Source of the DNA: Lachnospiraceae bacterium | GTDB lineage: Bacteria; Bacillota; Clostridia; Lachnospirales; Lachnospiraceae | Assembly: GCA_015057585.1 (NCBI GenBank) | Contig: SVEF01000002.1 | Coordinates: 124,001 to 188,000 of the forward strand | DNA: 64,000 nucleotides | Reading direction: 5' to 3' | Shown here: one piece after another, positions 1 through 64,000 of the stretch | Numbering within the stretch: the first letter of the stretch is position 1 | Layout: each line of letters begins with the position of its first letter | Notes under the pieces: generated by a model | Database searches by the model: none | What the model saw: the letters and a program-made list of their open reading frames with translations, nothing else | Told to the model about the DNA's origin: nothing | Made by a program: the position numbers and the translations under genes

Positions 1-1
1 C

Positions 2-2050
2 GAAATCAGTGTCAAGGTAACCCATACGGATATTGCGGATTCCAGATGGTTTACCGGAAGCGGCATTACAAGAAAGGTAACGCTTCTCATTGAGGAACCG
101 GTACATCCGGCGGAATACGGCTGTTTCTTTACGGCAGAGGAAATCAGCGAAGAAACTGCGGTATTAAAGGTAGCACATGAAATTACAAATACTGCGGCAG
201 AGACAAAACAGGTAAAGGTGACAACGCGGTGGTATGAGCTTCCTGTATACGGAGCGGCAGAAACTGCTGTAACTGCAAATGCAGTGGCAGAGGTAGAAGG
301 AACAACTATGGTGCCGGCAGGAGAGAAGGCTGAATTGCTGCTTCAGACGGCAATGACAAATCCAAAACTCTGGTCTGCGGAGCAGCCGCATCTTTACCGC
401 ATGGAAACCTGGTATGAAGTAGACAAAGAACAATATCTGGTACATACGGAAAAGGTCGGAATCCGTTCCATTTATTTTGATGCGGATAAGGGATTTTTCT
501 TAAATGGCGTGGAAACCAAATTCAAGGGCGTTTGCGTGCATCATGACGGAGGTTGCCTTGGTGCTGCCATGAAGGCAGAGGTTTGGCAGAGAAGACTGGA
601 ACTGTTAAAGGAGGCCGGCTGTAATGCCATCCGTTGCAGTCACAATCCGCACATGCCGGAACTGTATGAATTGTGTGACGCCATGGGATTTCTCATGATG
701 GACGAGGCGTTTGACGAATGGGAGAACCCGAAAAACAAGTGGTCCACCGGGCACAATGTCTATCCGCCGAAGCATCAGGGCTACTACGAAGATTTCCCGC
801 AGTGGCATGAGGCGGATTTAAAGGCAATGGTACTTCGTGACCGCAATCATCCTTCGGTTGTCATGTGGAGTATCGGAAACGAAATTGACTATCCGAATGA
901 CCCGTATTGCCATCCGTCGTTTGCAACGATGACCGGAAATAACGACGCCAACAAACCGGCACAGGAAAGACAGTACGATTTTAACAAGCCGAATGCAGAA
1001 CGGCTGGTTGTGCTGGCAAAGCATCTGGTGAACCTGGTAAAAGAAGTGGATACCACCAGGCCGGTGACCCTGGCAGCAGCGTTTCCGGAACTTTCTTCCC
1101 ATCTGGGATTTTTAGATCCGCTTGATGTGGCGGGTTATAACTATAAAGAGCAGTTTTATGAAGAAGACCACAAGAGATTCCCACATCTGCCGATATTGGG
1201 CAGTGAGAACGGGCACGGCTATCAGGCGTGGCTTGCGGTGAAGGACAATCCGTATATTTCCGGACAGTTTTTATGGACCGGTATCGATTACCTCGGTGAG
1301 GCGCATGGCTGGCCGATTCACGGCTCGGGGGCAGGTATTGTGACGACGTGTGGTTTGCCAAAGCCGGAGTTTTACCGCAGGAAGACATTCTGGACGGAGG
1401 AGACGTTTGTGCGCGTAGCAACCAGACGCAATAAAGAGGGCATTCCTCACTGGTGGCCGATGAACTTTTCCTGGAATTATGAGGAAGGGGAAAATGTACT
1501 CGTAAAGTGCTATGCGCCTTTGCGGAAAGGAGCGTACGTGACACTTTGCTTAAACAGTGAAGAAATCGGAAGACAGACCGAATATGCAAAGGACGGCTCG
1601 TATCAGTTTGAAACTGTGTATGCACCGGGTAACCTGACGGCAAAATTCTGCGCAGAAGATGGTAGTGTGCTGGCAGAAGATAGTCTGTGTACGACCAAAG
1701 AAGCAACGGAACTTTCCTGCAAACTTTGGAAGAGTCCGGATGCCCGTACGGGAATTTCCTATGAAGAGGGTTCTAAAGAAATAGGATATCTGTATCAGGT
1801 GCTGGTAGAACTTAACGATGAAGAAGGAAACCGTGTGGTGACGGCCGAGGAGGAAATCCGTGTGCAGGTATCCGGTGATGGAGAATTGATCGGTATAGAC
1901 AATGGAGACCTTGCGGATGTGACCCCGTTTTCTTACGACCGGAGGAAGACACATCGCGGTACACTGGTGGCTTATGTCAGAAGATGTGGTGCAGGGGAAA
2001 CTTGTATACAAGTTCTTGGGGTTGGCAAAAAAGTAGTCCTGAATACCTAA
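2..2050 (+). CDS. Glycoside hydrolase family 2 beta-galactosidase (5' end outside window)
   Basis: The reading frame is open from base 2, so the start codon lies upstream; 682 codons are visible. The first ~70 residues contain the WFTGSGI segment typical of the GH2 N-terminal jelly-roll domain. The immunoglobulin-like and TIM-barrel domains follow. The barrel shows the conserved HNPHMP segment (about nt 640-660), the acid/base Glu in SIGNE (about nt 868-882) and a likely nucleophile Glu in GSEN (about nt 1198-1209). GH2 enzymes of this type release beta-linked galactose, or related sugars, from oligosaccharides. There is no secretion signal in the visible part, and with the sugar ABC importer downstream it probably works in the cytoplasm on imported oligosaccharide. 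Exact substrate specificity cannot be read from sequence; a beta-glucuronidase or mannosidase relative is possible but less likely. Confidence 0.88.
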   Translation, partial: EISVKVTHTDIADSRWFTGSGITRKVTLLIEEPVHPAEYGCFFTAEEISEETAVLKVAHEITNTAAETKQVKVTTRWYELPVYGAAETAVTANAVAEVEGTTMVPAGEKAELLLQTAMTNPKLWSAEQPHLYRMETWYEVDKEQYLVHTEKVGIRSIYFDADKGFFLNGVETKFKGVCVHHDGGCLGAAMKAEVWQRRLELLKEAGCNAIRCSHNPHMPELYELCDAMGFLMMDEAFDEWENPKNKWSTGHNVYPPKHQGYYEDFPQWHEADLKAMVLRDRNHPSVVMWSIGNEIDYPNDPYCHPSFATMTGNNDANKPAQERQYDFNKPNAERLVVLAKHLVNLVKEVDTTRPVTLAAAFPELSSHLGFLDPLDVAGYNYKEQFYEEDHKRFPHLPILGSENGHGYQAWLAVKDNPYISGQFLWTGIDYLGEAHGWPIHGSGAGIVTTCGLPKPEFYRRKTFWTEETFVRVATRRNKEGIPHWWPMNFSWNYEEGENVLVKCYAPLRKGAYVTLCLNSEEIGRQTEYAKDGSYQFETVYAPGNLTAKFCAEDGSVLAEDSLCTTKEATELSCKLWKSPDARTGISYEEGSKEIGYLYQVLVELNDEEGNRVVTAEEEIRVQVSGDGELIGIDNGDLADVTPFSYDRRKTHRGTLVAYVRRCGAGETCIQVLGVGKKVVLNT

Positions 2051-2088
2051 AAAAATTCACAATTCATATGGCAATTTGTCGAAGTTCA

Positions 2089-2097
2089 TGATATAAT
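2089..2097 (+). promoter_or_regulatory. Extended -10 promoter before the RDD gene
   Basis: TG-A-TATAAT is an extended -10 element about 110 bases before the RDD gene start. No good -35 hexamer is visible at 16-18 bases upstream, which is common for extended -10 promoters. Inference from sequence only. Confidence 0.45.
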
Positions 2098-2205
2098 GTA
2101 CTGTACCTATGGTCGTATTGCGCCCTTTTTTAGGAACTTTTCGGGAAAGTTCCGTGCTTAGAACACGTGCGACGGGAATCATTACATAGAGAGGGTGAGG
2201 TAAGT

Positions 2206-2964
2206 TTGAGTATACAAAAAGCGGATTTGTGGAAGAGAGCATCCGCTGCGCTTTTCGATTTTATTATGCTTTGCATTCTGGTTGTCGGTTTTGCATTTAT
2301 GATTTCCGCGCTGGTTGGGTATGATAAACGTATCGGGAAGCTGGAAACAGTCTACGAAAAGTACGAAGAAAAATATGGTATTTCGAGAGACATCACGATG
2401 GCGGAAATCGAAATGATGACTCCGGAAGAACAGCAAAAGTACAAAGATGCAGATGCGGAGATGTTTGAAGATGCCGAATATCAGAACGCAATCATGATGG
2501 TATTTTCGCTGACGCTGGTAATCGTATCCTTAAGTGTTTTGTTTTCGTACCTGATTTGGGAATTCATCATTCCGCTCCGTTTGAAAAACGGACAAACCCT
2601 TGGTAAAAAAATTTTCGGTGTCGGGGTAATGAGAGAAGACGGAATTAAGGTGACGGCACCTCTTCTGTTTATCCGGGCAATTCTCGGGAAATTTACCATT
2701 GAAACCATGGTTCCGGTGCTGATGATTATTATGCTGTTCTTTGGAACAATCGGGATTACAGGTTTGCTTACATTGGGACTGATTCTGCTGTTGCAGATTA
2801 TTTTACTTATAGTAACCAAGACAAATTCAGCCATTCATGATGTGCTTGCAAAGACGGTGGCAATTGACCTGGCAAGCCAGATGATATTTGAGGATGAAGA
2901 ATCGTTGGTGGAATATAAGAAAAAGTTGTACGCAGAAAAAGCAGCCCGCGAAAGTTATTTTTAG
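2206..2964 (+). CDS. RDD family integral membrane protein
   Basis: A 252-aa membrane protein. I chose the TTG start at 2206 because GAGGGTGAGG lies just upstream; an in-frame GTG at 2167 lacks such a site. The RDD family signature is visible near the N-terminus (LWKRASAALFDFIML), followed by a first membrane segment, a charged Glu/Lys-rich loop of about 60 residues, and then three further hydrophobic segments. The segment LKNGQTLGKKIFGV between membrane helices is highly typical of RDD proteins, and the C-terminal tail is charged and cytoplasmic. Some RDD proteins act as transporters or sodium-proton antiporters, but most have no assigned function. It precedes the ABC importer by 47 bases and may be co-transcribed with it. 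Confidence 0.8.
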   Translation: MSIQKADLWKRASAALFDFIMLCILVVGFAFMISALVGYDKRIGKLETVYEKYEEKYGISRDITMAEIEMMTPEEQQKYKDADAEMFEDAEYQNAIMMVFSLTLVIVSLSVLFSYLIWEFIIPLRLKNGQTLGKKIFGVGVMREDGIKVTAPLLFIRAILGKFTIETMVPVLMIIMLFFGTIGITGLLTLGLILLLQIILLIVTKTNSAIHDVLAKTVAIDLASQMIFEDEESLVEYKKKLYAEKAARESYF

Positions 2965-3011
2965 CTTTGCGGCATAAATAAAAAAACAACAAACATAGGA
3001 AAGGGAAATGT

Positions 3012-4115
3012 ATGAAAGTTGTATTACAAAATTTAACCAAAATTTTTCCTAGCCGAGACAAGAAATCAAACACAGAAGTTGTTGCGGTAAACGATTTCAC
3101 ATTTGAGATTCCGGATGGTAAGCTCGTTGGCTTACTCGGTCCGTCCGGTTGCGGAAAGAGTACCACACTCTACATGATCAGTGGCTTACAAAAGCCATCC
3201 AGTGGTAAGATTTTCTTTGGCGATGACGATGTAACCGAGTTGTCCACAGAAAACAGAGGTATCGGTCTGGTATTCCAGAACTACGCTCTGTATCCACACA
3301 TGACTGTTCTGCAGAACATTCTTTTCCCACTTCAGAACCTGAAGGGTGCAGACAGACCAACAAAAGAAGAAATGCTTGAGAGAGCACACTACGCAGCAAA
3401 ACTCGTTCAGATTGACGAACTCATGGAACGTAAGCCAAGCGAACTTTCCGGTGGTCAGCAGCAGCGAGTAGCTATCGCAAGAGCTCTTGTTAAGATGCCT
3501 CGCGTACTTCTCCTTGACGAGCCGTTATCGAACCTCGATGCACGTCTCCGTCTTCAGACCAGAGAAGAAATCAAGCGTATCCAGAAGGAAACCGGTATTA
3601 CTACCGTATTCGTAACACACGACCAGGAAGAGGCTATGAGTATTTCTGACGTGATTGTTGTTATGAAACTTGGTGTGGTTCAGCAGATCGGTAAGCCTCA
3701 GGATGTTTATGACAGCCCTGAGAACCTGTTCGTTGCTAAGTTCCTCGGAACACCGCCTATCAACGTATTCTCCGGCCGTGTAGAAAACGACAAGTTATTT
3801 ATCGGCGACGAAGCAGTGCTTGACATCACAGGTGTTGAGAACCAGGAAGTTACCATCGGTATTCGTCCGGAGGGCTTTATCCTGGATGAGAACGGACCAT
3901 TTTCTTGTAAGTTAAGCAACGTAGAAGTTATGGGTCGTGACGCGAGTGTAGTTGCTACCAGCGAGGCTTCCTTAAACCCAATTCTCCGTGCTATTATCAA
4001 TTCCGATAATAAGGTAGATACAACAAAGGAAACCGTAAGATTTTCCGTGAAGCCTCATAAGGTATTCCTGTTTAACAAGGATACGGAAGAGAGAATTTAC
4101 TACGAGGTGAAGTAA
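3012..4115 (+). CDS. Sugar ABC importer ATPase (MsmX/UgpC-like)
   Basis: A 367-aa cytoplasmic ATP-binding subunit. Walker A is GPSGCGKST (residues ~43-51), the Q-loop is VFQNYALYP, the signature LSGGQQQR lies near residue 145, Walker B LLLDEP follows, and the switch His is in FVTHDQEEA. The ~130-residue C-terminal TOBE-type extension is standard for the CUT1 carbohydrate uptake class. In Firmicutes one such ATPase often serves several importers. It is followed after one base by the first permease gene, so the four importer genes from here to 7458 form one operon. Codon use is strongly biased, as in highly expressed genes. Confidence 0.93.
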   Translation: MKVVLQNLTKIFPSRDKKSNTEVVAVNDFTFEIPDGKLVGLLGPSGCGKSTTLYMISGLQKPSSGKIFFGDDDVTELSTENRGIGLVFQNYALYPHMTVLQNILFPLQNLKGADRPTKEEMLERAHYAAKLVQIDELMERKPSELSGGQQQRVAIARALVKMPRVLLLDEPLSNLDARLRLQTREEIKRIQKETGITTVFVTHDQEEAMSISDVIVVMKLGVVQQIGKPQDVYDSPENLFVAKFLGTPPINVFSGRVENDKLFIGDEAVLDITGVENQEVTIGIRPEGFILDENGPFSCKLSNVEVMGRDASVVATSEASLNPILRAIINSDNKVDTTKETVRFSVKPHKVFLFNKDTEERIYYEVK

Positions 4116-4116
4116 T

Positions 4117-5061
4117 ATGGTTGACAATAGACAGCAATGGAAGGCGTGGCTGTACCTGTCACCTGCAATTGTATTATTGCTTGTGTTTACCGTATGGCCG
4201 ATTTTCAATACCTTGCGTATGGCGTTCTTAGAGGGCTACAGCGAGCAGTTGGTGGTGCGCGGAGAAACGTTTACGTTCGGTATCGGAAACTTCTTAAAGG
4301 TTATTAAGTATAAGGATTTTATTACGTGTATGAAGAACACCGTGTTGCTTTGTGTACTGACGGTGCCGATTTCTACACTGCTTGCATTACTGATTGCGGT
4401 TGCACTTAATTCCATTAAGGGATTACAGAGATTCCTGCAGACAGTATTCTTCCTGCCATATGTGACCAACTCGATTGCTATCGGTATGGTTTTTGCCGCA
4501 ATGTTCAACATTGTAGGCAGTTTCCATGGTACGCAGAATGAGATTATCCAGACGGCAGGTATTATCAATAATGTTATTGAGTTTTTTGGCGGAGAAAAGA
4601 TTAACTGGATTAATGTAGGTTCCACCTATGCCGCAAATATTACCGTAATGGTAGTGTATATTGTATGGAATGCGCTTCCGTTTAAGATTTTAGTATTGCT
4701 CGGCGGTCTTCAGGCGATTAATAAGCAGTATTACGATGCGGCAAAGGTAGACGGTACATCCCGTAGAAGAATCTTTACCCGCATTACAGTGCCGTTACTT
4801 TCCCCGATGCTTGCGTATGTTATCATCACAGGCTTTATCGGCGGATTCAAGGAATATACCAGTATCGTAGGTATTTTCGGCGAAACCATGGGACCTCCAA
4901 ACGATGCAGGACGTCTGAACACGATGGTCGGATTTATTTATGACCAGCTCAGCTCAAAGCATCACGGACGTGCCAGTGCTGCTGCGTTAATTTTGTTCGT
5001 TGTGATTTTTATCGTAACGCAGATTAACATGAAGGTCGGCAAGAAAAATATTCATTATTAA
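4117..5061 (+). CDS. Sugar ABC importer permease (MalF/UgpA type)
   Basis: A 314-aa membrane protein with about six membrane helices. The first begins at residue ~12 (LYLSPAIVLLL). The EAA loop that contacts the ATPase is visible as YYDAAKVDGTSRRRIFTRITVPLL in the C-terminal half. This is the first of two permease subunits of a CUT1-type importer, together with the genes on either side. It starts one base after the ATPase stop codon and is separated from the second permease by 12 bases. The substrate is unknown; the neighbouring beta-galactosidase suggests a galactose-containing oligosaccharide. Confidence 0.92.
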   Translation: MVDNRQQWKAWLYLSPAIVLLLVFTVWPIFNTLRMAFLEGYSEQLVVRGETFTFGIGNFLKVIKYKDFITCMKNTVLLCVLTVPISTLLALLIAVALNSIKGLQRFLQTVFFLPYVTNSIAIGMVFAAMFNIVGSFHGTQNEIIQTAGIINNVIEFFGGEKINWINVGSTYAANITVMVVYIVWNALPFKILVLLGGLQAINKQYYDAAKVDGTSRRRIFTRITVPLLSPMLAYVIITGFIGGFKEYTSIVGIFGETMGPPNDAGRLNTMVGFIYDQLSSKHHGRASAAALILFVVIFIVTQINMKVGKKNIHY

Positions 5062-5073
5062 GAGGGGTGCAGT

Positions 5074-5970
5074 ATGTCAGCAAAGAATGAAATCAACGTA
5101 ATGCGTGAGAGAGACATGCAGCAGGTATCCGCAAGACAGAAAGTAGTAAAAACCCTTGTTAAAGTGGGTGTTTATGCATTCCTGATTGCAATGGCGCTTG
5201 TGGTTCTCTTCCCATTTTACTGGATGCTCATTTCCTCTGTAAAAACACTTGATGAATACAGACTGAGTATTCCAACGTTCTGGCCTCAGAAGATTATGTT
5301 AAGTAACTATGCGGAGGCATTTTCCACCGCAAATCTGGGCAGATTATTTATGAACACATTATATGTCGGTGTGGTTTCCACACTGTTATCGTTAGTCATC
5401 ACCGTGCTCTGTGCGTTTGCGTTTGCAAGACTGGAGTTTAAGGGCAAGGATACCATGTTTGGTCTGATGCTTGCTACGATGATGATTCCTGGTGAATTGT
5501 TCACCATTACCAACTACCAGACCGTAACCAATTTCGGATGGACCGGTACGTTTACCGTACTTATTGTTCCGTTTTTGGTTAGCGTATTCTATATTTATTT
5601 ATTACGTCAGAACTTTTTACAGATTCCAAACGAACTGTACCTGGCTGCAAAAGTTGACGGTACAAGTGATCTGAAGTATTTGTGGAAGGTTATGATTCCG
5701 CTTGCTCTGCCAACCCTGATTTCCATTACCATCTTAAAGATGATGGGTGCATGGAACTCCTATATCTGGCCGAGACTGGTTGCAAACGATGAAGCGCACA
5801 GACTGATTACCAACGGTCTTAGAAACGCTTTCACTACAACCACGGGTGACGTAAACTATCCGGTACAGATGGCAGCCGTTGCTATCGTATCCGCACCTCT
5901 GTTCCTCGTCTTTATTTTCCTTAGAAAGTACATTATGGCGGGCGTGAGCAGAAGTGGTATCAAGGGTTAA
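5074..5970 (+). CDS. Sugar ABC importer permease (MalG/UgpE type)
   Basis: A 298-aa membrane protein with six predicted helices, the second permease of the CUT1 importer. The N-terminal cytoplasmic stretch is unusually long (~25 residues) before the first helix (ALVVLFPFYWMLISS, typical of MalG-type subunits). The EAA loop is visible as ELYLAAKVDGTSDLKYLWKV. An AGAGGGG ribosome binding site precedes the ATG. Between its stop codon and the binding-protein gene lies a short AT-rich spacer with the direct repeat ATCTTATTTT; no strong terminator is seen there. Confidence 0.92.
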   Translation: MSAKNEINVMRERDMQQVSARQKVVKTLVKVGVYAFLIAMALVVLFPFYWMLISSVKTLDEYRLSIPTFWPQKIMLSNYAEAFSTANLGRLFMNTLYVGVVSTLLSLVITVLCAFAFARLEFKGKDTMFGLMLATMMIPGELFTITNYQTVTNFGWTGTFTVLIVPFLVSVFYIYLLRQNFLQIPNELYLAAKVDGTSDLKYLWKVMIPLALPTLISITILKMMGAWNSYIWPRLVANDEAHRLITNGLRNAFTTTTGDVNYPVQMAAVAIVSAPLFLVFIFLRKYIMAGVSRSGIKG

Positions 5971-6045
5971 TAGGCACCATAAAAGCCTATAACATAAATC
6001 ATCTTATTTTATCTTATTTTATTAAAAGCGGGAGGACATAAAAAG

Positions 6046-7458
6046 ATGAAGAAACGTATTTTATCCATGCTTCTCATCCTTGCCATGACAGTAGCCATGA
6101 TGACCGGCTGTGGCGGCGGTAAGACAGCAGCAGAAGCAAACTTTGACGTACCTGAAGTAGGTTACGACGGAAGTGAAGTTACTATTAAGTTCTATCACAC
6201 CATGGGTGCAAATTTAAGAGAAGTTCTTGACCTCTATATCACAGAGTTCAACAAGCTTTATCCGAACATTCACATTGAGCACTCCCAGGTGGGTGGTTAC
6301 GATGATGTTCGTGAGCAGATTGCTACGGAAATCACAGCAGGTAACCAGCCAAATATCGCATACTGCTATCCTGACCATGTTGCTATGTACAACATCTCTT
6401 TAGCAGTTGCTACACTGGACAACTTAATCAACAGTGAAATCGAAGTAACCAGAGCAGACGGCTCCAAGGAAATCCTTGGTCTTACAAAGGACCAGCAGAA
6501 TGATTTCATTGCAGGTTACTACAATGAAGGTAGAGAATTCGGCGATGGCTTAATGTACACATTACCATTATCCAAGTCCACAGAAGTTCTTTACTACAAC
6601 AAGACATTTTTCACAGAGCACAACATTGCTGTTCCTACTACATGGGATGAGTTAGAAGCAGTATGTAAGAAGATTAAGGAAATCGATCCTACCAGCATTC
6701 CTTTGGGATACGACAGTGAAGCAAACTGGTTCATCACAATGTGTGAGCAGTTAAATACTCCTTACACAAGTGCAACCGGCGATCACTATCTCTTCGATAA
6801 CGATGACAATAAGGCATTCGTTAAGAGATTCAGAGACTGGTACCAGAGTGGTTACTTAACCACACAGAACATCTATGGTGCATATACTTCCGGTCTGTTC
6901 ACAGCAACTACCGGTTCCAAGAGTTATATGTCCATCGGTTCTTCTGCAGGTGCTACCCATCAGCGTCCTTCTAAGGGCGACAATGGCCAGTACCCATTTG
7001 AAGTAGGTATTGCTACCATCCCTCAGGCAAATCCTGATGCTCCAAAGGTAATTTCCCAGGGACCAAGCTTATGTATCTTCCAGAAGGAAAATCCTCAGGA
7101 AGTAGTAGCATCCTGGCTGTTTGTAAAGTTCTTAACAACAAACGTAGATTTCCAGGCTGAGTTCTCTGTAGCATCCGGTTATGTTCCGGTACTTAAGTCC
7201 GTAGCTGAAAATGCAGGCTATAAGGCTTATCTTGCAAAGGCAGACGGCGGTGACAACATCACAGCTCTTTCTGCAAAGATCTGTATGGAACAGGAAAGTG
7301 CATACTACACATCTCCTGCGTTCAACGGTTCTTCGACTGCACGTGACGAAGTAGGTTCCTTACTTAGTAAGTGTATCTCTGAAGTTACTACAGATGTTGA
7401 CGGTTTAATCAATGACGCATTTGAAGATGCTATTGCTGAATGTGAGTACAATGAATAA
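6046..7458 (+). CDS. Extracellular sugar-binding lipoprotein of the ABC importer
   Basis: A 470-aa family 1 solute-binding protein. A basic N-terminus and hydrophobic stretch end in a lipobox with Cys22 (MMTGC), so the mature protein is anchored to the outer face of the membrane. The body has the two-lobed pattern of carbohydrate-binding proteins (for example VTIKFYHTMG near the start and LPLSKSTEVLYYNKTFF in the middle). GGGAGG stands 10 bases before the ATG. It captures the sugar for the two upstream permeases. The next gene starts within its last codons (ATGAATAA overlap), indicating translational coupling. Confidence 0.92.
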   Translation: MKKRILSMLLILAMTVAMMTGCGGGKTAAEANFDVPEVGYDGSEVTIKFYHTMGANLREVLDLYITEFNKLYPNIHIEHSQVGGYDDVREQIATEITAGNQPNIAYCYPDHVAMYNISLAVATLDNLINSEIEVTRADGSKEILGLTKDQQNDFIAGYYNEGREFGDGLMYTLPLSKSTEVLYYNKTFFTEHNIAVPTTWDELEAVCKKIKEIDPTSIPLGYDSEANWFITMCEQLNTPYTSATGDHYLFDNDDNKAFVKRFRDWYQSGYLTTQNIYGAYTSGLFTATTGSKSYMSIGSSAGATHQRPSKGDNGQYPFEVGIATIPQANPDAPKVISQGPSLCIFQKENPQEVVASWLFVKFLTTNVDFQAEFSVASGYVPVLKSVAENAGYKAYLAKADGGDNITALSAKICMEQESAYYTSPAFNGSSTARDEVGSLLSKCISEVTTDVDGLINDAFEDAIAECEYNE

Positions 7459-8809
7459 TATGTTAAAAAGAATTTCCTATGCTTTATTACTCTGTCTGAC
7501 AATCACCCTTTTGGGTGGTTGCCAGTCGGGTACTACAGGCAAAAATCCAAGTAATAATCCGACAAATGTTCCGGAACTGACAGAAATCGTAGATTATGCC
7601 GATGCCGTGACATTTGACAAAATGTCCGGAAGGGTATCTTGTGAGGTTACGGTAAAGACGTTTGTTGACGGCGACACCGTACACTTTAATGTACCGACTT
7701 CCGTAATGCCAAACGGCGTATTAAAAGCAAGATTCCTTGCAGTTAATACACCGGAATCCACAGGTAAGATTGAAGAGTGGGGAAAAAAGGCATCTAAATT
7801 TACAAAAGAAACGTTGTCTAAGGCGACATCGATTATCATCGAATCTGATACAGCAAGCTGGAATGCCGATTCGACCGGCGACAGATACCTTGTATGGATT
7901 TGGTACAAAACAGCAGATTCTGCCACATACAGAAACTTAAATATTGAAATTCTGCAGGAGGGACTTGCGATTGCAAATGCTTCCTCGAACAATAGCTACG
8001 GTGATACCTGTATGAAGGCAATTAATCAGGCAAAGGCGCAGAAGCTGCATGTGTATTCCGGACAGAAGGACCCGGATTTCTACTATGGTGATTCGGTTGA
8101 ACTTACCATAAAAGAACTTCGTGCCAATCCGGAAGCATATAACAACATGAAAGTTGCATTTAACGGTATTGTTACCGTGAATAACGGTAATAATAGTGTT
8201 TACGTAGAAGAATACGATCCGGAAAACGATATGTATTACGGATTCGCAATTTACTACGGCTTTAATTTATCCGGTACGGGTCTTGAGATCTTAAATATCG
8301 GAAATGAAGTCCGCATTGTAGGTTCTCTTCAGTACTATGAGACCGGAGGCACCTGGCAGGTGGCTGACTTAAGTTATCGTATCATGAAGCCGGACGATCC
8401 AAGTAATATTCAGAAGTTAAGCGAAGGACACAAGCCATCCTATGTTCTTACAACACCGGAGCAGTTCCTTAGCGGCACTGTGGATATTCTTGTGAACGAA
8501 GAAATGAAGACATATAAGTACGCAGAAATGGCACTCAATACGACAATCCGTATGGAAAACTTAAAGGTTGTGGATGTGTATACCACGCAGAACGAAGAGA
8601 GTTCTTCCAACGGTGCCATGACACTGACCTGTGAAGCAAACGGCTACACAATTTCGGTGCGTACCGGTGTCCTTTATGACGATAACGGAAATCTGATTAC
8701 CGAAAGCGCTTATATGGGTAAGACCATTGACGTAAACGGTGTCATTGATTACTTTGACGGAGGTTATCAGATTAAGGTATTTTCCGATGAAAATATTACA
8801 GTAAAGTAA
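7451..8809 (+). CDS. Surface lipoprotein with staphylococcal-nuclease (SNase-like) domain
   Basis: About 452 aa. Two starts are possible, ATG 7451 (overlapping the previous stop) or ATG 7460; either gives a lipoprotein signal with lipobox LGGC. Residues ~50-200 match the SNase fold: VDGDT, then RFLAVNTPES (the Arg and Glu equivalent to catalytic Arg35 and Glu43 of staphylococcal nuclease) and GDRYLVW (equivalent of Arg87). The calcium-ligand Asp of the DTPE motif is Asn here, as in some other family members. The C-terminal ~250 residues look like one or two OB-type domains. It probably cleaves nucleic acid at the cell surface, though activity is not proven. Its placement behind a sugar importer is unexpected. 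Confidence 0.8.
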   Translation: MNNMLKRISYALLLCLTITLLGGCQSGTTGKNPSNNPTNVPELTEIVDYADAVTFDKMSGRVSCEVTVKTFVDGDTVHFNVPTSVMPNGVLKARFLAVNTPESTGKIEEWGKKASKFTKETLSKATSIIIESDTASWNADSTGDRYLVWIWYKTADSATYRNLNIEILQEGLAIANASSNNSYGDTCMKAINQAKAQKLHVYSGQKDPDFYYGDSVELTIKELRANPEAYNNMKVAFNGIVTVNNGNNSVYVEEYDPENDMYYGFAIYYGFNLSGTGLEILNIGNEVRIVGSLQYYETGGTWQVADLSYRIMKPDDPSNIQKLSEGHKPSYVLTTPEQFLSGTVDILVNEEMKTYKYAEMALNTTIRMENLKVVDVYTTQNEESSSNGAMTLTCEANGYTISVRTGVLYDDNGNLITESAYMGKTIDVNGVIDYFDGGYQIKVFSDENITVK

Positions 8810-8857
8810 CGATTGAACTTATTGAAATGTGCCGACGGGCACGGAAAGAGGATAAGT

Positions 8858-11827
8858 ATGAAAAAGTTTTTAGCTTATTTACTCGTTGCGATGATGCTTG
8901 TTTCTTCCTTTGCAGCATGCGGAAACAGCAATGCAGGTAACGAAGAGACCAGCCACTTAAAGAAGGCGGCTGATTACATTTATGCAATGTATAAGGATAA
9001 GGGAACATCCACAGCAAAGGACTTTGAAAGAACTGCTCAGGTTATGATCGGTACTACAAAGTACACAGTTGAGTGGACCACAGACAACGATGCAGTTAAG
9101 GTTACCACAAACGGTGCAGTAGCTACCATCGATGTTGCAGAAAGAAGCGAAACTGAAGTAAAGTACACTTTGACAGCTACTGTTAAGGATGCTGAAGGCA
9201 ATACCGAAAGCGTTTCCTTTAACTATACTGTTCCAAAGTGGGAAGGTTTCACAAAAATCGTAGAAGAAGCTTATAAGTTAGAAGCAGGTAAGGCTATGGA
9301 TGGTGCTTGCACACTGGAAGGTACTATCACAGCTATTGATACCGCTTGGTCTGACAGCTACAAGAACATCACAGTTACTATCGCTGTTCCTGGTATCGAA
9401 GATAAGCCAATCATGTGCTACAGATTAGCTCCTACAAACAAGGATGATGCAGCTTTGGTTGCACAGTGTGCAGGTCTTAAGGTTGGCGACTACATCACAG
9501 TTACAGGTACGATCAAGAACTACAACGGCACCATTGAATTTGATGCAGGCTGTACTTTAGATGCACTTGTTCCTGGTGAAGGCGAAGCTCCTGCAGTTCC
9601 GGAAGACGTAAAGGTTCCGGCAACTGCAACAGAAGCAGAAATCGTTGATCTTGCTTATACTCTGGTAGACGGACAGAAGTTCGCTGCTGAGTGCACATTA
9701 ACAGGTGTAATCACATCCATTAAGGAAGCTTACACAGATCAGTACAAGAACATTTCTGTTATTGTACAGGTTGGTGACAAGGCTGACAAGCCGATTACTT
9801 TCTTCCGTATGAAGGGTGACGGCATCGAAAACCTCAAGGTTGGCGATACAGTTACCGCTACAGGTATCATGAAGAATTATAAGGGTACCATTGAATTTGA
9901 TGCAGGTTGTAAGTATGTTGCTCCGGCAATTGACTGGTCTGCTCAGTATGTAGGCGATTATGCAGCACACATTATTCCGGTTGCTGATTTCGCAGCTTAT
10001 ACACATGGCTTTACATTAACATTTGATTATGAAACATTAAAGGATGGATATTCCTATTGGAACTTCACATTCATCAACAACACAGACGGCTGGCCAAAGC
10101 TTTTAGACGCTAAGTACTATGTAGAAAAGCCAAAGTTTTCCGAGTGGGATTTTGTTGATGTAAGCGGAAACGGTACATATACAGTTACCTTTACTAAGGA
10201 TGCAGTTGCTGAACTCGTAACAGCAGGCGGTCTTGGTATTCAGGTATTCGGTATGGTAGCTCACGACATCAAGTTAACTCCGGTAGAAGCTCCGGTTGAA
10301 GTTGTTAAGTTGTATGTTGATGAAGCGGTAAATGAAAATCTTCAGAAGACAGAAGTTGGTTATGAGCATGGTATGTATGATGATACTCATGGCTATCTGT
10401 CCTTAAGAGCAGCAGTTGATTTCGAAAACAATGGTAAGGTTATCTTCTATGCAGATGTAGAAACTCCTGGTTTATACACCTTAGAAATCGACTATACAGC
10501 AAAGACAGGCTCGGCAAAGAGAATGATTGCTTTATCTGTAAACGGTGCAGAACCGGAACAGATTGAATTACCTACAGCAGATGACTGGAAGATTGAATAT
10601 CTTATGACATATAAGACATTCATTACCTTAAAGGCAGGAGAAAATGAAATCGTTCTTTGTACACCAAAGGATTATGACAACACTGCTATCAAGTGTCCAA
10701 ACGTTTATGCTATTAAGTACAGCTTAAAGAAGGCTGAAGAAGTTGCTGATTTAACAACTCCTGAAGGTATTTTAAAGGCAGCGTTCCAGCTTGCTGACGG
10801 TGAGTACTTATCTGACAAGGCCAGCTTTACATTAACAGGTGTGGTTACAAAGGCTACCTACAACGAAAAGTATGGCGATGCTACTACATACTTCATAATC
10901 GGCGGTTTAACTGATATGGAAATGATGTGCTATCAGTTAAAGGGTGACGTTGCTAACTTAAAGGAAGGCGATATCATTACCGTTACAGGTCCGATTAAGA
11001 ACTATAAGGGCACCATCGAATTTGAGAGACCTACTTTAGATAAGGTAGAAGCAGGCGAAACTCCGGCTACTCCGGAAGAACCGGTTGCTCAGACAACAGA
11101 AGAAATTCTGAAGGCAGCTTATGCTCTTGCTGATAAGGAAGTTCTTGGCGATTACACATTAACAGGTGTGATTACAGAAATCACTACAGCATACAGCGAG
11201 CAGTACAAGAACATTACAGTTGTAATCGTTATCGATGGTCTTACAGAGTATCCTTTAACTTGCTTCCGTTTAAAGGGTGAAGGCGCTGAAACTCTTGCAG
11301 TTGGCGATACTATCACAGTTAGCGGTTCTGTTATGAACTACGGCGGTTTAATCGAGTACAACTCCGGTTGTGTGATTGAGGCTATCGTTAAGGGCGCAGC
11401 AGAAGCTCCGGCAGCAAGCGCAGGTCTTGACCTGTCCGCGGGCTTAACAGCAGGTACTGATTACAACGGCATCTCCGTATTCGAGGATTTCGTTGCAAAG
11501 GAAGACGGCCGTGAAATTGACGGCGTAGCATATACCTACGCAGTTTACGGTTCTACGAATGCATCCCCTAAGGGTGGTGCAGTTCCGGAGACAGGTGCAG
11601 TAGTTAAGGTTACTCCTACTGCAAACGGAACATTTACTATCGTATTTAAGTTAAACAGCGGTAAGCAGGTTTACTTTGTAGATGGTGATGCAAATCAGAT
11701 CGGCTTTGAAGAGGCAACAGAAAACAGCTATCTTACAAGAACCTACAACGTAGAAGCAGGTAAGGTTTACTACTTCTATGGTCAGGGCACAAAGCCATAT
11801 ATCTATAAGCTTTCCTTAGATTACTAA
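8858..11827 (+). CDS. Large surface lipoprotein with four OB-like repeats and a CBM-like domain
   Basis: A 989-aa protein. The start at 8858 has GAGGA upstream and gives a signal with lipobox Cys21 (SSFAAC). An Ig-like segment (~50-125) is followed by repeats at about residues 134-236, 260-354, 636-730 and 748-846. Each carries a core like LKVGDTVTVTG followed by IKNYxGTIEFDAG, which I read as a beta-barrel (OB-like) fold. The region ~490-630 resembles a carbohydrate-binding module of the CBM6/35 kind (TPGLYTLEIDYTA). No catalytic motif is visible. Codon use is extremely biased, suggesting an abundant protein. The upstream nuclease lipoprotein has similar OB-like parts, so the two may work together at the surface. 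Function unknown. Confidence 0.75.
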   Translation: MKKFLAYLLVAMMLVSSFAACGNSNAGNEETSHLKKAADYIYAMYKDKGTSTAKDFERTAQVMIGTTKYTVEWTTDNDAVKVTTNGAVATIDVAERSETEVKYTLTATVKDAEGNTESVSFNYTVPKWEGFTKIVEEAYKLEAGKAMDGACTLEGTITAIDTAWSDSYKNITVTIAVPGIEDKPIMCYRLAPTNKDDAALVAQCAGLKVGDYITVTGTIKNYNGTIEFDAGCTLDALVPGEGEAPAVPEDVKVPATATEAEIVDLAYTLVDGQKFAAECTLTGVITSIKEAYTDQYKNISVIVQVGDKADKPITFFRMKGDGIENLKVGDTVTATGIMKNYKGTIEFDAGCKYVAPAIDWSAQYVGDYAAHIIPVADFAAYTHGFTLTFDYETLKDGYSYWNFTFINNTDGWPKLLDAKYYVEKPKFSEWDFVDVSGNGTYTVTFTKDAVAELVTAGGLGIQVFGMVAHDIKLTPVEAPVEVVKLYVDEAVNENLQKTEVGYEHGMYDDTHGYLSLRAAVDFENNGKVIFYADVETPGLYTLEIDYTAKTGSAKRMIALSVNGAEPEQIELPTADDWKIEYLMTYKTFITLKAGENEIVLCTPKDYDNTAIKCPNVYAIKYSLKKAEEVADLTTPEGILKAAFQLADGEYLSDKASFTLTGVVTKATYNEKYGDATTYFIIGGLTDMEMMCYQLKGDVANLKEGDIITVTGPIKNYKGTIEFERPTLDKVEAGETPATPEEPVAQTTEEILKAAYALADKEVLGDYTLTGVITEITTAYSEQYKNITVVIVIDGLTEYPLTCFRLKGEGAETLAVGDTITVSGSVMNYGGLIEYNSGCVIEAIVKGAAEAPAASAGLDLSAGLTAGTDYNGISVFEDFVAKEDGREIDGVAYTYAVYGSTNASPKGGAVPETGAVVKVTPTANGTFTIVFKLNSGKQVYFVDGDANQIGFEEATENSYLTRTYNVEAGKVYYFYGQGTKPYIYKLSLDY

Positions 11828-11854
11828 TTCAGAAAAGTAAATAGGACAAAAAAA

Positions 11855-11885
11855 GAACTCCGCCGGCATTATGCCGGCGGAGTTC
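11855..11885. terminator. Bidirectional intrinsic terminator between convergent genes
   Basis: A 15-bp perfect inverted repeat (GAACTCCGCCGGCAT and its complement) with a one-base centre. On the minus strand it is followed by a run of seven T, giving a strong terminator for the surE operon. On the plus strand the tail is only CTTTG, so it also ends the lipoprotein gene but less strongly. Confidence 0.85.
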
Positions 11886-11924
11886 CTTTGTAAAACATGA
11901 GCTTAAAATCTATTGTTTACAATC

Positions 11925-12659
11925 CTAATTTTTATTCAGCTTTTTTAATTCGTCAAAGACGGTTTTTTGTGTGCGGTCTACTTCCAGCGGAGTAATGGAA
12001 ATATAGTTGTAAACCAAAACCGCATCCGTGTCAATTTCTTCATCGCCGCTTGCTTCAAAAATAGGCTTACCGATTGGAAGGTACATGTTCGGTTCTCTTT
12101 CTTCAAAATCATCTCCGAAATAGGGACCGCCCATGCGTGTAATGCGGATTCCGTTGCATTTGAGCGGAATGTTAACATTGTAAATGTGGTTTTTGCTCAG
12201 CAGGTCATGTTCGATGAAGAAATCGTAAACACTGTCAAGCTGTGCTAACGCTGGTTCAAACGATGCCGGATCGGTAGAGATGGCAACGGAAGCGGCAATA
12301 CCCTGATAAGCAGATTCTAAAATCGCGCCAACGGTACCGGAGTATACGATATCGCGTCCGATGTTAAGTCCTTTATTGATACCGGAAATGACCAGGTCAA
12401 ATTCTTTTTTTAGGCCTTCTATGGCAAAACGCACACAGTCTGCCGGAGTGGAATCGACAGTATAAGCGTCAATTCCCGGGGCGAAAGAAGGAACTTTTAC
12501 TACTTCAAACGACTTGTGCAGTTCAATGCCGTGGCTTTTTCCGCTTTGTTCGTATTTCGGAACGACGACGGTAACCTCGCCATGCTTCTGTGCCCACTTG
12601 GCGAGTGGGAGTAAAACAGAAGAAGAGATGCTGTCATCGTTGGTAATCAAAATTCTCAT
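11925..12659 (-). CDS. surE: 5'/3'-nucleotidase SurE
   Basis: A 244-aa protein. The N-terminus carries the SurE metal site (MRILITNDDS with the Asp-Asp pair), the phosphate-binding Ser in EQSGKSHGI and the Asn of SGINKGLNIG, all family hallmarks. SurE removes phosphate from nucleoside monophosphates in the cytoplasm and can act on short polyphosphate. It is the last gene of a minus-strand operon; its ATG overlaps the stop of the preceding DHH gene by one base (TAATG). The operon order (dGTPase, two DHH phosphoesterases, SurE) suggests stepwise breakdown of nucleotides and very short RNA. Confidence 0.94.
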   Translation of the reverse strand: MRILITNDDSISSSVLLPLAKWAQKHGEVTVVVPKYEQSGKSHGIELHKSFEVVKVPSFAPGIDAYTVDSTPADCVRFAIEGLKKEFDLVISGINKGLNIGRDIVYSGTVGAILESAYQGIAASVAISTDPASFEPALAQLDSVYDFFIEHDLLSKNHIYNVNIPLKCNGIRITRMGGPYFGDDFEEREPNMYLPIGKPIFEASGDEEIDTDAVLVYNYISITPLEVDRTQKTVFDELKKLNKN

Positions 12660-13645
12660 TATAACCAGCCCTCATGTGTTTCTTTGTATTCTTTTACCAG
12701 AGCATCGGCATCGGCAACCAGGGTACGCAATTCTTCCATGCTGTAAATGGTTGCACCGCTGGCACAGGCATGTCCGCCGCCACGGTATTTCTCAGCAAGC
12801 TCATTGATGTGTACAAAACGGGAACGTAAGCGTACACGGATGCTCTGTTCGGCATCGTTGTTTTCAATAAAGGCAATCCAGCAAAGGGCCCCTTTAATCC
12901 CTTCCAGATAGGAAACGGAGGCGCTGGCATTTTCCTGGGAAAGATTGAATCTTTCCTGCATAGCCTTATCTACGAATAAGAAGGCAACACCGTTATCGGT
13001 TGTCTGCATGTTTTCATATACATATGCCTTGAACTTTAACTGGTCAAATTCCTCAAGATAAAGGTTCGCATACAAGGTTTCGGTATCCAGACCCTGATCC
13101 AAAAGGATAGCGGCACGGCGAAGCGTGTCACCGTTGACTCCGCGGAAACGGAAGCGTCCGGAGTCGGTTACCATACCGGTGTACAGATACGTAGCTGCCT
13201 GCTTTGACAGTATCAGTTCATCACGGAAGGTATCATAAAATTTTGTAATCATTTCACAGGTAGAGGAAATTTCTTCTTCTACCCACATGAGATCTCCGTA
13301 CGGATTGTGGTTGATGTGATGATCGATTTTAATCAGTTCCTTACAAAGATGAGTGCGTTTGCTGGAGATACGGTCTAATGTGCCGGTATCCAGTACGATA
13401 CCGAGAGCACCTTCAAAGTATTCGTCACCGACAACGCCGTCTTCCGGTCCTAAAAATGCAAGGTAATCGGCATAGTCATCATTGGCAAGCAGAATTTCCT
13501 TTTCCGGAAATGTCTTTCTCAGGATTTCCTGTAAGCCCTTAGTGGAACCTACGGCATCTCCGTCCGGTCTGAAATGACGGAAGATGAGAATTCGCTGGTA
13601 TTCTTTGATTTTTTGGAGTATCTTTTCCATGTTCTCTCTTTCCAT
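12659..13645 (-). CDS. DHH/DHHA1 phosphoesterase, NrnA-like (second copy)
   Basis: A 328-aa protein. I place the start at ATG 13645, two bases after the upstream stop, with GGAG overlapping the end of that gene; the open frame extends further upstream but without a start context. Motif I is RPDGDAVGS, the DHH motif is in KIDHHINHN, and the DHHA1 glycine motif is YRGGGHACASGA. NrnA proteins degrade 2-5 nt RNA and dephosphorylate pAp to AMP. It is a paralogue of the next gene upstream but clearly diverged, so the pair may split these activities or form a heteromer. That division of labour is an inference. Confidence 0.9.
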   Translation of the reverse strand: MERENMEKILQKIKEYQRILIFRHFRPDGDAVGSTKGLQEILRKTFPEKEILLANDDYADYLAFLGPEDGVVGDEYFEGALGIVLDTGTLDRISSKRTHLCKELIKIDHHINHNPYGDLMWVEEEISSTCEMITKFYDTFRDELILSKQAATYLYTGMVTDSGRFRFRGVNGDTLRRAAILLDQGLDTETLYANLYLEEFDQLKFKAYVYENMQTTDNGVAFLFVDKAMQERFNLSQENASASVSYLEGIKGALCWIAFIENNDAEQSIRVRLRSRFVHINELAEKYRGGGHACASGATIYSMEELRTLVADADALVKEYKETHEGWL

Positions 13646-13647
13646 AA

Positions 13648-14595
13648 CTATTGCTCCGCTCCTTCTTTTGCCATTAGGTCTAAGTCGGCAAGCATTTGCA
13701 TTGCCACCTCTTTGGAATCTACGGTTGCACCGCTGGCTTTGGCGTGACCGCCACCGCCGTATTTTACGGCAACCGGGTTGATGTTGTATCTGGAAGAACG
13801 CAGCTCGCACAAAACCTTGCCTTCAGATTCGGTGAAGTTGACCCAGATGTCTACGTCCTTCATATCTGCCATGGTACCTACCATGGCGCGGGAAATGGTG
13901 AATGCATCCATTGGAAGCTCCCCGACTTCCTGCGCGGTAGTGTAAATATAAGCTACCTTGTGTTCAGTAAACTGTATTTTTAAGATAAATTGTGACTTTC
14001 TTTTCTTACTTTCAAAATCCTCGGCATACAAATTCCGGTACAGCTCTGTTGTGTCGACGGAACGCTCCATCAGGAAAGAGGCAAGAGCAAAGGTGTTTGC
14101 CGTAGTGGAGTCATAGCGGAAGCGCCCGGAGTCGGTTACCATACCGGTAAACAGGGCAGTTGCAGCCGCCTGAGAAACGGTCAGGTTGCAATCCATTGCA
14201 AACCTTGTTAACAAGCCGCAACAGCTTTCGTAAGAACTGTCCACCGCTTCGTAGTCGCAAAATTTTTCGACAAACAGGTGGTGGTCAAAACGTACCGTGG
14301 TCTTTGCGGTTTCGAAGCGTGTGTCGCTGACCAGATGCTTTCCGCCGCAGTCGAGGACAACAGCAAGTGCCTCTGCATATACGGAATCGTCGATTTCATC
14401 CATCGGACAACCGGCAATGAAGCTGAAATTGCCGGCAGAATCACCGACAATATACACTTTTTTGTCCGGGAAATTTTCCGTCAGAAGGTGTTTGAAACCA
14501 ATCTGGCTGCCTATGGCGTCACCATCCGGTTTTGTATGACGGTGGATGACAATGATATCGTGCAGTTTTATCTGTTCTAAAATGTCTTGAAACAT
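13648..14595 (-). CDS. DHH/DHHA1 phosphoesterase, NrnA-like (first copy)
   Basis: A 315-aa protein starting at ATG 14595, with GGGAGG just upstream. The sequence shows HTKPDGDAIGS (metal motif), RFDHHLF (DHH motif) and YGGGGHAKASGA (DHHA1 substrate-binding motif). Expected role: nanoRNase and pAp phosphatase in the cytoplasm. It lies 21 bases after the dGTPase-like gene and 2 bases before its paralogue, inside one operon. Length and motif order match the NrnA family; nothing is missing. Confidence 0.91.
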   Translation of the reverse strand: MFQDILEQIKLHDIIVIHRHTKPDGDAIGSQIGFKHLLTENFPDKKVYIVGDSAGNFSFIAGCPMDEIDDSVYAEALAVVLDCGGKHLVSDTRFETAKTTVRFDHHLFVEKFCDYEAVDSSYESCCGLLTRFAMDCNLTVSQAAATALFTGMVTDSGRFRYDSTTANTFALASFLMERSVDTTELYRNLYAEDFESKKRKSQFILKIQFTEHKVAYIYTTAQEVGELPMDAFTISRAMVGTMADMKDVDIWVNFTESEGKVLCELRSSRYNINPVAVKYGGGGHAKASGATVDSKEVAMQMLADLDLMAKEGAEQ

Positions 14596-14616
14596 AATAC
14601 CTCCCAAAGTGTGTGT

Positions 14617-15825
14617 TTATAACAGGTCATCAAAGTAACCGGTATATTCTGCCGTCAGTTTGCTGTCCGGGAATAAGAACCGGTGTAAATCAATAAAATA
14701 GTCATCCGTCATGCTGGCGATGTAGTCTACGACAATCTGGTTCGGTTCGATGACTTCGTATGGCTTTTGACGGGTATAATAGGTACGGTTTACATATTCA
14801 ATGTGGTGCTTAAAGACAGGAGAATTTTTCTTTCCCTGCTTTAAATCATCTAACAACTGACCGTAGATTTCTGCCATCATCGGACGAATGCTGACGTCTA
14901 AGCGCGCACGGGTTGCATTGTTTTCATAAATCATGGCGTAATTGTCGCGCTTGGAAGATTTGAGTGCTTCAAAGTGACGCTTGTCCAATTTAATGTATGG
15001 CTTTCCGTAGCTGTTTTCAATAATATTTACAACCAGGTTGTTGATGATTTCGGCATTAATGGAGCCGATATCCTCGTTTACGAATGCGTTTTCTTCAATC
15101 ATGTTCACCCTGGCAGCGTCCTGACGGTCTTTGCCAAGGTAAGCAATGATGTCAGAGATACGGACAACGCATCCCTCTAAAGTAGAAGGTGCGATTTTTC
15201 TTGCATAAGCAGGGTCGGTATAGCAACGCTCTATCATGGCATCAAAGTTGTCAAAACTGGTCAAAGGAACCGGAACGTATTCCTCCAGTTCTACTTCACC
15301 GTTGTGACAGGCAATACCGTCCAGCGTCTGCAGACTGATGTTAAACGGAAAAATCTTGTCCAACACCTGAACCGAATGAATATTGTGATAAAAATGACGT
15401 CCGGCATGTTTGAAATAAAGCTCGTCCAGATACACCTCCCCGGCATGGGCAAACGGTGTATGACCAATGTCGTGTCCGAGAGCAATGGCTTCAATCAAAT
15501 CCAGATTCAGGTGTAAGGCAGCACCGATGGTTCTGGCGATGCGGGATACTAACTGAACGTGGAGACTGCGCCTGGTTACATCGTCGTTCTTCATCAGGGA
15601 AAAAACTTGCGTCTTATCTGTGTAACGATTATAATAAGGACAATGTAAGATTTTATCGATATCATGCACAAAAGGCGGTCGCCAAATAGAGGCGGTATCT
15701 CTGGAAACAGTGTTTCTGCGGATGATATCGTTGTCGTCGAATGCTACTTTTATAAAGCTGCCGTCAGCTTTTTCGCGTTTCATGCGGGCGGTTAATTCCT
15801 CCGACAGGGTTTCGTATTTTAACAA
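14617..15825 (-). CDS. dGTPase-like HD-domain triphosphohydrolase
   Basis: About 402 aa. The likely start is TTG 15825 with AGAGGTGAGG directly upstream; GTG 15834 is possible. The protein shows the RRSLHVQ segment (first metal His), the HD pair in GHDIGHTPFAHAGE and a third Asp near RISDIIAYLGKD. These are typical of the deoxyguanosinetriphosphate triphosphohydrolase-like branch of the HD superfamily, which cleaves dNTPs to deoxynucleosides and triphosphate. It is the first gene of the nucleotide-hydrolase operon and is preceded by a canonical sigma-A promoter at 15894-15922. Confidence 0.88.
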   Translation of the reverse strand: MLKYETLSEELTARMKREKADGSFIKVAFDDNDIIRRNTVSRDTASIWRPPFVHDIDKILHCPYYNRYTDKTQVFSLMKNDDVTRRSLHVQLVSRIARTIGAALHLNLDLIEAIALGHDIGHTPFAHAGEVYLDELYFKHAGRHFYHNIHSVQVLDKIFPFNISLQTLDGIACHNGEVELEEYVPVPLTSFDNFDAMIERCYTDPAYARKIAPSTLEGCVVRISDIIAYLGKDRQDAARVNMIEENAFVNEDIGSINAEIINNLVVNIIENSYGKPYIKLDKRHFEALKSSKRDNYAMIYENNATRARLDVSIRPMMAEIYGQLLDDLKQGKKNSPVFKHHIEYVNRTYYTRQKPYEVIEPNQIVVDYIASMTDDYFIDLHRFLFPDSKLTAEYTGYFDDLL

Positions 15826-15893
15826 GAACCTCACCTCTTTCTCTCTTTCTTGTGACCACGGCATGAAATAAAATGCACAATGAGCCACATTTC

Positions 15894-15922
15894 ATTATAC
15901 TATAAAGTGTAGAAACTGGCAA
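15894..15922 (-). promoter_or_regulatory. Sigma-A promoter of the dGTPase-nrnA-nrnA-surE operon
   Basis: On the minus strand, TTGCCA (15922-15917) and a perfect TATAAT (15899-15894) are separated by 17 bases, which is the ideal spacing. It lies about 70 bases before the dGTPase-like start and between two divergent genes. Confidence 0.8.
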
Positions 15923-15968
15923 ACAATTTTTAACGATGTTCATAAAAAAGATAAGGAACTCTAATGAA

Positions 15969-16805
15969 ATGAAACTTTTATTGATAGATGGAAGCAATTT
16001 GCTGTTCCAGATGTTTTTCGGTATGCCGGCACGGATTATAAATCATGAAGGAAAAGCGATTCAGGGAACGCTTGGCTTTGTAGGAGCGCTCCTTAAAATT
16101 ATCCGGATGGTAAAGCCGACACATGTGGCGGTTTTGTTCGACGGAGAAACGCACAATCCCCGAACGGATGTGGATGCAGAGTATAAGGCAAACAGGGAGG
16201 ATTACCGTCAGGTTGGGGAGGAAGAAAATCCTTTTTCACAGCTGCCGGATATTTATGAGGCACTGGACTTTTTAGGAATATGCCATGCAGAAACAACGGA
16301 TTGTGAAACCGATGACTGGATAGCGGGCTATGTGAAGAAATATAAAGTGGAGACAGTGATTTCTTCGTTTGACAGTGATTTTTTTCAGTTAATTTCGGAC
16401 AGGGTGACGATCTTACGTTACCGCGGCGAGAATACTGTTTTATGTGACACGGAATATATCCGGGCGAAATTTGGGATTGAACCCCCGCAATATGCGGAAT
16501 TTAAGTCGCTTACCGGGGATACTGCAGACAATATTAAAGGTGTGGGTAAAGTTGGACCAAAGACAGCAGCACAGCTGATGAAGGAGTTCGGATCACTGGA
16601 AGAGTTAATCCGGCGGGCGGAAGAGATTAAGAAACCGTCCGTGAGGGAATCAGTGAAGGCGAGTACGGAACAGATAAAAAAGAACTATCAGCTCATTTGC
16701 CTGACGGGTGTGTCTGCTTTGCCGTTTGAACCGGAAGAACTTGTGTTTATGGATAACGGGGTGACTACGACGGAAGTGTTGCGGGGGATTGGACTGAGAA
16801 AGTAG
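15969..16805 (+). CDS. 5'-3' exonuclease, PolA N-terminal-domain family
   Basis: A 278-aa protein; ATG 15969 (MKLLLIDGSN) preceded by AAGGAA is preferred over an in-frame ATG at 15936. It carries the acidic metal-binding residues of the family (DGSN, VLFDGE, TDCETDDW, FDSDFFQL) and a helix-hairpin-helix (GDTADNIKGVGKVGPKTAA). This matches the stand-alone 5'-nuclease class (RNase H/flap-nuclease activity, for example primer removal). It stands alone, divergent from the nucleotide operon. Confidence 0.88.
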   Translation: MKLLLIDGSNLLFQMFFGMPARIINHEGKAIQGTLGFVGALLKIIRMVKPTHVAVLFDGETHNPRTDVDAEYKANREDYRQVGEEENPFSQLPDIYEALDFLGICHAETTDCETDDWIAGYVKKYKVETVISSFDSDFFQLISDRVTILRYRGENTVLCDTEYIRAKFGIEPPQYAEFKSLTGDTADNIKGVGKVGPKTAAQLMKEFGSLEELIRRAEEIKKPSVRESVKASTEQIKKNYQLICLTGVSALPFEPEELVFMDNGVTTTEVLRGIGLRK

Positions 16806-16851
16806 GGAACTCTTAGTTGAACCCAGGCATTGAATCTTGGGAGAAACCGGG

Positions 16852-16881
16852 TTGCACGAGACAGAAATCGTGTGCTATAAT
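16852..16881 (+). promoter_or_regulatory. Sigma-A promoter of the RyR-TIR-permease operon
   Basis: TTGCAC (16852-16857), an 18-base spacer and TATAAT (16876-16881), which also has the extended TG one base upstream. It lies 50 bases before the RyR-domain gene and should drive the three genes to 21339. Confidence 0.75.
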
Positions 16882-16930
16882 GAAAAATAAGTGATTTGTT
16901 ATAAGAAATAACAAAGAAAGAAGGAAAAAT

Positions 16931-18499
16931 ATGAAAAAGGAAAAGAAACAAAAAAATGAAGAAAAACGGAGAGAGATAAGACATCTGATTCGCTTGTGTG
17001 TACATATTTTTATTATTTTTTCCGTGTTTGTTTTTACCACCTATGGCTATCTGCTCATCGGCGAACCATGGTATAATGCAACGTTCTATGCGTTTCAGAC
17101 CTTTGCACTAAATTATGAACCGATAGAGGTCGGACATTGGGTCATTTATTTGGGACGTGTTCTTTGTCCGTTAGCTACGGCTTCTGTGTTGTTCGTACTT
17201 TTGAAAGACGTATGTCGCAGAATCCGGGATTTTTACCGTTCCCGTACCGGTGCAACGGCAATTTATTATGACAATGACGAAGTCGCAGAAATCTGTAAAA
17301 GTTTTAAACGACCGGTTTGCATGAAAGATAAGATTAATTTCTGGGCAGCAGACCATGTGTTGATGTTTGATAAAGATGTAGACAGTCTGGCGTTTTACGA
17401 ACGGATGAGACCGGGACTGAGCGAAAATAAGAATAAGGTTTACATAAAACTGGAAGAAATGGAATCCAAGTTGTTACGTGCCAATAACGTATATTTCTTT
17501 AACAAGAATGAAATCATTTCCAGACGGTATTGGCAGGAAAGACATCTTCAGAAATTTTTCCTGGAGGGAAAGAAAAATGTAAAGATAGCAATTATCGGCT
17601 TTGGCTCTTTGGGTGAAAAACTGCTGGATTACGCGCTCATGAATAACATTTACAGTCTGAATCAGAGCATCGAATATCATATTTGGGGCGATGCAAAACT
17701 GTATGTTGAGATGCTGGACGGTATGGATTTCATGAACAGAGACCGCGTGCAATGGCATCAGACGGATTGGAAGGAACATTGGAAAGCAAATGTGGATAGC
17801 AGTACCGAACGTGTTTCTCTGGCAGATTTTGACCGTGTCATTGTAACGACAGAGCCGGATTTGGAACTGATACAGGCACTTCTTTATCTGAAACCAACGA
17901 TTGAGATTGACTATTATGACCCGGACGGAGCCGAACTTCCTTCGGCATTTGCAGGAGACAGATTAACGGCGTTCGGCAGAAATAAGGATATTTTAACGGA
18001 AGAAAACATTAAGACGGATGTGCTTTACCGTACGGCAAAGGAAGTCAACTTCGCTTATATGGTAAATACCGATACGACAGGCACATATGCATGGGACCGT
18101 GAGGACACGGAAGAAAAGATGCAGGCAGAATGGATGGGCCTGGACGGCTTTACCAAGGGAAGTAACATTGCCGCAGCGGATTATGAAGTAATCCGGAAAC
18201 TGGTGCTTGAAATTCTTAACATCAAGCCCAAAGAGATGATAGCACAGTATTACGAAACCTTAAAGGCAAGGGAAGCGGGAGAAGAAGCGGAATTCGAAAA
18301 GGAACTCGAAGCCCTTGCTGAGATGGAACATGTGCGTTGGAGCCGGTATCATTTTGTGAATCACTGGAGATATAAAAAGACGGAGGACGGCAAAAAGGAT
18401 AAGAAAAACAGATGGCATCCGCTGTTGGTTCCTTATGATGATTTAGATGAAGTAGAAAAGCACAAAGACAGGGTAAATATCATTCAGTTATTTGAATAA
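16931..18499 (+). CDS. Two-TM membrane protein with TrkA-N-like and RyR domains (channel-like)
   Basis: A 522-aa protein. A basic N-terminus is followed by helix 1 (~19-42), a short amphipathic segment (~48-62, containing FYAFQTFALNYEP) and helix 2 (~69-93). This is the layout of a two-TM channel with a pore loop, but the potassium filter GYG is absent. A Rossmann-like TrkA-N domain follows (IIGFGSLG, ~221-228). The C-terminal ~65 residues match the RyR domain (MEHVRWSRY, then HPLLVPYDDL and KHKDR). RyR domains take their name from the ryanodine receptor; their bacterial ligands are not settled. It leads an operon with a TIR-LRR protein and a permease. I infer a ligand-gated membrane effector or sensor. 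Confidence 0.75.
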   Translation: MKKEKKQKNEEKRREIRHLIRLCVHIFIIFSVFVFTTYGYLLIGEPWYNATFYAFQTFALNYEPIEVGHWVIYLGRVLCPLATASVLFVLLKDVCRRIRDFYRSRTGATAIYYDNDEVAEICKSFKRPVCMKDKINFWAADHVLMFDKDVDSLAFYERMRPGLSENKNKVYIKLEEMESKLLRANNVYFFNKNEIISRRYWQERHLQKFFLEGKKNVKIAIIGFGSLGEKLLDYALMNNIYSLNQSIEYHIWGDAKLYVEMLDGMDFMNRDRVQWHQTDWKEHWKANVDSSTERVSLADFDRVIVTTEPDLELIQALLYLKPTIEIDYYDPDGAELPSAFAGDRLTAFGRNKDILTEENIKTDVLYRTAKEVNFAYMVNTDTTGTYAWDREDTEEKMQAEWMGLDGFTKGSNIAAADYEVIRKLVLEILNIKPKEMIAQYYETLKAREAGEEAEFEKELEALAEMEHVRWSRYHFVNHWRYKKTEDGKKDKKNRWHPLLVPYDDLDEVEKHKDRVNIIQLFE

Positions 18500-18529
18500 C
18501 AGAAAACGAACAAATAAAGGAGAGGAAAT

Positions 18530-20194
18530 ATGAAAGCACAAGAGACAAAGAAGAAAGAAGCAGCAACAGAAGTAACTTTTGAAGAAATGCATACTAAGTT
18601 TGAGGCTTATGTTGGAGAGGAACCATATCTGTTTGTCAGTTATTCGCATAGGGATACCGAAGTGATTTACCCGATTCTGGACAAATTGTATGACCGCAGA
18701 TACCGTATCTGGTACGACGAGTCCTGCGAAACAGGAAACGATTTCAGAGACGAGTTAAGAAACCGGATTGAACGGTGCGAGGCAGTGCTTTTGTTTGTTT
18801 CTGAAGCCTCTATGAATTCTCCGTTCTGTGGCATGGAGATTATTGTTGCCAGAGAGAATAATAAGAGAATTTACCCGGTATATCTGGATAATTCAGAGGT
18901 TCCGCCGGCATTCCAGATTTTACTTGCCAATACCCATCATGCAGTTGTGACAGACGAGGAAAAGATGTTAAAGTCGCTGGTGCGTGATTTGCCGGCAGTA
19001 GCAATGGACAGACTGACGAAAACACCGGAGGGCGATAAGGTGCTGAAATGTGAAGACAATGGAAAGACAATACAGGTAGATGAGGGCGTTCGCGAAATTG
19101 AAAAGGATGCCTTCCGGAACCGTAAATCCTTAGAAAAAATTGATTTGCCGGAAACCCTGGAGCGAATCGAGCGAGAAGCCTTCCGGGGATGTAGCAAATT
19201 GACTGCCATGGTGATTCCGGAAAGAACATCCCGAATCGGTGAAAGCGCATTCCGTGACTGTATCAGCATGAAGTCGCTGGTAATCAGGAATAATCGTATT
19301 AAAATCGGTGAGAGAGCCTTCGAAAACTGTTCCACATTGGAAACTGTGGAATTGCCGGAAGGTTTGCGGGAACTCTACGGTGGTGTGTTTAACAGTTGTA
19401 AGAGTTTAAAGAAAATTAAACTTCCGGAGCAGTTGACGTTGCTTGGCGAAAGCGCATTTTCCGATTGTACCGAGTTGGAAGAAATCGATGTGCCGGAGAG
19501 TGTATTTAAGATTGATGACTTAGTATTTAACGGATGTGTCAAGTTGGAAAAAGTAGAATTGCATGAAGGACTTCGTAAGATTGGTAAGGCAGCATTTAAA
19601 AATTGCCAGAAACTTGCCAGAATTCTGCTTCCGACGACGGTTTCCAGCATCAGCGAAGCTCCGTTCCGAGGATGCACCGCGTTAAGATCGATTGAAGTAG
19701 AGAAAAAGAACATGCACTATAAGTCGGAACCAAACAAGCGTGACGGTAAAGACCATGTTTTATTTAATAAGAACAAATCGGTATTGATTGCTTATCCGGC
19801 AAACAGCAGAGAAGTTCAGTATGACATTCCGGATAGTGTAATTTGTATCAATGATTGGGCATTCAGCGATTGTAAAAAGTTAAACCGTGTGACGATTCCG
19901 GACAGTGTACAGGAAATCGGAGAAGGTGCATTTGGTAACTGTGCACTTTTAGATGAAATCGAAATTCCGGACAGTGTTACAAAATTAGACGACTGTGCAT
20001 TCAGCGGCTGTAAGAAATTGGAGAAAATTATTATTCCAAGTTCCGTAAGAGAATTCGGTTGGGGTATTTTTGACGGTTGCGATGAAGACGGCGTAGAACT
20101 TACCGTATATTGTGATGAGGGCTCTGCAGCATACGAATACTGTATCGCAAATGGAATTAAACAGGATCGTATTGACAAGGGGGACCTTGAGTAA
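18530..20194 (+). CDS. TIR domain protein with BspA-type leucine-rich repeats
   Basis: A 554-aa soluble protein with AAAGGAGAGG before the ATG. The TIR domain (~31-165) begins EPYLFVSYSHRD; it contains RIWYDE and, at SPFCGME (Cys100, Glu103), the position of the catalytic Glu of NAD-cleaving TIR domains. Residues ~175-530 are LRR_5 repeats (pattern AFxxCxxLxxIxLPxxLxxI, at least twelve copies), as in BspA-type proteins. There is no signal peptide, so the repeats face the cytoplasm, unlike most BspA surface proteins. TIR domains of this class often hydrolyse NAD or make cyclic ADP-ribose-like signals; the LRRs may be the trigger sensor. Its stop codon overlaps the permease start (TAATG). Confidence 0.85.
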   Translation: MKAQETKKKEAATEVTFEEMHTKFEAYVGEEPYLFVSYSHRDTEVIYPILDKLYDRRYRIWYDESCETGNDFRDELRNRIERCEAVLLFVSEASMNSPFCGMEIIVARENNKRIYPVYLDNSEVPPAFQILLANTHHAVVTDEEKMLKSLVRDLPAVAMDRLTKTPEGDKVLKCEDNGKTIQVDEGVREIEKDAFRNRKSLEKIDLPETLERIEREAFRGCSKLTAMVIPERTSRIGESAFRDCISMKSLVIRNNRIKIGERAFENCSTLETVELPEGLRELYGGVFNSCKSLKKIKLPEQLTLLGESAFSDCTELEEIDVPESVFKIDDLVFNGCVKLEKVELHEGLRKIGKAAFKNCQKLARILLPTTVSSISEAPFRGCTALRSIEVEKKNMHYKSEPNKRDGKDHVLFNKNKSVLIAYPANSREVQYDIPDSVICINDWAFSDCKKLNRVTIPDSVQEIGEGAFGNCALLDEIEIPDSVTKLDDCAFSGCKKLEKIIIPSSVREFGWGIFDGCDEDGVELTVYCDEGSAAYEYCIANGIKQDRIDKGDLE

Positions 20195-21339
20195 TGGAAG
20201 AAAAGACAAACCGTCTGCCGCAAAAAGCGATTGCTTTTGTAAAACAGAATGTTGTTATGGTGATTGCTCTTGCGGCGGCATTATTGACCAGTCTTATTAT
20301 CCCGGTAGATAAAGAATATGTTGGATATTTTGATTACAAGACATTGGCGTGTCTGTTCAGTGTACTGGCTGTCGTATGTGCATTAAAAAACAACAACTTT
20401 TTCTATATGCTGGCGCGACAGGTAGTGCAGAAGTTTAAGACTGCCCGGATGAGTATTCTGGCACTTGTGTATATTACCTTTATCGGGTCTATGCTGATCG
20501 CAAATGACATGGCACTTTTAACATTCCTTCCGCTTGGCTTTTTAGTGCTGACAACGACAGGAAAAGAAAAGTACATGACATTTACATTTATCATGCAGAA
20601 TATTGCCGCTAACCTTGGCGGTATGCTGACACCGTTCGGCAATCCGCAGAATTTGTATCTGTATACGAAGTTTAATATTCCGAATCTGGAATTTATGGGG
20701 ATTATGGCACCTCCGTTCGTTTTGGCGGTGGCGTTGATTACGATTTGCTGTCTGGTGTTTGTAAAACCGGAACCACTTGAATTAAAGGAAGAAAAGATCG
20801 ACCTGAATCCGGTCAGAACCGTAATCTATCTGATTTTATTTGCTCTTGCAATTATTATTGTATTCCGGATTATTCCGTATTGGATTGGTCCGGTGGTGAT
20901 TGTGGCAGTGCTGTTGTTTATGGACCGCAAGGCGCTCAAAATGGTGGATTACCCGCTTTTGTTTACCTTCGTTTTCTTCTTCGTTTTTTCGGGAAACATG
21001 GCAAGAATTGATGTAATCCGTAATTTCTTCTCTGCATTGATGGAAAAGAGTACGCTTTTGGTTTCTGTGCTTTCCTGTCAGTGCATCAGTAATGTGCCGT
21101 CAGCCATATTGCTTTCGCAGTTTACGGAGAACTATCCGGATTTATTGGTTGGTGTAAACATTGGCGGTGTAGGAACTTTGATTTCCTCCCTTGCGAGTTT
21201 AATCACTTTTAGAGAGTATGTAAAAAATAATCCGGGAAAGACGGGATATTATATCAAACAGTTCTCATTGTTTAATTTTGGCTTCCTGATTATCCTGACC
21301 GGTTTTATGTTTTTATTGAAATATTTAGGAATAGTTTAA
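20194..21339 (+). CDS. Ion-transporter-superfamily (ArsB/SLC13-like) permease
   Basis: A 381-aa membrane protein with about ten helices. Hallmarks of the ion transporter (IT) superfamily are GSMLIANDMALLTFLP and, later, GGMLTPFGNPQNLYLY in the first half, mirrored by CQCISNVPSAILLSQ in the second (inverted-repeat hairpins). Possible substrates are arsenite, citrate or another anion, or Na+/H+ exchange; none can be chosen from sequence. Translation is coupled to the TIR-LRR gene by a one-base overlap, and the operon ends at a strong terminator just downstream. Such tight pairing of a transporter with a TIR protein is unusual. Confidence 0.78.
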   Translation: MEEKTNRLPQKAIAFVKQNVVMVIALAAALLTSLIIPVDKEYVGYFDYKTLACLFSVLAVVCALKNNNFFYMLARQVVQKFKTARMSILALVYITFIGSMLIANDMALLTFLPLGFLVLTTTGKEKYMTFTFIMQNIAANLGGMLTPFGNPQNLYLYTKFNIPNLEFMGIMAPPFVLAVALITICCLVFVKPEPLELKEEKIDLNPVRTVIYLILFALAIIIVFRIIPYWIGPVVIVAVLLFMDRKALKMVDYPLLFTFVFFFVFSGNMARIDVIRNFFSALMEKSTLLVSVLSCQCISNVPSAILLSQFTENYPDLLVGVNIGGVGTLISSLASLITFREYVKNNPGKTGYYIKQFSLFNFGFLIILTGFMFLLKYLGIV

Positions 21340-21347
21340 GAATAAAG

Positions 21348-21382
21348 AGAAGCGGGTTGCTTTTTGCAGCCCGCTTCTTTTT
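21348..21382 (+). terminator. Intrinsic terminator after the permease gene
   Basis: AGAAGCGGGTTGC and GCAGCCCGCTTCT (13-bp stem with one G-T pair), loop TTTTT, then a T run. It sits between convergent genes and can serve the operon on the plus strand. Confidence 0.85.
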
Positions 21383-21385
21383 ATG

Positions 21386-22471
21386 TTACTTCTTTTCAAG
21401 ATATAACTTCTTTAAATAATAGACCGGGCGAATCAGATTTAGATTTTCGGCAGACTCGTACTTTGCAGTTGCAATACCAATGACTTTGCCCGAAGAATCA
21501 ATAACGGGACCACCGCTGTTACCCGGAGAAACCGCGGCGGTAACCAAAAAGTATTCACACTCTTCATCCGAGGTGTAATGGATGTTATTGCTGATAATTC
21601 CATTGGAAATCGTTAAGTCGATGCCGCGAGGATATCCTGAGACATAGATGGAATCACCAACGTGGATGGATTTTGAGGAAAACGTCAAATAAGCATTCAC
21701 AGCACAGAGGTCATCAACAAGGAGAAGTGCAAGGTCGGCTTCTTTGTCATAGCAGAGGACCTCGGCAGAATACATCATGTTATCACCGAAAGGTTGTACA
21801 TAAAGAGTTTCCGCGTCCTCAATCACATGATAGTTAGTAGCAATGGTGCCGTCCTCATCAATAAAAAAACCGCTTCCGGTACCATAGTCGCCGGCTTCTT
21901 CATCGATAACATTTAGAATGTAGACGGTGGAAAGCCGTGTGTTGTTTAATACTTTTTCCCGATGCGCCGGCTGGAACCAGAGAAAATACGAGACCAGTAC
22001 GGCAACACCTGCCAGTGCGGCGACCAAAATGGTTTTTGTATGGGAACTCTTTTTCTTTTTCGGCTCTGTATTATCCGGAAAATAAGGAAGCAGCTCTTCC
22101 ATGGTGCGCTGTACCAAGGCGCGTTCTTCGGCATATTCGTAAGCAGGAATAGTAGCACAACCGTCTACCCGCATAAAGAAGTTTTGAAATAACGGTGTTT
22201 CCTCCGGAGGCAGCAAAAAATACGGAAGGATATGAAGATTAAACTGCTCTGCCAAATGAAAATAATGCTGTAACTGCTTGGAATAGATGGACTCCGGAGA
22301 AATGACAAAAAGGAATGCAGTAGCATTCGCGATACCGGATTCGAGGTCTTCGGCAGCAAAATCCTTGGCTGATTTTATGGCAATGCCGCGTTTATAAACT
22401 TCTAACAAAATGTTGTCCACCGATTCGTAATCGGTTTCACTGTAGGCAACAAAGAGATATTTTTCGTCCAT
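21386..22471 (-). CDS. TIR-like domain, membrane anchor and trypsin-like protease
   Basis: A 361-aa protein starting at ATG 22471 with GGAGA upstream. Residues 4-130 are a TIR-like domain (KYLFVAYSETD, then TAFLFVISPES), but the usual W/FCxxE motif is replaced by YSKQLQHY, so the catalytic Glu is missing. A Lys-rich stretch and one membrane helix (~147-166) follow. Residues ~175-355 are an HtrA/DegP-type protease domain with the full triad: His215 (NYHVIED), Asp246 (EADLALL) and Ser319 (SPGNSGGP). There is no PDZ domain. The topology predicts a cytoplasmic TIR and an external protease, that is, a possible transmembrane signalling link. Divergent from the next gene. Confidence 0.83.
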   Translation of the reverse strand: MDEKYLFVAYSETDYESVDNILLEVYKRGIAIKSAKDFAAEDLESGIANATAFLFVISPESIYSKQLQHYFHLAEQFNLHILPYFLLPPEETPLFQNFFMRVDGCATIPAYEYAEERALVQRTMEELLPYFPDNTEPKKKKSSHTKTILVAALAGVAVLVSYFLWFQPAHREKVLNNTRLSTVYILNVIDEEAGDYGTGSGFFIDEDGTIATNYHVIEDAETLYVQPFGDNMMYSAEVLCYDKEADLALLLVDDLCAVNAYLTFSSKSIHVGDSIYVSGYPRGIDLTISNGIISNNIHYTSDEECEYFLVTAAVSPGNSGGPVIDSSGKVIGIATAKYESAENLNLIRPVYYLKKLYLEKK

Positions 22472-22542
22472 GGGGATTCTCCGTTTCTTTTGTAATACTA
22501 ACATTCTATCATAAGCAGTGGGTGGCGCGCAAGGAAGGAGTG

Positions 22543-22551
22543 TGTTATAAT
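22543..22551 (+). promoter_or_regulatory. Extended -10 promoter before the 648-aa gene
   Basis: TG-T-TATAAT, 52 bases before the gene start; no clear -35 hexamer. Confidence 0.45.
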
Positions 22552-22602
22552 AAAAAAAATAGACGCAGAAGGTAATAATTGCAAACAAAAGAGGAGCCGG
22601 TC

Positions 22603-24549
22603 ATGGAATATTCAGAAAAAAACTACACCCGATATATGAGTGAAATGGTCAACAAAACAATGGCGGAAATCAACAGTTTTTACTGCAGAGAGGATGTAGA
22701 AAGGAAACGCGCGGAGGTGCTTTATGAGCAGAAGAAAAAGCGCTCCGGGTTTTCTTCGAGAAAACGTGAGTTGGTGCAGATGTGCCTGGCTTACGGGGTA
22801 GATGCAGAAATTTTGTGTCATCCGGAAAAGGAAGAGGAGGCACAGCGGCTTTTAAAACAGATTCCCACCAGAAAAGGATTGTGCAAAGAATTACTGGCTA
22901 AATTTCATGCGTTATACCGGCAGTTTCCGACATCGGTACAGTTTTTTGAACGTTTGGTGCGCAGACAGCTTCACGGAGAATTTGCACAGGATTCCGTACG
23001 TCTGGCGATTGTAAAGAAGTTTGTAAAAGAGACGGAGTATGAAACGGAACCTTTGACTGAGTGGCTGATAGGACATTTTTCAGAAAAAGAAGCAGCGGTT
23101 TATGCGGGGTTAAAGGAAGAAGAACAACGCCTGTTTTTAGCGGACCGTGTGACGGAAGAACTGTGCGATTTGTTTTTAGCCGGAACGGATAGTCTCGGAA
23201 CGACTGCGGTAACCGGGTTTATGCTGGAACAGTTAAAAAAAGAGGAGCAGTGGTATCCGCAGAGCAGTGAGTTGCACGAGCGGCTTCTTTTGTTGCGTGA
23301 GGAATGGAAAAACCTTTCTGAATCCGAAGTGGAACAGGCACAGAAAATTTTCAGGAAAGAAGTGCTGGCAGTATTGGGAAACGTAGAGTATGTAACGTCA
23401 AACGGCAATGTTTCCAACCGGAAGGCAGCGTTTATGCAAGCGCAGAAGGATTATAAGAAGAAGTTAAGAGCCGGTGTCCAATTGTTCCGTTTTGCAGATC
23501 ATCTGGCAAACGGAAAGTTTATCGTCAGCGGAAACACGAAGGAAATGCTGTATATTTTTGCTATTGTATTCGGACTAAAAGTGTATTTGTCCGAACTTGC
23601 ACCGGAGTATAAGGCAGAGGATGACTTGGTAAAAAATCTTTTTTATGATTATTATAATGACAATCTTCTGCGTTACGTATTGGATAGTGATTATGTGATG
23701 CAGTCAAAAAATTACGAGACGGAGCCGACCGGAGAAGGTATTAACTTTAAAAATTATGCAGAGATAGTTTACCTGTATTATATTTATCGGGAAGATTTGG
23801 GGCTTTCCATAAAGGAAAAATTGTGCCGTGCTGAGGAGACGATTAAGAAATGTATTGATTTGTCACGTAACAGAAAGCATCCGGTGCAGGAAGCGCCAAA
23901 AGAGGCGACAGAAGTTTACAAGCGGCGTTTTATGGACACGGTTCTCGTGATGGAGGAAGAAGAACTGGTAGCATATTTGGCGGAAAATTATTACATCAGC
24001 AGTGAAGACGGGAATAAAAAAAGAACCTCCTATGCACAGGAACAAAATACCGCAAGTGCTTATGATGAGGAACTGACGCGTTGGATTGAGGAAGAATTCC
24101 ATGAAGCATCCTGGGACGGAGAGAGCATTTCTTATGAGTACGGAATCGATGTGGAAGGATTGTATCAGATGCTGCTTAAGAATTGCCCGGAAGGAGACCG
24201 GTTCCGGAAGGAAGTGCTGGAAGATGCAGATTTCCGCAGGCTGCTTGATGCGTTAGAGACACGTTTGAGCAGCAGGGACCGGAATCTGTTTCGGGACGGA
24301 AAGAAAAAGAAGATTACCAGAACCCGCCTGATTGCATTATACTATTGCTATTTTATCAATGTTATGTCAGAAGAACTGGACGGAGAATATCTGGATTTAC
24401 CGACGTTGTTAGAAGAGTTTGCGTATGGAAGCGGGGAGCGCAAGGGTGTGGACTATTATCTGGAGCGTTGCCGTTACCAAAAAATGAGCAAGAAGAATAT
24501 TTTTGATATGTTTGTTGTATTTGCCCTTTACCTGGAGCAGATACGCTAG
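22603..24549 (+). CDS. Unknown 648-aa, mostly helical cytoplasmic protein
   Basis: I do not recognise this family. ATG 22603 is preceded by GAGGAG; an in-frame start at 22579 has no such site. The protein is rich in Glu, Lys, Arg and Leu, with no signal peptide, no membrane helix and no P-loop or nuclease motif I can see, and appears almost entirely alpha-helical. The N-terminal ~60 residues are strongly charged (EDVERKRAEVLYEQKKKR). It lies between the TIR-protease gene (divergent) and a Ser/Thr kinase gene on the same strand (about 100 bases apart), so a role with the kinase, as scaffold or substrate, is a guess. Gene-neighbour conservation would be the best clue. Confidence 0.6.
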   Translation: MEYSEKNYTRYMSEMVNKTMAEINSFYCREDVERKRAEVLYEQKKKRSGFSSRKRELVQMCLAYGVDAEILCHPEKEEEAQRLLKQIPTRKGLCKELLAKFHALYRQFPTSVQFFERLVRRQLHGEFAQDSVRLAIVKKFVKETEYETEPLTEWLIGHFSEKEAAVYAGLKEEEQRLFLADRVTEELCDLFLAGTDSLGTTAVTGFMLEQLKKEEQWYPQSSELHERLLLLREEWKNLSESEVEQAQKIFRKEVLAVLGNVEYVTSNGNVSNRKAAFMQAQKDYKKKLRAGVQLFRFADHLANGKFIVSGNTKEMLYIFAIVFGLKVYLSELAPEYKAEDDLVKNLFYDYYNDNLLRYVLDSDYVMQSKNYETEPTGEGINFKNYAEIVYLYYIYREDLGLSIKEKLCRAEETIKKCIDLSRNRKHPVQEAPKEATEVYKRRFMDTVLVMEEEELVAYLAENYYISSEDGNKKRTSYAQEQNTASAYDEELTRWIEEEFHEASWDGESISYEYGIDVEGLYQMLLKNCPEGDRFRKEVLEDADFRRLLDALETRLSSRDRNLFRDGKKKKITRTRLIALYYCYFINVMSEELDGEYLDLPTLLEEFAYGSGERKGVDYYLERCRYQKMSKKNIFDMFVVFALYLEQIR

Positions 24550-24648
24550 TTCCCCTTCCGTAAAAAACGGGATGTCACATGTTACAATGAAGACAACTTA
24601 TTTTATTTGCCGGAGAAAGGACGGGGACAGAGAATGGAGAGGCAGACG

Positions 24649-25782
24649 ATGAGGACAGAGAGCAGATGGAAATTAAAGAAAGAGGATACACTGTTACTTT
24701 CACGCAGAAAGGACGGATTGTACGCGGAAGAATGCAGAATCCTGAAGGAAGAAGGCGAAGGCGGCTCAACTGTCTGTTACTCTGCTGTGTTTAACGGGAA
24801 AAAAGGAAGATTAAAAGAATTCTATCCGACAGAGGCCTCTTACGGAAAGGTATGCTGGCTGGTTTATCTGACAAGAGGAGAAAATCATCAGCTGGTAGTG
24901 AAGAAAGAGGAGCAGTCCGAACAGTATCGCGCGTTATGCGAAGATTTTCTGACAGCGTACAAGATGTTAGACGAACGGAAACTGGCGGATGAAGAGCATG
25001 AGATTATAAATAACTATTTGCCGGTGTATGAGTTGTTATATGGAGTTGAAGAAGAAGGGAAAAAACCGGCCGGCGTTTATGTGTGGACCCCGGACGACAC
25101 GAGCGGACAATCGTTTGAAAATTATTTGGGAGAAGTTTATCAGAATCCGGAGGGTCAGGCGATAGAGAATCTATATAATATCATCAGTACTGTGGTGACC
25201 CTGACGGATTGTATCCGCACATTGCATGCAGCGGGATTATTGCATTTAGATATTAAGCCATCTAATTTTCTGGTGTCCCATACAAGTTCGTATGAGATGA
25301 ACGCAGCACAGATTTCTTTATTTGACATTGACAGTATTTCACCGGTAGACAGCGAATTCCCGAGAGTATCGGGGACGGTAGGCTATCGGGCGCCGGAAGT
25401 GGACCGTGGGCATGCAGAAAACCGTTCGGATATTTATTCTATCGGCGCGATGTTATTTTATGCGACGATATATGCAGAGGGAAAACGTGGAATATATTGT
25501 CCGGAATATTATAAACAGTTGGAAGAATTGGTAGAAAAGTCGTCACTGATTCATGCAGTCAAAGAACAGGATACACAGGTGTTCAAAAAAATGTTGCTCA
25601 GGATTTTGCGCAAGTGTCTGGCACCGCGTCCGGAACAAAGATATGCCTGTTGCGAGGAATTGGCAGAGGATTTACAGGCGGCACGGATGATGCTGCTGCC
25701 GGGCATGATGTTGCATCACTTATCGGAATATGAAGGGGACAGCGAGGAAGTAGAACTGTTCCGGAAGAGTTTAATGAAATAG
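24649..25782 (+). CDS. Hanks-type Ser/Thr protein kinase, cytoplasmic
   Basis: About 377 aa. ATG 24649 has GGAGAGG six bases upstream; ATG 24634 is an alternative. The ATP-binding Lys is in GRLKEFYP (~56). The catalytic loop is HLDIKPSN (HRD written as HLD, a common variant), the magnesium loop is DIDS in place of DFG, and the activation segment ends SGTVGYRAPE. SDIYSIGAML follows, as in subdomain IX. There is no transmembrane helix or extracellular PASTA domain, unlike the housekeeping PrkC-type kinases, so it is a soluble accessory kinase. It ends at a C-rich hairpin plus T run and is separate from the ClpP gene. Confidence 0.87.
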   Translation: MRTESRWKLKKEDTLLLSRRKDGLYAEECRILKEEGEGGSTVCYSAVFNGKKGRLKEFYPTEASYGKVCWLVYLTRGENHQLVVKKEEQSEQYRALCEDFLTAYKMLDERKLADEEHEIINNYLPVYELLYGVEEEGKKPAGVYVWTPDDTSGQSFENYLGEVYQNPEGQAIENLYNIISTVVTLTDCIRTLHAAGLLHLDIKPSNFLVSHTSSYEMNAAQISLFDIDSISPVDSEFPRVSGTVGYRAPEVDRGHAENRSDIYSIGAMLFYATIYAEGKRGIYCPEYYKQLEELVEKSSLIHAVKEQDTQVFKKMLLRILRKCLAPRPEQRYACCEELAEDLQAARMMLLPGMMLHHLSEYEGDSEEVELFRKSLMK

Positions 25783-25789
25783 AGGACAC

Positions 25790-25821
25790 AAGGAGGGGAG
25801 TTTCCCCCCCCTTCTTTTTTT
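25790..25821 (+). terminator. Intrinsic terminator after the kinase gene
   Basis: A G-rich/C-rich imperfect stem (AAGGAGGGG against a run of eight C and TT) followed by TTCTTTTTTT. Confidence 0.7.
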
Positions 25822-25888
25822 GTGCAATCCGGATGTGGTATAACTGATATGCTACATAGAGACGAGAAAAAAGAGAGGAGAGAGATGT

Positions 25889-26476
25889 ATGAATATTCAG
25901 GTGAAATCAAGTAACGGTATTACACAGGTGTCCTTGGATGCTAAACTGCTCACGGAAAGAAAGGTGTTTATCGAAGGTGAGATTACAAGCGAGACAGCAA
26001 ATGAGTTTATGAAACAGATTATGTTACTGAACACGGAAGATATTGCAAAACCGATTGACGTTTTAGTCAATTCGTGTGGCGGCGAAATCAACGCGGGTCT
26101 TTTGATGTACGATGTCATTCAGGCCAGCAAGGCACCAATCCGGATGTTTTGCACCGGACGGGCCTACAGCATGGCCGCGGTTCTGTTTGCCGGTGGTAAT
26201 CACGGAAGATACATGTTACCGCACAGCGAGCTGATGATTCACGAACCTCTTCTTGGGAATAAAGTGGGAGGAAACGCATCCTCCATCAAATCGATTTCGG
26301 AAAAACTGATGGCAGAACGAAAGCGCATGAACAAGATTCTGGCACAGCATACCGGAAAGACGGTGTCGGAAATCTCCAGGGCAACGGAGTACGACCATTA
26401 CTTTAGCGCGGAGGAAAGTGTGAAGTTTGGACTGGCAGACAAGATTGTAAGCTTTACAGCACTGATGGGAGGTTGA
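25889..26476 (+). CDS. ClpP-family serine protease
   Basis: A 195-aa protein with the complete ClpP catalytic triad: Ser94 in GRAYSMAAV (the housekeeping form is usually GQAASMGA), His118 in MIHEPL and Asp169 in TEYDHYF. VNSCGGEINAG corresponds to the oxyanion-hole loop. It lacks the N-terminal hydrophobic gate residues of housekeeping ClpP and diverges from it, so I regard it as an accessory paralogue (similar to the TepA or phage-type ClpP groups). It lies four bases upstream of a VirD4-like ATPase gene whose ribosome binding site is inside its last codons, so the two products are made together and probably act together. Confidence 0.85.
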   Translation: MNIQVKSSNGITQVSLDAKLLTERKVFIEGEITSETANEFMKQIMLLNTEDIAKPIDVLVNSCGGEINAGLLMYDVIQASKAPIRMFCTGRAYSMAAVLFAGGNHGRYMLPHSELMIHEPLLGNKVGGNASSIKSISEKLMAERKRMNKILAQHTGKTVSEISRATEYDHYFSAEESVKFGLADKIVSFTALMGG

Positions 26477-26480
26477 TTGT

Positions 26481-27818
26481 ATGGCAGATCGCATGATCTT
26501 GGGAGAAGGTGTTGTGTACAGCACCGACAGTAATGAAACCGGATTAAACAATAACGTAATCGTTTGCGGAGGCACCGGCTGCGGTAAGACGATGTCCATC
26601 GCAGAACCGCGGATTTTAGAAACGATGGAATCCAGCCTGGTTGTTACGGTAACCAAACGCCGTCTGGTACGGAAATATTCCGGGCTGCTAAGGAAACGTG
26701 GTTACGATGTGCAGGAACTGAATTTTATCAATCCGTCGGAAAGCGATGTGGCATATGACCCGCTCGCTTATATCCGGACGGCCGCAGATGTGTCCTTCTT
26801 TGCGGAGGCACTGGTCATGGCAGACCCGCGAAAAGAAAAGTCCAATGCCGACCCGTATTGGGATGCGGCGGCCATCTCACTCCTGTCGGCGGAGATTGCG
26901 TATACGACGATGACAAAGAGCAATGCCACATTTGCGGACGTGTTGGCGTTGCACCGTCAGTTGAAGGTGATAAACTTAGGAGGCGGCAGCGAAATCAAAA
27001 CAACGTTGGACGACAAGTTCGCAAAACTGGAACTACTGCATCCGGATTGCTTCGCAGTGAACTGCTGGAGATCCTTTAGGCAGTTGCCGACCAGAACGGC
27101 AAACTGTGTATTTGGTGCCTTAAACGTAATGTTAGATACCGTGTTTACGGATGATGTCTGCAAGATGATTGCAGAAAAACCACGGATTGATATTGCGGGA
27201 ATCGGAGAACGAAAGACGGCGCTCTTTATCTCTACTTCTGCGGTAAATCCGGCATTACACAGTTTTATCAATATGTTTTATGCACAGATGTTCAAGTTGC
27301 TATTCGAGATGTCCGAAAAGAGGTCGGATGGGGTACTCCCGGTGCCGGTGCACGTACTTTGTGATGATTTTGCAACCGGTGGGCGCGTACTGAACTTTCC
27401 GGAATATATCAGTATCTTTCGCGAAAAGCGTATTTCGGTTACGATTCTTCTGCAGTCGGAGTCGCAGCTTCGGGCGATGTATGGCGCGGAAAACATGACG
27501 ACCATCATCAATAACTGTGACACCTACATTTACATGGGCGGTATGGACATCGATACGAGCCGTGCGGTATGTGAGCGGTTGAACCGACCGCTTGAGGAGG
27601 TGTTGTACATGCCAATCGGGCAGATGTTTATCTTCCGCAGGGGGCAGTACCCGATTACGACACAGCGTTACAACATTCTCGAAAATGAAGTGTACATCAA
27701 ACTGACGAAGGCTTATGAAGAGTCACAGAAGAAGGGACAGGAGCGGCTGGAGGCGCTTCGCAAGAAGCCGTCTGTGTTAGAGGTTGCGCCACCACCGGAT
27801 TTGAAGGGGATTGCGTAG
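26481..27818 (+). CDS. VirD4/TraG-like coupling ATPase without membrane anchor
   Basis: A 445-aa protein. Walker A is CGGTGCGKT (~29-37); Walker B is HVLCDDFAT (~288-296). The C-terminal half carries TraG/VirD4-type features (IFREKRISVTILLQSESQL, then NNCDTYIYMGG). Normal coupling proteins have N-terminal membrane helices; here the Walker A lies within 40 residues of the start and no helix precedes it. No relaxase, VirB4 or other transfer gene is in the window. It therefore looks like a soluble hexameric pump working with the adjacent ClpP, possibly feeding it substrates in the way ClpX does, which is an inference. Confidence 0.82.
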   Translation: MADRMILGEGVVYSTDSNETGLNNNVIVCGGTGCGKTMSIAEPRILETMESSLVVTVTKRRLVRKYSGLLRKRGYDVQELNFINPSESDVAYDPLAYIRTAADVSFFAEALVMADPRKEKSNADPYWDAAAISLLSAEIAYTTMTKSNATFADVLALHRQLKVINLGGGSEIKTTLDDKFAKLELLHPDCFAVNCWRSFRQLPTRTANCVFGALNVMLDTVFTDDVCKMIAEKPRIDIAGIGERKTALFISTSAVNPALHSFINMFYAQMFKLLFEMSEKRSDGVLPVPVHVLCDDFATGGRVLNFPEYISIFREKRISVTILLQSESQLRAMYGAENMTTIINNCDTYIYMGGMDIDTSRAVCERLNRPLEEVLYMPIGQMFIFRRGQYPITTQRYNILENEVYIKLTKAYEESQKKGQERLEALRKKPSVLEVAPPPDLKGIA

Positions 27819-27864
27819 CTCCCTTCTTTGGTGTATGATGTAAAAAGCGAATAGAGATTTTTAA

Positions 27865-27913
27865 CTCAAGCGTTGCTTGAGTGGGTCCGTATGGCTTGCT
27901 CAAGCAGCGCTTG
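27865..27913. repeat. Cluster of short inverted repeats built on CAAGC/GCTTG
   Basis: CTCAAGC-GTT-GCTTGAG (27865-27881), then GCTTG-CT-CAAGC (27894-27905) overlapping CAAGC-AGC-GCTTG (27901-27913). This region between the VirD4-like gene and the XRE gene (180 bases) can form alternative hairpins. It has no T run, so it is not a simple terminator; an operator or transcript-processing site is possible. Confidence 0.5.
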
Positions 27914-27998
27914 CTGTACATGTGGAAGATTTTCCGATACTCTGAAAGCGTAGTCTCCGGCCGGGACGAAAACTTTAGAGAAAAGAGGTAATGATACG

Positions 27999-29042
27999 AT
28001 GTTTGATATGAAAAAGGTAGCAGGAAATATAAAAACTGCAAGAATGAAAAAGAATATGACACAGATGAACCTGGCGGATGAGATGGGCGTGAGTTATCAG
28101 GCGATTTCCAACTGGGAACGCGGAAATTCTATGCCGGATATTGCAAAATTGCCGGAACTTTGTAACATCCTCGGAATCAGTTTTGAAGAGCTGGTAGGAG
28201 AAAGAAGTGAAGAAACCGAAATCGCGGAACGCCTGATGGAAAAGAAAGAAGCAGAAGTTTCTTTAGAAGAAATGGCGAAGGTGGGACCGATGATGAAACC
28301 GGATGTCATAGAAACAAAGGTGGAGGAGACTTTAAAAAAGAAGGGGAAGATTTCGTTTGCCACGATGGTTAGCATTGCTCCGTTTATGGACAAGGAAACG
28401 CTGGATAAGATGGCAGAAGAGGTGGCAGATATCAATTTTGGACAGCTCTGTGCCCTGGCGCCTTTTTTGGATAAAAGCACGCTTGATAAAATTGTGGACA
28501 GGAGTCTGCAAAGTACCAAAACGGATTGGAACAATGTAGTGGCAGTCGCGCCGTTTCTATCAAAGAGCGCTCTTAAAAAGATTGCGGATTATCTGGTAGA
28601 GAACGGACAATCCTCCATACTGGTAGCCGTTGCTCCATTCCTGGGAGGAACCATGCTTCGGGATATTATGCAGGATGTTGAGATGGACGCAAGTGCGATG
28701 GAAAATGTCCATATCCGGATAGAGAATGGTTCCGGTGATGAAATAGATTTAGATGATTTGGAAGAAGATGAGGTGGCAGAACGTGCCGGTCAGGCTCTGG
28801 AAAGAGGCGAAGATCTTCGGGATTATCTGGATTACATGGATGAGGCTGACGTGGATGTGCTCGCAATAAAAGCACTGGAAGCAGGCTATGATGTCCGGGA
28901 TTTTCTGGATTATATGACAGAGGACGGTGTCGAGAAACTGGCATTTAAGGCGATGGAACTGGGGGCAGATATCGAGGATTATCTGGATTATCTGGATGAA
29001 GATGTGATAAAGAGATTGTTGTTGCGTGCAATGAAGAAGTAA
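27999..29042 (+). CDS. XRE-family regulator with helical repeats
   Basis: A 347-aa protein. The HTH (residues ~8-62) has the typical TQMNLADEMGVSYQAISNWERG. From ~85 to 225 there are about four repeats built around APF(L/M)xKxxLxKI, spaced by 35-40 residues. From ~255 to the end another set repeats DYLDYMxEDxVxxLAxKALExG three times with a strongly acidic character. AGAGGT lies 12 bases before the ATG. The repeats probably form a helical solenoid for protein-protein contact or dimerisation. Target promoters are unknown; the inverted repeats just upstream may be an autoregulatory site. Confidence 0.8.
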   Translation: MFDMKKVAGNIKTARMKKNMTQMNLADEMGVSYQAISNWERGNSMPDIAKLPELCNILGISFEELVGERSEETEIAERLMEKKEAEVSLEEMAKVGPMMKPDVIETKVEETLKKKGKISFATMVSIAPFMDKETLDKMAEEVADINFGQLCALAPFLDKSTLDKIVDRSLQSTKTDWNNVVAVAPFLSKSALKKIADYLVENGQSSILVAVAPFLGGTMLRDIMQDVEMDASAMENVHIRIENGSGDEIDLDDLEEDEVAERAGQALERGEDLRDYLDYMDEADVDVLAIKALEAGYDVRDFLDYMTEDGVEKLAFKAMELGADIEDYLDYLDEDVIKRLLLRAMKK

Positions 29043-29051
29043 GAATAACCA

Positions 29052-29094
29052 AAGGGACACGGCTGCTTGGTTAGATTGGCCGTGTCCCTTTTTC
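29052..29094. terminator. Intrinsic terminator between convergent genes
   Basis: AAAGGGACACGGC (29052-29064) pairs perfectly with GCCGTGTCCCTTT (29080-29092), followed by TT. The A/T-rich stem ends allow function in both directions. Confidence 0.85.
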
Positions 29095-29107
29095 AATCAG
29101 GTAGAAA

Positions 29108-29995
29108 TCAGTATCCCAAAAGAGAGATCGTCATGCGGTAACTTTTGGAATTGTTAGGAGCAAGCATCTCCACATTGCGCTTGCTTGTAAAATTGTCATC
29201 TTCATCATCGTAAATAGCGGATCCGTTCCAAGGCTCTATACAAAGGAAAGGAGCCTTTCCGCCGATTGGGGTCCAAAAAGCGATGGTGCGAAAATCCGGA
29301 TAATCCACGCGGATGCCGTGCCCACGGGATGCATGGACTAACTTGACACTGCGCGAAGCGATTTGTGGGAAGAAGATGGCATCGTTGTCGAACATCTTCT
29401 TTTCAAGAGGAAGAGTGTCGCTGTTAGAAGCGTAGGTAATCTGTTTATCGGAATAGAAAGACAGATCTTCCAAATTATAAGGTGTAGCAATGAGCTTTTC
29501 TTCTTTTTCAAAGACAAGCTGATATTCGGAGAAATCTTCGTCGGATTCAAGCGGACACATAAAGCCCGGATGTGCCCCGATATGATACGGCATATCGCCG
29601 GTATCCTTATTCGTTACCGTGTATGTCATGTGTAAGGTATTTTGATCCAATTCATAGGTAAGGGTGAGTTCAAACTGGAACGGATAAACCGCAAGAGATT
29701 CTTCGCTCTCATTCAACACGAAAGTAACACGTGTATCGGAAACCTCAATTGGTGTGAACACGGAGTCCTTACAAAAACCATGTTTCGGAAGTGTATATTT
29801 TACACCGTTAAAATAAGTTTCGTTATTCCGGACATTTCCTATTGTAGGGAACAAAAGAGGAGAAGAGCGCATCCAGAATGCAGGATCTGAATTCCAGATA
29901 AATTCTTTTCCGTCTGCGTTACGGAATGACTTTAATTCGGCACCCATGCGATTTATGGTAACTTCATAGTTCCCGGAATGAAGCGTGATACTCAT
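29108..29995 (-). CDS. Aldose 1-epimerase family protein (LacX-like)
   Basis: A 295-aa protein. ATG 29995 (MSITLHSG) has GGAGGT upstream and is preferred over a longer frame starting at 30091. It belongs to the galactose mutarotase fold: an Arg/Asn-rich N-terminal part (WNSDPAFWMRSSPLLFPTIG), the catalytic His region HIGAHPGF and the catalytic Glu in LCIEPWNG. LacX-like members interconvert anomers of sugars in the cytoplasm; the exact sugar is unknown. Single-gene unit with TATACT-type -10 sequences upstream on the minus strand. Confidence 0.87.
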   Translation of the reverse strand: MSITLHSGNYEVTINRMGAELKSFRNADGKEFIWNSDPAFWMRSSPLLFPTIGNVRNNETYFNGVKYTLPKHGFCKDSVFTPIEVSDTRVTFVLNESEESLAVYPFQFELTLTYELDQNTLHMTYTVTNKDTGDMPYHIGAHPGFMCPLESDEDFSEYQLVFEKEEKLIATPYNLEDLSFYSDKQITYASNSDTLPLEKKMFDNDAIFFPQIASRSVKLVHASRGHGIRVDYPDFRTIAFWTPIGGKAPFLCIEPWNGSAIYDDEDDNFTSKRNVEMLAPNNSKSYRMTISLLGY

Positions 29996-30157
29996 GATTT
30001 TTATACCTCCACTTTGAATATTTAAAAGGAGTAAACAAACTCTAGTATAGTATAAGGCAGATGTATTCAAAAAAAAAGGATGAAAAAACATCCACCTTAT
30101 AATGCCGGGAGGAATGTGCTAGAATGAGGAAAATAATAAAAAGGAGATGGTAACGGT

Positions 30158-30937
30158 ATGAACAATAAAAATAAGACCAGTAAGATTCCAAAATGGGCAT
30201 GGCTGATGATTTCGCTTGCGACCGCCATGGTATTGTGGTATGTATTGTCGCTGATTCCAAAGACTTCACGAAGCTTCCCTAATTTAGTAGTAACATTCAA
30301 ATCAGTGTTTACTATGATTGAGAGAGAAGTATTCTGGAAGGACATTAGCAGCAGCTTGATTTCCGTTGTGGCAGGTTTTGCAATCGGCTTTGTATTATCA
30401 CTGCCGGCAGCAATTCTGATGGCATGGTATGGACCGGTCCGCAACATTATTGAGCCATGGATTCAGTTTATTCGTAATATTCCACCTTTGGCATATGTTC
30501 CACTGGTTGTTATTTCGGCAGGTGTTGGTAGAAAATCACAGATTATCGTTATTACGATTGCAACATTCCTGATTATGACGGTTACAATTTATCAGGGTGT
30601 AATCAACGTGGATGAGACATTGATTAAGGCTGCAAGAGTCCTTGGTGCGACAGATAAGGATATTTTCCTGAAGGTAATTGCACCGGCAACTTTACCGTTC
30701 ATCATCACTGCAATCCGTCTGGGCAGCTCTACTGCATTGACCACCTTAATTGCAGCGGAATCGACCGGTGCGATAGCGGGCCTGGGTATGAGAATCCGTT
30801 CCTTAAACAACTCGTTTGAATCTGCACCGATGTTACTGTACATCATTATCATTGGTATTATCGGTATGTTGATTGAAAAATTAGTGAAATTTATAGAGAG
30901 GAGATTCACAGGATGGCAGGAGAAGAGAGAAGTGTAA
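30158..30937 (+). CDS. ABC importer permease, sulfonate/nitrate/taurine type
   Basis: A 259-aa protein with about six membrane helices and the conserved cytoplasmic EAA loop (KAARVLGATDKDIFLKVIAPATLP). The organisation, with a single permease gene, matches SsuC/TauC/ThiX-type importers for small molecules such as sulfonates, nitrate or thiamine precursors. AAGGAG precedes the ATG. It overlaps the ATPase gene by 25 bases. First gene of a long co-directional run extending to 45888. Confidence 0.9.
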   Translation: MNNKNKTSKIPKWAWLMISLATAMVLWYVLSLIPKTSRSFPNLVVTFKSVFTMIEREVFWKDISSSLISVVAGFAIGFVLSLPAAILMAWYGPVRNIIEPWIQFIRNIPPLAYVPLVVISAGVGRKSQIIVITIATFLIMTVTIYQGVINVDETLIKAARVLGATDKDIFLKVIAPATLPFIITAIRLGSSTALTTLIAAESTGAIAGLGMRIRSLNNSFESAPMLLYIIIIGIIGMLIEKLVKFIERRFTGWQEKREV

Positions 30938-31704
30938 AAGTTAAGATTGATAACGTGCGTAAAGTGTATGACACCAGAAACGGTGAAATGATTGCATTAA
31001 ACGGCGTGGATCTTGATATTAAAGAAAACGAATTTATTTGTGTGGTAGGTCCTTCCGGTTGTGGAAAATCCACTCTGTTAAATATTATCGCCGGATTACT
31101 GGAGCCTACTTCCGGAGCAGTTTACTGTGACGGTAAGGAAGTTAAGGGTACAGGTACCGAGCGAGGCGTGGTATTCCAGCAGTATGCATTGTTCCCATGG
31201 ATGACGGTAAAGAAAAACGTAATGTTTGGCCTGAATTTAAAGGGTATCAAGGGAAAAGAAGCAGAAGAAATCGCCATGAAGTACATAAAAATGGTTCAGC
31301 TGGAGGATTTCGTGGACCATTATCCAAAGGAACTTTCCGGTGGTATGAAGCAGCGTGTGGCAATCGCCAGAGCGTATGCGGTTAACCCATCCATTCTTCT
31401 GATGGACGAGCCGTTCGGTGCGCTGGATGCACAGACCAGAACACAGCTTCAGCAGGAACTTCTGGAAACATGGGAAAAGGAACAGAAGACATGTTTCTTT
31501 ATCACACATGACGTAGATGAAGCGATTATTCTTGCGCAGAAGGTTATCATTATGAGTGCGAGACCGGGACGTATTAAGGAAATCGTAGATATTAACATTC
31601 CTTATCCGCGTACTCAGGAAACGAAGATGACACCAGAATTCTTAGAATTAAAGAATCATATCTGGAGTCAGGTATACCAGGAATATCTGGAAGTAAGAAA
31701 GTAA
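30913..31704 (+). CDS. ABC importer ATPase, sulfonate/nitrate/taurine type
   Basis: A 263-aa protein with GPSGCGKST (Walker A), QQYALFPWM (Q-loop), LSGGMKQR (signature), LLMDEPFGALD (Walker B plus D-loop) and FFITHDVDEA (switch His). It lacks the TOBE extension, as usual for the SsuB/TauB group. Its start lies inside the permease gene with AGAGAGGAG upstream. Forms the importer with the permease before and the binding protein after. Confidence 0.92.
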   Translation: MAGEERSVKVKIDNVRKVYDTRNGEMIALNGVDLDIKENEFICVVGPSGCGKSTLLNIIAGLLEPTSGAVYCDGKEVKGTGTERGVVFQQYALFPWMTVKKNVMFGLNLKGIKGKEAEEIAMKYIKMVQLEDFVDHYPKELSGGMKQRVAIARAYAVNPSILLMDEPFGALDAQTRTQLQQELLETWEKEQKTCFFITHDVDEAIILAQKVIIMSARPGRIKEIVDINIPYPRTQETKMTPEFLELKNHIWSQVYQEYLEVRK

Positions 31705-31767
31705 CCGATAACATTGCCGGAAAGATCCGGCTAAGATAAATGTTATAAAATGAGGAGGAACAAAACA

Positions 31768-32760
31768 ATGAAAAAGAGAATTTTAGGTTTAGTAATGGCA
31801 GTTATTATGATTGCCGGCATGTTCGTAGGATGCGGCAAGAGTAACGGTGACAAAATCGTATTAAATGTTGCTTACATGCCAAACTACGGTAGCCTTTGGG
31901 CAATCGAAAATGCAATTGAACAGGGTTATTTGGCAGAAGAAGGTATTGAAGTTGTTTTAACTGAGTTCCAGGATGGTCCTACTATCATCGCAGCTATGGA
32001 AAGTGGTACAATTGATGTTGGTTATATCGGACAGGGTGCTCATAAGCTTTGTATCAATGGCAGAGCTTCCATCTTTGCATTATCCCACATCTCCAATGGT
32101 GATGCTTTAATCGGTGGCCCTGGCATCAAGAAGGTAGAAGACCTCAAGGGTAAGAAGGTTGCTTATTCTTCTGGTACATCCAGTGAAGATATCTTAGTAA
32201 ACTCCTTAAAGAAGGCCGGCATGACAATGAATGATATTCAGGCATTTGATATGGATGCTTCCGCAATCGTTACAGCTATGTTATCCGGTGGTGTAGACGC
32301 TTGTGCTACATGGTCTCCAAACAGCTTAAAGATTTTAGAAGAACTTGACGGTGCTACAAAGTTAACAGATAACATGACATTCGCAGACGAGACAGTTTCT
32401 CTTGCAAGCTGGATCGTAATGCCGAAGTATGCAGAAGAGAACAGAGAAGTTCTTGTTAAGTTCACAAGAGCATTATTTAAGGCTATGGACTACGCAGCAA
32501 AGGATCATCAGGATGAAACGGCTGCTTTAATCGCAAAGCAGATTGCACAGGATAAGGATGGCGTTTACAATCAGCGTGGTGATGCTAATTGGTTAACAGG
32601 TAAGGAAGTTGCAGCAGGTGCAGCAGATGGTACTGTAGAAGGTTACTACGAACTTCAGAAGCAGACATTTGTAAATGCAGGTGCAGTTGAAAAGGATCCT
32701 GTTCCGGCAGTAAGCGATTATGTACTCTTAGATCTTATGATCGAGGCAGGTAAGTACTAA
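31768..32760 (+). CDS. Substrate-binding lipoprotein, SsuA/NMT1-like
   Basis: A 330-aa protein; ATG 31768 is chosen because AGGAGGAAC lies just upstream (ATG 31750 has no such site). The signal ends in a lipobox (FVGC). The mature part shows the NMT1/SsuA pattern: [13 protein letters not shown], then GYLAEEGIEV, GTIDVGYIGQGAH and ATWSPNS. The same domain, clearly paralogous (about 54 of 85 aligned N-terminal residues identical by my count), is fused to a chemoreceptor at 41984. Ligand unknown: a sulfonate, a nitrogenous small molecule or a thiamine precursor are all possible for the family. Confidence 0.9.
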   Translation: MKKRILGLVMAVIMIAGMFVGCGKSNGDKIVLNVAYMPNYGSLWAIENAIEQGYLAEEGIEVVLTEFQDGPTIIAAMESGTIDVGYIGQGAHKLCINGRASIFALSHISNGDALIGGPGIKKVEDLKGKKVAYSSGTSSEDILVNSLKKAGMTMNDIQAFDMDASAIVTAMLSGGVDACATWSPNSLKILEELDGATKLTDNMTFADETVSLASWIVMPKYAEENREVLVKFTRALFKAMDYAAKDHQDETAALIAKQIAQDKDGVYNQRGDANWLTGKEVAAGAADGTVEGYYELQKQTFVNAGAVEKDPVPAVSDYVLLDLMIEAGKY

Positions 32761-32796
32761 AAACAGACTTCCGTGAAGCGGAGGTAGTTGCATAAA

Positions 32797-32826
32797 CAAT
32801 AGGGCTACTATCCGGTGGCCCTATTG
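32797..32826 (+). terminator. Hairpin between binding-protein gene and NagB-like gene
   Basis: CAATAGGGC pairs perfectly with GCCCTATTG around a 12-base loop, followed by CTCTATTTATG, a weak T-rich tail. Probably a partial terminator that leaves the downstream genes at a lower level than the binding protein. Confidence 0.55.
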
Positions 32827-32859
32827 CTCTATTTATGAAAACGGAGGAGTTTTGATATT

Positions 32860-33678
32860 ATGCATGAATATTATTACTATAATCGGGAACAACTTTTAGA
32901 TTCTCCAAAGATTCCACTGATTGTGATGGAAGATAATCCGACTGTTTTCAAAGCGCTTGCTCAGGAAATGGTGGATGAGATTAAGAGAAAAAATGCATTG
33001 GGTGAAAAGACGGTATTTATTTGTCCTGTCGGACCGGTAGGTCAGTACCCGTATTTCGTAGAAATGGTAAACGAAGAAAATATCAGTCTGAAGGATGTCT
33101 GGTTCATCAATATGGACGAGTACCTGACAGACGATAAGCAGTGGATTCCAAAGGAGCACAGATTAAGTTTCCGGGGCTTTATGGACCGCACTGTATATAC
33201 AAAGGTAAAACCGGAGCTGGTAATGCCGGAAGAGCAGAGAGTATTTCCGGATCCGAACAATGTAACTTATATTCCGGAGCTGATTGAAAAACTCGGTGGC
33301 GTGGATATCTGCTTTGGCGGTATCGGCATCAATGGTCACGTGGCATTCAATGAGCCGGATGACAGCTTAACCCCGGAAGAATTTTTGGCACAGAAGACAA
33401 GAGTACTTCCAATCGCAAAGGAGACCAGAGCGGTAAACTCTATCGGCGATTTAAACGGAGCATTGGATGATATGCCTCATTACTGTATCACTATCGGCAT
33501 TAATGAAATTGCAAATGCAAGAAAGATTCGTCTCGGATGCTTCAGAGACTGGCACAGAAGTGTGGTAAGACATGCGGCATATGGTGAAAAGAGTGCGCAT
33601 TTCCCTGTTTCTCTGTTACAGGGTCATGCAGATATTAGTATTCGTTTCACTGAGTTTGTGGCAAATCTCCCGGAATAA
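32860..33678 (+). CDS. NagB-like amino-sugar phosphate isomerase/deaminase
   Basis: A 272-aa protein of the glucosamine-6-phosphate deaminase family. INMDEYL carries the ring-opening Asp; GINGHVAFNEP carries the catalytic His and Glu (the preceding Asn is the usual Firmicutes variant). The C-terminal half (FRDWHRSVVRHAAYG) differs from housekeeping NagB, so the substrate may be a relative of glucosamine 6-phosphate, such as galactosamine 6-phosphate or a modified amino sugar. It is followed after 13 bases by a NagA-like gene, giving a deacetylation-deamination pair. Confidence 0.83.
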   Translation: MHEYYYYNREQLLDSPKIPLIVMEDNPTVFKALAQEMVDEIKRKNALGEKTVFICPVGPVGQYPYFVEMVNEENISLKDVWFINMDEYLTDDKQWIPKEHRLSFRGFMDRTVYTKVKPELVMPEEQRVFPDPNNVTYIPELIEKLGGVDICFGGIGINGHVAFNEPDDSLTPEEFLAQKTRVLPIAKETRAVNSIGDLNGALDDMPHYCITIGINEIANARKIRLGCFRDWHRSVVRHAAYGEKSAHFPVSLLQGHADISIRFTEFVANLPE

Positions 33679-33691
33679 GGAGTGAAGGAAA

Positions 33692-34837
33692 ATGAAGGAT
33701 TGTTATATAATCAACGGTTCGGTATATGTTGACCGGACCTTTACCGAAAAGACCATCATGGTACAGAATGGAAAAATTAAATTACTGGATGCCGGCAGCA
33801 CAGTTCCGGCAGAGGCGGTGGTATATGATGTTGCCGGGAAAAAGATAGTACCGGGATTTATTGATGTTCATACACACGGTTCCGTAGGTGTGGATGTCAA
33901 TGCGGCTACAGCAGAAGATTTAGAGAAAATCTGTCGTTTTGTGGCAAAGAACGGTACGACATCCTGGTTCTGCTCCGTGCTTACTGACACAAAGGAGCAG
34001 ACAGAATGGTGTATCGATGAGTTTAAGAAGCATCAGAAGATGGAATCGGAGGGGGCAAACCTGTTGGGTATCCATCTGGAGGGTCCGTTTTTATCCACAG
34101 AGTACAAGGGAGCCATGCCGGAGCATCTTTTGATGAAGCCTAATATGCAGCTTTTGGAAGAATATCAGGCGAGAGCAGAGGGAAATATCAAATACATTAC
34201 GATTTCACCGGAAGTGGAAGGAATTGCAGATGATATTCCGAAGATGAATCAGCTTGGAATTACAGTGGCTATCGGACATTCGGGTGCGGACTACGATACA
34301 AGCTGGAAAGCGATTAATAACGGTGCGGAATGCTGTACGCATACGTTTAATGCGATGAAACTGTTACATCAGCATTTTCCGGCAATTATGGGAGCGGCAT
34401 TAGAGTCGGATATCTATTGTGAAGCGATTTGTGACGGAAGACATCTTCATCCGGGAACAGTAAGACTCTTAATCAAAACCAAAGGAATCGATAAGGTGGT
34501 TGCCATCACGGATTCTATTATGGCAGCAGGATTACCGGATGGAAATTACAAATTAGGCGTGAATGATGTTGTGGTAAAAGACGGTGATGCAAAGCTTGCA
34601 GATACCGGTGTCCGTGCGGGAAGTACCTTGACACAGAATGTTGCATTGAAAAATCTTCTTGCATTTACCGGACGTCCGCTGGAAGAGATTTTACTTCTTC
34701 TCACAGAGAACCCTGCAAAACTGTTAAAGGTTTTTGATACCAAGGGTTCCATCGCAGACGGAAAGGACGCAGATCTCGTTGTTCTGGACGACGCAAATGA
34801 CATTGCGGATGTCTTTGTGGGCGGAAGAAAAATATAA
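33692..34837 (+). CDS. nagA: N-acetylglucosamine-6-phosphate deacetylase-like enzyme
   Basis: A 381-aa amidohydrolase. Metal and catalytic residues are visible: DVHTHG, HLEGPFL (Glu), IGHSGAD (His), CTHTFNAM (His) and ITDSIMAAG (catalytic Asp). The enzyme removes acetate from N-acetyl amino-sugar 6-phosphates in the cytoplasm. Paired with the NagB-like gene just upstream (AAGGAGTG ribosome site between them). GlcNAc-6-P is the default substrate; GalNAc-6-P or a modified sugar is possible. Gene symbol given by family, not by proven substrate. Confidence 0.88.
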   Translation: MKDCYIINGSVYVDRTFTEKTIMVQNGKIKLLDAGSTVPAEAVVYDVAGKKIVPGFIDVHTHGSVGVDVNAATAEDLEKICRFVAKNGTTSWFCSVLTDTKEQTEWCIDEFKKHQKMESEGANLLGIHLEGPFLSTEYKGAMPEHLLMKPNMQLLEEYQARAEGNIKYITISPEVEGIADDIPKMNQLGITVAIGHSGADYDTSWKAINNGAECCTHTFNAMKLLHQHFPAIMGAALESDIYCEAICDGRHLHPGTVRLLIKTKGIDKVVAITDSIMAAGLPDGNYKLGVNDVVVKDGDAKLADTGVRAGSTLTQNVALKNLLAFTGRPLEEILLLLTENPAKLLKVFDTKGSIADGKDADLVVLDDANDIADVFVGGRKI

Positions 34838-34911
34838 AAATACTACAAATTTTCCGGGCAGTATGATATCATGTTTTTATTAGGAAACGGTAGTAAAGAG
34901 AGGAACATGAT

Positions 34912-36450
34912 ATGCTGATTTTGCTCGCGGTTATTTTAGTGATTATTTCTATATGGATGGCAGTGGCGAAAAAGACAAGGGAATCCGGGTATCTGGTGGG
35001 ACTTTGTGTCAGTCTGCTGCTTGAAATTTGTGGAATTATGATTTTTATTGCCAAAAAAGGCGGTGTTTCGTCAGAACTGTTACCTCTTTTTTACTTTACA
35101 AAAAAAATAAAAACAGAGGTACAGTATCTGATGATTACATTAAATCAACTTGGTTTTTTAGTAGTACTCGGACGTACTCTGTTTCCGTTTTTTTTGGCGG
35201 AACTTGCCATCGGCTATTCGATGGTCGGCTGGGTTCGGCAAAAGCCATGGTTGCCGGTTGCCGTAGGAGGATTCCCGGTGATTACTCTGGCTTTGTATCT
35301 GCCGGGAGTTTATCGGGCGATGACATCGCAAGAGTCGGATATCAGCATGTATTTAAACGGATTTGCTATGGGATGGATGACGTTCTATATTATTGCGTCT
35401 ATCGTTTTACTGTTCTATGAGCAATTTGCGGTTTCTTTTAAGTTTGCAAAACGGCAATTGCGTTATATTGTGGTTTGTCTGGCTTCCATGACCGGAATTT
35501 ATCTGTTGTTTTATGTACAGGATCCGGGGCAGATTTATTATTTTTACAATTATTCTTTCCGATGGATGAGTGATGCGACCTACATGAGGGTGAATGCACC
35601 GTGGCATGCGTATGTGTTATTGATTGGCGGATGTACGGTTTGCTGCATTATGGGGTTTGGAAGTCTGTATCGTTTTACCCGTCTTCATTTTGAAACAGAC
35701 AAAGAAGATGTGGTTCTGGAGCGAAAGTTTGATACAGCAAAGATTGGCGCCTCTACATTTGTCCACAGTATGAAAAACCAGTTATTGTCCAGTAAAGTTA
35801 TTTTCAAACGAATCGGACAAGCATATGAACAGCCGCAGGTCGATGTGGCAAAGATTAAAGAATACGTAGATACTTTAGAAGAATTTAACAATGCAATGCT
35901 GACCAGAATGGAGGAACTATACAGTTTTGTAAAATCCAATTCCATTTACATGGTACCAACAAGCATGGAAGACATTGCAGAAGACGCCTTGCAGCGGTTT
36001 CGCAGAAAATATCCTACGGGGCAGATTGATGTTTCGCTGGAAGGTGAAATGTGGATTCTTTCCGATAAGATACATTTGTGTGAGGCATTGTACAATTTGC
36101 TTGTCAATGCACAGGAAGCAGTGGATGGTGCAGACAGAGGAGAAACCGGCAAGGTCACGTTGTCCTGCTACAGCAGGAGGCAATATGCAGTCATTGAAAT
36201 CAGTGACAACGGAATCGGTATTGCGAAGAGCCATTTAAAAAAGATATTCGACCCGTTTTATTCCAGTAAAAATTCTAATTCGAACTGGGGAATGGGATTG
36301 TATTATGTAAGAGAAATTGTAAAGAGCCATCTGGGGACATTGCAGGTGGAGAGTAAAGTAGGAGAAGGAAGTAAAATATACATTCTGCTCCCACGTTATG
36401 ACAGTTATAACAGTGACCGTAAAAATCAGAAGGTAGGTAAGCATGAATAA
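34912..36450 (+). CDS. Sensor histidine kinase with N-terminal multi-pass membrane domain
   Basis: A 512-aa protein. Residues ~1-260 contain about seven membrane helices with no large external domain. The kinase core follows: FVHSMKNQL (probable phospho-acceptor His, atypical H-box), NLLVNAQEAV (N box), DNGIGI (G1), FDPFYSSK (F box) and GMGLYYV (G2). Its stop overlaps the response-regulator start by eight bases (ATGAATAA), so they are a cognate pair. Placed inside the catabolic run between the Nag-type and glycolysis-type genes, it may sense the imported substrate or membrane state. Confidence 0.87.
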   Translation: MLILLAVILVIISIWMAVAKKTRESGYLVGLCVSLLLEICGIMIFIAKKGGVSSELLPLFYFTKKIKTEVQYLMITLNQLGFLVVLGRTLFPFFLAELAIGYSMVGWVRQKPWLPVAVGGFPVITLALYLPGVYRAMTSQESDISMYLNGFAMGWMTFYIIASIVLLFYEQFAVSFKFAKRQLRYIVVCLASMTGIYLLFYVQDPGQIYYFYNYSFRWMSDATYMRVNAPWHAYVLLIGGCTVCCIMGFGSLYRFTRLHFETDKEDVVLERKFDTAKIGASTFVHSMKNQLLSSKVIFKRIGQAYEQPQVDVAKIKEYVDTLEEFNNAMLTRMEELYSFVKSNSIYMVPTSMEDIAEDALQRFRRKYPTGQIDVSLEGEMWILSDKIHLCEALYNLLVNAQEAVDGADRGETGKVTLSCYSRRQYAVIEISDNGIGIAKSHLKKIFDPFYSSKNSNSNWGMGLYYVREIVKSHLGTLQVESKVGEGSKIYILLPRYDSYNSDRKNQKVGKHE

Positions 36451-37117
36451 AAAAATTAGAATTTTGATTGCTGACGATTTTTCGTTGCTGCGGGAAGATA
36501 TGATAGAATTGATTAACAGACAGCCGGACATGGAAGTGGTCGGCGAAGCATCCTCCGGCAGGGAAATCGTAGAGCTTGCCAAAAAAACAGAATTTGACCT
36601 GATTTTAATGGATATAGAGATGGAACAGACCAATACCGGTATCCTTGCGGCAGAACGGATTAAGCAGGAGAAACCGGGAGGAGAAATCATTTTTCTCACA
36701 GCACACGAAACCAAGGAGATGATTGTAACGGCAATGGGAGTCGGTGCGGTGGATTATCTGGTAAAGGGCTGTTCGGAAGAAGAAGTGCTACATCACATCC
36801 GGTGTGCGTACGAGGGACATCCGGTGATGGAAAGCAAGGTGCATGAAACAGTCATGCAGGAATATGCCCGGCTACGGAAAAGTGAACAAAGCCTGCTGTT
36901 CTTTATTACCAATCTGTCACAGCTGACAGCCACGGAACGGCAGATGATTAAACTGTTTTTGCAGGGATATAAGACAACGGAAATAGCAAAAGTACGTTGT
37001 GTGGAATACAGCACCGTAAAGACACAAGTCAAAGGACTTTTACGGAAGTTTGGCTGTTCGAGAACAACGGAAATTGTGGAAATGATTCGAAATTTAAATA
37101 TTGAGCATTTATTTTAA
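36443..37117 (+). CDS. Response regulator, NarL/LuxR type
   Basis: A 224-aa protein. Receiver domain (1-120): acidic pair in ILIADDF, phospho-acceptor Asp in LILMDIEM, Thr in FLTAHE, Lys in YLVKG. The C-terminal HTH (~155-215) reads LTATERQMIKLFLQGYKTTEIA, as in LuxR-type domains, although the recognition-helix region (VEYSTVKTQV) is somewhat divergent. Partner of the upstream kinase. Likely regulates the operon it sits in. Confidence 0.9.
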   Translation: MNKKIRILIADDFSLLREDMIELINRQPDMEVVGEASSGREIVELAKKTEFDLILMDIEMEQTNTGILAAERIKQEKPGGEIIFLTAHETKEMIVTAMGVGAVDYLVKGCSEEEVLHHIRCAYEGHPVMESKVHETVMQEYARLRKSEQSLLFFITNLSQLTATERQMIKLFLQGYKTTEIAKVRCVEYSTVKTQVKGLLRKFGCSRTTEIVEMIRNLNIEHLF

Positions 37118-37158
37118 CATAGAGAAAATCCGGTAGTGAAACCGACGGAGGAATGGAT

Positions 37159-38322
37159 ATGGGAGACAATCTATTGATTATGCATGGCGGCGGCCCGACG
37201 GCAGTTATTAATGCTTCGCTTTACGGGGCAATCCGCGAAGCAAAACAGCACAAAGAGTTGGAACATATTTATGCGGCGAAGAACGGAACGGGCGGCTTGC
37301 TCAGGGAAGAGTTGATTGAACTTGAGCATATTCCGGAGGAAAAACTGGCGCTCCTGTTACAGACACCGGGAAGTGCAATCGGTACTTCAAGAGACCAATT
37401 GGAGCAGGAAGAATATGACCGTATGGTGGAGGTTCTTCAGAAGTACAACATTAAGTATGTGCTGATGAATGGCGGAAACGGAACGATGGATACCTGCGGA
37501 AAACTTTATAAAACCTGTATGCAAAAGGGACTTGATATTAAGGTCATGGGCATTCCGAAGACGATGGATAATGATATTGCCATCACAGACCACAGCCCTG
37601 GATTTGGCAGTGCTGCAAAATATATTGCACAGAGTGTGAAAGAAGTTTGTGCGGACGTCAAAGGACTTCCGATTCATGTAGTTGTCATCGAAGCATCCGG
37701 TAGAAATGCCGGCTGGATTACAGCAGCAAGTGCCATGGCGGCGGACAAAGACGGTGTGGGACCGGATTTGATTTATCTTCCGGAACGGCCGTTTGATGAA
37801 GACAAATATATTGAAGATATCAAAAGATTGCTTGAGAAAAAGAAGGGCATTGTGGTTGTTGCCAGCGAAGGATTAAAAAATGCGGACGGACAACCGATTG
37901 TCGAACCGATTTTTAAGGTTGGAAGAGCGACTTATTTTGGCGATGTCAGTGCGCACCTGGCAAATTTGGTTATTAAACGGCTGGGTTATAAAGCAAGAAG
38001 TGAGAAGCCGGGATTGCTTGGCAGAGCCTCGATTCCTTTACAGAGCAGTGTGGACAGAGAAGAAGCGGAACTGGCAGGAAAGCTTGCATGTGAGGCTGTG
38101 TTGAACGGCACGGCCGGAAAAATGGTGGCTTTCAGAAGAGTGAGCACGAGTCCATATAAAATGGAACCGTTCCTTGTGGACATTGACGAAGTGATGATGT
38201 ATGAGCGCACTATGCCGGATGAATATATCAATGAGGAAGGAAACGGTGTGACGGAGGCTTTCAGGGAGTGGTGCAGACCATTGCTTGGACATGAACTTCC
38301 GGAGATGATTTCGTTTAATTAA
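37159..38322 (+). CDS. 6-phosphofructokinase-family kinase
   Basis: A 387-aa protein. ATG 37159 lies seven bases after GGAGG; ATG 37153 is too close to it. HGGGPTAVINA is the phosphoryl-donor loop; the active-site segments are NGGNGTMDT and PKTMDNDI. In the family, Gly at position 104 goes with ATP use and Lys at 124 (PKT) with pyrophosphate use; this protein has the Gly-Lys mix, so the donor is unclear. The Asn in GGNGT replaces a magnesium-coordinating Asp. It phosphorylates a ketose 6-phosphate, feeding the adjacent aldolase. The substrate could be fructose-, tagatose- or a modified ketose 6-phosphate. Confidence 0.85.
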   Translation: MGDNLLIMHGGGPTAVINASLYGAIREAKQHKELEHIYAAKNGTGGLLREELIELEHIPEEKLALLLQTPGSAIGTSRDQLEQEEYDRMVEVLQKYNIKYVLMNGGNGTMDTCGKLYKTCMQKGLDIKVMGIPKTMDNDIAITDHSPGFGSAAKYIAQSVKEVCADVKGLPIHVVVIEASGRNAGWITAASAMAADKDGVGPDLIYLPERPFDEDKYIEDIKRLLEKKKGIVVVASEGLKNADGQPIVEPIFKVGRATYFGDVSAHLANLVIKRLGYKARSEKPGLLGRASIPLQSSVDREEAELAGKLACEAVLNGTAGKMVAFRRVSTSPYKMEPFLVDIDEVMMYERTMPDEYINEEGNGVTEAFREWCRPLLGHELPEMISFN

Positions 38323-38370
38323 AAATGATATTAATGCAAGATAAATTCACTGAAAACGGAGGAAGAAATT

Positions 38371-39525
38371 ATGTTAGTACCTATGAGAGCAATTTTAGAA
38401 GCTGCAGACAAATACGATTACGCGCAGGGTGCATTCAATGTGAATGCAGTATGTCAGGCAAAGGCAGTAATCAACGTACATGAAATGTTCAGAAGCCCGG
38501 CTATTTTACAGGGAGCTGACCTTGCAAACGGTTTTATGGGCGGACGCACTGACTTTATGAATGCCACATTAGAAGACAAGAAAAAGGGTGCAAAGAATAT
38601 CGCGGATGCTGTAAAGAAGTATGGTACCGACAGTGCGATTCCGATTGCCCTTCACTTAGACCACGGCAAAAACTTCGATTCCTGCGTAGCAGCGATCGAA
38701 GGCGGTTATACAAGTGTTATGATCGATGGAAGCCATCTTCCGTTTGATGAAAATGTAGAACTTACAAGAGAAGTTGTAAAGTATGCCCATGAAAGAGGTG
38801 TTTCTGTCGAGGGTGAACTTGGTGTGTTAGCCGGTGTAGAAGATCATGTATTTTCCGCTAACAGTACATATACCAATCCGGCCAGTGCAATTGAATTTTT
38901 CCGTAAGACCGGTGTAGATGCTTTGGCAATCAGTTACGGAACCATGCATGGTGCCAATAAGGGTAAGAATGCGGTAATCCGTAAAGAAATTGCCATTGCG
39001 ATTAAGGAAACCATGCGTCATGAAGGCATTGAAGGTTATCTGGTAAGCCATGGTTCTTCGACCGTTCCGCAGTATATCGTAGAGGAAATCAATGGTCTGG
39101 GCGGCGAACTTGTCAACACTTATGGAATTGATGTAAACCAGTTGATTGAAGCAGGCCATTGCGGCATTAACAAAATCAACGTAGATACGGATATCCGTCT
39201 TGCGGTTACCAGAAACATGAAGGAATTGTTCGCAAGGGAAAAGGCGTTGCAGAACAGTGCATCCATCGGCGCTATTTATGAACTTCTGGAAAAGAACAAG
39301 GCTGCGTTTGACCCAAGAGTATTCCTTCCGCCGATTATGGATACGGTGATGTTTGGAAACATTCCGGATGATGATGTGGCAAGAATCTGTAAGTGCGTGG
39401 AAGACGGTGTGAAAGAAGTTGTAGGTACTCTGATTGTAAAATTCGGAAGCTACGGAAAAGCACCAAAGGTAGAACTTACCACTTTGGATGAAATGGCAGA
39501 CCGTTACAAAAAAGCAGGTATTTAA
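38371..39525 (+). CDS. Class II fructose/tagatose-bisphosphate aldolase-like enzyme
   Basis: A 384-aa protein with the zinc-aldolase pattern: AFNVNA near the N-terminus, HLDHGKNFDS (zinc His), DGSHLPFDEN, LVSHGSSTV and NVDTDIRLA (phosphate binding). It is longer than the typical short class II enzyme (~285 aa), with an extra C-terminal region. Class II aldolases cleave ketose bisphosphates to dihydroxyacetone phosphate and an aldehyde. Between a PFK-like and a TIM-like gene, it makes up a private lower-glycolysis module. GGAGGAAG precedes the ATG. Confidence 0.88.
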   Translation: MLVPMRAILEAADKYDYAQGAFNVNAVCQAKAVINVHEMFRSPAILQGADLANGFMGGRTDFMNATLEDKKKGAKNIADAVKKYGTDSAIPIALHLDHGKNFDSCVAAIEGGYTSVMIDGSHLPFDENVELTREVVKYAHERGVSVEGELGVLAGVEDHVFSANSTYTNPASAIEFFRKTGVDALAISYGTMHGANKGKNAVIRKEIAIAIKETMRHEGIEGYLVSHGSSTVPQYIVEEINGLGGELVNTYGIDVNQLIEAGHCGINKINVDTDIRLAVTRNMKELFAREKALQNSASIGAIYELLEKNKAAFDPRVFLPPIMDTVMFGNIPDDDVARICKCVEDGVKEVVGTLIVKFGSYGKAPKVELTTLDEMADRYKKAGI

Positions 39526-39551
39526 GGCACAGGGCAGAAGGGAAGCATAAC

Positions 39552-40388
39552 ATGAAGCATATTTATCTGAATTTAAAAAGATTTGATGTTCCGACCGAGT
39601 TCGGTGGGGTAAACCGTATTGCTCCAATGACAGAATGGGCGTCTTATATTGTAAAACAGACACAGGAAGAGTTAAAGAAATATAACCGCGATGAAGTGGA
39701 ATTCGGAATGTATTTTCCGGAACTCCATGTATTAAATGCCGTAAGTGCAAAGTCGGAAGATTCACCGGTTAAGGTGGGATGCCAGGGTATTTACCGTGCG
39801 GACACAGCAGTGGGAGGAAACTTCGGTGCGTTTACGACAAACCGGTCGGCATCTTCCATGGTAGCTGCAGGTTGTGAGACCGTGATTATCGGTCATTGCG
39901 AAGAACGTAATGACAAAGCAGGAATTCTGGCAGAAGCAGGTGTTACAGATACCGACGCCATCAACCGTCTGCTGAATCAGGAAATCAAGTGTGCTATTGC
40001 ACGCGGAATGACGGTTCTTTATTGTATCGGTGAAAAGAGCGAGGAGCAGGAGCGTTGGGAAGAAGTGCTCGGAAAGCAGCTTGAAATCGGCTTGCAGGAT
40101 GTAGATACTTCAAAAGTAGTCATCGCTTATGAACCAATTTGGTCCATCGGGCCAGGGAAAACGCCTGCCGGAAAAGACTATATCACGAAGATCGCCCGTT
40201 TTGTAAAGGAAAAAACAGGCGGTATGGACATCGTTTACGGCGGTGGTCTCAAACAGGAGAATGCGGCGATGCTGGCATCTATTGATGAGATTGATGGTGG
40301 TTTGATCGCGTTGACCCGTTTCCAGGGAGAAATCGGTTATTATCCGGATGAATATTTAGAAATCATCCGATTATATATGCAGGGTTAA
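39552..40388 (+). CDS. Triose-phosphate isomerase-like enzyme
   Basis: A 278-aa TIM-barrel protein. Catalytic Lys in YLNLKRF, His in GHCEER (usually GHSERR) and Glu in AYEPIWSIGPGKTP are present. It is longer than housekeeping TpiA (~250 aa) and has a substituted His motif, so it is an accessory member acting on a triose or related phosphate released by the adjacent aldolase. Not necessarily the cell's glycolytic enzyme. The gap to the aldolase gene is 26 bases. Confidence 0.85.
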   Translation: MKHIYLNLKRFDVPTEFGGVNRIAPMTEWASYIVKQTQEELKKYNRDEVEFGMYFPELHVLNAVSAKSEDSPVKVGCQGIYRADTAVGGNFGAFTTNRSASSMVAAGCETVIIGHCEERNDKAGILAEAGVTDTDAINRLLNQEIKCAIARGMTVLYCIGEKSEEQERWEEVLGKQLEIGLQDVDTSKVVIAYEPIWSIGPGKTPAGKDYITKIARFVKEKTGGMDIVYGGGLKQENAAMLASIDEIDGGLIALTRFQGEIGYYPDEYLEIIRLYMQG

Positions 40389-40412
40389 AACAAAAGAACG
40401 GAGGAACAGATT

Positions 40413-41900
40413 ATGAAACTTGATTTTGAATATGGCCATGGGCTTATGACAGCGGAATTGCCGGATAATACCGACGTTTTTATTCCGGGTGAAACGGTAA
40501 AGGATCCGGACTTTATTCCGGTAGATAAGTTAGAAGAAGCTTATTTGGAGAGTCTTGCACATCCGATTGGAATGCCGACTTTGACAGAACTTGCACACAA
40601 GGGCAGTACGGTAACATTTATTGTTCCTGACCGTGTAAAGGGTGGCGAACAGGAAACCAGCCACAGAAAATTAAGTATCAAGTATATTTTAAGAGAGTTA
40701 TATGCAGCGGGCGTAGAAAAGAAAGACATTCTTTTTATTATCTCGAACGGCCTGCACCCAAGAAGTAAGGAATCCGATGCAAAGGCATTGTTCGGACCGG
40801 AGCTGTTCAATGAGTTCTGGCCAACCGGACAGATTATCAGCCATGACAGTGAAGACTATGAGCATATGGTTGACCTTGGTGTAACACGCAGAGGTGACCC
40901 GGTTCTCATGAACAAGTATGTTTTTGAGTGCGACATTCCGATTTTAATCGGTCATGTACAGGGAAATCCTTACGGTGGTTATTCGGGTGGCTACAAGCAC
41001 AGTGCAACCGGTATTACCCATTGGAAGAGCATTGCAAGCCATCATGTGCCATCTGTTATGCACAGAGATGACTTCACACCGGTAAACGGCGCGAGTCTCA
41101 TGCGTAACAAGTTTGATGAAATCAGTATGCACATGGAAGAAAAGATGGGACATCCGTTCTTCTGTTGTGATGCGGTACTGGATACCTCTTCCAGACAGAT
41201 TGCTATTTTCTCCGGCTATGCAAAAGAGATGATGCCAAAGAGCTGGGAAGTGGCAGATAAGAGAACTTATGTACACTGGGCAGAAAAGAAGTATGATGTT
41301 TTGGTATTCGGTATGCCGCAGAAGTTCCACTACGGTGATGGTATGGGAACAAACCCAATCATGATGATGCAGGCACTCAGCGCACAGGTACTTCGTTTCA
41401 AGAGAATTATGAGTGATAACTGTGTTATTATCTGTTCTTCTATTTGTAACGGATACTTCCACGATGAGTTATGGCCATATTTAAGAGAAACCTACGAACT
41501 GTTCCAGCATGATCATATGGATACCTTGCCGGATATGAACCGTTATGGTGAATATTTTGCCACAAACGAAGAATATATCCGCAAATACCGTTTTACCAAC
41601 GCATTCCATCCGTTCCATGGTTTTTCCATGATGTCCTGCGGACACATTGCGGAGATGAATACAAGTGCGATTTATATTGTAGGCGCACAGGATCCGGGCT
41701 ATGCAAGAGGCATGGGTTTAAAGACAAGAGCTACTTTTGAAGAGGCGTTAGAGGATGCCAAGAAGAAATTTGTAGGACAGAATCCAAATATTCTTGCGCT
41801 TCCGATGACCTTTAAAAAGTCGGCAGTGCATCTTTGTATGAAGAATCCGGCGGATGACTGTATGGATGCTTACGGACATCGCGGAGGATGTTGCGAGTAA
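40413..41900 (+). CDS. LarA-like (nickel-pincer racemase family) protein
   Basis: A 495-aa protein of the lactate racemase family. VPDRVKGG corresponds to the DHTRP region, SNGLHPRS to the His108 region of Lactiplantibacillus LarA, and the glycine-rich GGYSGGYK carries the nickel-pincer Lys184, with a His in ASHH matching nickel ligand His200. The second catalytic base, His174, aligns with Asn in QGNPYGGY (by eye). LarA homologues act on different 2-hydroxy acids. No larB, larC or larE cofactor genes are in the window. In the operon after the TIM-like gene it may isomerise a hydroxy-acid end product. Confidence 0.75.
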   Translation: MKLDFEYGHGLMTAELPDNTDVFIPGETVKDPDFIPVDKLEEAYLESLAHPIGMPTLTELAHKGSTVTFIVPDRVKGGEQETSHRKLSIKYILRELYAAGVEKKDILFIISNGLHPRSKESDAKALFGPELFNEFWPTGQIISHDSEDYEHMVDLGVTRRGDPVLMNKYVFECDIPILIGHVQGNPYGGYSGGYKHSATGITHWKSIASHHVPSVMHRDDFTPVNGASLMRNKFDEISMHMEEKMGHPFFCCDAVLDTSSRQIAIFSGYAKEMMPKSWEVADKRTYVHWAEKKYDVLVFGMPQKFHYGDGMGTNPIMMMQALSAQVLRFKRIMSDNCVIICSSICNGYFHDELWPYLRETYELFQHDHMDTLPDMNRYGEYFATNEEYIRKYRFTNAFHPFHGFSMMSCGHIAEMNTSAIYIVGAQDPGYARGMGLKTRATFEEALEDAKKKFVGQNPNILALPMTFKKSAVHLCMKNPADDCMDAYGHRGGCCE

Positions 41901-41927
41901 TCAGATAAGATTTTGGAAATGCTTTGA

Positions 41928-41956
41928 GGTGGGGGAACGGATTCGTTCCCTCCACC
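41928..41956 (+). terminator. Hairpin between LarA-like and chemoreceptor genes
   Basis: GGTGGGGGAACG pairs with CGTTCCCTCCACC (one bulge) around GATT. There is no T run, so it may pause or process the transcript rather than end it. Confidence 0.5.
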
Positions 41957-41983
41957 CCATGGAAATGATTTGGGAGAACAGAT

Positions 41984-43915
41984 ATGAACTTGTTTAAAAG
42001 AAAAAAACCAATCAGTATGACGGAAACGAGCCAGGGAGAAGGAAAAGAACTTCGCGAGTTTTCAAAGAGAATTCTCAAAAACACGGAAACATTGAATGAG
42101 AATGTAATGCAACTGAACTATATTGCGGGAAGTACGAACAATGCGGTAAAGGCGGTCAATGGTTCTATCAATGAAATCAGCGACAGCAATAATGTGTTAT
42201 CCAGAAATATCAGTGAGATACGTGGCATTTCCATGGAGATGGGCGAAAATATTGATGCAAATATTGAGAACGTAGAAAAACTTACTTATGCAGCGGATCA
42301 GATGACAACGAGCATCGGTAAGGTAATGCAGAATTTTATTGAACTGGTAGAAAGTAACAGGGAGACCGCGCAGGGCATCGAAGAGGTTGCGGTAAACACA
42401 CAATTAACATATGATGCAGCGCAAGAGATTTTGGTTGCAATACAGCTGATTAATGAAATTGCAAATAAGACGAATTTACTCAGTCTGAATGCCTCTATCG
42501 AAGCAGCGAGAGCGGGCGAGGCCGGACGTGGTTTTGCGGTTGTTGCAAAGCAGATTCAGGAACTTGCGGAAAAGAGCCGGGGCAGTGCAGAGAATATCGG
42601 ACGGATTATTCGGGAATTGGAAGAAAAATCAAATAAGTCCGTTGTTAGTATTCAAAGAATCCAGGAAGCATCCAAAAAGCAGACGGAGAACTTAACGGAT
42701 ATCAAAGGCTTTTTGGAGTTGACCGATCAAAACATTGATCAGGTACGTGAGTGTGTCCAGATTGTGGAAGAAAACATGGATAAACTGGATTCGTCTAAAA
42801 ATACAATTATCCAGAACATGGAAGATTTGGAACGTCTCGGAACCAATAATTCCGAGGCGGCAGAAATGATTGTTTCCGATTTTGAGAAGGTGGTAAAGAA
42901 CACCGGAAAAATTACGGAAATGGCATTTGAACTTGCTGATGTCGGAGAAGGGTTGAAACATACGGCAGAAGCGTATGACAACAAGGTTCAGGCAGAACGC
43001 AAGCCGGTACATATCCGTGTCGGATACATGCCGAACTACGGAAGCCTCTGTTCGATTGTGGCGGCAATCAAGCAGGGCTATATGGCGAATGAAAATATTA
43101 CGGTAGAATTAAAGGAATATGAGAACGGACCAAAGATTATTGCGGCAATGAAGGAAGGTACGCTGGATGTCGGATATATCGGTCATGGTGCACACAAACG
43201 TTGTATCCAGGGCGATGCAGTAGTATTTTTGCTGTCTCATATCTCCAATGCGGAAGCAGTCATCGGACACAGAAGCAGTGGAGTGCGTAACCTGAAGGCA
43301 TTACAGGGAATGCGTATCGGTACAATGGAAGGAACCACCAGTGATGCGATTTTAAATTTTGCACTGGACAGTGTAGGTGTCAGCAGGGATGAATGTGTTA
43401 TTGTGAATGAGACACCGGACGAAATTGTACGTGATATGATTGCCGGAAAACTGGATGCATGTGCACTCTGGTCGCCATATACATTGGAAGTAATGAACAA
43501 ACTTGGAAACAATGCCGTGCTTTTGGCAAATAATATGAACTTCTCTAACCGTTTGGTATCGTTATCCTCATGGATTACCACACCGGAGTTCGCAAAAGAG
43601 AAAAAGGAAGAACTGGTACGGTTTACGAGAGCTTTGTATCGCGGTATGAACTATCGTGCGGCAGAAGGCAATATGCGTAAGGTGGCAACCTGGGTTTCTG
43701 AGTTCTCCAAAATGGATGCCCAGAAAGCATATGAACAGAGACAGGATGCGGAATGGTCGACTTCCGGTTATGTTGCCATCGGTGCAAAGGACGGAACGAT
43801 TGAACAGTTGTATACGACGCAGCAGGAACTGTTCCGCAAGGTGGGAGAAATCAATGTTACTGTTCCGGTCCGCGACTATGTACTTATTGATAATATGATT
43901 GAAGCTGCAAAATAA
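41984..43915 (+). CDS. Soluble chemoreceptor fused to an SsuA-like binding domain
   Basis: A 643-aa protein without signal peptide, transmembrane helix or HAMP domain. Residues ~20-335 form the long helical hairpin of a methyl-accepting chemotaxis protein, with the tip [18 protein letters not shown] and [11 protein letters not shown] (156-190) that contacts CheA and CheW. Residues ~343-643 are an NMT1/SsuA-type binding domain ([20 protein letters not shown]), a clear paralogue of the lipoprotein at 31768. The receptor therefore senses, inside the cell, the ligand imported by that transporter, or one like it. The position of the sensor at the C-terminus is unusual. GGGAGAA precedes the ATG. 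Confidence 0.88.
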
Positions 43916-43930
43916 GAGAAAGAAGAGAGA

Positions 43931-44725
43931 ATGATGACAGTAGCGGTAATTTTATTTATTGTATGTATTTTGGCGTCCAGCATCGGTGCTGTTGTTGGTG
44001 CCGGAGGCGGAGTAATTATTAAGCCTGTCCTTGATATGATAGGAATTTTACCGGTGTCTACGGTAAGTTTTTGTTCCGGCTGTACGGTACTCGGCATGTC
44101 GGTTTGCTCGCTGATTAGAAACAGGAACGATGGTGTGAAGTTGCGCCTGAAAACAAGTACGGCACTGGCAATCGGAGCAGTGCTTGGTGGGCTGGTCGGT
44201 AAATGGCTGTTTGAAATTGTGCGTAACGGATTTGGGAATGAGAGAGTCCTGGGAGCTATTCAGGCGATCTGTCTTACCATTATCACCATTGGTGTATTTG
44301 TATATGTTTGCAACAAAGATAAGTTGCCGTCGAAGAATGTGAAAAATTTCGGGGTTGCTGTTGTTATTGGTGTTTTTCTCGGAATTATCTCCTCATTTTT
44401 GGGAATCGGCGGGGGAACCAGTAATGTTGCTGTTTTGTTTTTCTTCTTTTCCATGGAGGCAAAGGAGGCAGCAAAAAATTCAATCTATATTATTATTTTC
44501 TCGCAGATTTCGAGTATCATATCCGCTTTTGCGACAGCGTCCGTTCCGGATTTTGAATGGTTGCATCTGTTATTTATGGTGATTGGTGGCATTGGTGGTG
44601 CTCTGATCGGTGCAGCTGTTTCAAAGAGAATTGATAACAAGGGCGTAGAAAAGATTTTGCGCATTCTGTTATTGGTGATTATTGCAATTGATTTTTACAA
44701 TGTCTTAAAATATACTATTTTGTAG
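43931..44725 (+). CDS. TauE/SafE family membrane permease
   Basis: A 264-aa protein with about eight helices in two halves. The TauE/SafE repeats are visible: SSIGAVVGAGGGVIIKP in the first half and SSFLGIGGGTSNVAVLF in the second. Members export sulfite, sulfoacetate or other sulfur-containing anions, but many have no known substrate. It starts 15 bases after the chemoreceptor gene. Together with an SsuABC-type importer it hints at a sulfonated substrate. Confidence 0.85.
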   Translation: MMTVAVILFIVCILASSIGAVVGAGGGVIIKPVLDMIGILPVSTVSFCSGCTVLGMSVCSLIRNRNDGVKLRLKTSTALAIGAVLGGLVGKWLFEIVRNGFGNERVLGAIQAICLTIITIGVFVYVCNKDKLPSKNVKNFGVAVVIGVFLGIISSFLGIGGGTSNVAVLFFFFSMEAKEAAKNSIYIIIFSQISSIISAFATASVPDFEWLHLLFMVIGGIGGALIGAAVSKRIDNKGVEKILRILLLVIIAIDFYNVLKYTIL

Positions 44726-44754
44726 GAATTTAATATCAGGAGGTAGAGGCGGGA

Positions 44755-45888
44755 ATGAAAACATCGGGTATGAAAACAAGAAAGATGGTTCTTGCATCTT
44801 TCTTTTTGGTTTTGGGAATTGTGTTACCGTTTTTTACGGGGCAGATTCCCGAAATAGGGAATATGCTTCTGCCGATGCATCTTCCGGTATTGCTTTGCGG
44901 TTTTATCTGCGGATGGCAGTACGGGCTCATAGTGGGGGCAATGACACCTTTGGTACGCAGTTTGTGGTTTGGTATGCCTCATCTTTTGCCGAATGCCGTT
45001 GGAATGGCAGTGGAACTGGGGGTATATGGTCTATGTGCGGGAGTACTCGGTCGGAAATTCGGCCGGAAACTGACCGGGATTTATCCGGCGCTTTTTCTTA
45101 CGATGATTTCCGGACGTCTGGCATGGGGCATGGCTTCTTTCGTTTTGTTCCGTATGCTGGGGAATTCGTTTACATGGAAAATTTTCTTCGCGCAAAGTGT
45201 GATCAATGCGGTACCGGGAATTGTGTTGCAACTGATACTGGTTCCTGTGATAGTCCGGCTGATTCCGCGGGAACATATGTTAAACATAAAGAACAGCTGC
45301 ATCCGGCGATTTGAGCCGGTGGTGACTGAAATACGCAGATTGCTGGAGGACCCGGAAAAGAAGATTATTTTAGTTGCAATTGACGGGAAATGTGCGAGCG
45401 GAAAATCTACGCTTGGCTATTATTTGAAGAACCGGTTTGATGCCAACCTGTTTCATATGGACGATTTCTTTTTGCAGAAGCATCAGCGTACGGAGGAACG
45501 TTTTGTACAGGTGGGCGGAAATGTAGATTATGAGCGTTTTAAGGAACAGGTGTTAACTCCGCTTTTGGAAGGAAAAGAAATTACTTATCAGCGATTTGAC
45601 TGTGGCAGTTTGGAATTGCAGGCAGCAAAGCAGATGAAACCGAAACGTCTGAATATTATTGAGGGATCATACAGTCAGCATCCTTATTTTGGTGAGGTGT
45701 ATGATTTGAAAGTATTTATGGAAATTGACCCGGAAAGTCAGTTGAAAAACATTGAAAAGAGAAACGGCGTGAAAAAATTGCAGATGTTCAAAGAAAAGTG
45801 GATTCCGAAGGAGACAGCGTACTTTGAAGCATTTGGTATTAAAGAAAAGAGCGACCTTGTGATTGCATGGACAAACTTGGTGCAGTGA
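44755..45888 (+). CDS. ECF-transporter S component fused to a uridine-kinase-like kinase
   Basis: A 377-aa fusion protein with AGGAGGT before the ATG. Residues ~8-172 have five to six membrane helices with the pattern LPMHLPVLLCGFICGWQYG, typical of vitamin-type ECF S components (substrate-capturing subunit). Residues ~200-377 are a P-loop kinase: DGKCASGKST (~210-219), FHMDDFFL and IIEGSYSQHP, as in nucleoside or uridine kinase families. The fusion suggests that a vitamin or nucleoside-like compound is captured and phosphorylated on entry. No EcfA or EcfT genes are nearby; shared modules elsewhere are expected. It is the last plus-strand gene before a terminator. Confidence 0.83.
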   Translation: MKTSGMKTRKMVLASFFLVLGIVLPFFTGQIPEIGNMLLPMHLPVLLCGFICGWQYGLIVGAMTPLVRSLWFGMPHLLPNAVGMAVELGVYGLCAGVLGRKFGRKLTGIYPALFLTMISGRLAWGMASFVLFRMLGNSFTWKIFFAQSVINAVPGIVLQLILVPVIVRLIPREHMLNIKNSCIRRFEPVVTEIRRLLEDPEKKIILVAIDGKCASGKSTLGYYLKNRFDANLFHMDDFFLQKHQRTEERFVQVGGNVDYERFKEQVLTPLLEGKEITYQRFDCGSLELQAAKQMKPKRLNIIEGSYSQHPYFGEVYDLKVFMEIDPESQLKNIEKRNGVKKLQMFKEKWIPKETAYFEAFGIKEKSDLVIAWTNLVQ

Positions 45889-45895
45889 AGAATAC

Positions 45896-45931
45896 GAAGC
45901 GATATACCGGAGTAGGCTGGTATATCGCTTC
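45896..45931. terminator. Intrinsic terminator between convergent genes
   Basis: GAAGCGATATACC (45896-45908) pairs with GGTATATCGCTTC (45919-45931), a perfect 13-bp stem, followed by ATTTAATT. Confidence 0.75.
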
Positions 45932-45943
45932 ATTTAATTGATG

Positions 45944-46834
45944 CTATCTGTTCATATCCAGGTCTATCACGTATTTCGTCCCGTCGAAAGTTTCCACAAC
46001 CGTTGGTGCATAATCAAAACCTGCAACGGATTTATCAGGCCAGATGCTGACCGCGGAACACTTATCCTTTGTCCAAGGGAATGTGGTGTCGTGTTTGTAC
46101 AACGTAAGAGCCTCTACGTGGAAAGAACGCATAAAGAGTCCCTGGTCCGTGTTTGCGAGAGTAATCTCCACAAAATCCTCACAGCGTTTACCGTTCCGGT
46201 CCACCTTTGTGTTTGGCGGGTAATCCAGAGCGGCATTAAACAGAAATGCGGTGTTGCGCCCGTCGGCATAGGCTCCTTTGACTTCCACGCGTACTTCGTC
46301 CCGGATTCCGCTGTTTTGACCTTCTACTGTCAGGACGGCATAATTATCCTCGGTGAGTGTTAATGACATGTTGTAGATGTCGTCCTTGGGAAGGATGACT
46401 TTGGATTCGTACCAGGTTGGTGTCGTTTCATTCAATGGTTCATACATGTTGTAGAAGACATGCCAGCCCCCGTTTCTGCCGGACCAGCAGAGACCTACGT
46501 CGACACAGTTTTGCCACCAGGAACCGGTTTTGTTATAAACATCAATGCCGAAGAAGGCATAGCCGTTGACAAATTTGCCGCTTGGCAGAACGGTGTTGAT
46601 TTCCATGTTGGCAATGTCTAACACCGCAGAGGCACCGGTATAGCCGAGATTGGAATAGACGGCAAAAGCGGGTCCGTCCGTATCGCCCATTTTGCCTTTA
46701 TTGGTGTAATCGAGCGTGGAAATGATGGTTTTTTTCTTGGTATCATCGATAGTTTCAGCCTCATTGTTTGCATCCGGACTGCCGCAGGAAGTGAAGAGAA
46801 GGCCGAGACAGAGCAGAAATAATAATTTTTTCAT
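45944..46834 (-). CDS. Lipoprotein of unknown function
   Basis: A 296-aa protein with signal peptide and lipobox (LLFTSC, Cys17). The mature part is rich in beta-type sequence with aromatic residues (GSWWQNCVDVGLCW, GGWHVFYNMYEP), reminiscent of a carbohydrate-binding or DOMON-like beta-sandwich; I cannot assign a family. No catalytic motif is visible. It faces the ECF-kinase gene across a terminator and forms its own unit. Confidence 0.65.
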   Translation of the reverse strand: MKKLLFLLCLGLLFTSCGSPDANNEAETIDDTKKKTIISTLDYTNKGKMGDTDGPAFAVYSNLGYTGASAVLDIANMEINTVLPSGKFVNGYAFFGIDVYNKTGSWWQNCVDVGLCWSGRNGGWHVFYNMYEPLNETTPTWYESKVILPKDDIYNMSLTLTEDNYAVLTVEGQNSGIRDEVRVEVKGAYADGRNTAFLFNAALDYPPNTKVDRNGKRCEDFVEITLANTDQGLFMRSFHVEALTLYKHDTTFPWTKDKCSAVSIWPDKSVAGFDYAPTVVETFDGTKYVIDLDMNR

Positions 46835-46966
46835 GATAGAAATCCCCTTTTTGTCTGAATGCCCCGATTATATCAAAATTCATACCGTATGTCAAAAGCA
46901 CGGTTCGTTGTAATGCGGAAGGTGAGAGAGTTTTTTTGGAGGGGGTGAATAGAGATAAAGCAGTGA

Positions 46967-46992
46967 CACTCTCAGGCGGAACTCTGAGAGTG
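46967..46992. terminator. Hairpin at the end of the ABC exporter gene
   Basis: CACTCTCAG pairs with CTGAGAGTG around an 8-base loop, about 20 bases beyond the exporter stop codon (minus strand). The T run is poor, so termination is likely partial. Confidence 0.5.
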
Positions 46993-47011
46993 CCATTTGT
47001 TATGTATGAGG

Positions 47012-48733
47012 TTATTGAGCGATGGTAAATAATGAGAAAAAGTAGTTTTTCTTAGCCATAAGCGAATTGAAGTCGCCTTGCTCTTCTACGGTGCCATTCT
47101 TGAGTACAATAATCTCATCATATTGTTGTAAAAGTTCGCGGTCTAATGCATGGGTGATAACGATGCGCGTGATATTCTTAAGACCAAGAATAGCGGAAGA
47201 AACGTGGTAAGCAGTTTCTGCATCTAAAGCAGCAGTCGCCTCGTCGACCAATAAAACCTGAGAGTTTTTCAACAGACTGCGGGCAATAGAGATACGCTGT
47301 TTTTCGCCACCGGAAAGACCGCTTCCGTTTTCTCCGCAAAGATACTCTTCCCCGTATTTTGCAATGAGCTCGGATAAGCCGGACTGCTCTATGGCAAGGT
47401 CAACCTCGTGCTTTGGAAAGGATGCAAACATCGTAATATTGTCCCGGATGGAAGCATTAAAAATGAACACGTTCTGCTGTATAACGGAAACCATGTCATA
47501 CAATGTCCGGGTGGTAATATCCCGTAGTTCTACTGTGTCGTAAAGAATACTGCCGGAGTAATTGGTATGGGATGCCATTAACAAATTCAGGAGGGTGGAT
47601 TTTCCGCTGCCGGAAGCACCCACTAACGCATAACTTTTTCCTTTTTCAAAGCGCAGGTTGATGTTTTCTAAAACGGGAGTATCTTTTTCATAAGCGAAGG
47701 AAAGGTTTTGCAAAGTAATCCGGTCTGTCAATATGTTCTTATCTGTAGTACCTTCTTCGCGGACATTTTCTTCCAGCGCAATGGCAAGCTTTTCTATTAA
47801 AGCTCTTGCAGCCTTACGCTCAGCAAGGCACTCCGGGATGGTGCTGATTGGATTAACAACATAATTGAGTAATTGCACGAAGGCAATCATGGAGCCGGCA
47901 GAAACGGCTTTTCCTGATAAAGCAAGATACGCCCCGATTAAAAATATGCCAATTTGGACGATGGCTCCGGCGGAAGCGGAAAGCATCTGTACCAGAATGG
48001 ACATTTTGCGCCGCAGACATTTTGCACCGGAAACTTCCCGGATTTTTTGCACATAGATGCGACAAATTTGAACTTCTGCCCGGAAGGATTTAATAACGGA
48101 GAATCCTGCCAGACTGTCTCGGAGGGTAGACATGTAGGTTTCATTTCGGTCGGAAACCTGTTTTTCTGCTTTGGCTACAAGATTACCCGTTGTGAGGGCG
48201 GCAACCAAAGGCAGCAGGGAAAGTGCAATGGAAATCAGTGTAAGTGTCGGATTATACCAAAACATCATGAACAGAGCGCCGAAAAAGATGACAATGCTGT
48301 CAATCATGAGAAACAGGTTGGCAAGGTAGTTGCTCTCAATGGAAGCTGCATCGTTGGAGAGTGCAGAGACATAGAGAGAAGTATTTTCAGAGGTAAATGC
48401 CTGGATGCCCTTCCTGGAAATCTTTTCAAAGACATAGGTTTTGTATTGCTCGATTGCTTTAGAGAGAAATCTTGGTTTGGAAAGATAGGCAAAACCAAAA
48501 GCAAGCAATTGAACAACAAGAACTCCGATAGCAAGTAGTGTTAGTTCTGTGAGCGTAAAGCCGACATCTGTACCGGTGGTTAAATCGATAACTTGCTGTA
48601 AAAGCCATGCAAAAGAAAGTTCGGCGAAGGTCGCTAAAACAGTTTGTACCATGGCAAGAAGAAAATAAATGCCGTTACCACGATAAAATTCTTTTGTATA
48701 GGGACGAATCGATATCTCAGTTGTTTGTTTCAT
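47012..48733 (-). CDS. ABC exporter, fused membrane and ATPase domains
   Basis: A 573-aa half-transporter. Residues ~20-310 contain six membrane helices; the ATPase domain follows with GASGSGKST (Walker A), QQNVFIFNASI (Q-loop), LSGGEKQR (signature) and LLVDEATAALD (Walker B) and a terminal switch His (VITHAL). It should work as a homodimer exporting a lipid, peptide or drug. Its start overlaps the end of the XRE-TPR gene by 17 bases, which suggests that the regulator controls the exporter. Confidence 0.92.
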   Translation of the reverse strand: MKQTTEISIRPYTKEFYRGNGIYFLLAMVQTVLATFAELSFAWLLQQVIDLTTGTDVGFTLTELTLLAIGVLVVQLLAFGFAYLSKPRFLSKAIEQYKTYVFEKISRKGIQAFTSENTSLYVSALSNDAASIESNYLANLFLMIDSIVIFFGALFMMFWYNPTLTLISIALSLLPLVAALTTGNLVAKAEKQVSDRNETYMSTLRDSLAGFSVIKSFRAEVQICRIYVQKIREVSGAKCLRRKMSILVQMLSASAGAIVQIGIFLIGAYLALSGKAVSAGSMIAFVQLLNYVVNPISTIPECLAERKAARALIEKLAIALEENVREEGTTDKNILTDRITLQNLSFAYEKDTPVLENINLRFEKGKSYALVGASGSGKSTLLNLLMASHTNYSGSILYDTVELRDITTRTLYDMVSVIQQNVFIFNASIRDNITMFASFPKHEVDLAIEQSGLSELIAKYGEEYLCGENGSGLSGGEKQRISIARSLLKNSQVLLVDEATAALDAETAYHVSSAILGLKNITRIVITHALDRELLQQYDEIIVLKNGTVEEQGDFNSLMAKKNYFFSLFTIAQ

Positions 48734-49796
48734 CGGTTATCTCCTTCCAGATGCTTTGCAAGGCACTGCAGGCATCCTTTGTTATATATTCTTCAATTGC
48801 CAAATAGGCGGTAGCACCCATATCGTCAATAGACATGGCGGCAAGGCTGCTATGGTAAAAGTTCATGCCCACAAAGGTACGGTATTCCGGAGCGGCATCA
48901 AAACGGTGGGCGGTAGCCAGAGCGTCCCGCAGGTACGCATAGGCAGAAGCAGTATCACCTCTGCGTTCTGAAATGTCTGCCATCATGGCAAGGAAAACAG
49001 CATCCACTTTGTCTAAGAATGTGATTACGGTAGTGTCACGTAAGCCCTTTGCAGCATTATATGTCCATTGAACAATTTCTAATGCTTTCTCATACCGGGC
49101 AAGCTGTATGTATGACTGGGCAAATCCCACTGTGATGCGCATAAGTGCTGCCAGGCTGCTGTAAAAACCGTCAGAAAGATAGGGAAGTGCTTCCTCAGGC
49201 TTGTGACAAAACTGAGCCAGAATCAGGCCAATCATAGCACTTTGGGAATTGTTTATATCGAGCTTTTTCAATAATTCTATAGATTTATCATACTGCTTTA
49301 ACCCGATGTAGCAGGTGGCAATGCTTTCCTGAAGCTCAGCAAGGGTTACGTTTTCATAAGGATTCTGATCGAAAAGCTGACAGGCACGTTCCAAAAGTTC
49401 AATACAACGGTGTGCGGCTTTTTCATCCTGGGTTGCCAATAAATAGTAGGTGCTGGATGCCTGATAAATCACCTTGAAATGGTTCGGATATTTTTGCAGT
49501 GCTTTTTCTGCCTCACGGGCACTCTCTGTAAGTTTTCGTTCGTTGCGCAGGGTCCGGATTCGATGGATTGCAGCGTCGACACCTCCTTTTTGGACTTCAT
49601 AGTCCAATAGGAAATCAACGGAAATTTCAAAAAAGTCTGCCAGTTCTACCAGCATTTTAATCTCCGGCATTGCCAATCCGTTTTCCCATTTATATACGGC
49701 ACCGGTGGTGACTCCCAATGCTTCGGCAAGCTGTTCCTGGGTGAATCCGCGACTCTTTCGCAGTTGCTTGATATTTTCGCTAAAATGAAGTTCCAT
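48717..49796 (-). CDS. XRE regulator with TPR-like repeats
   Basis: A 359-aa protein. N-terminal HTH (~5-60: FTQEQLAEALGVTTGAVYKWENG), then ~280 residues of TPR-like helices, as in Rgg, PlcR or RRNPP-type regulators that bind short peptides, though direct evidence for a peptide ligand is absent. First gene of a two-gene unit with the ABC exporter. A possible model is quorum or self-signal control of export. A divergent AT-rich region with AATGGTAGA repeats lies upstream. Confidence 0.83.
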   Translation of the reverse strand: MELHFSENIKQLRKSRGFTQEQLAEALGVTTGAVYKWENGLAMPEIKMLVELADFFEISVDFLLDYEVQKGGVDAAIHRIRTLRNERKLTESAREAEKALQKYPNHFKVIYQASSTYYLLATQDEKAAHRCIELLERACQLFDQNPYENVTLAELQESIATCYIGLKQYDKSIELLKKLDINNSQSAMIGLILAQFCHKPEEALPYLSDGFYSSLAALMRITVGFAQSYIQLARYEKALEIVQWTYNAAKGLRDTTVITFLDKVDAVFLAMMADISERRGDTASAYAYLRDALATAHRFDAAPEYRTFVGMNFYHSSLAAMSIDDMGATAYLAIEEYITKDACSALQSIWKEITDETNN

Positions 49797-49894
49797 TTGC
49801 TATTCCTCCGATGTGTTTGTTGGTTTTATTGTAGCAGATTTATGAGGAATGTCTACTTACTGATAGTACAAATGGTAGAAAAAATACTATACTA

Positions 49895-50233
49895 ATGGTA
49901 GAGATGGAAGGAAAAATATATATAGGAAAGGATTTTCCGGACGAATTTGTACACGGGAAAGACAAAACGGTGTTAAAAGGTCCTAATCTAAAAGCAAAGG
50001 CCAATATTACACAGGCGGTTGGTGAGTTGATTCAGATAGCTACAAATAAATCAAGTGCAGAAGATTATGGTGAGAAACATGGAAAGAAAGCCAAACTTGG
50101 TTGGTATAGATATGATACCAGACTGGCTTTGCCGGTGTATAATATTGAAGGGGAATTAGAGAGATATAATATATACAAAGTTAGAATGTTAGTGAGGCAC
50201 TATGGAATTAGCAACATATCAAATCACACCTGA
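49895..50233 (+). CDS. Small protein resembling the C-terminus of a phage MuF-type toxin
   Basis: A 112-aa reading frame without a clear ribosome binding site; ATG 49904 is an alternative start. The stretch AKANITQAVGELIQIAT and KLGWYRYDTRLALPVYN reminds me of toxin-like C-terminal domains attached to phage head-morphogenesis (MuF) proteins of Firmicutes, but this is from memory and not tested. The C-terminal end (HYGISNISNHT) overlaps the next gene and looks frame-shifted relative to that domain, so this may be a broken remnant. AT-rich compared with neighbours, suggesting acquisition. Confidence 0.4.
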   Translation: MVEMEGKIYIGKDFPDEFVHGKDKTVLKGPNLKAKANITQAVGELIQIATNKSSAEDYGEKHGKKAKLGWYRYDTRLALPVYNIEGELERYNIYKVRMLVRHYGISNISNHT

Positions 50234-50438
50234 ACAGAACGGGAACGGAACATATTTTTTTACAGATTGCGGACACTGGATGTTCTCTATTAGGGATCAG
50301 ATGGCATATCATGGATGTCTATGTCCGGGGTGCTTGTATAATGGCAAGAGTACTACATTGTACATTCGTGGTTCGGAAGAAGCAAAGGAATATATTAGAA
50401 AAACAGGAATAGCAAAATCCCAAAGACATTTTATATAG
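50202..50438 (+). CDS. Small Cys/His-containing protein of unknown function
   Basis: A 78-aa protein with GTGAGG six bases before the ATG. DCGHW and, 16 residues later, CLCPGC may form a small zinc-binding site. It overlaps the previous small gene by 32 bases. If that gene is a toxin remnant this could be its immunity partner, but there is no direct evidence. It ends 65 bases before the spoIIID start. Confidence 0.45.
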   Translation: MELATYQITPEQNGNGTYFFTDCGHWMFSIRDQMAYHGCLCPGCLYNGKSTTLYIRGSEEAKEYIRKTGIAKSQRHFI

Positions 50439-50446
50439 ATCTATCG

Positions 50447-50475
50447 TCATATCTTAAATTATTTTCTCATACACT
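50447..50475 (+). promoter_or_regulatory. Sigma-E-type sporulation promoter upstream of spoIIID
   Basis: The -10 CATACACT (50468-50475) matches the sigma-E consensus CATACAHT at every position. The -35 TCATATC (50447-50453) matches KMATATT at six of seven positions with a 14-base spacer, which is within the preferred 14-15. The predicted start of transcription is about 20 bases before the spoIIID ATG. spoIIID is a mother-cell sigma-E target in known spore formers, so sequence and context agree. Confidence 0.75.
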
Positions 50476-50503
50476 GTACAAACAGTAAATCACGGGTGAA
50501 ACC

Positions 50504-50656
50504 ATGAATACTTGCAGTGCAGTGAAGTATAGACAGATTGAGGAAAGGGCAGTGGAGGTGGCACAATACATTGTTGAGAATAATGCCACGGTCCGGCAGG
50601 CGGCAAAGGCGTTCGGAATTAGTAAGAGCACGGTACATGTGGAAGTAACAATATAG
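50504..50656 (+). pseudogene. spoIIID: 5' part of split spoIIID (codons 1-45, then 5 foreign codons)
   Basis: Codons 1-45 encode the N-terminal half of SpoIIID: IEERAVEVAQYIVENNATVR followed by the HTH segment SKSTVH. After the core GTACAT (50633-50638) the frame enters the inserted element and ends after five more codons (VEVTI) at TAG 50654-50656, giving a 50-aa peptide without the C-terminal region needed for DNA binding. The remaining 47 codons lie at 62515-62658 in the correct phase. SpoIIID controls many mother-cell genes in sporulation. In its present form the gene is inactive unless the element excises. The upstream ribosome site is modest (GGGTGA). Confidence 0.93.
50633..50638 (+). 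repeat. Left attachment core GTACAT (attL)
   Basis: Six bases shared with the right junction at 62509-62514. Left context is CACG before and GTGGAAG after. It marks the point where host codons end and element sequence begins. Confidence 0.85.
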
Positions 50657-50707
50657 AACGGAATAAGGGTAGAGTGATTTGGGTAATTGAATAGGGGTAA
50701 TGTGAAG

Positions 50708-50738
50708 ACACTTCCGGTAGAAAATCGGAAGTGTTTTT
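50708..50738 (+). terminator. Intrinsic terminator just inside the left end of the element
   Basis: ACACTTCCG pairs perfectly with CGGAAGTGT, followed by TTTT. It lies 50 bases after the truncated spoIIID frame and would stop sigma-E transcripts from entering the element. TATAAT at 50741-50746 follows at once and may be the -10 of the AbiH promoter. Confidence 0.8.
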
Positions 50739-50813
50739 GGTATAATGGAATACAATGTTAGGATTAATTTTGTGAAGGACATAGTAAGCGGATAAAGAAT
50801 AGGAGCATACATT

Positions 50814-52430
50814 ATGACAGACAATAAGCAGGAACAGAATATATTGGTGATAGGAAATGGTTTTGATTTATATCACTATTTGCCCACAAGATATATTGAC
50901 TTTATTAATGTGATTAAAAGATTGTTGGAATTAGACCATGAGCAAAGGTTACAAAGATGCTCTTATGTAAATTATATGTTTGGTGCAGGTAGTCCGTTAT
51001 ACAGTGATGAGCATATTAAAAAGTGTTATCAAATTCACGGAAACCGCATGAAAAGTGTCGAATTAAAGATGCAAAGAATTGAGAGATTGGTTGAAATATC
51101 AAAGGCTAATGTCTGGATAAGATATTTTTTGAAAATGTGCAGCCAAAATATAGGATGGATCGATTTTGAAAAGGAAATGGCACAAGTAATAAATGCTATA
51201 ACAAATTTCTTTGATCGTGTATCAAGTAACGAAAACAGTTTTTTGCAAAAAGGAATAAATATTGATGACAATGTATTATCAAGAAGTGATATAGATATTT
51301 TGATGAGAGTTCCATTTTATGAAGAACATGAAGAACGGCTAAAAGTAAAAGATGAGTTTTATGTAAGAGCTATTGAAGGAGAAAAAATATTAAGAATTGA
51401 TGAAACAAAAATTGTAAATGTGTTGGAAAAAGATCTCGAGGAGTTGGCAGAGGCACTGTGTATATATTTAGAGCAGTTTGTTCAAAGCATTGCAATAGAT
51501 AGAAACTCAGACAATCCACTTTTTTACAAAATTGATGAAGTGATTAATTTTAATTATACAGATACGTATTCTAGGTTATATTCGAAAGATACAAAGGTTT
51601 TTTACGTACATGGTAGTATGAATGAGATTGAAAATGGAATTGTGTTAGGCATTAATGCAGATAAAAGAGACCAAAGTAGTAACATGGATTTGCGATTTGT
51701 AAAGTTTAAAAAGTATTATCAACGTATTCAAAAAGGAACTTCTTTTCGCATTAGAAAGATGTTAAATGAAAACAACATAAATCACCTTCATATTGTGGGT
51801 CATTCTTTGGATATTACTGATAAAGACATATTAACGGGACTAATGCTATTTGAGAATACAATTACTACTGTGTATTATCATTCAGATAAAGCTAAAAATG
51901 AGCAAATTGAAAAGCTGATATTGCTGTTTGGTAAGGAAAAATTTGAGGAATTGCTTGACGATGAAAAAATAGAATTACAGAAATTACAAGATTTTAATGT
52001 AAGTAATTTGCAAGATACAGGTATGGAGGAATATGAACTGTATGAAGATGATTATTTTGAATACAGTATGCAACGTGATTGTAGAATCATTGAAGAAGAT
52101 AAATTCAGCGGTACCATTTTATGTGGGAATGAATTGGTAAAAGTAGGAGTAAGAGAAGAAGGGGGATTAGGATATGCGGAAATGGAAATTGTAGATTACT
52201 TTTTATGGCGTGTAGAGCGTTTTAATCATAGTGGGAAATATAAGGGTGTAGTAGTGGCAGATGATTTTTTTAATGATGATCGTTATGGGCCGGTTAGTGT
52301 GAGTATTAAGTATCTGATGCCAGAGGGCACTGATCGAGATATTACGGAAGAAGAATTAAAGAAATTATTAGATACTGAATTTAAGTGTAACCCTATGTTT
52401 GTTTATGAGGTGAAGTTTGATACTATTTAG
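50814..52430 (+). CDS. AbiH family abortive-infection protein
   Basis: A 538-aa protein. The N-terminus ILVIGNGFDLYH and the later FNYTDTYSRLY and HIVGHSLDITDKDIL are the conserved blocks of the AbiH phage-defence family; a Rossmann-like nucleotide-binding start is suggested by GNGFD. The C-terminal ~150 residues are acidic and extra compared with the core family. AbiH proteins stop phage growth by an unknown mechanism, often at the cost of the infected cell. First cargo gene of the spoIIID element; GGAG lies upstream (AATAGGAGCATAC). Confidence 0.83.
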   Translation: MTDNKQEQNILVIGNGFDLYHYLPTRYIDFINVIKRLLELDHEQRLQRCSYVNYMFGAGSPLYSDEHIKKCYQIHGNRMKSVELKMQRIERLVEISKANVWIRYFLKMCSQNIGWIDFEKEMAQVINAITNFFDRVSSNENSFLQKGINIDDNVLSRSDIDILMRVPFYEEHEERLKVKDEFYVRAIEGEKILRIDETKIVNVLEKDLEELAEALCIYLEQFVQSIAIDRNSDNPLFYKIDEVINFNYTDTYSRLYSKDTKVFYVHGSMNEIENGIVLGINADKRDQSSNMDLRFVKFKKYYQRIQKGTSFRIRKMLNENNINHLHIVGHSLDITDKDILTGLMLFENTITTVYYHSDKAKNEQIEKLILLFGKEKFEELLDDEKIELQKLQDFNVSNLQDTGMEEYELYEDDYFEYSMQRDCRIIEEDKFSGTILCGNELVKVGVREEGGLGYAEMEIVDYFLWRVERFNHSGKYKGVVVADDFFNDDRYGPVSVSIKYLMPEGTDRDITEEELKKLLDTEFKCNPMFVYEVKFDTI

Positions 52431-52487
52431 AAATACTTTTATAGAAAGTTTTTTACATTCGGAGAATAAATAGGATAAGAGGTTTTT

Positions 52488-52976
52488 ATGGAAAATGTCG
52501 AAATTATTTATAATCAATTAGAGGAAGCAATTTCTGTAATGAGAGAAGTTGCCCGGTGGGGCAGAGAGAAAGGATTTTGTGTATGGTTGGATGAGTGGCT
52601 GACACCAGAGGAATTGATTACGGAAGATGCAAAACCAGAGAACTTTTGTGTCGGAAAAGTAGATGGAAAGACAGCCTGTGCATTCATTTTACAGAAGAAC
52701 GATTCTGAATATTGGAAGGATTCGTCTGAGGTACAAGCAGTGTATTTACATAAACTATGTGTGAAAAGAGAATATGCACATAGAAATATGACAAGGCTGG
52801 TAGTAGAGGCAATTAAAGAGGAATGTCGGAAAAATGGTACTAAATATATACGTCTTGATACTGGGCTTGACGAGAAGGTTGTTAGGAAAATCTATTTGAA
52901 TGCTGGATTTAAAATCGTGGATATTATTGACCATAATAATGGTCGTTCTGTGGCTTTGTATGAGATGGAAGTGTGA
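52488..52976 (+). CDS. GNAT family acetyltransferase
   Basis: A 162-aa protein. The GNAT core is visible: VYLHKLCVKREYAH (beta4 to the acetyl-CoA loop), then IRLDTGLDEKVVRKIYLNAGFKIV. The usual Q/RxxGxG/A pyrophosphate loop is altered to REYAHRNM, so cofactor binding may be weak. Substrate unknown (small molecule or protein N-terminus). Monocistronic cargo gene between AbiH and DJ-1-like genes. Confidence 0.8.
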   Translation: MENVEIIYNQLEEAISVMREVARWGREKGFCVWLDEWLTPEELITEDAKPENFCVGKVDGKTACAFILQKNDSEYWKDSSEVQAVYLHKLCVKREYAHRNMTRLVVEAIKEECRKNGTKYIRLDTGLDEKVVRKIYLNAGFKIVDIIDHNNGRSVALYEMEV

Positions 52977-53022
52977 TTTTTAGAATACAATGAGAAAAAA
53001 TTTATATGGAGGGTGAAAAGAT

Positions 53023-53592
53023 ATGAAGAAAACGGCAGTATTATTGTATAATTCTTTTTGCAACTTTGAAATAAGTGTTGCGCTAGAAGTATTGGCCTTG
53101 GGTGAAAAGGAAGTGGTTGTTTTCGGAGCAACAAAAGAACCTATAAGAAGTGAAGACGGTTTGCTTGTTATACCACAAAAAGAATTGAGCGAATTAGATA
53201 TCGAAGAATATGATAGTTTACTTCTTCCGGGGGCAATGGATATTCGGGAGGCAATAGAAAATCCAAGAGTTATTGATTTCATTAAGCAGTTCAATAACAA
53301 AATAATTGGTGCTATTTCTATTGCACCAATTATGCTTGTGAGAGCAGGAATATTATCTGGAAAAGCATTTATGGCTGGCGTAAATAAAGAGGAGATTATG
53401 GAGGAGGGATTTTCGGAAGAAGAGTTGTCTGAGATGATAGGATGGGATGATAACCTGAGAAATCCGGTGCAAGCCGGATTTCTGGTAACGGATAATGTTG
53501 TCACATCTGTTTCATATAACTTTGTGAAATTTGGTCTCAAGTTTGGAACGATGTTAGGGATTGAGTTGCCGCCTGAGACATTTGGAATATAA
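53023..53592 (+). CDS. DJ-1/PfpI family protein lacking the nucleophile Cys
   Basis: A 189-aa protein; GGAGGGTG precedes the ATG. Overall fold of the DJ-1/ThiJ/PfpI superfamily: LLLPGAMDIR, and the nucleophile-elbow position IGAISIAPIML where most relatives have ICAGP with Cys. Here it is Ser, so Cys-based chemistry is lost. Role unknown; perhaps a small-molecule-binding regulator. Ends at a terminator at 53668. Confidence 0.8.
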   Translation: MKKTAVLLYNSFCNFEISVALEVLALGEKEVVVFGATKEPIRSEDGLLVIPQKELSELDIEEYDSLLLPGAMDIREAIENPRVIDFIKQFNNKIIGAISIAPIMLVRAGILSGKAFMAGVNKEEIMEEGFSEEELSEMIGWDDNLRNPVQAGFLVTDNVVTSVSYNFVKFGLKFGTMLGIELPPETFGI

Positions 53593-53640
53593 TTTCCGGA
53601 CGAAATGTAAGAAAAATTCTATATGTTTACAGCAGGGGCG

Positions 53641-53729
53641 GATGTGCTAGGCTGTTACGAGAACGATAGGCTCTGGTTTCTATTGAATGGTAGGAATCAG
53701 AGCCTTTCTTATTTGCCTATCAGCACATC
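53641..53729 (+). terminator. Terminator with nested outer stem after the DJ-1-like gene
   Basis: Inner stem AGGCTCTGGTTTCTA (53668-53682) with TAGGAATCAGAGCCT (53691-53705), then TTCTTATTT. An outer stem GATGTGCT (53641-53648) pairs with AGCACATC (53722-53729) and encloses it, which is unusual for a simple terminator. Confidence 0.65.
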
Positions 53730-53779
53730 AGCGGGTTCATGCTGTCAACATATGAGGAAGGGATTACAAATGTCAAGTT

Positions 53780-53946
53780 TCGGGTTCTAGGTCTCCTAGC
53801 GTGAACGCCCTAGGCGTGAAGTTTTCTGCGTAAAGTTCATGCAACTTTATGCGTATCCTGTTACTTTCGCCAAATAGTGGAGATGCCTATTTCGGCGTTG
53901 GAAGGCACTGATTTTCAGATATCGGTCTGGAGGTTGGTGCCTTTTG
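53780..53946 (+). ncRNA. Candidate structured RNA before the replication genes
   Basis: In the 636-base gap between the DJ-1-like and wHTH genes I see a series of inverted repeats: GCGTAAAGTT/AACTTTATGC (53828-53852, loop CATGC), a tandem GCGTGAA motif around CCCTAGG (53800-53819), an inner CAGA/TCTG pair and a terminator-like stem AAGGCAC/GTGCCTT (53902-53943) with TTTT. This looks like a folded RNA ending in a terminator, possibly a copy-control or leader RNA for the Rep genes. No promoter is clear. Inference only. Confidence 0.35.
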
Positions 53947-54007
53947 TTATGTCGTCTATGTGTGGATATCAGTCTCTGCAATTAATTCACGAAAAAATTT
54001 GTTTCAG

Positions 54008-54190
54008 TTTTTGCCGTCAGCAATTTTTGACTCCAAGTATATAGTGAAAAGAAAAATTTTGAAAAAATATGCCACATTTTTTGCAATCAGCTTTTTTTGA
54101 CTCCAAGTACTTAGTGAAAAACAAAAAGTTTTAAAAAAGTTTGCCACATTTTTTGCAATCAGCTTTTTCTGACCCTAAGTACTTAGTGTA
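54008..54190 (+). repeat. Three tandem ~70-bp repeats (iteron-like) upstream of rep genes
   Basis: The core motif TTTTTTGCAATCAGC, then TTTTTTTGACTCCAAGTA and CTTAGTG, appears three times: 54008-54046 (degenerate), 54078-54116 and 54148-54188, with spacing of 70 and 72 bases. In the third copy CTAAGTACTTAG is a perfect 12-bp palindrome. Position directly before the wHTH, RepA-like and DnaC-like genes fits iterons of a replication origin or operator sites for the first protein. AT-rich flanks are consistent with an origin. Confidence 0.65.
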
Positions 54191-54249
54191 AGAAAATATC
54201 TAAGCTGGCAAAATGTGAGATTTACAAGATGCAGAGAGGAGATAAGAGG

Positions 54250-54948
54250 ATGCAGTCAAAGGAAGTAATGAAAAAGTTAGCGGATAACTATGAAACATTA
54301 GTATTTGTTAGTAAACGTTATCCCAGTTCGATGTCACGATTGAAAAATTTGTTAATGTCAGAAGGTGTATCAGAGACGTCTGCCCGTAGAAAAATTGCAG
54401 ATTTGGAGACAGAGGCAGGATGCTTGGTAATGGAAAGAAGTGGGAGCCTGAAACTGAATCAGGAATTGATTTCGCAAATGTTCTTACAAGTACAGACGGA
54501 GCTTAAGCTTCCAAATCGTTTGGCAGAGGAACAAGAGCAACAGTTAGCTACGTGGAAACGTAAGGTGGAAGTGTTGGAACGGCAAAAGGCGGATGAGGTC
54601 AAGAGACTAAAATCAGAGATTGAAAGCTATAAGCAGATGGTGGAAAGACAGGAGAAAGATTTTAAAACAGAGAAAGAACGCTATGAATGGAGCCGTAACA
54701 TAGACAGGGATTTATACTTGGAAGCTTCCAGAAAACTTAAAGCAGCGGAAGAGAAAATTGCTGATATGAAGAAGGGCGTATGGTCGTATCTCAAGGTTTG
54801 CAGAAAAGACCGAAGAGATGAACGTTTGAAAGAAAAGCGTCTTAAGAGAGAAACAAAAGAGCGTCAGAAAAGTTACGAAGAAGCCGAGAGAAGGCAAGCA
54901 AAAATAATAAAAGAAATGAGAAAATCCGGTTATGGAAGAGGGGTATAG
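54250..54948 (+). CDS. Winged-HTH/coiled-coil DNA-binding protein (element replication region)
   Basis: About 232 aa; ATG 54250 has GGAGATAAGAGG upstream (ATG 54229 is in frame but without a site). Residues ~10-75 are helix-rich and look like a winged HTH (SRLKNLLMSEGVSETSARRKIADLE). Residues ~90-220 form a long, strongly charged coiled coil. The gene lies directly after the tandem repeats and two bases before the RepA-like gene, so it is a likely repeat-binding or partition-type protein. No exact family assignment. Confidence 0.6.
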   Translation: MQSKEVMKKLADNYETLVFVSKRYPSSMSRLKNLLMSEGVSETSARRKIADLETEAGCLVMERSGSLKLNQELISQMFLQVQTELKLPNRLAEEQEQQLATWKRKVEVLERQKADEVKRLKSEIESYKQMVERQEKDFKTEKERYEWSRNIDRDLYLEASRKLKAAEEKIADMKKGVWSYLKVCRKDRRDERLKEKRLKRETKERQKSYEEAERRQAKIIKEMRKSGYGRGV

Positions 54949-54950
54949 GA

Positions 54951-55433
54951 ATGAGCAAATACATGTATGAACATACGAAGATGCCGCCATATTTGCCAAT
55001 GCCACGATTTCTGCTGAATTGTCCAATCAGTAACACGGCGAAGATGCTATATATCCGGTTGTTGGGCAAAGCGCAGCTGTCACAAAAGAACCGTTGGATG
55101 GATGGACAGGGAAGAGTGTACTTTATCTATCCCATCCATCAGATGGCTGCAGATATGAATAAAAGTGAAACAACTATTAAGGATGCAATGAAGGAATTGG
55201 TGAAAGCGCAGTTGCTAGAGAAAATTCCAGAAGGACGAGGGCGACCTAACCGGTTATACATTTTATTTCCGGATGAGGAGAATGGGCAGAAATCCGCGGT
55301 CGGAAAAACGACGGGAGTAGGTCAAAAAACTGTTTCAGGCTATGGCGGAAAACTGATCACTAGTAAATATAAGAGTAAAAATAATAGTAATCCTTTAAGG
55401 GATTATGACTACGATGAAAAGGAGAGTTTTTAA
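54951..55433 (+). CDS. RepA_N-type replication initiator domain protein
   Basis: A 160-aa protein. The N-terminal ~100 residues match the winged-helix domain found in replication initiator A proteins of Firmicutes plasmids (PRFLLNCPISNTAKMLYIRLL, then RVYFIYPIHQMAADMNKSE). It is shorter than full RepA (~300 aa), lacking the C-terminal domain, as in many integrative elements. Two bases separate it from the gene before and two from the DnaC-like gene after, so the three make one operon. Confidence 0.8.
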   Translation: MSKYMYEHTKMPPYLPMPRFLLNCPISNTAKMLYIRLLGKAQLSQKNRWMDGQGRVYFIYPIHQMAADMNKSETTIKDAMKELVKAQLLEKIPEGRGRPNRLYILFPDEENGQKSAVGKTTGVGQKTVSGYGGKLITSKYKSKNNSNPLRDYDYDEKESF

Positions 55434-55435
55434 CT

Positions 55436-56233
55436 ATGGAAAAAGAAAGAGAATTTTATATTGGTGAAGACGGATTAGAACATTGCGCGGTATGCAAGGA
55501 GCCTTTGGTGGTGCTGTTCCCGGAGCATCTTCAACATGTTGTTGGATTGAAATCGCATCCCAGATGGTGTGCTTGTCAAAGAGCAGAATTTGAAGGTGAA
55601 GAGCGTGAACGCAAGGAACGTGAGCATTTGCAAGAAGTAGAGAAGAATACCTTGGTGTGTTTTTCGGAGCGTGCTATGAAGTCATGGAATTTTAATAATG
55701 ATAATGGTTCGAATTCTTGTATGACGTATGCGAAGCAATATGTAGGGAATTGGGATGAGGTTAAGAAGAAAAATATAGGATTGTTGTTATGGGGCGATGT
55801 TGGTACAGGGAAAAGCTATATGGCTGCTTGTATTGCCAATGCATTGCTTGAGCAGGAGAAGAAAGTCCTTATGACCAATTTTTCAACTATCAGCAATCAA
55901 ATTTTTGCTTCGACAGATAAGAATGCATACATAGAAGCGGTGTGTTCGTATGACTTACTGATTCTTGATGATTTGGGTTCAGAGCGCAGTTCCAGCTATA
56001 TGATGGAGAATGTGTTCCAAGTGATTGACAGAAGGGTATGCTCCGGCAAGCCTATGATCATTACGACGAATCTTACGGTAAAGGAAATGAGAGAGACACA
56101 GAACATGAATGAGAAGAGAATTTATGAGCGAGTTCTTCAAATTTGCCAGCCCATTTGTGTGAATGGAGAGAATCAACGTAGAGAAAAGCGCAGGCAAAAT
56201 AGAAACGAATTGGAACAGATTTTTCAAGAATAA
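55436..56233 (+). CDS. DnaC/IstB-like AAA+ ATPase (helicase loader)
   Basis: A 265-aa protein. GDVGTGKSY (Walker A), LLILDDLGSER (Walker B) and ITTNL (sensor 1) place it in the DnaC/IstB family. An N-terminal region has possible zinc ligands (CAVCKEPL, later CAC). With the adjacent RepA-like protein it likely loads the replicative helicase at the element's origin. Common partner in mobile elements. Confidence 0.87.
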   Translation: MEKEREFYIGEDGLEHCAVCKEPLVVLFPEHLQHVVGLKSHPRWCACQRAEFEGEERERKEREHLQEVEKNTLVCFSERAMKSWNFNNDNGSNSCMTYAKQYVGNWDEVKKKNIGLLLWGDVGTGKSYMAACIANALLEQEKKVLMTNFSTISNQIFASTDKNAYIEAVCSYDLLILDDLGSERSSSYMMENVFQVIDRRVCSGKPMIITTNLTVKEMRETQNMNEKRIYERVLQICQPICVNGENQRREKRRQNRNELEQIFQE

Positions 56234-56332
56234 ACTGTCGTTTACATTAGCAAAAAAGTTAGGTCTAACTTAAGAAGCAATCTCATAGTATTGAAAAGAA
56301 AGACAAGCCAGAGAAGGAGGTGGAGATTCCGC

Positions 56333-56566
56333 TTGAAACAGAGAAAATTGAACTATCGCTTTCATAATCCGAATTCGGCGGAGGATACCGCTGACTTCTT
56401 GTGTAAGCTTTTGATTGAAGCAAACGCAGGCAAGGTGGAACGTGCGATTGAAGAAGCTACAGCAAGGTGTGCAGAAGAGAGTCAGTACATAGCAGTGCCG
56501 GGGGATGTGAAGGTAGATGCACCGGAGGAAGAAACGGTGAATATAAGGAGGAGAAGAGCAAGGTAG
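56333..56566 (+). CDS. Small element-encoded protein
   Basis: About 77 aa from a TTG at 56333, which follows GGAGGTGGAG; a start at 56291 is also possible but without a site. LNYRFHNPNSAEDTADFL is followed by a helical, acidic region. Small proteins with this kind of sequence accompany serine recombinases and Rep genes in Clostridia elements; function unknown. Confidence 0.5.
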   Translation: MKQRKLNYRFHNPNSAEDTADFLCKLLIEANAGKVERAIEEATARCAEESQYIAVPGDVKVDAPEEETVNIRRRRAR

Positions 56567-56606
56567 AGATGCCTTGCTTTTCTATGAATAAATTGGGTTC
56601 CTAATA

Positions 56607-56635
56607 TTGACTTTAATCTAAAATTAAACTATAAT
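56607..56635 (+). promoter_or_regulatory. Canonical sigma-A promoter before the HTH-sce7726 pair
   Basis: TTGACT (56607-56612), 17 bases, TATAAT (56630-56635). Strong promoter 28 bases before the ATG at 56663. Confidence 0.82.
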
Positions 56636-56662
56636 AAATAAAAATAAACTATAAGGTGTAAT

Positions 56663-56899
56663 ATGAGAACAAATTCTATTCATAAAGAGATAAAGATGAA
56701 TTTGGCACGTTCTGGTATGACACTAACCGAAGTGGTTAGTAGAATGAATAAGAACCGTTCCGAAGAGAATCAAACAACCATACAAAACATATCAAATAAA
56801 ATCATGCGTGGGACAATAAAGTATTCCGAAATCTTGGAGATAGCTGCCATACTAAACATGAGTATTGTATGGACAGAGACAAGAGAGGAGGGGATGTAA
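56663..56899 (+). CDS. Small HTH protein
   Basis: A 78-aa protein predicted as an XRE-like HTH (MTLTEVVSRMNKN, TIQNISNKIMRG, KYSEILEIAAIL). It sits one base before the sce7726 gene, so it probably regulates it or forms a toxin-antitoxin-like pair with it. AT-rich. Confidence 0.65.
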   Translation: MRTNSIHKEIKMNLARSGMTLTEVVSRMNKNRSEENQTTIQNISNKIMRGTIKYSEILEIAAILNMSIVWTETREEGM

Positions 56900-56900
56900 A

Positions 56901-57767
56901 ATGTATGATGAGATACTTAGTACTTATACGGATAGTGAGATAGTACAGATATGCAAATATTTAAACAAGGATTACAACATATATGAACCGGATGAAGTGC
57001 GATGGGAAAAAATAAAATATGCATTTTATAAAACAAGCGAGCAAATTATTAGGGAATTGAAGAAGGAAACTTTTTCTAATGAGTTTATTAATCGCCTTAT
57101 GCTTAAGTATTATGCATGCGAAAGAGTAATTAAATATCATTTTATAAAATATCTCAAAGATGCAATTCATGATATTGTAGCATTTGAAATGTCAATTGGA
57201 GATAGTAGAATTGATATCTGTCGTATTAATGGTAAATTGTGTGCATATGAAATAAAGACAGAGTATGATAATTACGATAGACTTGAGACTCAGATGAAAG
57301 ATTATTTTAGTGCATTTGAGAGAGTTTATATTATTGTCCCAATACAAAATGCGGAAACTGTACAAGCGTACATTCCTTCACAATGTGGAATAATTACATA
57401 TAGACTAGATGAAAGTGGTAATATGATTTTTGCATATAGGCGTTCGGCACAAGATAATAAATGTGATATTGATTTCTGTTTAAATAGTTTATCTAGTAGC
57501 GATTTGGTAAAAATAGTAAAACTTCTCGGATTAAAGCCACTTAAAACCAAAAATGAGAATCTTGAGCTTTTACTAAGTGTTGCTAAAGAAAAAAATATAT
57601 GGTCCATATATAAGCATTTTTTGAAAGAAAAATATAAGGAACAATGGAACTATTTGAGAGGAAATTTCGATAAGATTTTACCAATTGATTGTCAGAGTTT
57701 TTTCGCGTCTAAGATGAATCCTGATTTGTTATATGAAAAAGAGAAGAATCATATGGCTTGTTTATAG
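56901..57767 (+). CDS. sce7726 family protein, PD-(D/E)XK nuclease-like
   Basis: About 288 aa; ATG 56901 with GAGGAGGGG upstream. The nuclease-like core is visible: DSRIDICRINGKLCAYEIKTEYDNY, with Asp, Asp and the ExK-type E-I-K of PD-(D/E)XK enzymes. sce7726 proteins occur in phage-defence and mobile contexts. The last codons encode the left arm of a 22-bp perfect hairpin (57737-57787) that terminates transcription in both directions. Confidence 0.72.
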   Translation: MYDEILSTYTDSEIVQICKYLNKDYNIYEPDEVRWEKIKYAFYKTSEQIIRELKKETFSNEFINRLMLKYYACERVIKYHFIKYLKDAIHDIVAFEMSIGDSRIDICRINGKLCAYEIKTEYDNYDRLETQMKDYFSAFERVYIIVPIQNAETVQAYIPSQCGIITYRLDESGNMIFAYRRSAQDNKCDIDFCLNSLSSSDLVKIVKLLGLKPLKTKNENLELLLSVAKEKNIWSIYKHFLKEKYKEQWNYLRGNFDKILPIDCQSFFASKMNPDLLYEKEKNHMACL

Positions 57768-57787
57768 CCATATGATTCTTCTCTTTT
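57737..57787. terminator. 22-bp perfect hairpin terminator between convergent genes
   Basis: The arm 57737-57758 pairs perfectly with 57766-57787 around the 7-base loop TGTTTAT. A and T runs at the base allow termination on both strands. It overlaps the end of the sce7726 gene and the stop of the beta-family gene. Confidence 0.85.
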
Positions 57788-58838
57788 ATGCGCCTGTTTC
57801 ATACATGGTATAAATATAGTGCAACATAGTAATCATTTTCCATTGTCCTTGGTTTTTTCCGCTTTTGACTCCTGTTAGTATAGAAAGGATTTCCTGACAA
57901 CCAGGGCAATTTTTGTGATGTTTATCTGTATATTCTTCCCAATATTCGGATGCAACAATGCTTGGTGCAATATAGTCTGGAAATTCAGAAAGTTGTGCAG
58001 TTCTGCCTTTAAAAGCAACAAAGAAATTGTTGTCGTTTGAGTAATAAACTCCGGCGGGACTAATGGCACCACCTGTTGAAGGAAGAGATGCTACTATACA
58101 AGCATAGTCGCCAAAACCATCAAACTTATTCATGATGCTTGTGTTATATAGTTCTTTCAAACTATTATCAATCTGAGCAATAGGTTCTTTATCCGCCATT
58201 GACTTATTTGTTAATGTTTCTGGACGATTTTCGTTAACAACTACAGAAATGAAATTTCTTTGTTTTTTGCTGTCTGATATACGTTTGTAAATTTTTTTGA
58301 ATACCGGGTTCATATGTGAAGATGATTCAATATCTAATAAAACGATATCATTTTCAGCTATTAAACCTTCAACATGTGAAAAGATATTCTCGAAATCTTG
58401 TGTTTTTATACGAAAAGCTACTCGAGGAAATGTTTTTCTGTATTCACTAACCTCGTAAGTGATTCTACTTAAAGAAGGATTTTCACTCAAATAGGAAATG
58501 ACAGGAATCACTCTTTGAGAAAAGGAGCCCAATTTGCACATTTCTTCTATACAAAAATCTGCTTGACGAGTTGATAATGTGACATAATTTCTTACGGCGT
58601 CAGTCGTGCTATTCAGTTTTGTTGATTTCAAGAAATCAATCATAAGTGTCATGGAGGAATTGATATTCAATAATTCAGCCAAATCATCTAAAATAGTATT
58701 TTTATTATTGGAACGAGTTCTTTCTTGTATTAATTCAACTAATGGAAAGACAGAAGTACTATTAAAAACACCTATTTCCGCTAATTGAGATAATACACTC
58801 ATTTCTACTGTTCGGTTTTTTAATATAGGAACATACAT
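57786..58838 (-). CDS. Beta-family protein (phage/mobile-element type)
   Basis: A 350-aa protein beginning MYVPILKNRTVEM, which matches the N-terminus of the 'beta protein' family (PF14350) as I remember it. Late in the sequence NCPGCQE may bind zinc, and GQWKMITMLHYI is conserved in relatives. It lies one base after the FRG-domain gene on the same strand; the pairing is recurrent in mobile elements and suggests a defence or toxin function. No catalytic site identified. Confidence 0.65.
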   Translation of the reverse strand: MYVPILKNRTVEMSVLSQLAEIGVFNSTSVFPLVELIQERTRSNNKNTILDDLAELLNINSSMTLMIDFLKSTKLNSTTDAVRNYVTLSTRQADFCIEEMCKLGSFSQRVIPVISYLSENPSLSRITYEVSEYRKTFPRVAFRIKTQDFENIFSHVEGLIAENDIVLLDIESSSHMNPVFKKIYKRISDSKKQRNFISVVVNENRPETLTNKSMADKEPIAQIDNSLKELYNTSIMNKFDGFGDYACIVASLPSTGGAISPAGVYYSNDNNFFVAFKGRTAQLSEFPDYIAPSIVASEYWEEYTDKHHKNCPGCQEILSILTGVKSGKNQGQWKMITMLHYIYTMYETGA

Positions 58839-58839
58839 A

Positions 58840-59559
58840 TCAGATGCCTCCCTTCGCTTTATAATCTAAATGATAAGCTAAGCCTTCAAGTCCTGGATAT
58901 ATGAAAGAACGGTTGATTCCAAACCAATCTAAATCATTAACAAAATCTTTGATAATGTTGTTTGGAATGATTAATTTATCTACAGTGCAGAACTCGTCGT
59001 TAATTTTTGTTTTATCTAGCGGAACAGTTGGATTTTTATGTACTGTAAATACACCTTTTTGTGCTATGATTCTTGGATGTATATAGCTTGGCGCATAAAG
59101 AACCACATCGTCTTCGTCTGCTAAAGAAAAAACATCTAGAACATCAGCGGTATTTGAGTTGAATTGCGTTTTGTCAACAACGTATACTGCAACATCATTT
59201 CCGTTTGAGTTTTCTGTGGCAAAATATGCTGCTATAAGTGGATTTTCTGTCCAATCTAAAAACCTAGTAGGTAAGCCGTGATGTTGTCCTATAGTCCATT
59301 GATCCCAAGAACTTATATTTCTTAAATCCATATGTGGGATGGACATTTTAATGAACTCATTCATAATTTGTTCTTCCATATCCTGCAAGTCATCTACAAC
59401 GGATTCTGCTTGACACCTTGCAACATATGGTTCGCGTCCTATTTTGGGCACAAGTAAATAATCTAAATGATTCATACCACGAAAAATATGATTTCTAGTA
59501 TAGTTTTTCTCTACATATGATAAATAGTCAATAAAGGAATTGATAGTTATTTCGTTCAT
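58840..59559 (-). CDS. FRG-domain protein
   Basis: A 239-aa protein. The FRG domain is clear: HIFRGMNHLDYLLVPKIGRE near the start and WTIGQHHGLPTRFLDWTENPLIAAYFA in the middle, with the conserved His, Arg and Asp. FRG domains are widespread in mobile elements; their activity is unknown, though an ADP-ribosyl-transferase-like role has been proposed. AAGGAGG precedes the ATG. Divergent from the RES gene, convergent with sce7726. Confidence 0.8.
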   Translation of the reverse strand: MNEITINSFIDYLSYVEKNYTRNHIFRGMNHLDYLLVPKIGREPYVARCQAESVVDDLQDMEEQIMNEFIKMSIPHMDLRNISSWDQWTIGQHHGLPTRFLDWTENPLIAAYFATENSNGNDVAVYVVDKTQFNSNTADVLDVFSLADEDDVVLYAPSYIHPRIIAQKGVFTVHKNPTVPLDKTKINDEFCTVDKLIIPNNIIKDFVNDLDWFGINRSFIYPGLEGLAYHLDYKAKGGI

Positions 59560-59713
59560 ATATTCAGCATGCCTCCTTTTTGTCTATAATGTCAATATTA
59601 TACAACATATTTCCTTGAAATACTAGTAGTTATGCATATATAATAGAGAAATGAAAGTAGATTATTAAGAATTTACGGTAGATAAAACAATACTATGTCC
59701 GGAGGAAAATAGG

Positions 59714-60826
59714 ATGTCGAGATTAACTTGGGTAAAAGATTTTATTGTAAAAGAATTATATGCACCATATGAGGTGGAAAAAGATGAGGATTATTATAAA
59801 GACTTAAGAAAAAAATATAAACTGTTATTAGATACAGCAGAGAAAGCAGGAGCTGATGTAGAAAGCCTCAAAATAATAAAGAAATATTCTGATAAAGTAA
59901 AAGAAAGTATTAGGCTGTATTATGATGGAAGTATTTCGAAAGCTCACAATGTTGTGAGAAGGTTAGTCAAAGGTTGTGAGGAAGATGCCTTGGCTGTAAA
60001 TACAATTATAAATTCAGATGCATTTCCAGGGGTTAAGGGAACGGAGATACAATTTTTTAGAGCGCGATTGAGTGATGATGCGAAGGCATTTAAAGCAAAG
60101 GAAATGTTACATTTGCCACTTTCAATGAGAGGAAAAACTGGAAATTATAGATTTAGTATTCCTGGGATACCTAGTTTATATTTGGGAAATAGTTCATATG
60201 CGTGTTGGATTGAATTGGGATGTCCTCCAGAATATAAATTTAATGTAGCACCAGTTGTATTAGAAGGGAACCAAAAGATTTTCAATTTAGCTGTAATGTC
60301 TAGATGTTGGTGGCAACTTGATGAATTGGAGGAAGCGAAAGTACATTGCTGGTTAAAATTGTTGATTTTGATGATGGCAACTTCATATACAGTGAAGGAG
60401 AGCGGACGTTTATTTAAATCAGAATATATTGTGTCGCAAAGTATAATGTTGGCTTGCAAAGAGTTAGGGTATGATGGTGTTGCATATTTTTCAAAACGTG
60501 TTAATGATGAGATATTTGCTTATGCAGCGATAAATTTGGCTCTTTTTACCCCATATCAGAGTAATAAAAAGTATTCAACTGTTTGTGATCATATAAAGAT
60601 CGATGATTCATTCAATTATTTTATGTATAAACAACTGGGGGCAATTTATAGAAATTGTAGATATAATTTACGGCTTGATAGTACGGGAATAATTACGAAT
60701 ATTGGTGAATATCGTGTGAGTAGGCAGTTCAAATATACATTTACAGACTTTTATGAATTTGATAAATTCTTGTTTGCATCTTGGAACGAAAAAGATGAAA
60801 TCGAATGGGGAAATGCCCTAAAATAA
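59714..60826 (+). CDS. RES-domain protein (possible NAD-degrading toxin)
   Basis: A 370-aa protein; GGAGGA upstream. Residues ~110-240 read like a RES domain: FFRARLSDDAK, GNYRFSIPGIPSLYLGNSSYACWIELG, that is, the Arg, Tyr and Glu positions of the family. RES toxins degrade NAD by phosphorolysis. No adjacent antitoxin-type Xre gene is visible, unlike classical RES-Xre pairs. N- and C-terminal parts are unassigned. It stands alone between the divergent FRG gene and the recombinase. Confidence 0.65.
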   Translation: MSRLTWVKDFIVKELYAPYEVEKDEDYYKDLRKKYKLLLDTAEKAGADVESLKIIKKYSDKVKESIRLYYDGSISKAHNVVRRLVKGCEEDALAVNTIINSDAFPGVKGTEIQFFRARLSDDAKAFKAKEMLHLPLSMRGKTGNYRFSIPGIPSLYLGNSSYACWIELGCPPEYKFNVAPVVLEGNQKIFNLAVMSRCWWQLDELEEAKVHCWLKLLILMMATSYTVKESGRLFKSEYIVSQSIMLACKELGYDGVAYFSKRVNDEIFAYAAINLALFTPYQSNKKYSTVCDHIKIDDSFNYFMYKQLGAIYRNCRYNLRLDSTGIITNIGEYRVSRQFKYTFTDFYEFDKFLFASWNEKDEIEWGNALK

Positions 60827-60840
60827 GAGATATGATATAA

Positions 60841-60872
60841 CAAGGACTTTGAGAGAAATCCCAAAGTCCTTG
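60841..60872 (+). terminator. Hairpin after the RES-domain gene
   Basis: CAAGGACTTTG pairs with CAAAGTCCTTG around a 10-base loop. The recombinase promoter begins directly after it, insulating the two genes. Confidence 0.7.
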
Positions 60873-60900
60873 TTGCATTATTAAGTAAAAATAGTATAAT
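60873..60900 (+). promoter_or_regulatory. Sigma-A-type promoter of the recombinase gene
   Basis: TTGCAT (60873-60878), 16 bases, TATAAT (60895-60900), 45 bases before the ATG. I see no sigma-E-like sequence here, in contrast to Bacillus spoIVCA; timing of excision may then depend on another factor. Confidence 0.7.
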
Positions 60901-60944
60901 AGTCGTAACAGAACGCAACAACTCTAACAGAAAGGTTGATAAAC

Positions 60945-62516
60945 ATGAACATAGCAGCATATTGTCGAGTTTCCACAGATAAAGAAGACCAGCTCAACAG
61001 TTTAGAGACTCAGAAAGAGTTTTTCTTAGAATACACGAAACGTACAGGGGACAACCTTATTAAATTATATGCGGATGAAGGTATTTCTGGAACCAAAATC
61101 AAGAATCGTAAGGAATTCCAACGGATGCTCGCGGACGCTGAGAAAGGCTTGTTTGATATGGTTGTCGTAAAGGATATTTCACGTTTTGCCAGAAATACTG
61201 TTGATTTATTACAGAGTGTTCGTAAGTTGAAATCACTTGGTATCGAAACACAGTTCCTTACTGCCAACATGACTAGTATGGGTAACTCTGAATTTGTATT
61301 AACAATCTTTGGTGCATTGGCTCAAGAGGAAAGTGCCAACACTTCTAAACGTATCAAATTCGGTAAGAAGATGAATGCAGAAAAAGGTCGAGTTCCAAAC
61401 ATTGTTTATGGATACGATAAGACTATTGGCGACTATTTCAATCTATCCATCAATGAGGAAGAAGCAAAGGTTATCCGTCAGATGTACAAGTGGTACACAG
61501 AAGAAGGGTTTGGTGGAGCAAAGATTGCAAACATGCTCAATGAACGTGGAATTAAAACCAAGAGAGGAAATAATTGGAGTCAGAATTCCGTATGTCGTAT
61601 TCTGACCAATGAGATATACACCGGAAAGATTATTAACGGTAAAGAAGAAGTGTCTGATTTCCTCACCGGGCAGAGAAAAGAAAAAGATGAGTCTGAATGG
61701 TTGGTAACAGTTCGCCCGGAACTTCGTATTATTGATGATGAAACTTTTGACAGAGCACAGGAGATTTTAAAAGGTCGTCATGATTCCTTTAAGATGACTC
61801 ATGAACGTCAGAGCAACAAGCATTTATTCTCAACATTGATTAAATGTAAGGATTGCGGTTGGTCTTTCCGTAGAACTGTCCGCCAATACAAGAATACTTA
61901 TGTGCGTTGGGTTTGTTCTGGTCACAATGGTCGTGGGGCGGATAGTTGTCCGAATGCAATTACAGTAGATGAAGAAGAATTAATCCAAGTATTGCAGGAG
62001 TACTTCCAGGATGTGCTCAGCAAAAAGAAAAAAGTAATAGAGCATGTGATTAAAGAATTCCAACGAGTTTATAAAGCAAAAGACGAAAACGTAGAATACG
62101 AAAAGGAATTAACTGCAGAGTTAAACAGACTTCGTAAGGCTCGTGAGAAATATATGGATATGTACACTGATGATTTGATTTCAAGAGAGGAATTAAATGA
62201 GAAGATCGGTGGCATGAGAAAAGAGATTGATAGATTGGAAAATGAACTGAAAATGGTATCTTACAATCTGACAAAAGGAGAACAGCTTGAAGCGATTCTC
62301 AACAGCACCTTCAAAGAGATGGAAGATATCACAGATGTTCATGAAATGACCAATACACAGTTGAAACGTCTCATTAATAAAATTGAAGTGGACAAGGATG
62401 GCAATGTCGATATTTATCTCCGTCTTATTGGAGATTTAGGATTAGACGAAACAGTTCTCATAGACGACGAAACAACCGCAGATAAAACCATTCCAAATCG
62501 TCACAACCGTACATAA
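60945..62516 (+). CDS. Large serine recombinase of the spoIIID element
   Basis: A 523-aa site-specific recombinase from ATG 60945 with AAAGG upstream. Resolvase domain ~1-145 with catalytic Ser10 (YCRVSTDKED), conserved EGISGT and FARN; recombinase domain ~160-265 (GGAKIANMLNERG); zinc ribbon ~305-350 (KCKDCGW, CSGHNGRGADSCP); coiled coil ~375-460. It would catalyse attL-attR recombination to restore spoIIID, probably with a directionality factor not identified here. Its last codons CGT ACA TAA lie on the right core: the stop TAA is made of the core's T plus two host bases, so the protein would be 18 residues longer in the excised circle. Confidence 0.93.
   Translation: MNIAAYCRVSTDKEDQLNSLETQKEFFLEYTKRTGDNLIKLYADEGISGTKIKNRKEFQRMLADAEKGLFDMVVVKDISRFARNTVDLLQSVRKLKSLGIETQFLTANMTSMGNSEFVLTIFGALAQEESANTSKRIKFGKKMNAEKGRVPNIVYGYDKTIGDYFNLSINEEEAKVIRQMYKWYTEEGFGGAKIANMLNERGIKTKRGNNWSQNSVCRILTNEIYTGKIINGKEEVSDFLTGQRKEKDESEWLVTVRPELRIIDDETFDRAQEILKGRHDSFKMTHERQSNKHLFSTLIKCKDCGWSFRRTVRQYKNTYVRWVCSGHNGRGADSCPNAITVDEEELIQVLQEYFQDVLSKKKKVIEHVIKEFQRVYKAKDENVEYEKELTAELNRLRKAREKYMDMYTDDLISREELNEKIGGMRKEIDRLENELKMVSYNLTKGEQLEAILNSTFKEMEDITDVHEMTNTQLKRLINKIEVDKDGNVDIYLRLIGDLGLDETVLIDDETTADKTIPNRHNRT
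62509..62514 (+). repeat. Right attachment core GTACAT (attR)
   Basis: Second copy of the core, followed by the host sequence AAAGACGTCGCG. Joining here with the left copy gives CAT-AAA, that is, His45-Lys46 of SpoIIID. Confidence 0.85.
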
Positions 62517-62658
62517 AGACGTCGCGGAACGCCTGCTGAAAATTAACCCGGCCCTTGCCGAAGAAGCCAGAAAAGTGTTGGATGTGAATAAACAGGAAAG
62601 GCATTTGCGCGGCGGAATGGCAACGAAAGAAAAATACTTACAGAAACATCCGGATTAA
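62515..62658 (+). pseudogene. spoIIID: 3' part of split spoIIID (codons 46-92 and stop)
   Basis: Without its own start codon, this frame encodes the C-terminal half of SpoIIID: KDVAERLLKINPALAEEA, then LDVNKQERHLRGGMATKEK, ending KHPD and TAA at 62656-62658. It is conserved without frameshift or stop, indicating that selection still maintains it, as expected if the element excises during sporulation. A terminator follows at 62663-62705. Confidence 0.93.
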
Positions 62659-62662
62659 AAAG

Positions 62663-62705
62663 AACCTGCCACATGTATGGAAGCATACCATAGATGTGGC
62701 AGGTT
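62663..62705. terminator. Intrinsic terminator after spoIIID
   Basis: AACCTGCCACAT (62663-62674) pairs with ATGTGGCAGGTT (62694-62705), followed by TTGTTATG. A run of A on the left allows use in both directions (spoIIID and the convergent minus-strand gene). Confidence 0.8.
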
Positions 62706-62728
62706 TTGTTATGTGTTTTGAAATCGTA

Positions 62729-63118
62729 CTATTTCAACTCGAGTTGTTTTATCAGTTCCAGGTATTCCTGCATGTTAAGACATGAAATGTCAATCAATGT
62801 GGAGCCCTCCCGGTTAAATTCGGTGGTTTCCTTTTCAAGAAAGTGCGTAATCTCCTGTAATGCGTCCGTGTCACAGCGGTACAGTTCGATTTCAAAGTCG
62901 TAGTCCGTGCCCCGGGCGTACCGCAGGTCAATTAAGATTTGCAGGACGACTTTCCGGTAATCGATGTCCGCTGTTCCGAGAATAATCTCGTCCGGTGTTA
63001 CGCCATACTTTTTAACGGCACATCTGACAGAGTCGTACACATCATACATCATAGAATTCGTTTGATGAAGACGATTGATAATTAACATGATTTCTTTTGC
63101 AAGTTCCTGATAAGTCAT
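62729..63118 (-). CDS. Conserved-looking protein of unknown function
   Basis: A 129-aa protein that I do not recognise; mixed alpha/beta pattern with a helical start (MTYQELAKEIMLIINRL) and an acidic middle. No signal peptide, membrane helix or catalytic motif. Base composition matches the host rather than the element. Separated from spoIIID by a terminator. Confidence 0.55.
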   Translation of the reverse strand: MTYQELAKEIMLIINRLHQTNSMMYDVYDSVRCAVKKYGVTPDEIILGTADIDYRKVVLQILIDLRYARGTDYDFEIELYRCDTDALQEITHFLEKETTEFNREGSTLIDISCLNMQEYLELIKQLELK

Positions 63119-63288
63119 AGATTTACTTCCTTTCTGGAGTTTTTGATTGAATTAAGCATACCAAAAGAAAAGAGCAGGAAAAGAAAAGGGGGAATTGCCA
63201 TTTCTACAGAAAATACATATGGCATCGGAGAAAGGGATGTAGTACAATAGAAACAGTAATTTTAAATTAAAAGGAGAACAAGAAGAAA

Positions 63289-64000
63289 ATGGATTTAAAA
63301 ACAATGGAACAAATTTTCCTTGATACGGCGTATGTGCGCATGGGCGGCAGCGAAGAGGAACTGCGTTGTGCAAGGTACATTAAGGAGCAGTGTGAGAAAA
63401 TTGGCGGCGAAGCGTATCTGGAAGAATTTGAAGTGGATATGGCAGATATCCATGAAGCACACCTTTACGTGGACGGAAAAGAAATTACCTGTAAGGGCTA
63501 CCGTATGTCCGGCAGCACGGAAGTAGAGGCACCGCTTTATTATCTGAGAAACACGGACAAGTATTCTCTGGCACAGTGCAAAGGGAAAATCGTCATGCTT
63601 GACGGAGGCATGGGCTACTGGATGTATCAGGATGTGATTGAAAATGGCGCGGTTGGTTTTATCACTTACGACGGAAATGCAAACTATGCGGATGAGGATA
63701 TTGACCAGAAGGAACTTCGTACCTATATCAGCAAGGGCAATGTGATTCCGGGTGTCAATATTAACGCAAAAAAGGCGATTGCCCTGATTGACAGCGAGCC
63801 GAAGACGGCAAGGATTGTGATTTCCCAAAATGAGTACAAGGGAAAATCGCATAATGTAATTTTAGACCTTCCGGGGGAAACAGACGAGTATATTGTGTTG
63901 TCCGCGCATTATGATTCTACCTCTCTTTCCCAGGGGGCATATGATAACATGTCCGGTAGTGTGGGATTGCTTGCGATTGCGGATTATTTTATGGATAAGA
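63289..64000 (+). CDS. M28-family peptidase with PA-like insert (3' end outside window)
   Basis: Starts at ATG 63289 with AAGGAG upstream; 237 codons are visible. The peptidase core begins near the right edge: VLSAHYDST (zinc His) and AYDNMSGSVG (bridging Asp) are typical of M28 aminopeptidases. The segment before it (CKGKIVMLDGGMGYW) resembles a PA domain, which often modulates substrate access. There is no signal peptide, so a cytoplasmic aminopeptidase is expected. The remainder lies beyond the window. Confidence 0.85.
   Translation, partial: MDLKTMEQIFLDTAYVRMGGSEEELRCARYIKEQCEKIGGEAYLEEFEVDMADIHEAHLYVDGKEITCKGYRMSGSTEVEAPLYYLRNTDKYSLAQCKGKIVMLDGGMGYWMYQDVIENGAVGFITYDGNANYADEDIDQKELRTYISKGNVIPGVNINAKKAIALIDSEPKTARIVISQNEYKGKSHNVILDLPGETDEYIVLSAHYDSTSLSQGAYDNMSGSVGLLAIADYFMDK

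Follow-up and report, generated by a model that had tools for sequence, protein, structure and literature searches.

In the MalE-Tar and RbsB-Trg systems, a separate periplasmic binding protein docks on a transmembrane receptor. Receptors also occur in the cytoplasm; TlpD is one of these, with a C-terminal CZB domain, and senses at its C-terminal end. To our knowledge, the ligands of most cytoplasmic chemoreceptors are unknown. Signaling by solute-binding proteins (SBP) through receptors has been described (PMC9602780), and cytoplasmic receptors are found in many species, such as TlpT of Rhodobacter sphaeroides (PMC3964821). CmpC and NrtC carry a cytosolic C-terminal SBP-like domain that is related to the SBP of their own transporter and is thought to sense the intracellular solute (PMC11349869, PMC6603209). 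An importer-family SBP used as a cytosolic gauge and a receptor located in the cytoplasm are each already known; what appears to be new here is their combination on a chemoreceptor, for which we found no precedent. A literature search of limited journal coverage returned no chemoreceptor that joins an MCP hairpin to a cytosolic SBP sensor, and none of the cytoplasmic chemoreceptors described there has a full SBP as its sensor. In this study, we consider it fairly probable that the receptor described below, a soluble chemoreceptor with a captured SBP, senses in the cytosol a small molecule linked to the neighboring gene cluster and tunes swimming through CheA.

The gene lies in a stretch of 64,000 nucleotides of Lachnospiraceae DNA, called the window (Table 1). 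Its product is a soluble chemoreceptor with an SBP domain behind the MCP hairpin. Residues 129-282 match Pfam MCPsignal (E 8.8e-27; 94.5 bits against a gathering score of 34.6), and residues 357-560 and 340-571 match NMT1 (E 5.8e-19) and NMT1_2 (E 1.5e-13), both above their gathering scores. The original prediction, made from the letters of the DNA, had placed the hairpin tip at residues 156-190 and an NMT1/SsuA-type domain at 343-643, and these limits agree closely with ours. As it had also stated, the protein contains no transmembrane segment; the maximal 19-residue Kyte-Doolittle mean is 1.12, against 2.46 for the signal peptide of the importer's lipoprotein SBP, and no signal peptide was found either. 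The protein has both the soluble character of a cytoplasmic chemoreceptor and the two-lobed fold of the NMT1/SsuA type. It is the only one of the 19 MCPs of the host genome without transmembrane segments, each of the other 18 having at least two hydrophobic segments, and its tip resembles the tips of these 18. The genome also holds four CheW-domain matches, one of them within a 734-residue frame of CheA size. The sensor domain is 45% identical to the lipoprotein (137/302 residues, E 1e-86, BLASTP), whose gene begins 10.2 kb upstream, start to start, where a paralogue about 10 kb away had been foreseen. The original figure of about 54 identities in 85 N-terminal residues is likewise borne out, since a count by eye over the first 85 aligned columns of the BLASTP alignment gives 54.

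Table 1. Features of the fusion gene and of the surrounding cluster (positions in the window)
Feature	Position	Strand	Basis
Gene of the MCP-SBP fusion, product of 643 aa lacking transmembrane segments	41984..43915	+	ORF translation, Pfam, hydropathy
MCP signaling hairpin, residues about 16-336, modeled as a pair of long antiparallel helices	42029..42991	+	AlphaFold (low confidence), Pfam
Hairpin tip, residues 156-191, expected CheA/CheW docking	42449..42556	+	comparison with other MCPs
C-terminal NMT1/SsuA-fold solute-binding domain, residues 342-643, predicted ligand sensor	43007..43912	+	Pfam, BLASTP, structure model
ABC importer permease	30158..30937	+	profile matches
ABC importer ATPase	30913..31704	+	profile matches
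Lipoprotein solute-binding protein of ABC importer, paralogue of sensor domain	31750..32760	+	profile matches, BLASTP
Divergent NagB-like sugar-phosphate isomerase/deaminase	32860..33678	+	below NCBIfam and Pfam cut-offs
NagA, N-acetylglucosamine-6-phosphate deacetylase	33692..34837	+	above TIGR00221 cut-off
Sensor histidine kinase of cluster	34912..36450	+	profile matches
Response regulator of cluster	36443..37117	+	profile matches
Phosphofructokinase (PFK) paralogue	37153..38322	+	profile matches
Class II aldolase paralogue	38371..39525	+	profile matches
Triosephosphate-isomerase (TIM) paralogue, altered phosphate-gripping loop	39552..40388	+	sequence comparison
LarA-family 2-hydroxyacid racemase/epimerase	40413..41900	+	profile matches
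TauE/SafE-family permease, 15 bp past fusion stop; absent at some fusion loci	43931..44725	+	profile matches

The same fusion was found intact in six further genomes, which makes seven complete orthologues in seven genomes. Two are in Roseburia MAGs (L032 and L033, 63% and 70% identical over the full length) and came from a species-genome scan; genome searches added four from a second genus of this family (G375, G893, G905 and G894). The MCP half of an additional fusion, in G898, is cut by the contig end, and it is not counted among the seven. A search with the fusion alignment found none beyond the window's own in a class sample of 391 genomes and a phylum sample of 398. No transmembrane segment is present in any of the seven. 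The tip region of the window protein is 69-80% identical to those of the other six, and the N-terminal tail and the linker are the most variable regions. Estimates of dN/dS for the most similar pair, about 0.06 (MCP half) and 0.07 (SBP half), show that purifying selection maintains both halves. An assembly or sequencing error joining two genes had been named as a possible refutation; with seven complete fusions from separate assemblies that have uninterrupted frames and are under purifying selection, and of which those placed on a tree form one clade, we give this explanation virtually no credence.

The origin of the sensor domain was examined in a tree of four fusions and 21 free-standing SBPs, with weak support at its root and on its deepest branches. 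The fusion SBP domains form one clade apart from the free-standing SBPs (100/100), and this clade branches outside all of the transporter SBPs sampled (100/100). A recent duplication of the neighboring SBP is rejected by this tree, in which the weak deepest branches leave the age of the split unfixed. Judged by its position there, the sensor domain is an old paralogue of the transporter SBP, not a recent copy. The original description of it as a copy of the transporter's binding protein holds as to paralogy, at 45% identity, but not as to its place in the tree.

The AlphaFold model of the sensor domain alone is a two-lobed SBP (pLDDT 80), while the full-length model is of low confidence (pLDDT 62). 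The nearest solved structures are TauA and SsuA; proteins of the thiamine and HMP type come next, along with Thi5 and the regulatory domains that CmpC/NrtC carry in the cytosol (PDB 9uai, 9uak and 8wm7 among the matches). TauA and SsuA share the fold and most of the pocket layout with the sensor, but identity in the structural alignments is 17-19%. We mapped the ligand contacts of TauA (PMC6906117) onto the fusions through HMMER alignments; the resulting list of pocket positions is short, drawn from homology and partly of our own choice. The fusions hardly vary at these positions, where mean column entropy is 0.20, against 0.83 elsewhere. Met349, Asn351, Gly382, Gly400, Trp496 and the motif YIG.GAH of the pocket are identical in fusions and transporter SBPs, which also have the motifs MPNYGSL, SH.SN, WSP and SSW in common.

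The conservation of the pocket bears on the idea that the domain is a docking module, which would bind the cytosolic face of the transporter or another protein, so that the receptor would read transporter occupancy. NrtC and CmpC do show a cytosolic SBP-like domain working within a transporter complex, and some residues conserved in the transporter SBPs are lost in the fusions. However, conservation is higher in the assigned pocket than elsewhere in the domain, and SBPs normally dock on the outer face of the permease, out of reach of a cytosolic domain. We regard docking as improbable and favor a ligand-binding sensor.

The ligand is probably not a simple sulfonate, for either protein. Gln30, through which TauA binds sulfonates, aligns with Met in fusions and transporter SBPs alike; at the position of TauA Asp205, the fusions have Ser and the transporter SBPs mostly Ala. 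The sensor scores 94 bits against TIGR01728 (SsuA; cut-off 163.5) and 66.7 bits against TIGR01729 (taurine; cut-off 304), and with the change at Gln30 it falls outside the SsuA/TauA sulfonate-binding families. These results lend no support to sulfonates or taurine, which had first been named for binding tests. Because both groups have Met in place of Gln and most of the pocket in common, the sensor and the transporter SBP likely bind related compounds.

Several pocket positions nevertheless differ systematically between the two groups. All seven fusions have N381 (mostly D in the transporter SBPs), E424 (always D), Y499 (mostly N) and S528 (mostly A). Five sites are conserved within both groups with different residues, and two of them (381 and 424) are in the pocket, an enrichment (P about 0.01, hypergeometric count) that is suggestive only, since the pocket list is short and drawn from homology. 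As these positions differ in all of the fusions, the ligand of the receptor need not equal that of the transporter; the receptor may bind the substrate in a processed form or, with a different affinity, the ligand of the transporter itself. It is possible, though in our judgment doubtful, that the sensor binds a different cytosolic metabolite from the transporter, for example a phosphorylated or deacetylated intermediate, in which case the receptor would monitor catabolic flux and not uptake. The four fixed substitutions and the position of the fusion clade outside all transporter SBPs (see above) would fit such a role, but the rest of the pocket is common to both groups and most of the substitutions are conservative. 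The sensor may follow the imported substrate itself, as originally predicted; the frame of the pocket is preserved, but several positions in it differ systematically.

In all seven genomes, as far as contig ends and the fetched stretches allow this to be judged, the fusion lies in or beside one cluster: ABC permease, ATPase and lipoprotein SBP, NagB-like protein, NagA, histidine kinase, response regulator, PFK, class II aldolase, TIM and LarA. A response regulator gene was not seen at the G894 cluster. Gene order differs between two groups of fusion genomes, and the linkage of fusion and cluster has therefore survived rearrangement. This association with one import cluster is fixed, and the original view of a cytoplasmic receptor with a captured binding protein as its C-terminal sensor is supported as well. 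The cluster is more widespread than the fusion and extends to further genera and families within the order. CheW-domain genes were found in all searchable fusion genomes; four cluster carriers lack CheW, all of them without the fusion, and many carriers with CheW have no fusion either. Since many chemotactic genomes have the cluster alone, the fusion is dispensable for use of the substrate. In a genome of another family (G205; L056 2908-4620), a membrane-bound 4HB-type MCP directly adjoins the same cluster, which hints independently at a role of the cluster's substrate in chemotaxis. At another locus (L077 5589-7463), a 624-residue protein is encoded between the cluster SBP and histidine kinase genes, and no response regulator gene was seen in that cluster. 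The TauE gene directly follows the fusion at two loci only (the window and L032) and is missing there at L033 and at the g206 loci, so it is a weak sign of a sulfur compound. Further downstream in the window (44755-45888, and also L033 11955-13076) lies a gene that joins the S-component of an ECF transporter to a P-loop domain resembling uridine kinase.

The segment 32860-41900, near the NMT1-type importer, has the look of a glycolysis-like pathway dedicated to a modified amino sugar and is widespread in the order. NagA passes its curated cut-off, whereas NagB, aldolase, TIM and LarA score below equivalog cut-offs, and the PFK passes only a PPi-type subfamily model. The host genome also encodes a canonical TIM apart from that of the cluster. 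The cluster TIM retains its catalytic Lys, His and Glu motifs, but in loop 8 it has AL, followed by TR, instead of the phosphate-gripping GG, and in loop 7 GGG instead of GGS. The substrate of this TIM is probably not DHAP/G3P. The altered phosphate grip and the low-scoring enzymes point to a modified sugar with a terminal group other than phosphate; one guess would be an N-acetyl amino sugar that is sulfated or altered in some other way. No matching gene context was found in two papers on LarA (PMC11770544, PMC7583248).

Taken as a sensor of a cluster-linked compound, the receptor might have arisen and work as follows. An SBP would have lost its export signal and become fused behind an MCP hairpin, at the end away from the CheA/CheW tip. 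In the cytosol, its two lobes would bind the compound that is imported, or one of its early products, and close. This closure would be transmitted to the C-terminal hairpin helix, which runs to residue 336 in the low-confidence model, and would change CheA activity at the tip. Swimming would then be tuned by the amount of compound already taken up, rather than by the amount outside. Ligand binding, the identity of the ligand, coupling to CheA and the sign of the response are what we infer in this scheme. The canonical methylation consensus is absent from the window protein and from six of the seven fusions overall; it is present in most other MCPs of the genome, but 5 of the 18 lack it, so that its absence does not decide whether a protein is an MCP. 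The missing consensus makes it uncertain whether the receptor adapts and thus senses gradients in the ordinary way. The receptor may adapt weakly, and its action may be that of a bias governed by the internal metabolite level.

Histidine kinases with an NMT1 sensor domain (L086, L087 and L088, one of them a hybrid with PAS, receiver and Hpt domains) likewise use this family in a signaling protein, but their NMT1 domain is N-terminal and apparently extracytoplasmic, ahead of a predicted transmembrane segment, and their output is a kinase. Among the long frames inspected from the matches listed in an NMT1 search of 299 phylum genomes, the only fusions seen were to histidine kinases. In MalE-Tar and RbsB-Trg, as is expected here, the binding-protein family of a transporter gives ligand specificity; there it is a separate periplasmic protein, and in the fusion a covalent, cytosolic domain. 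TlpT and TlpD share with the fusion the soluble MCP hairpin. The cyanobacterial nitrate and bicarbonate transporter proteins NrtC and CmpC have a cytosolic C-terminal domain of the same NMT1/NrtA superfamily. Their domain is carried by the ABC ATPase and regulates uptake, whereas that of the fusion is carried by a chemoreceptor and should steer swimming; the fusion is an analogue of these proteins only, not a member of their type.

Judging from this layout, the cell may steer by the amount it has already imported, not by outside levels. Sensing of this kind is directly testable with the fusion. The internal ligand should be identifiable, because a sensor family with well-understood ligand chemistry, its paralogue and the pathway enzymes are together in one cluster. 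The balance seems to us about even for a wider reading, in which Roseburia-related gut bacteria captured a transporter-type SBP once as a cytosolic sensor for metabolism-dependent chemotaxis toward an amino-sugar-like compound, and the fusion is the first chemoreceptor counterpart of NrtC/CmpC. The fusion and NrtC/CmpC together suggest that the binding proteins of importers have been turned into internal gauges on more than one occasion.
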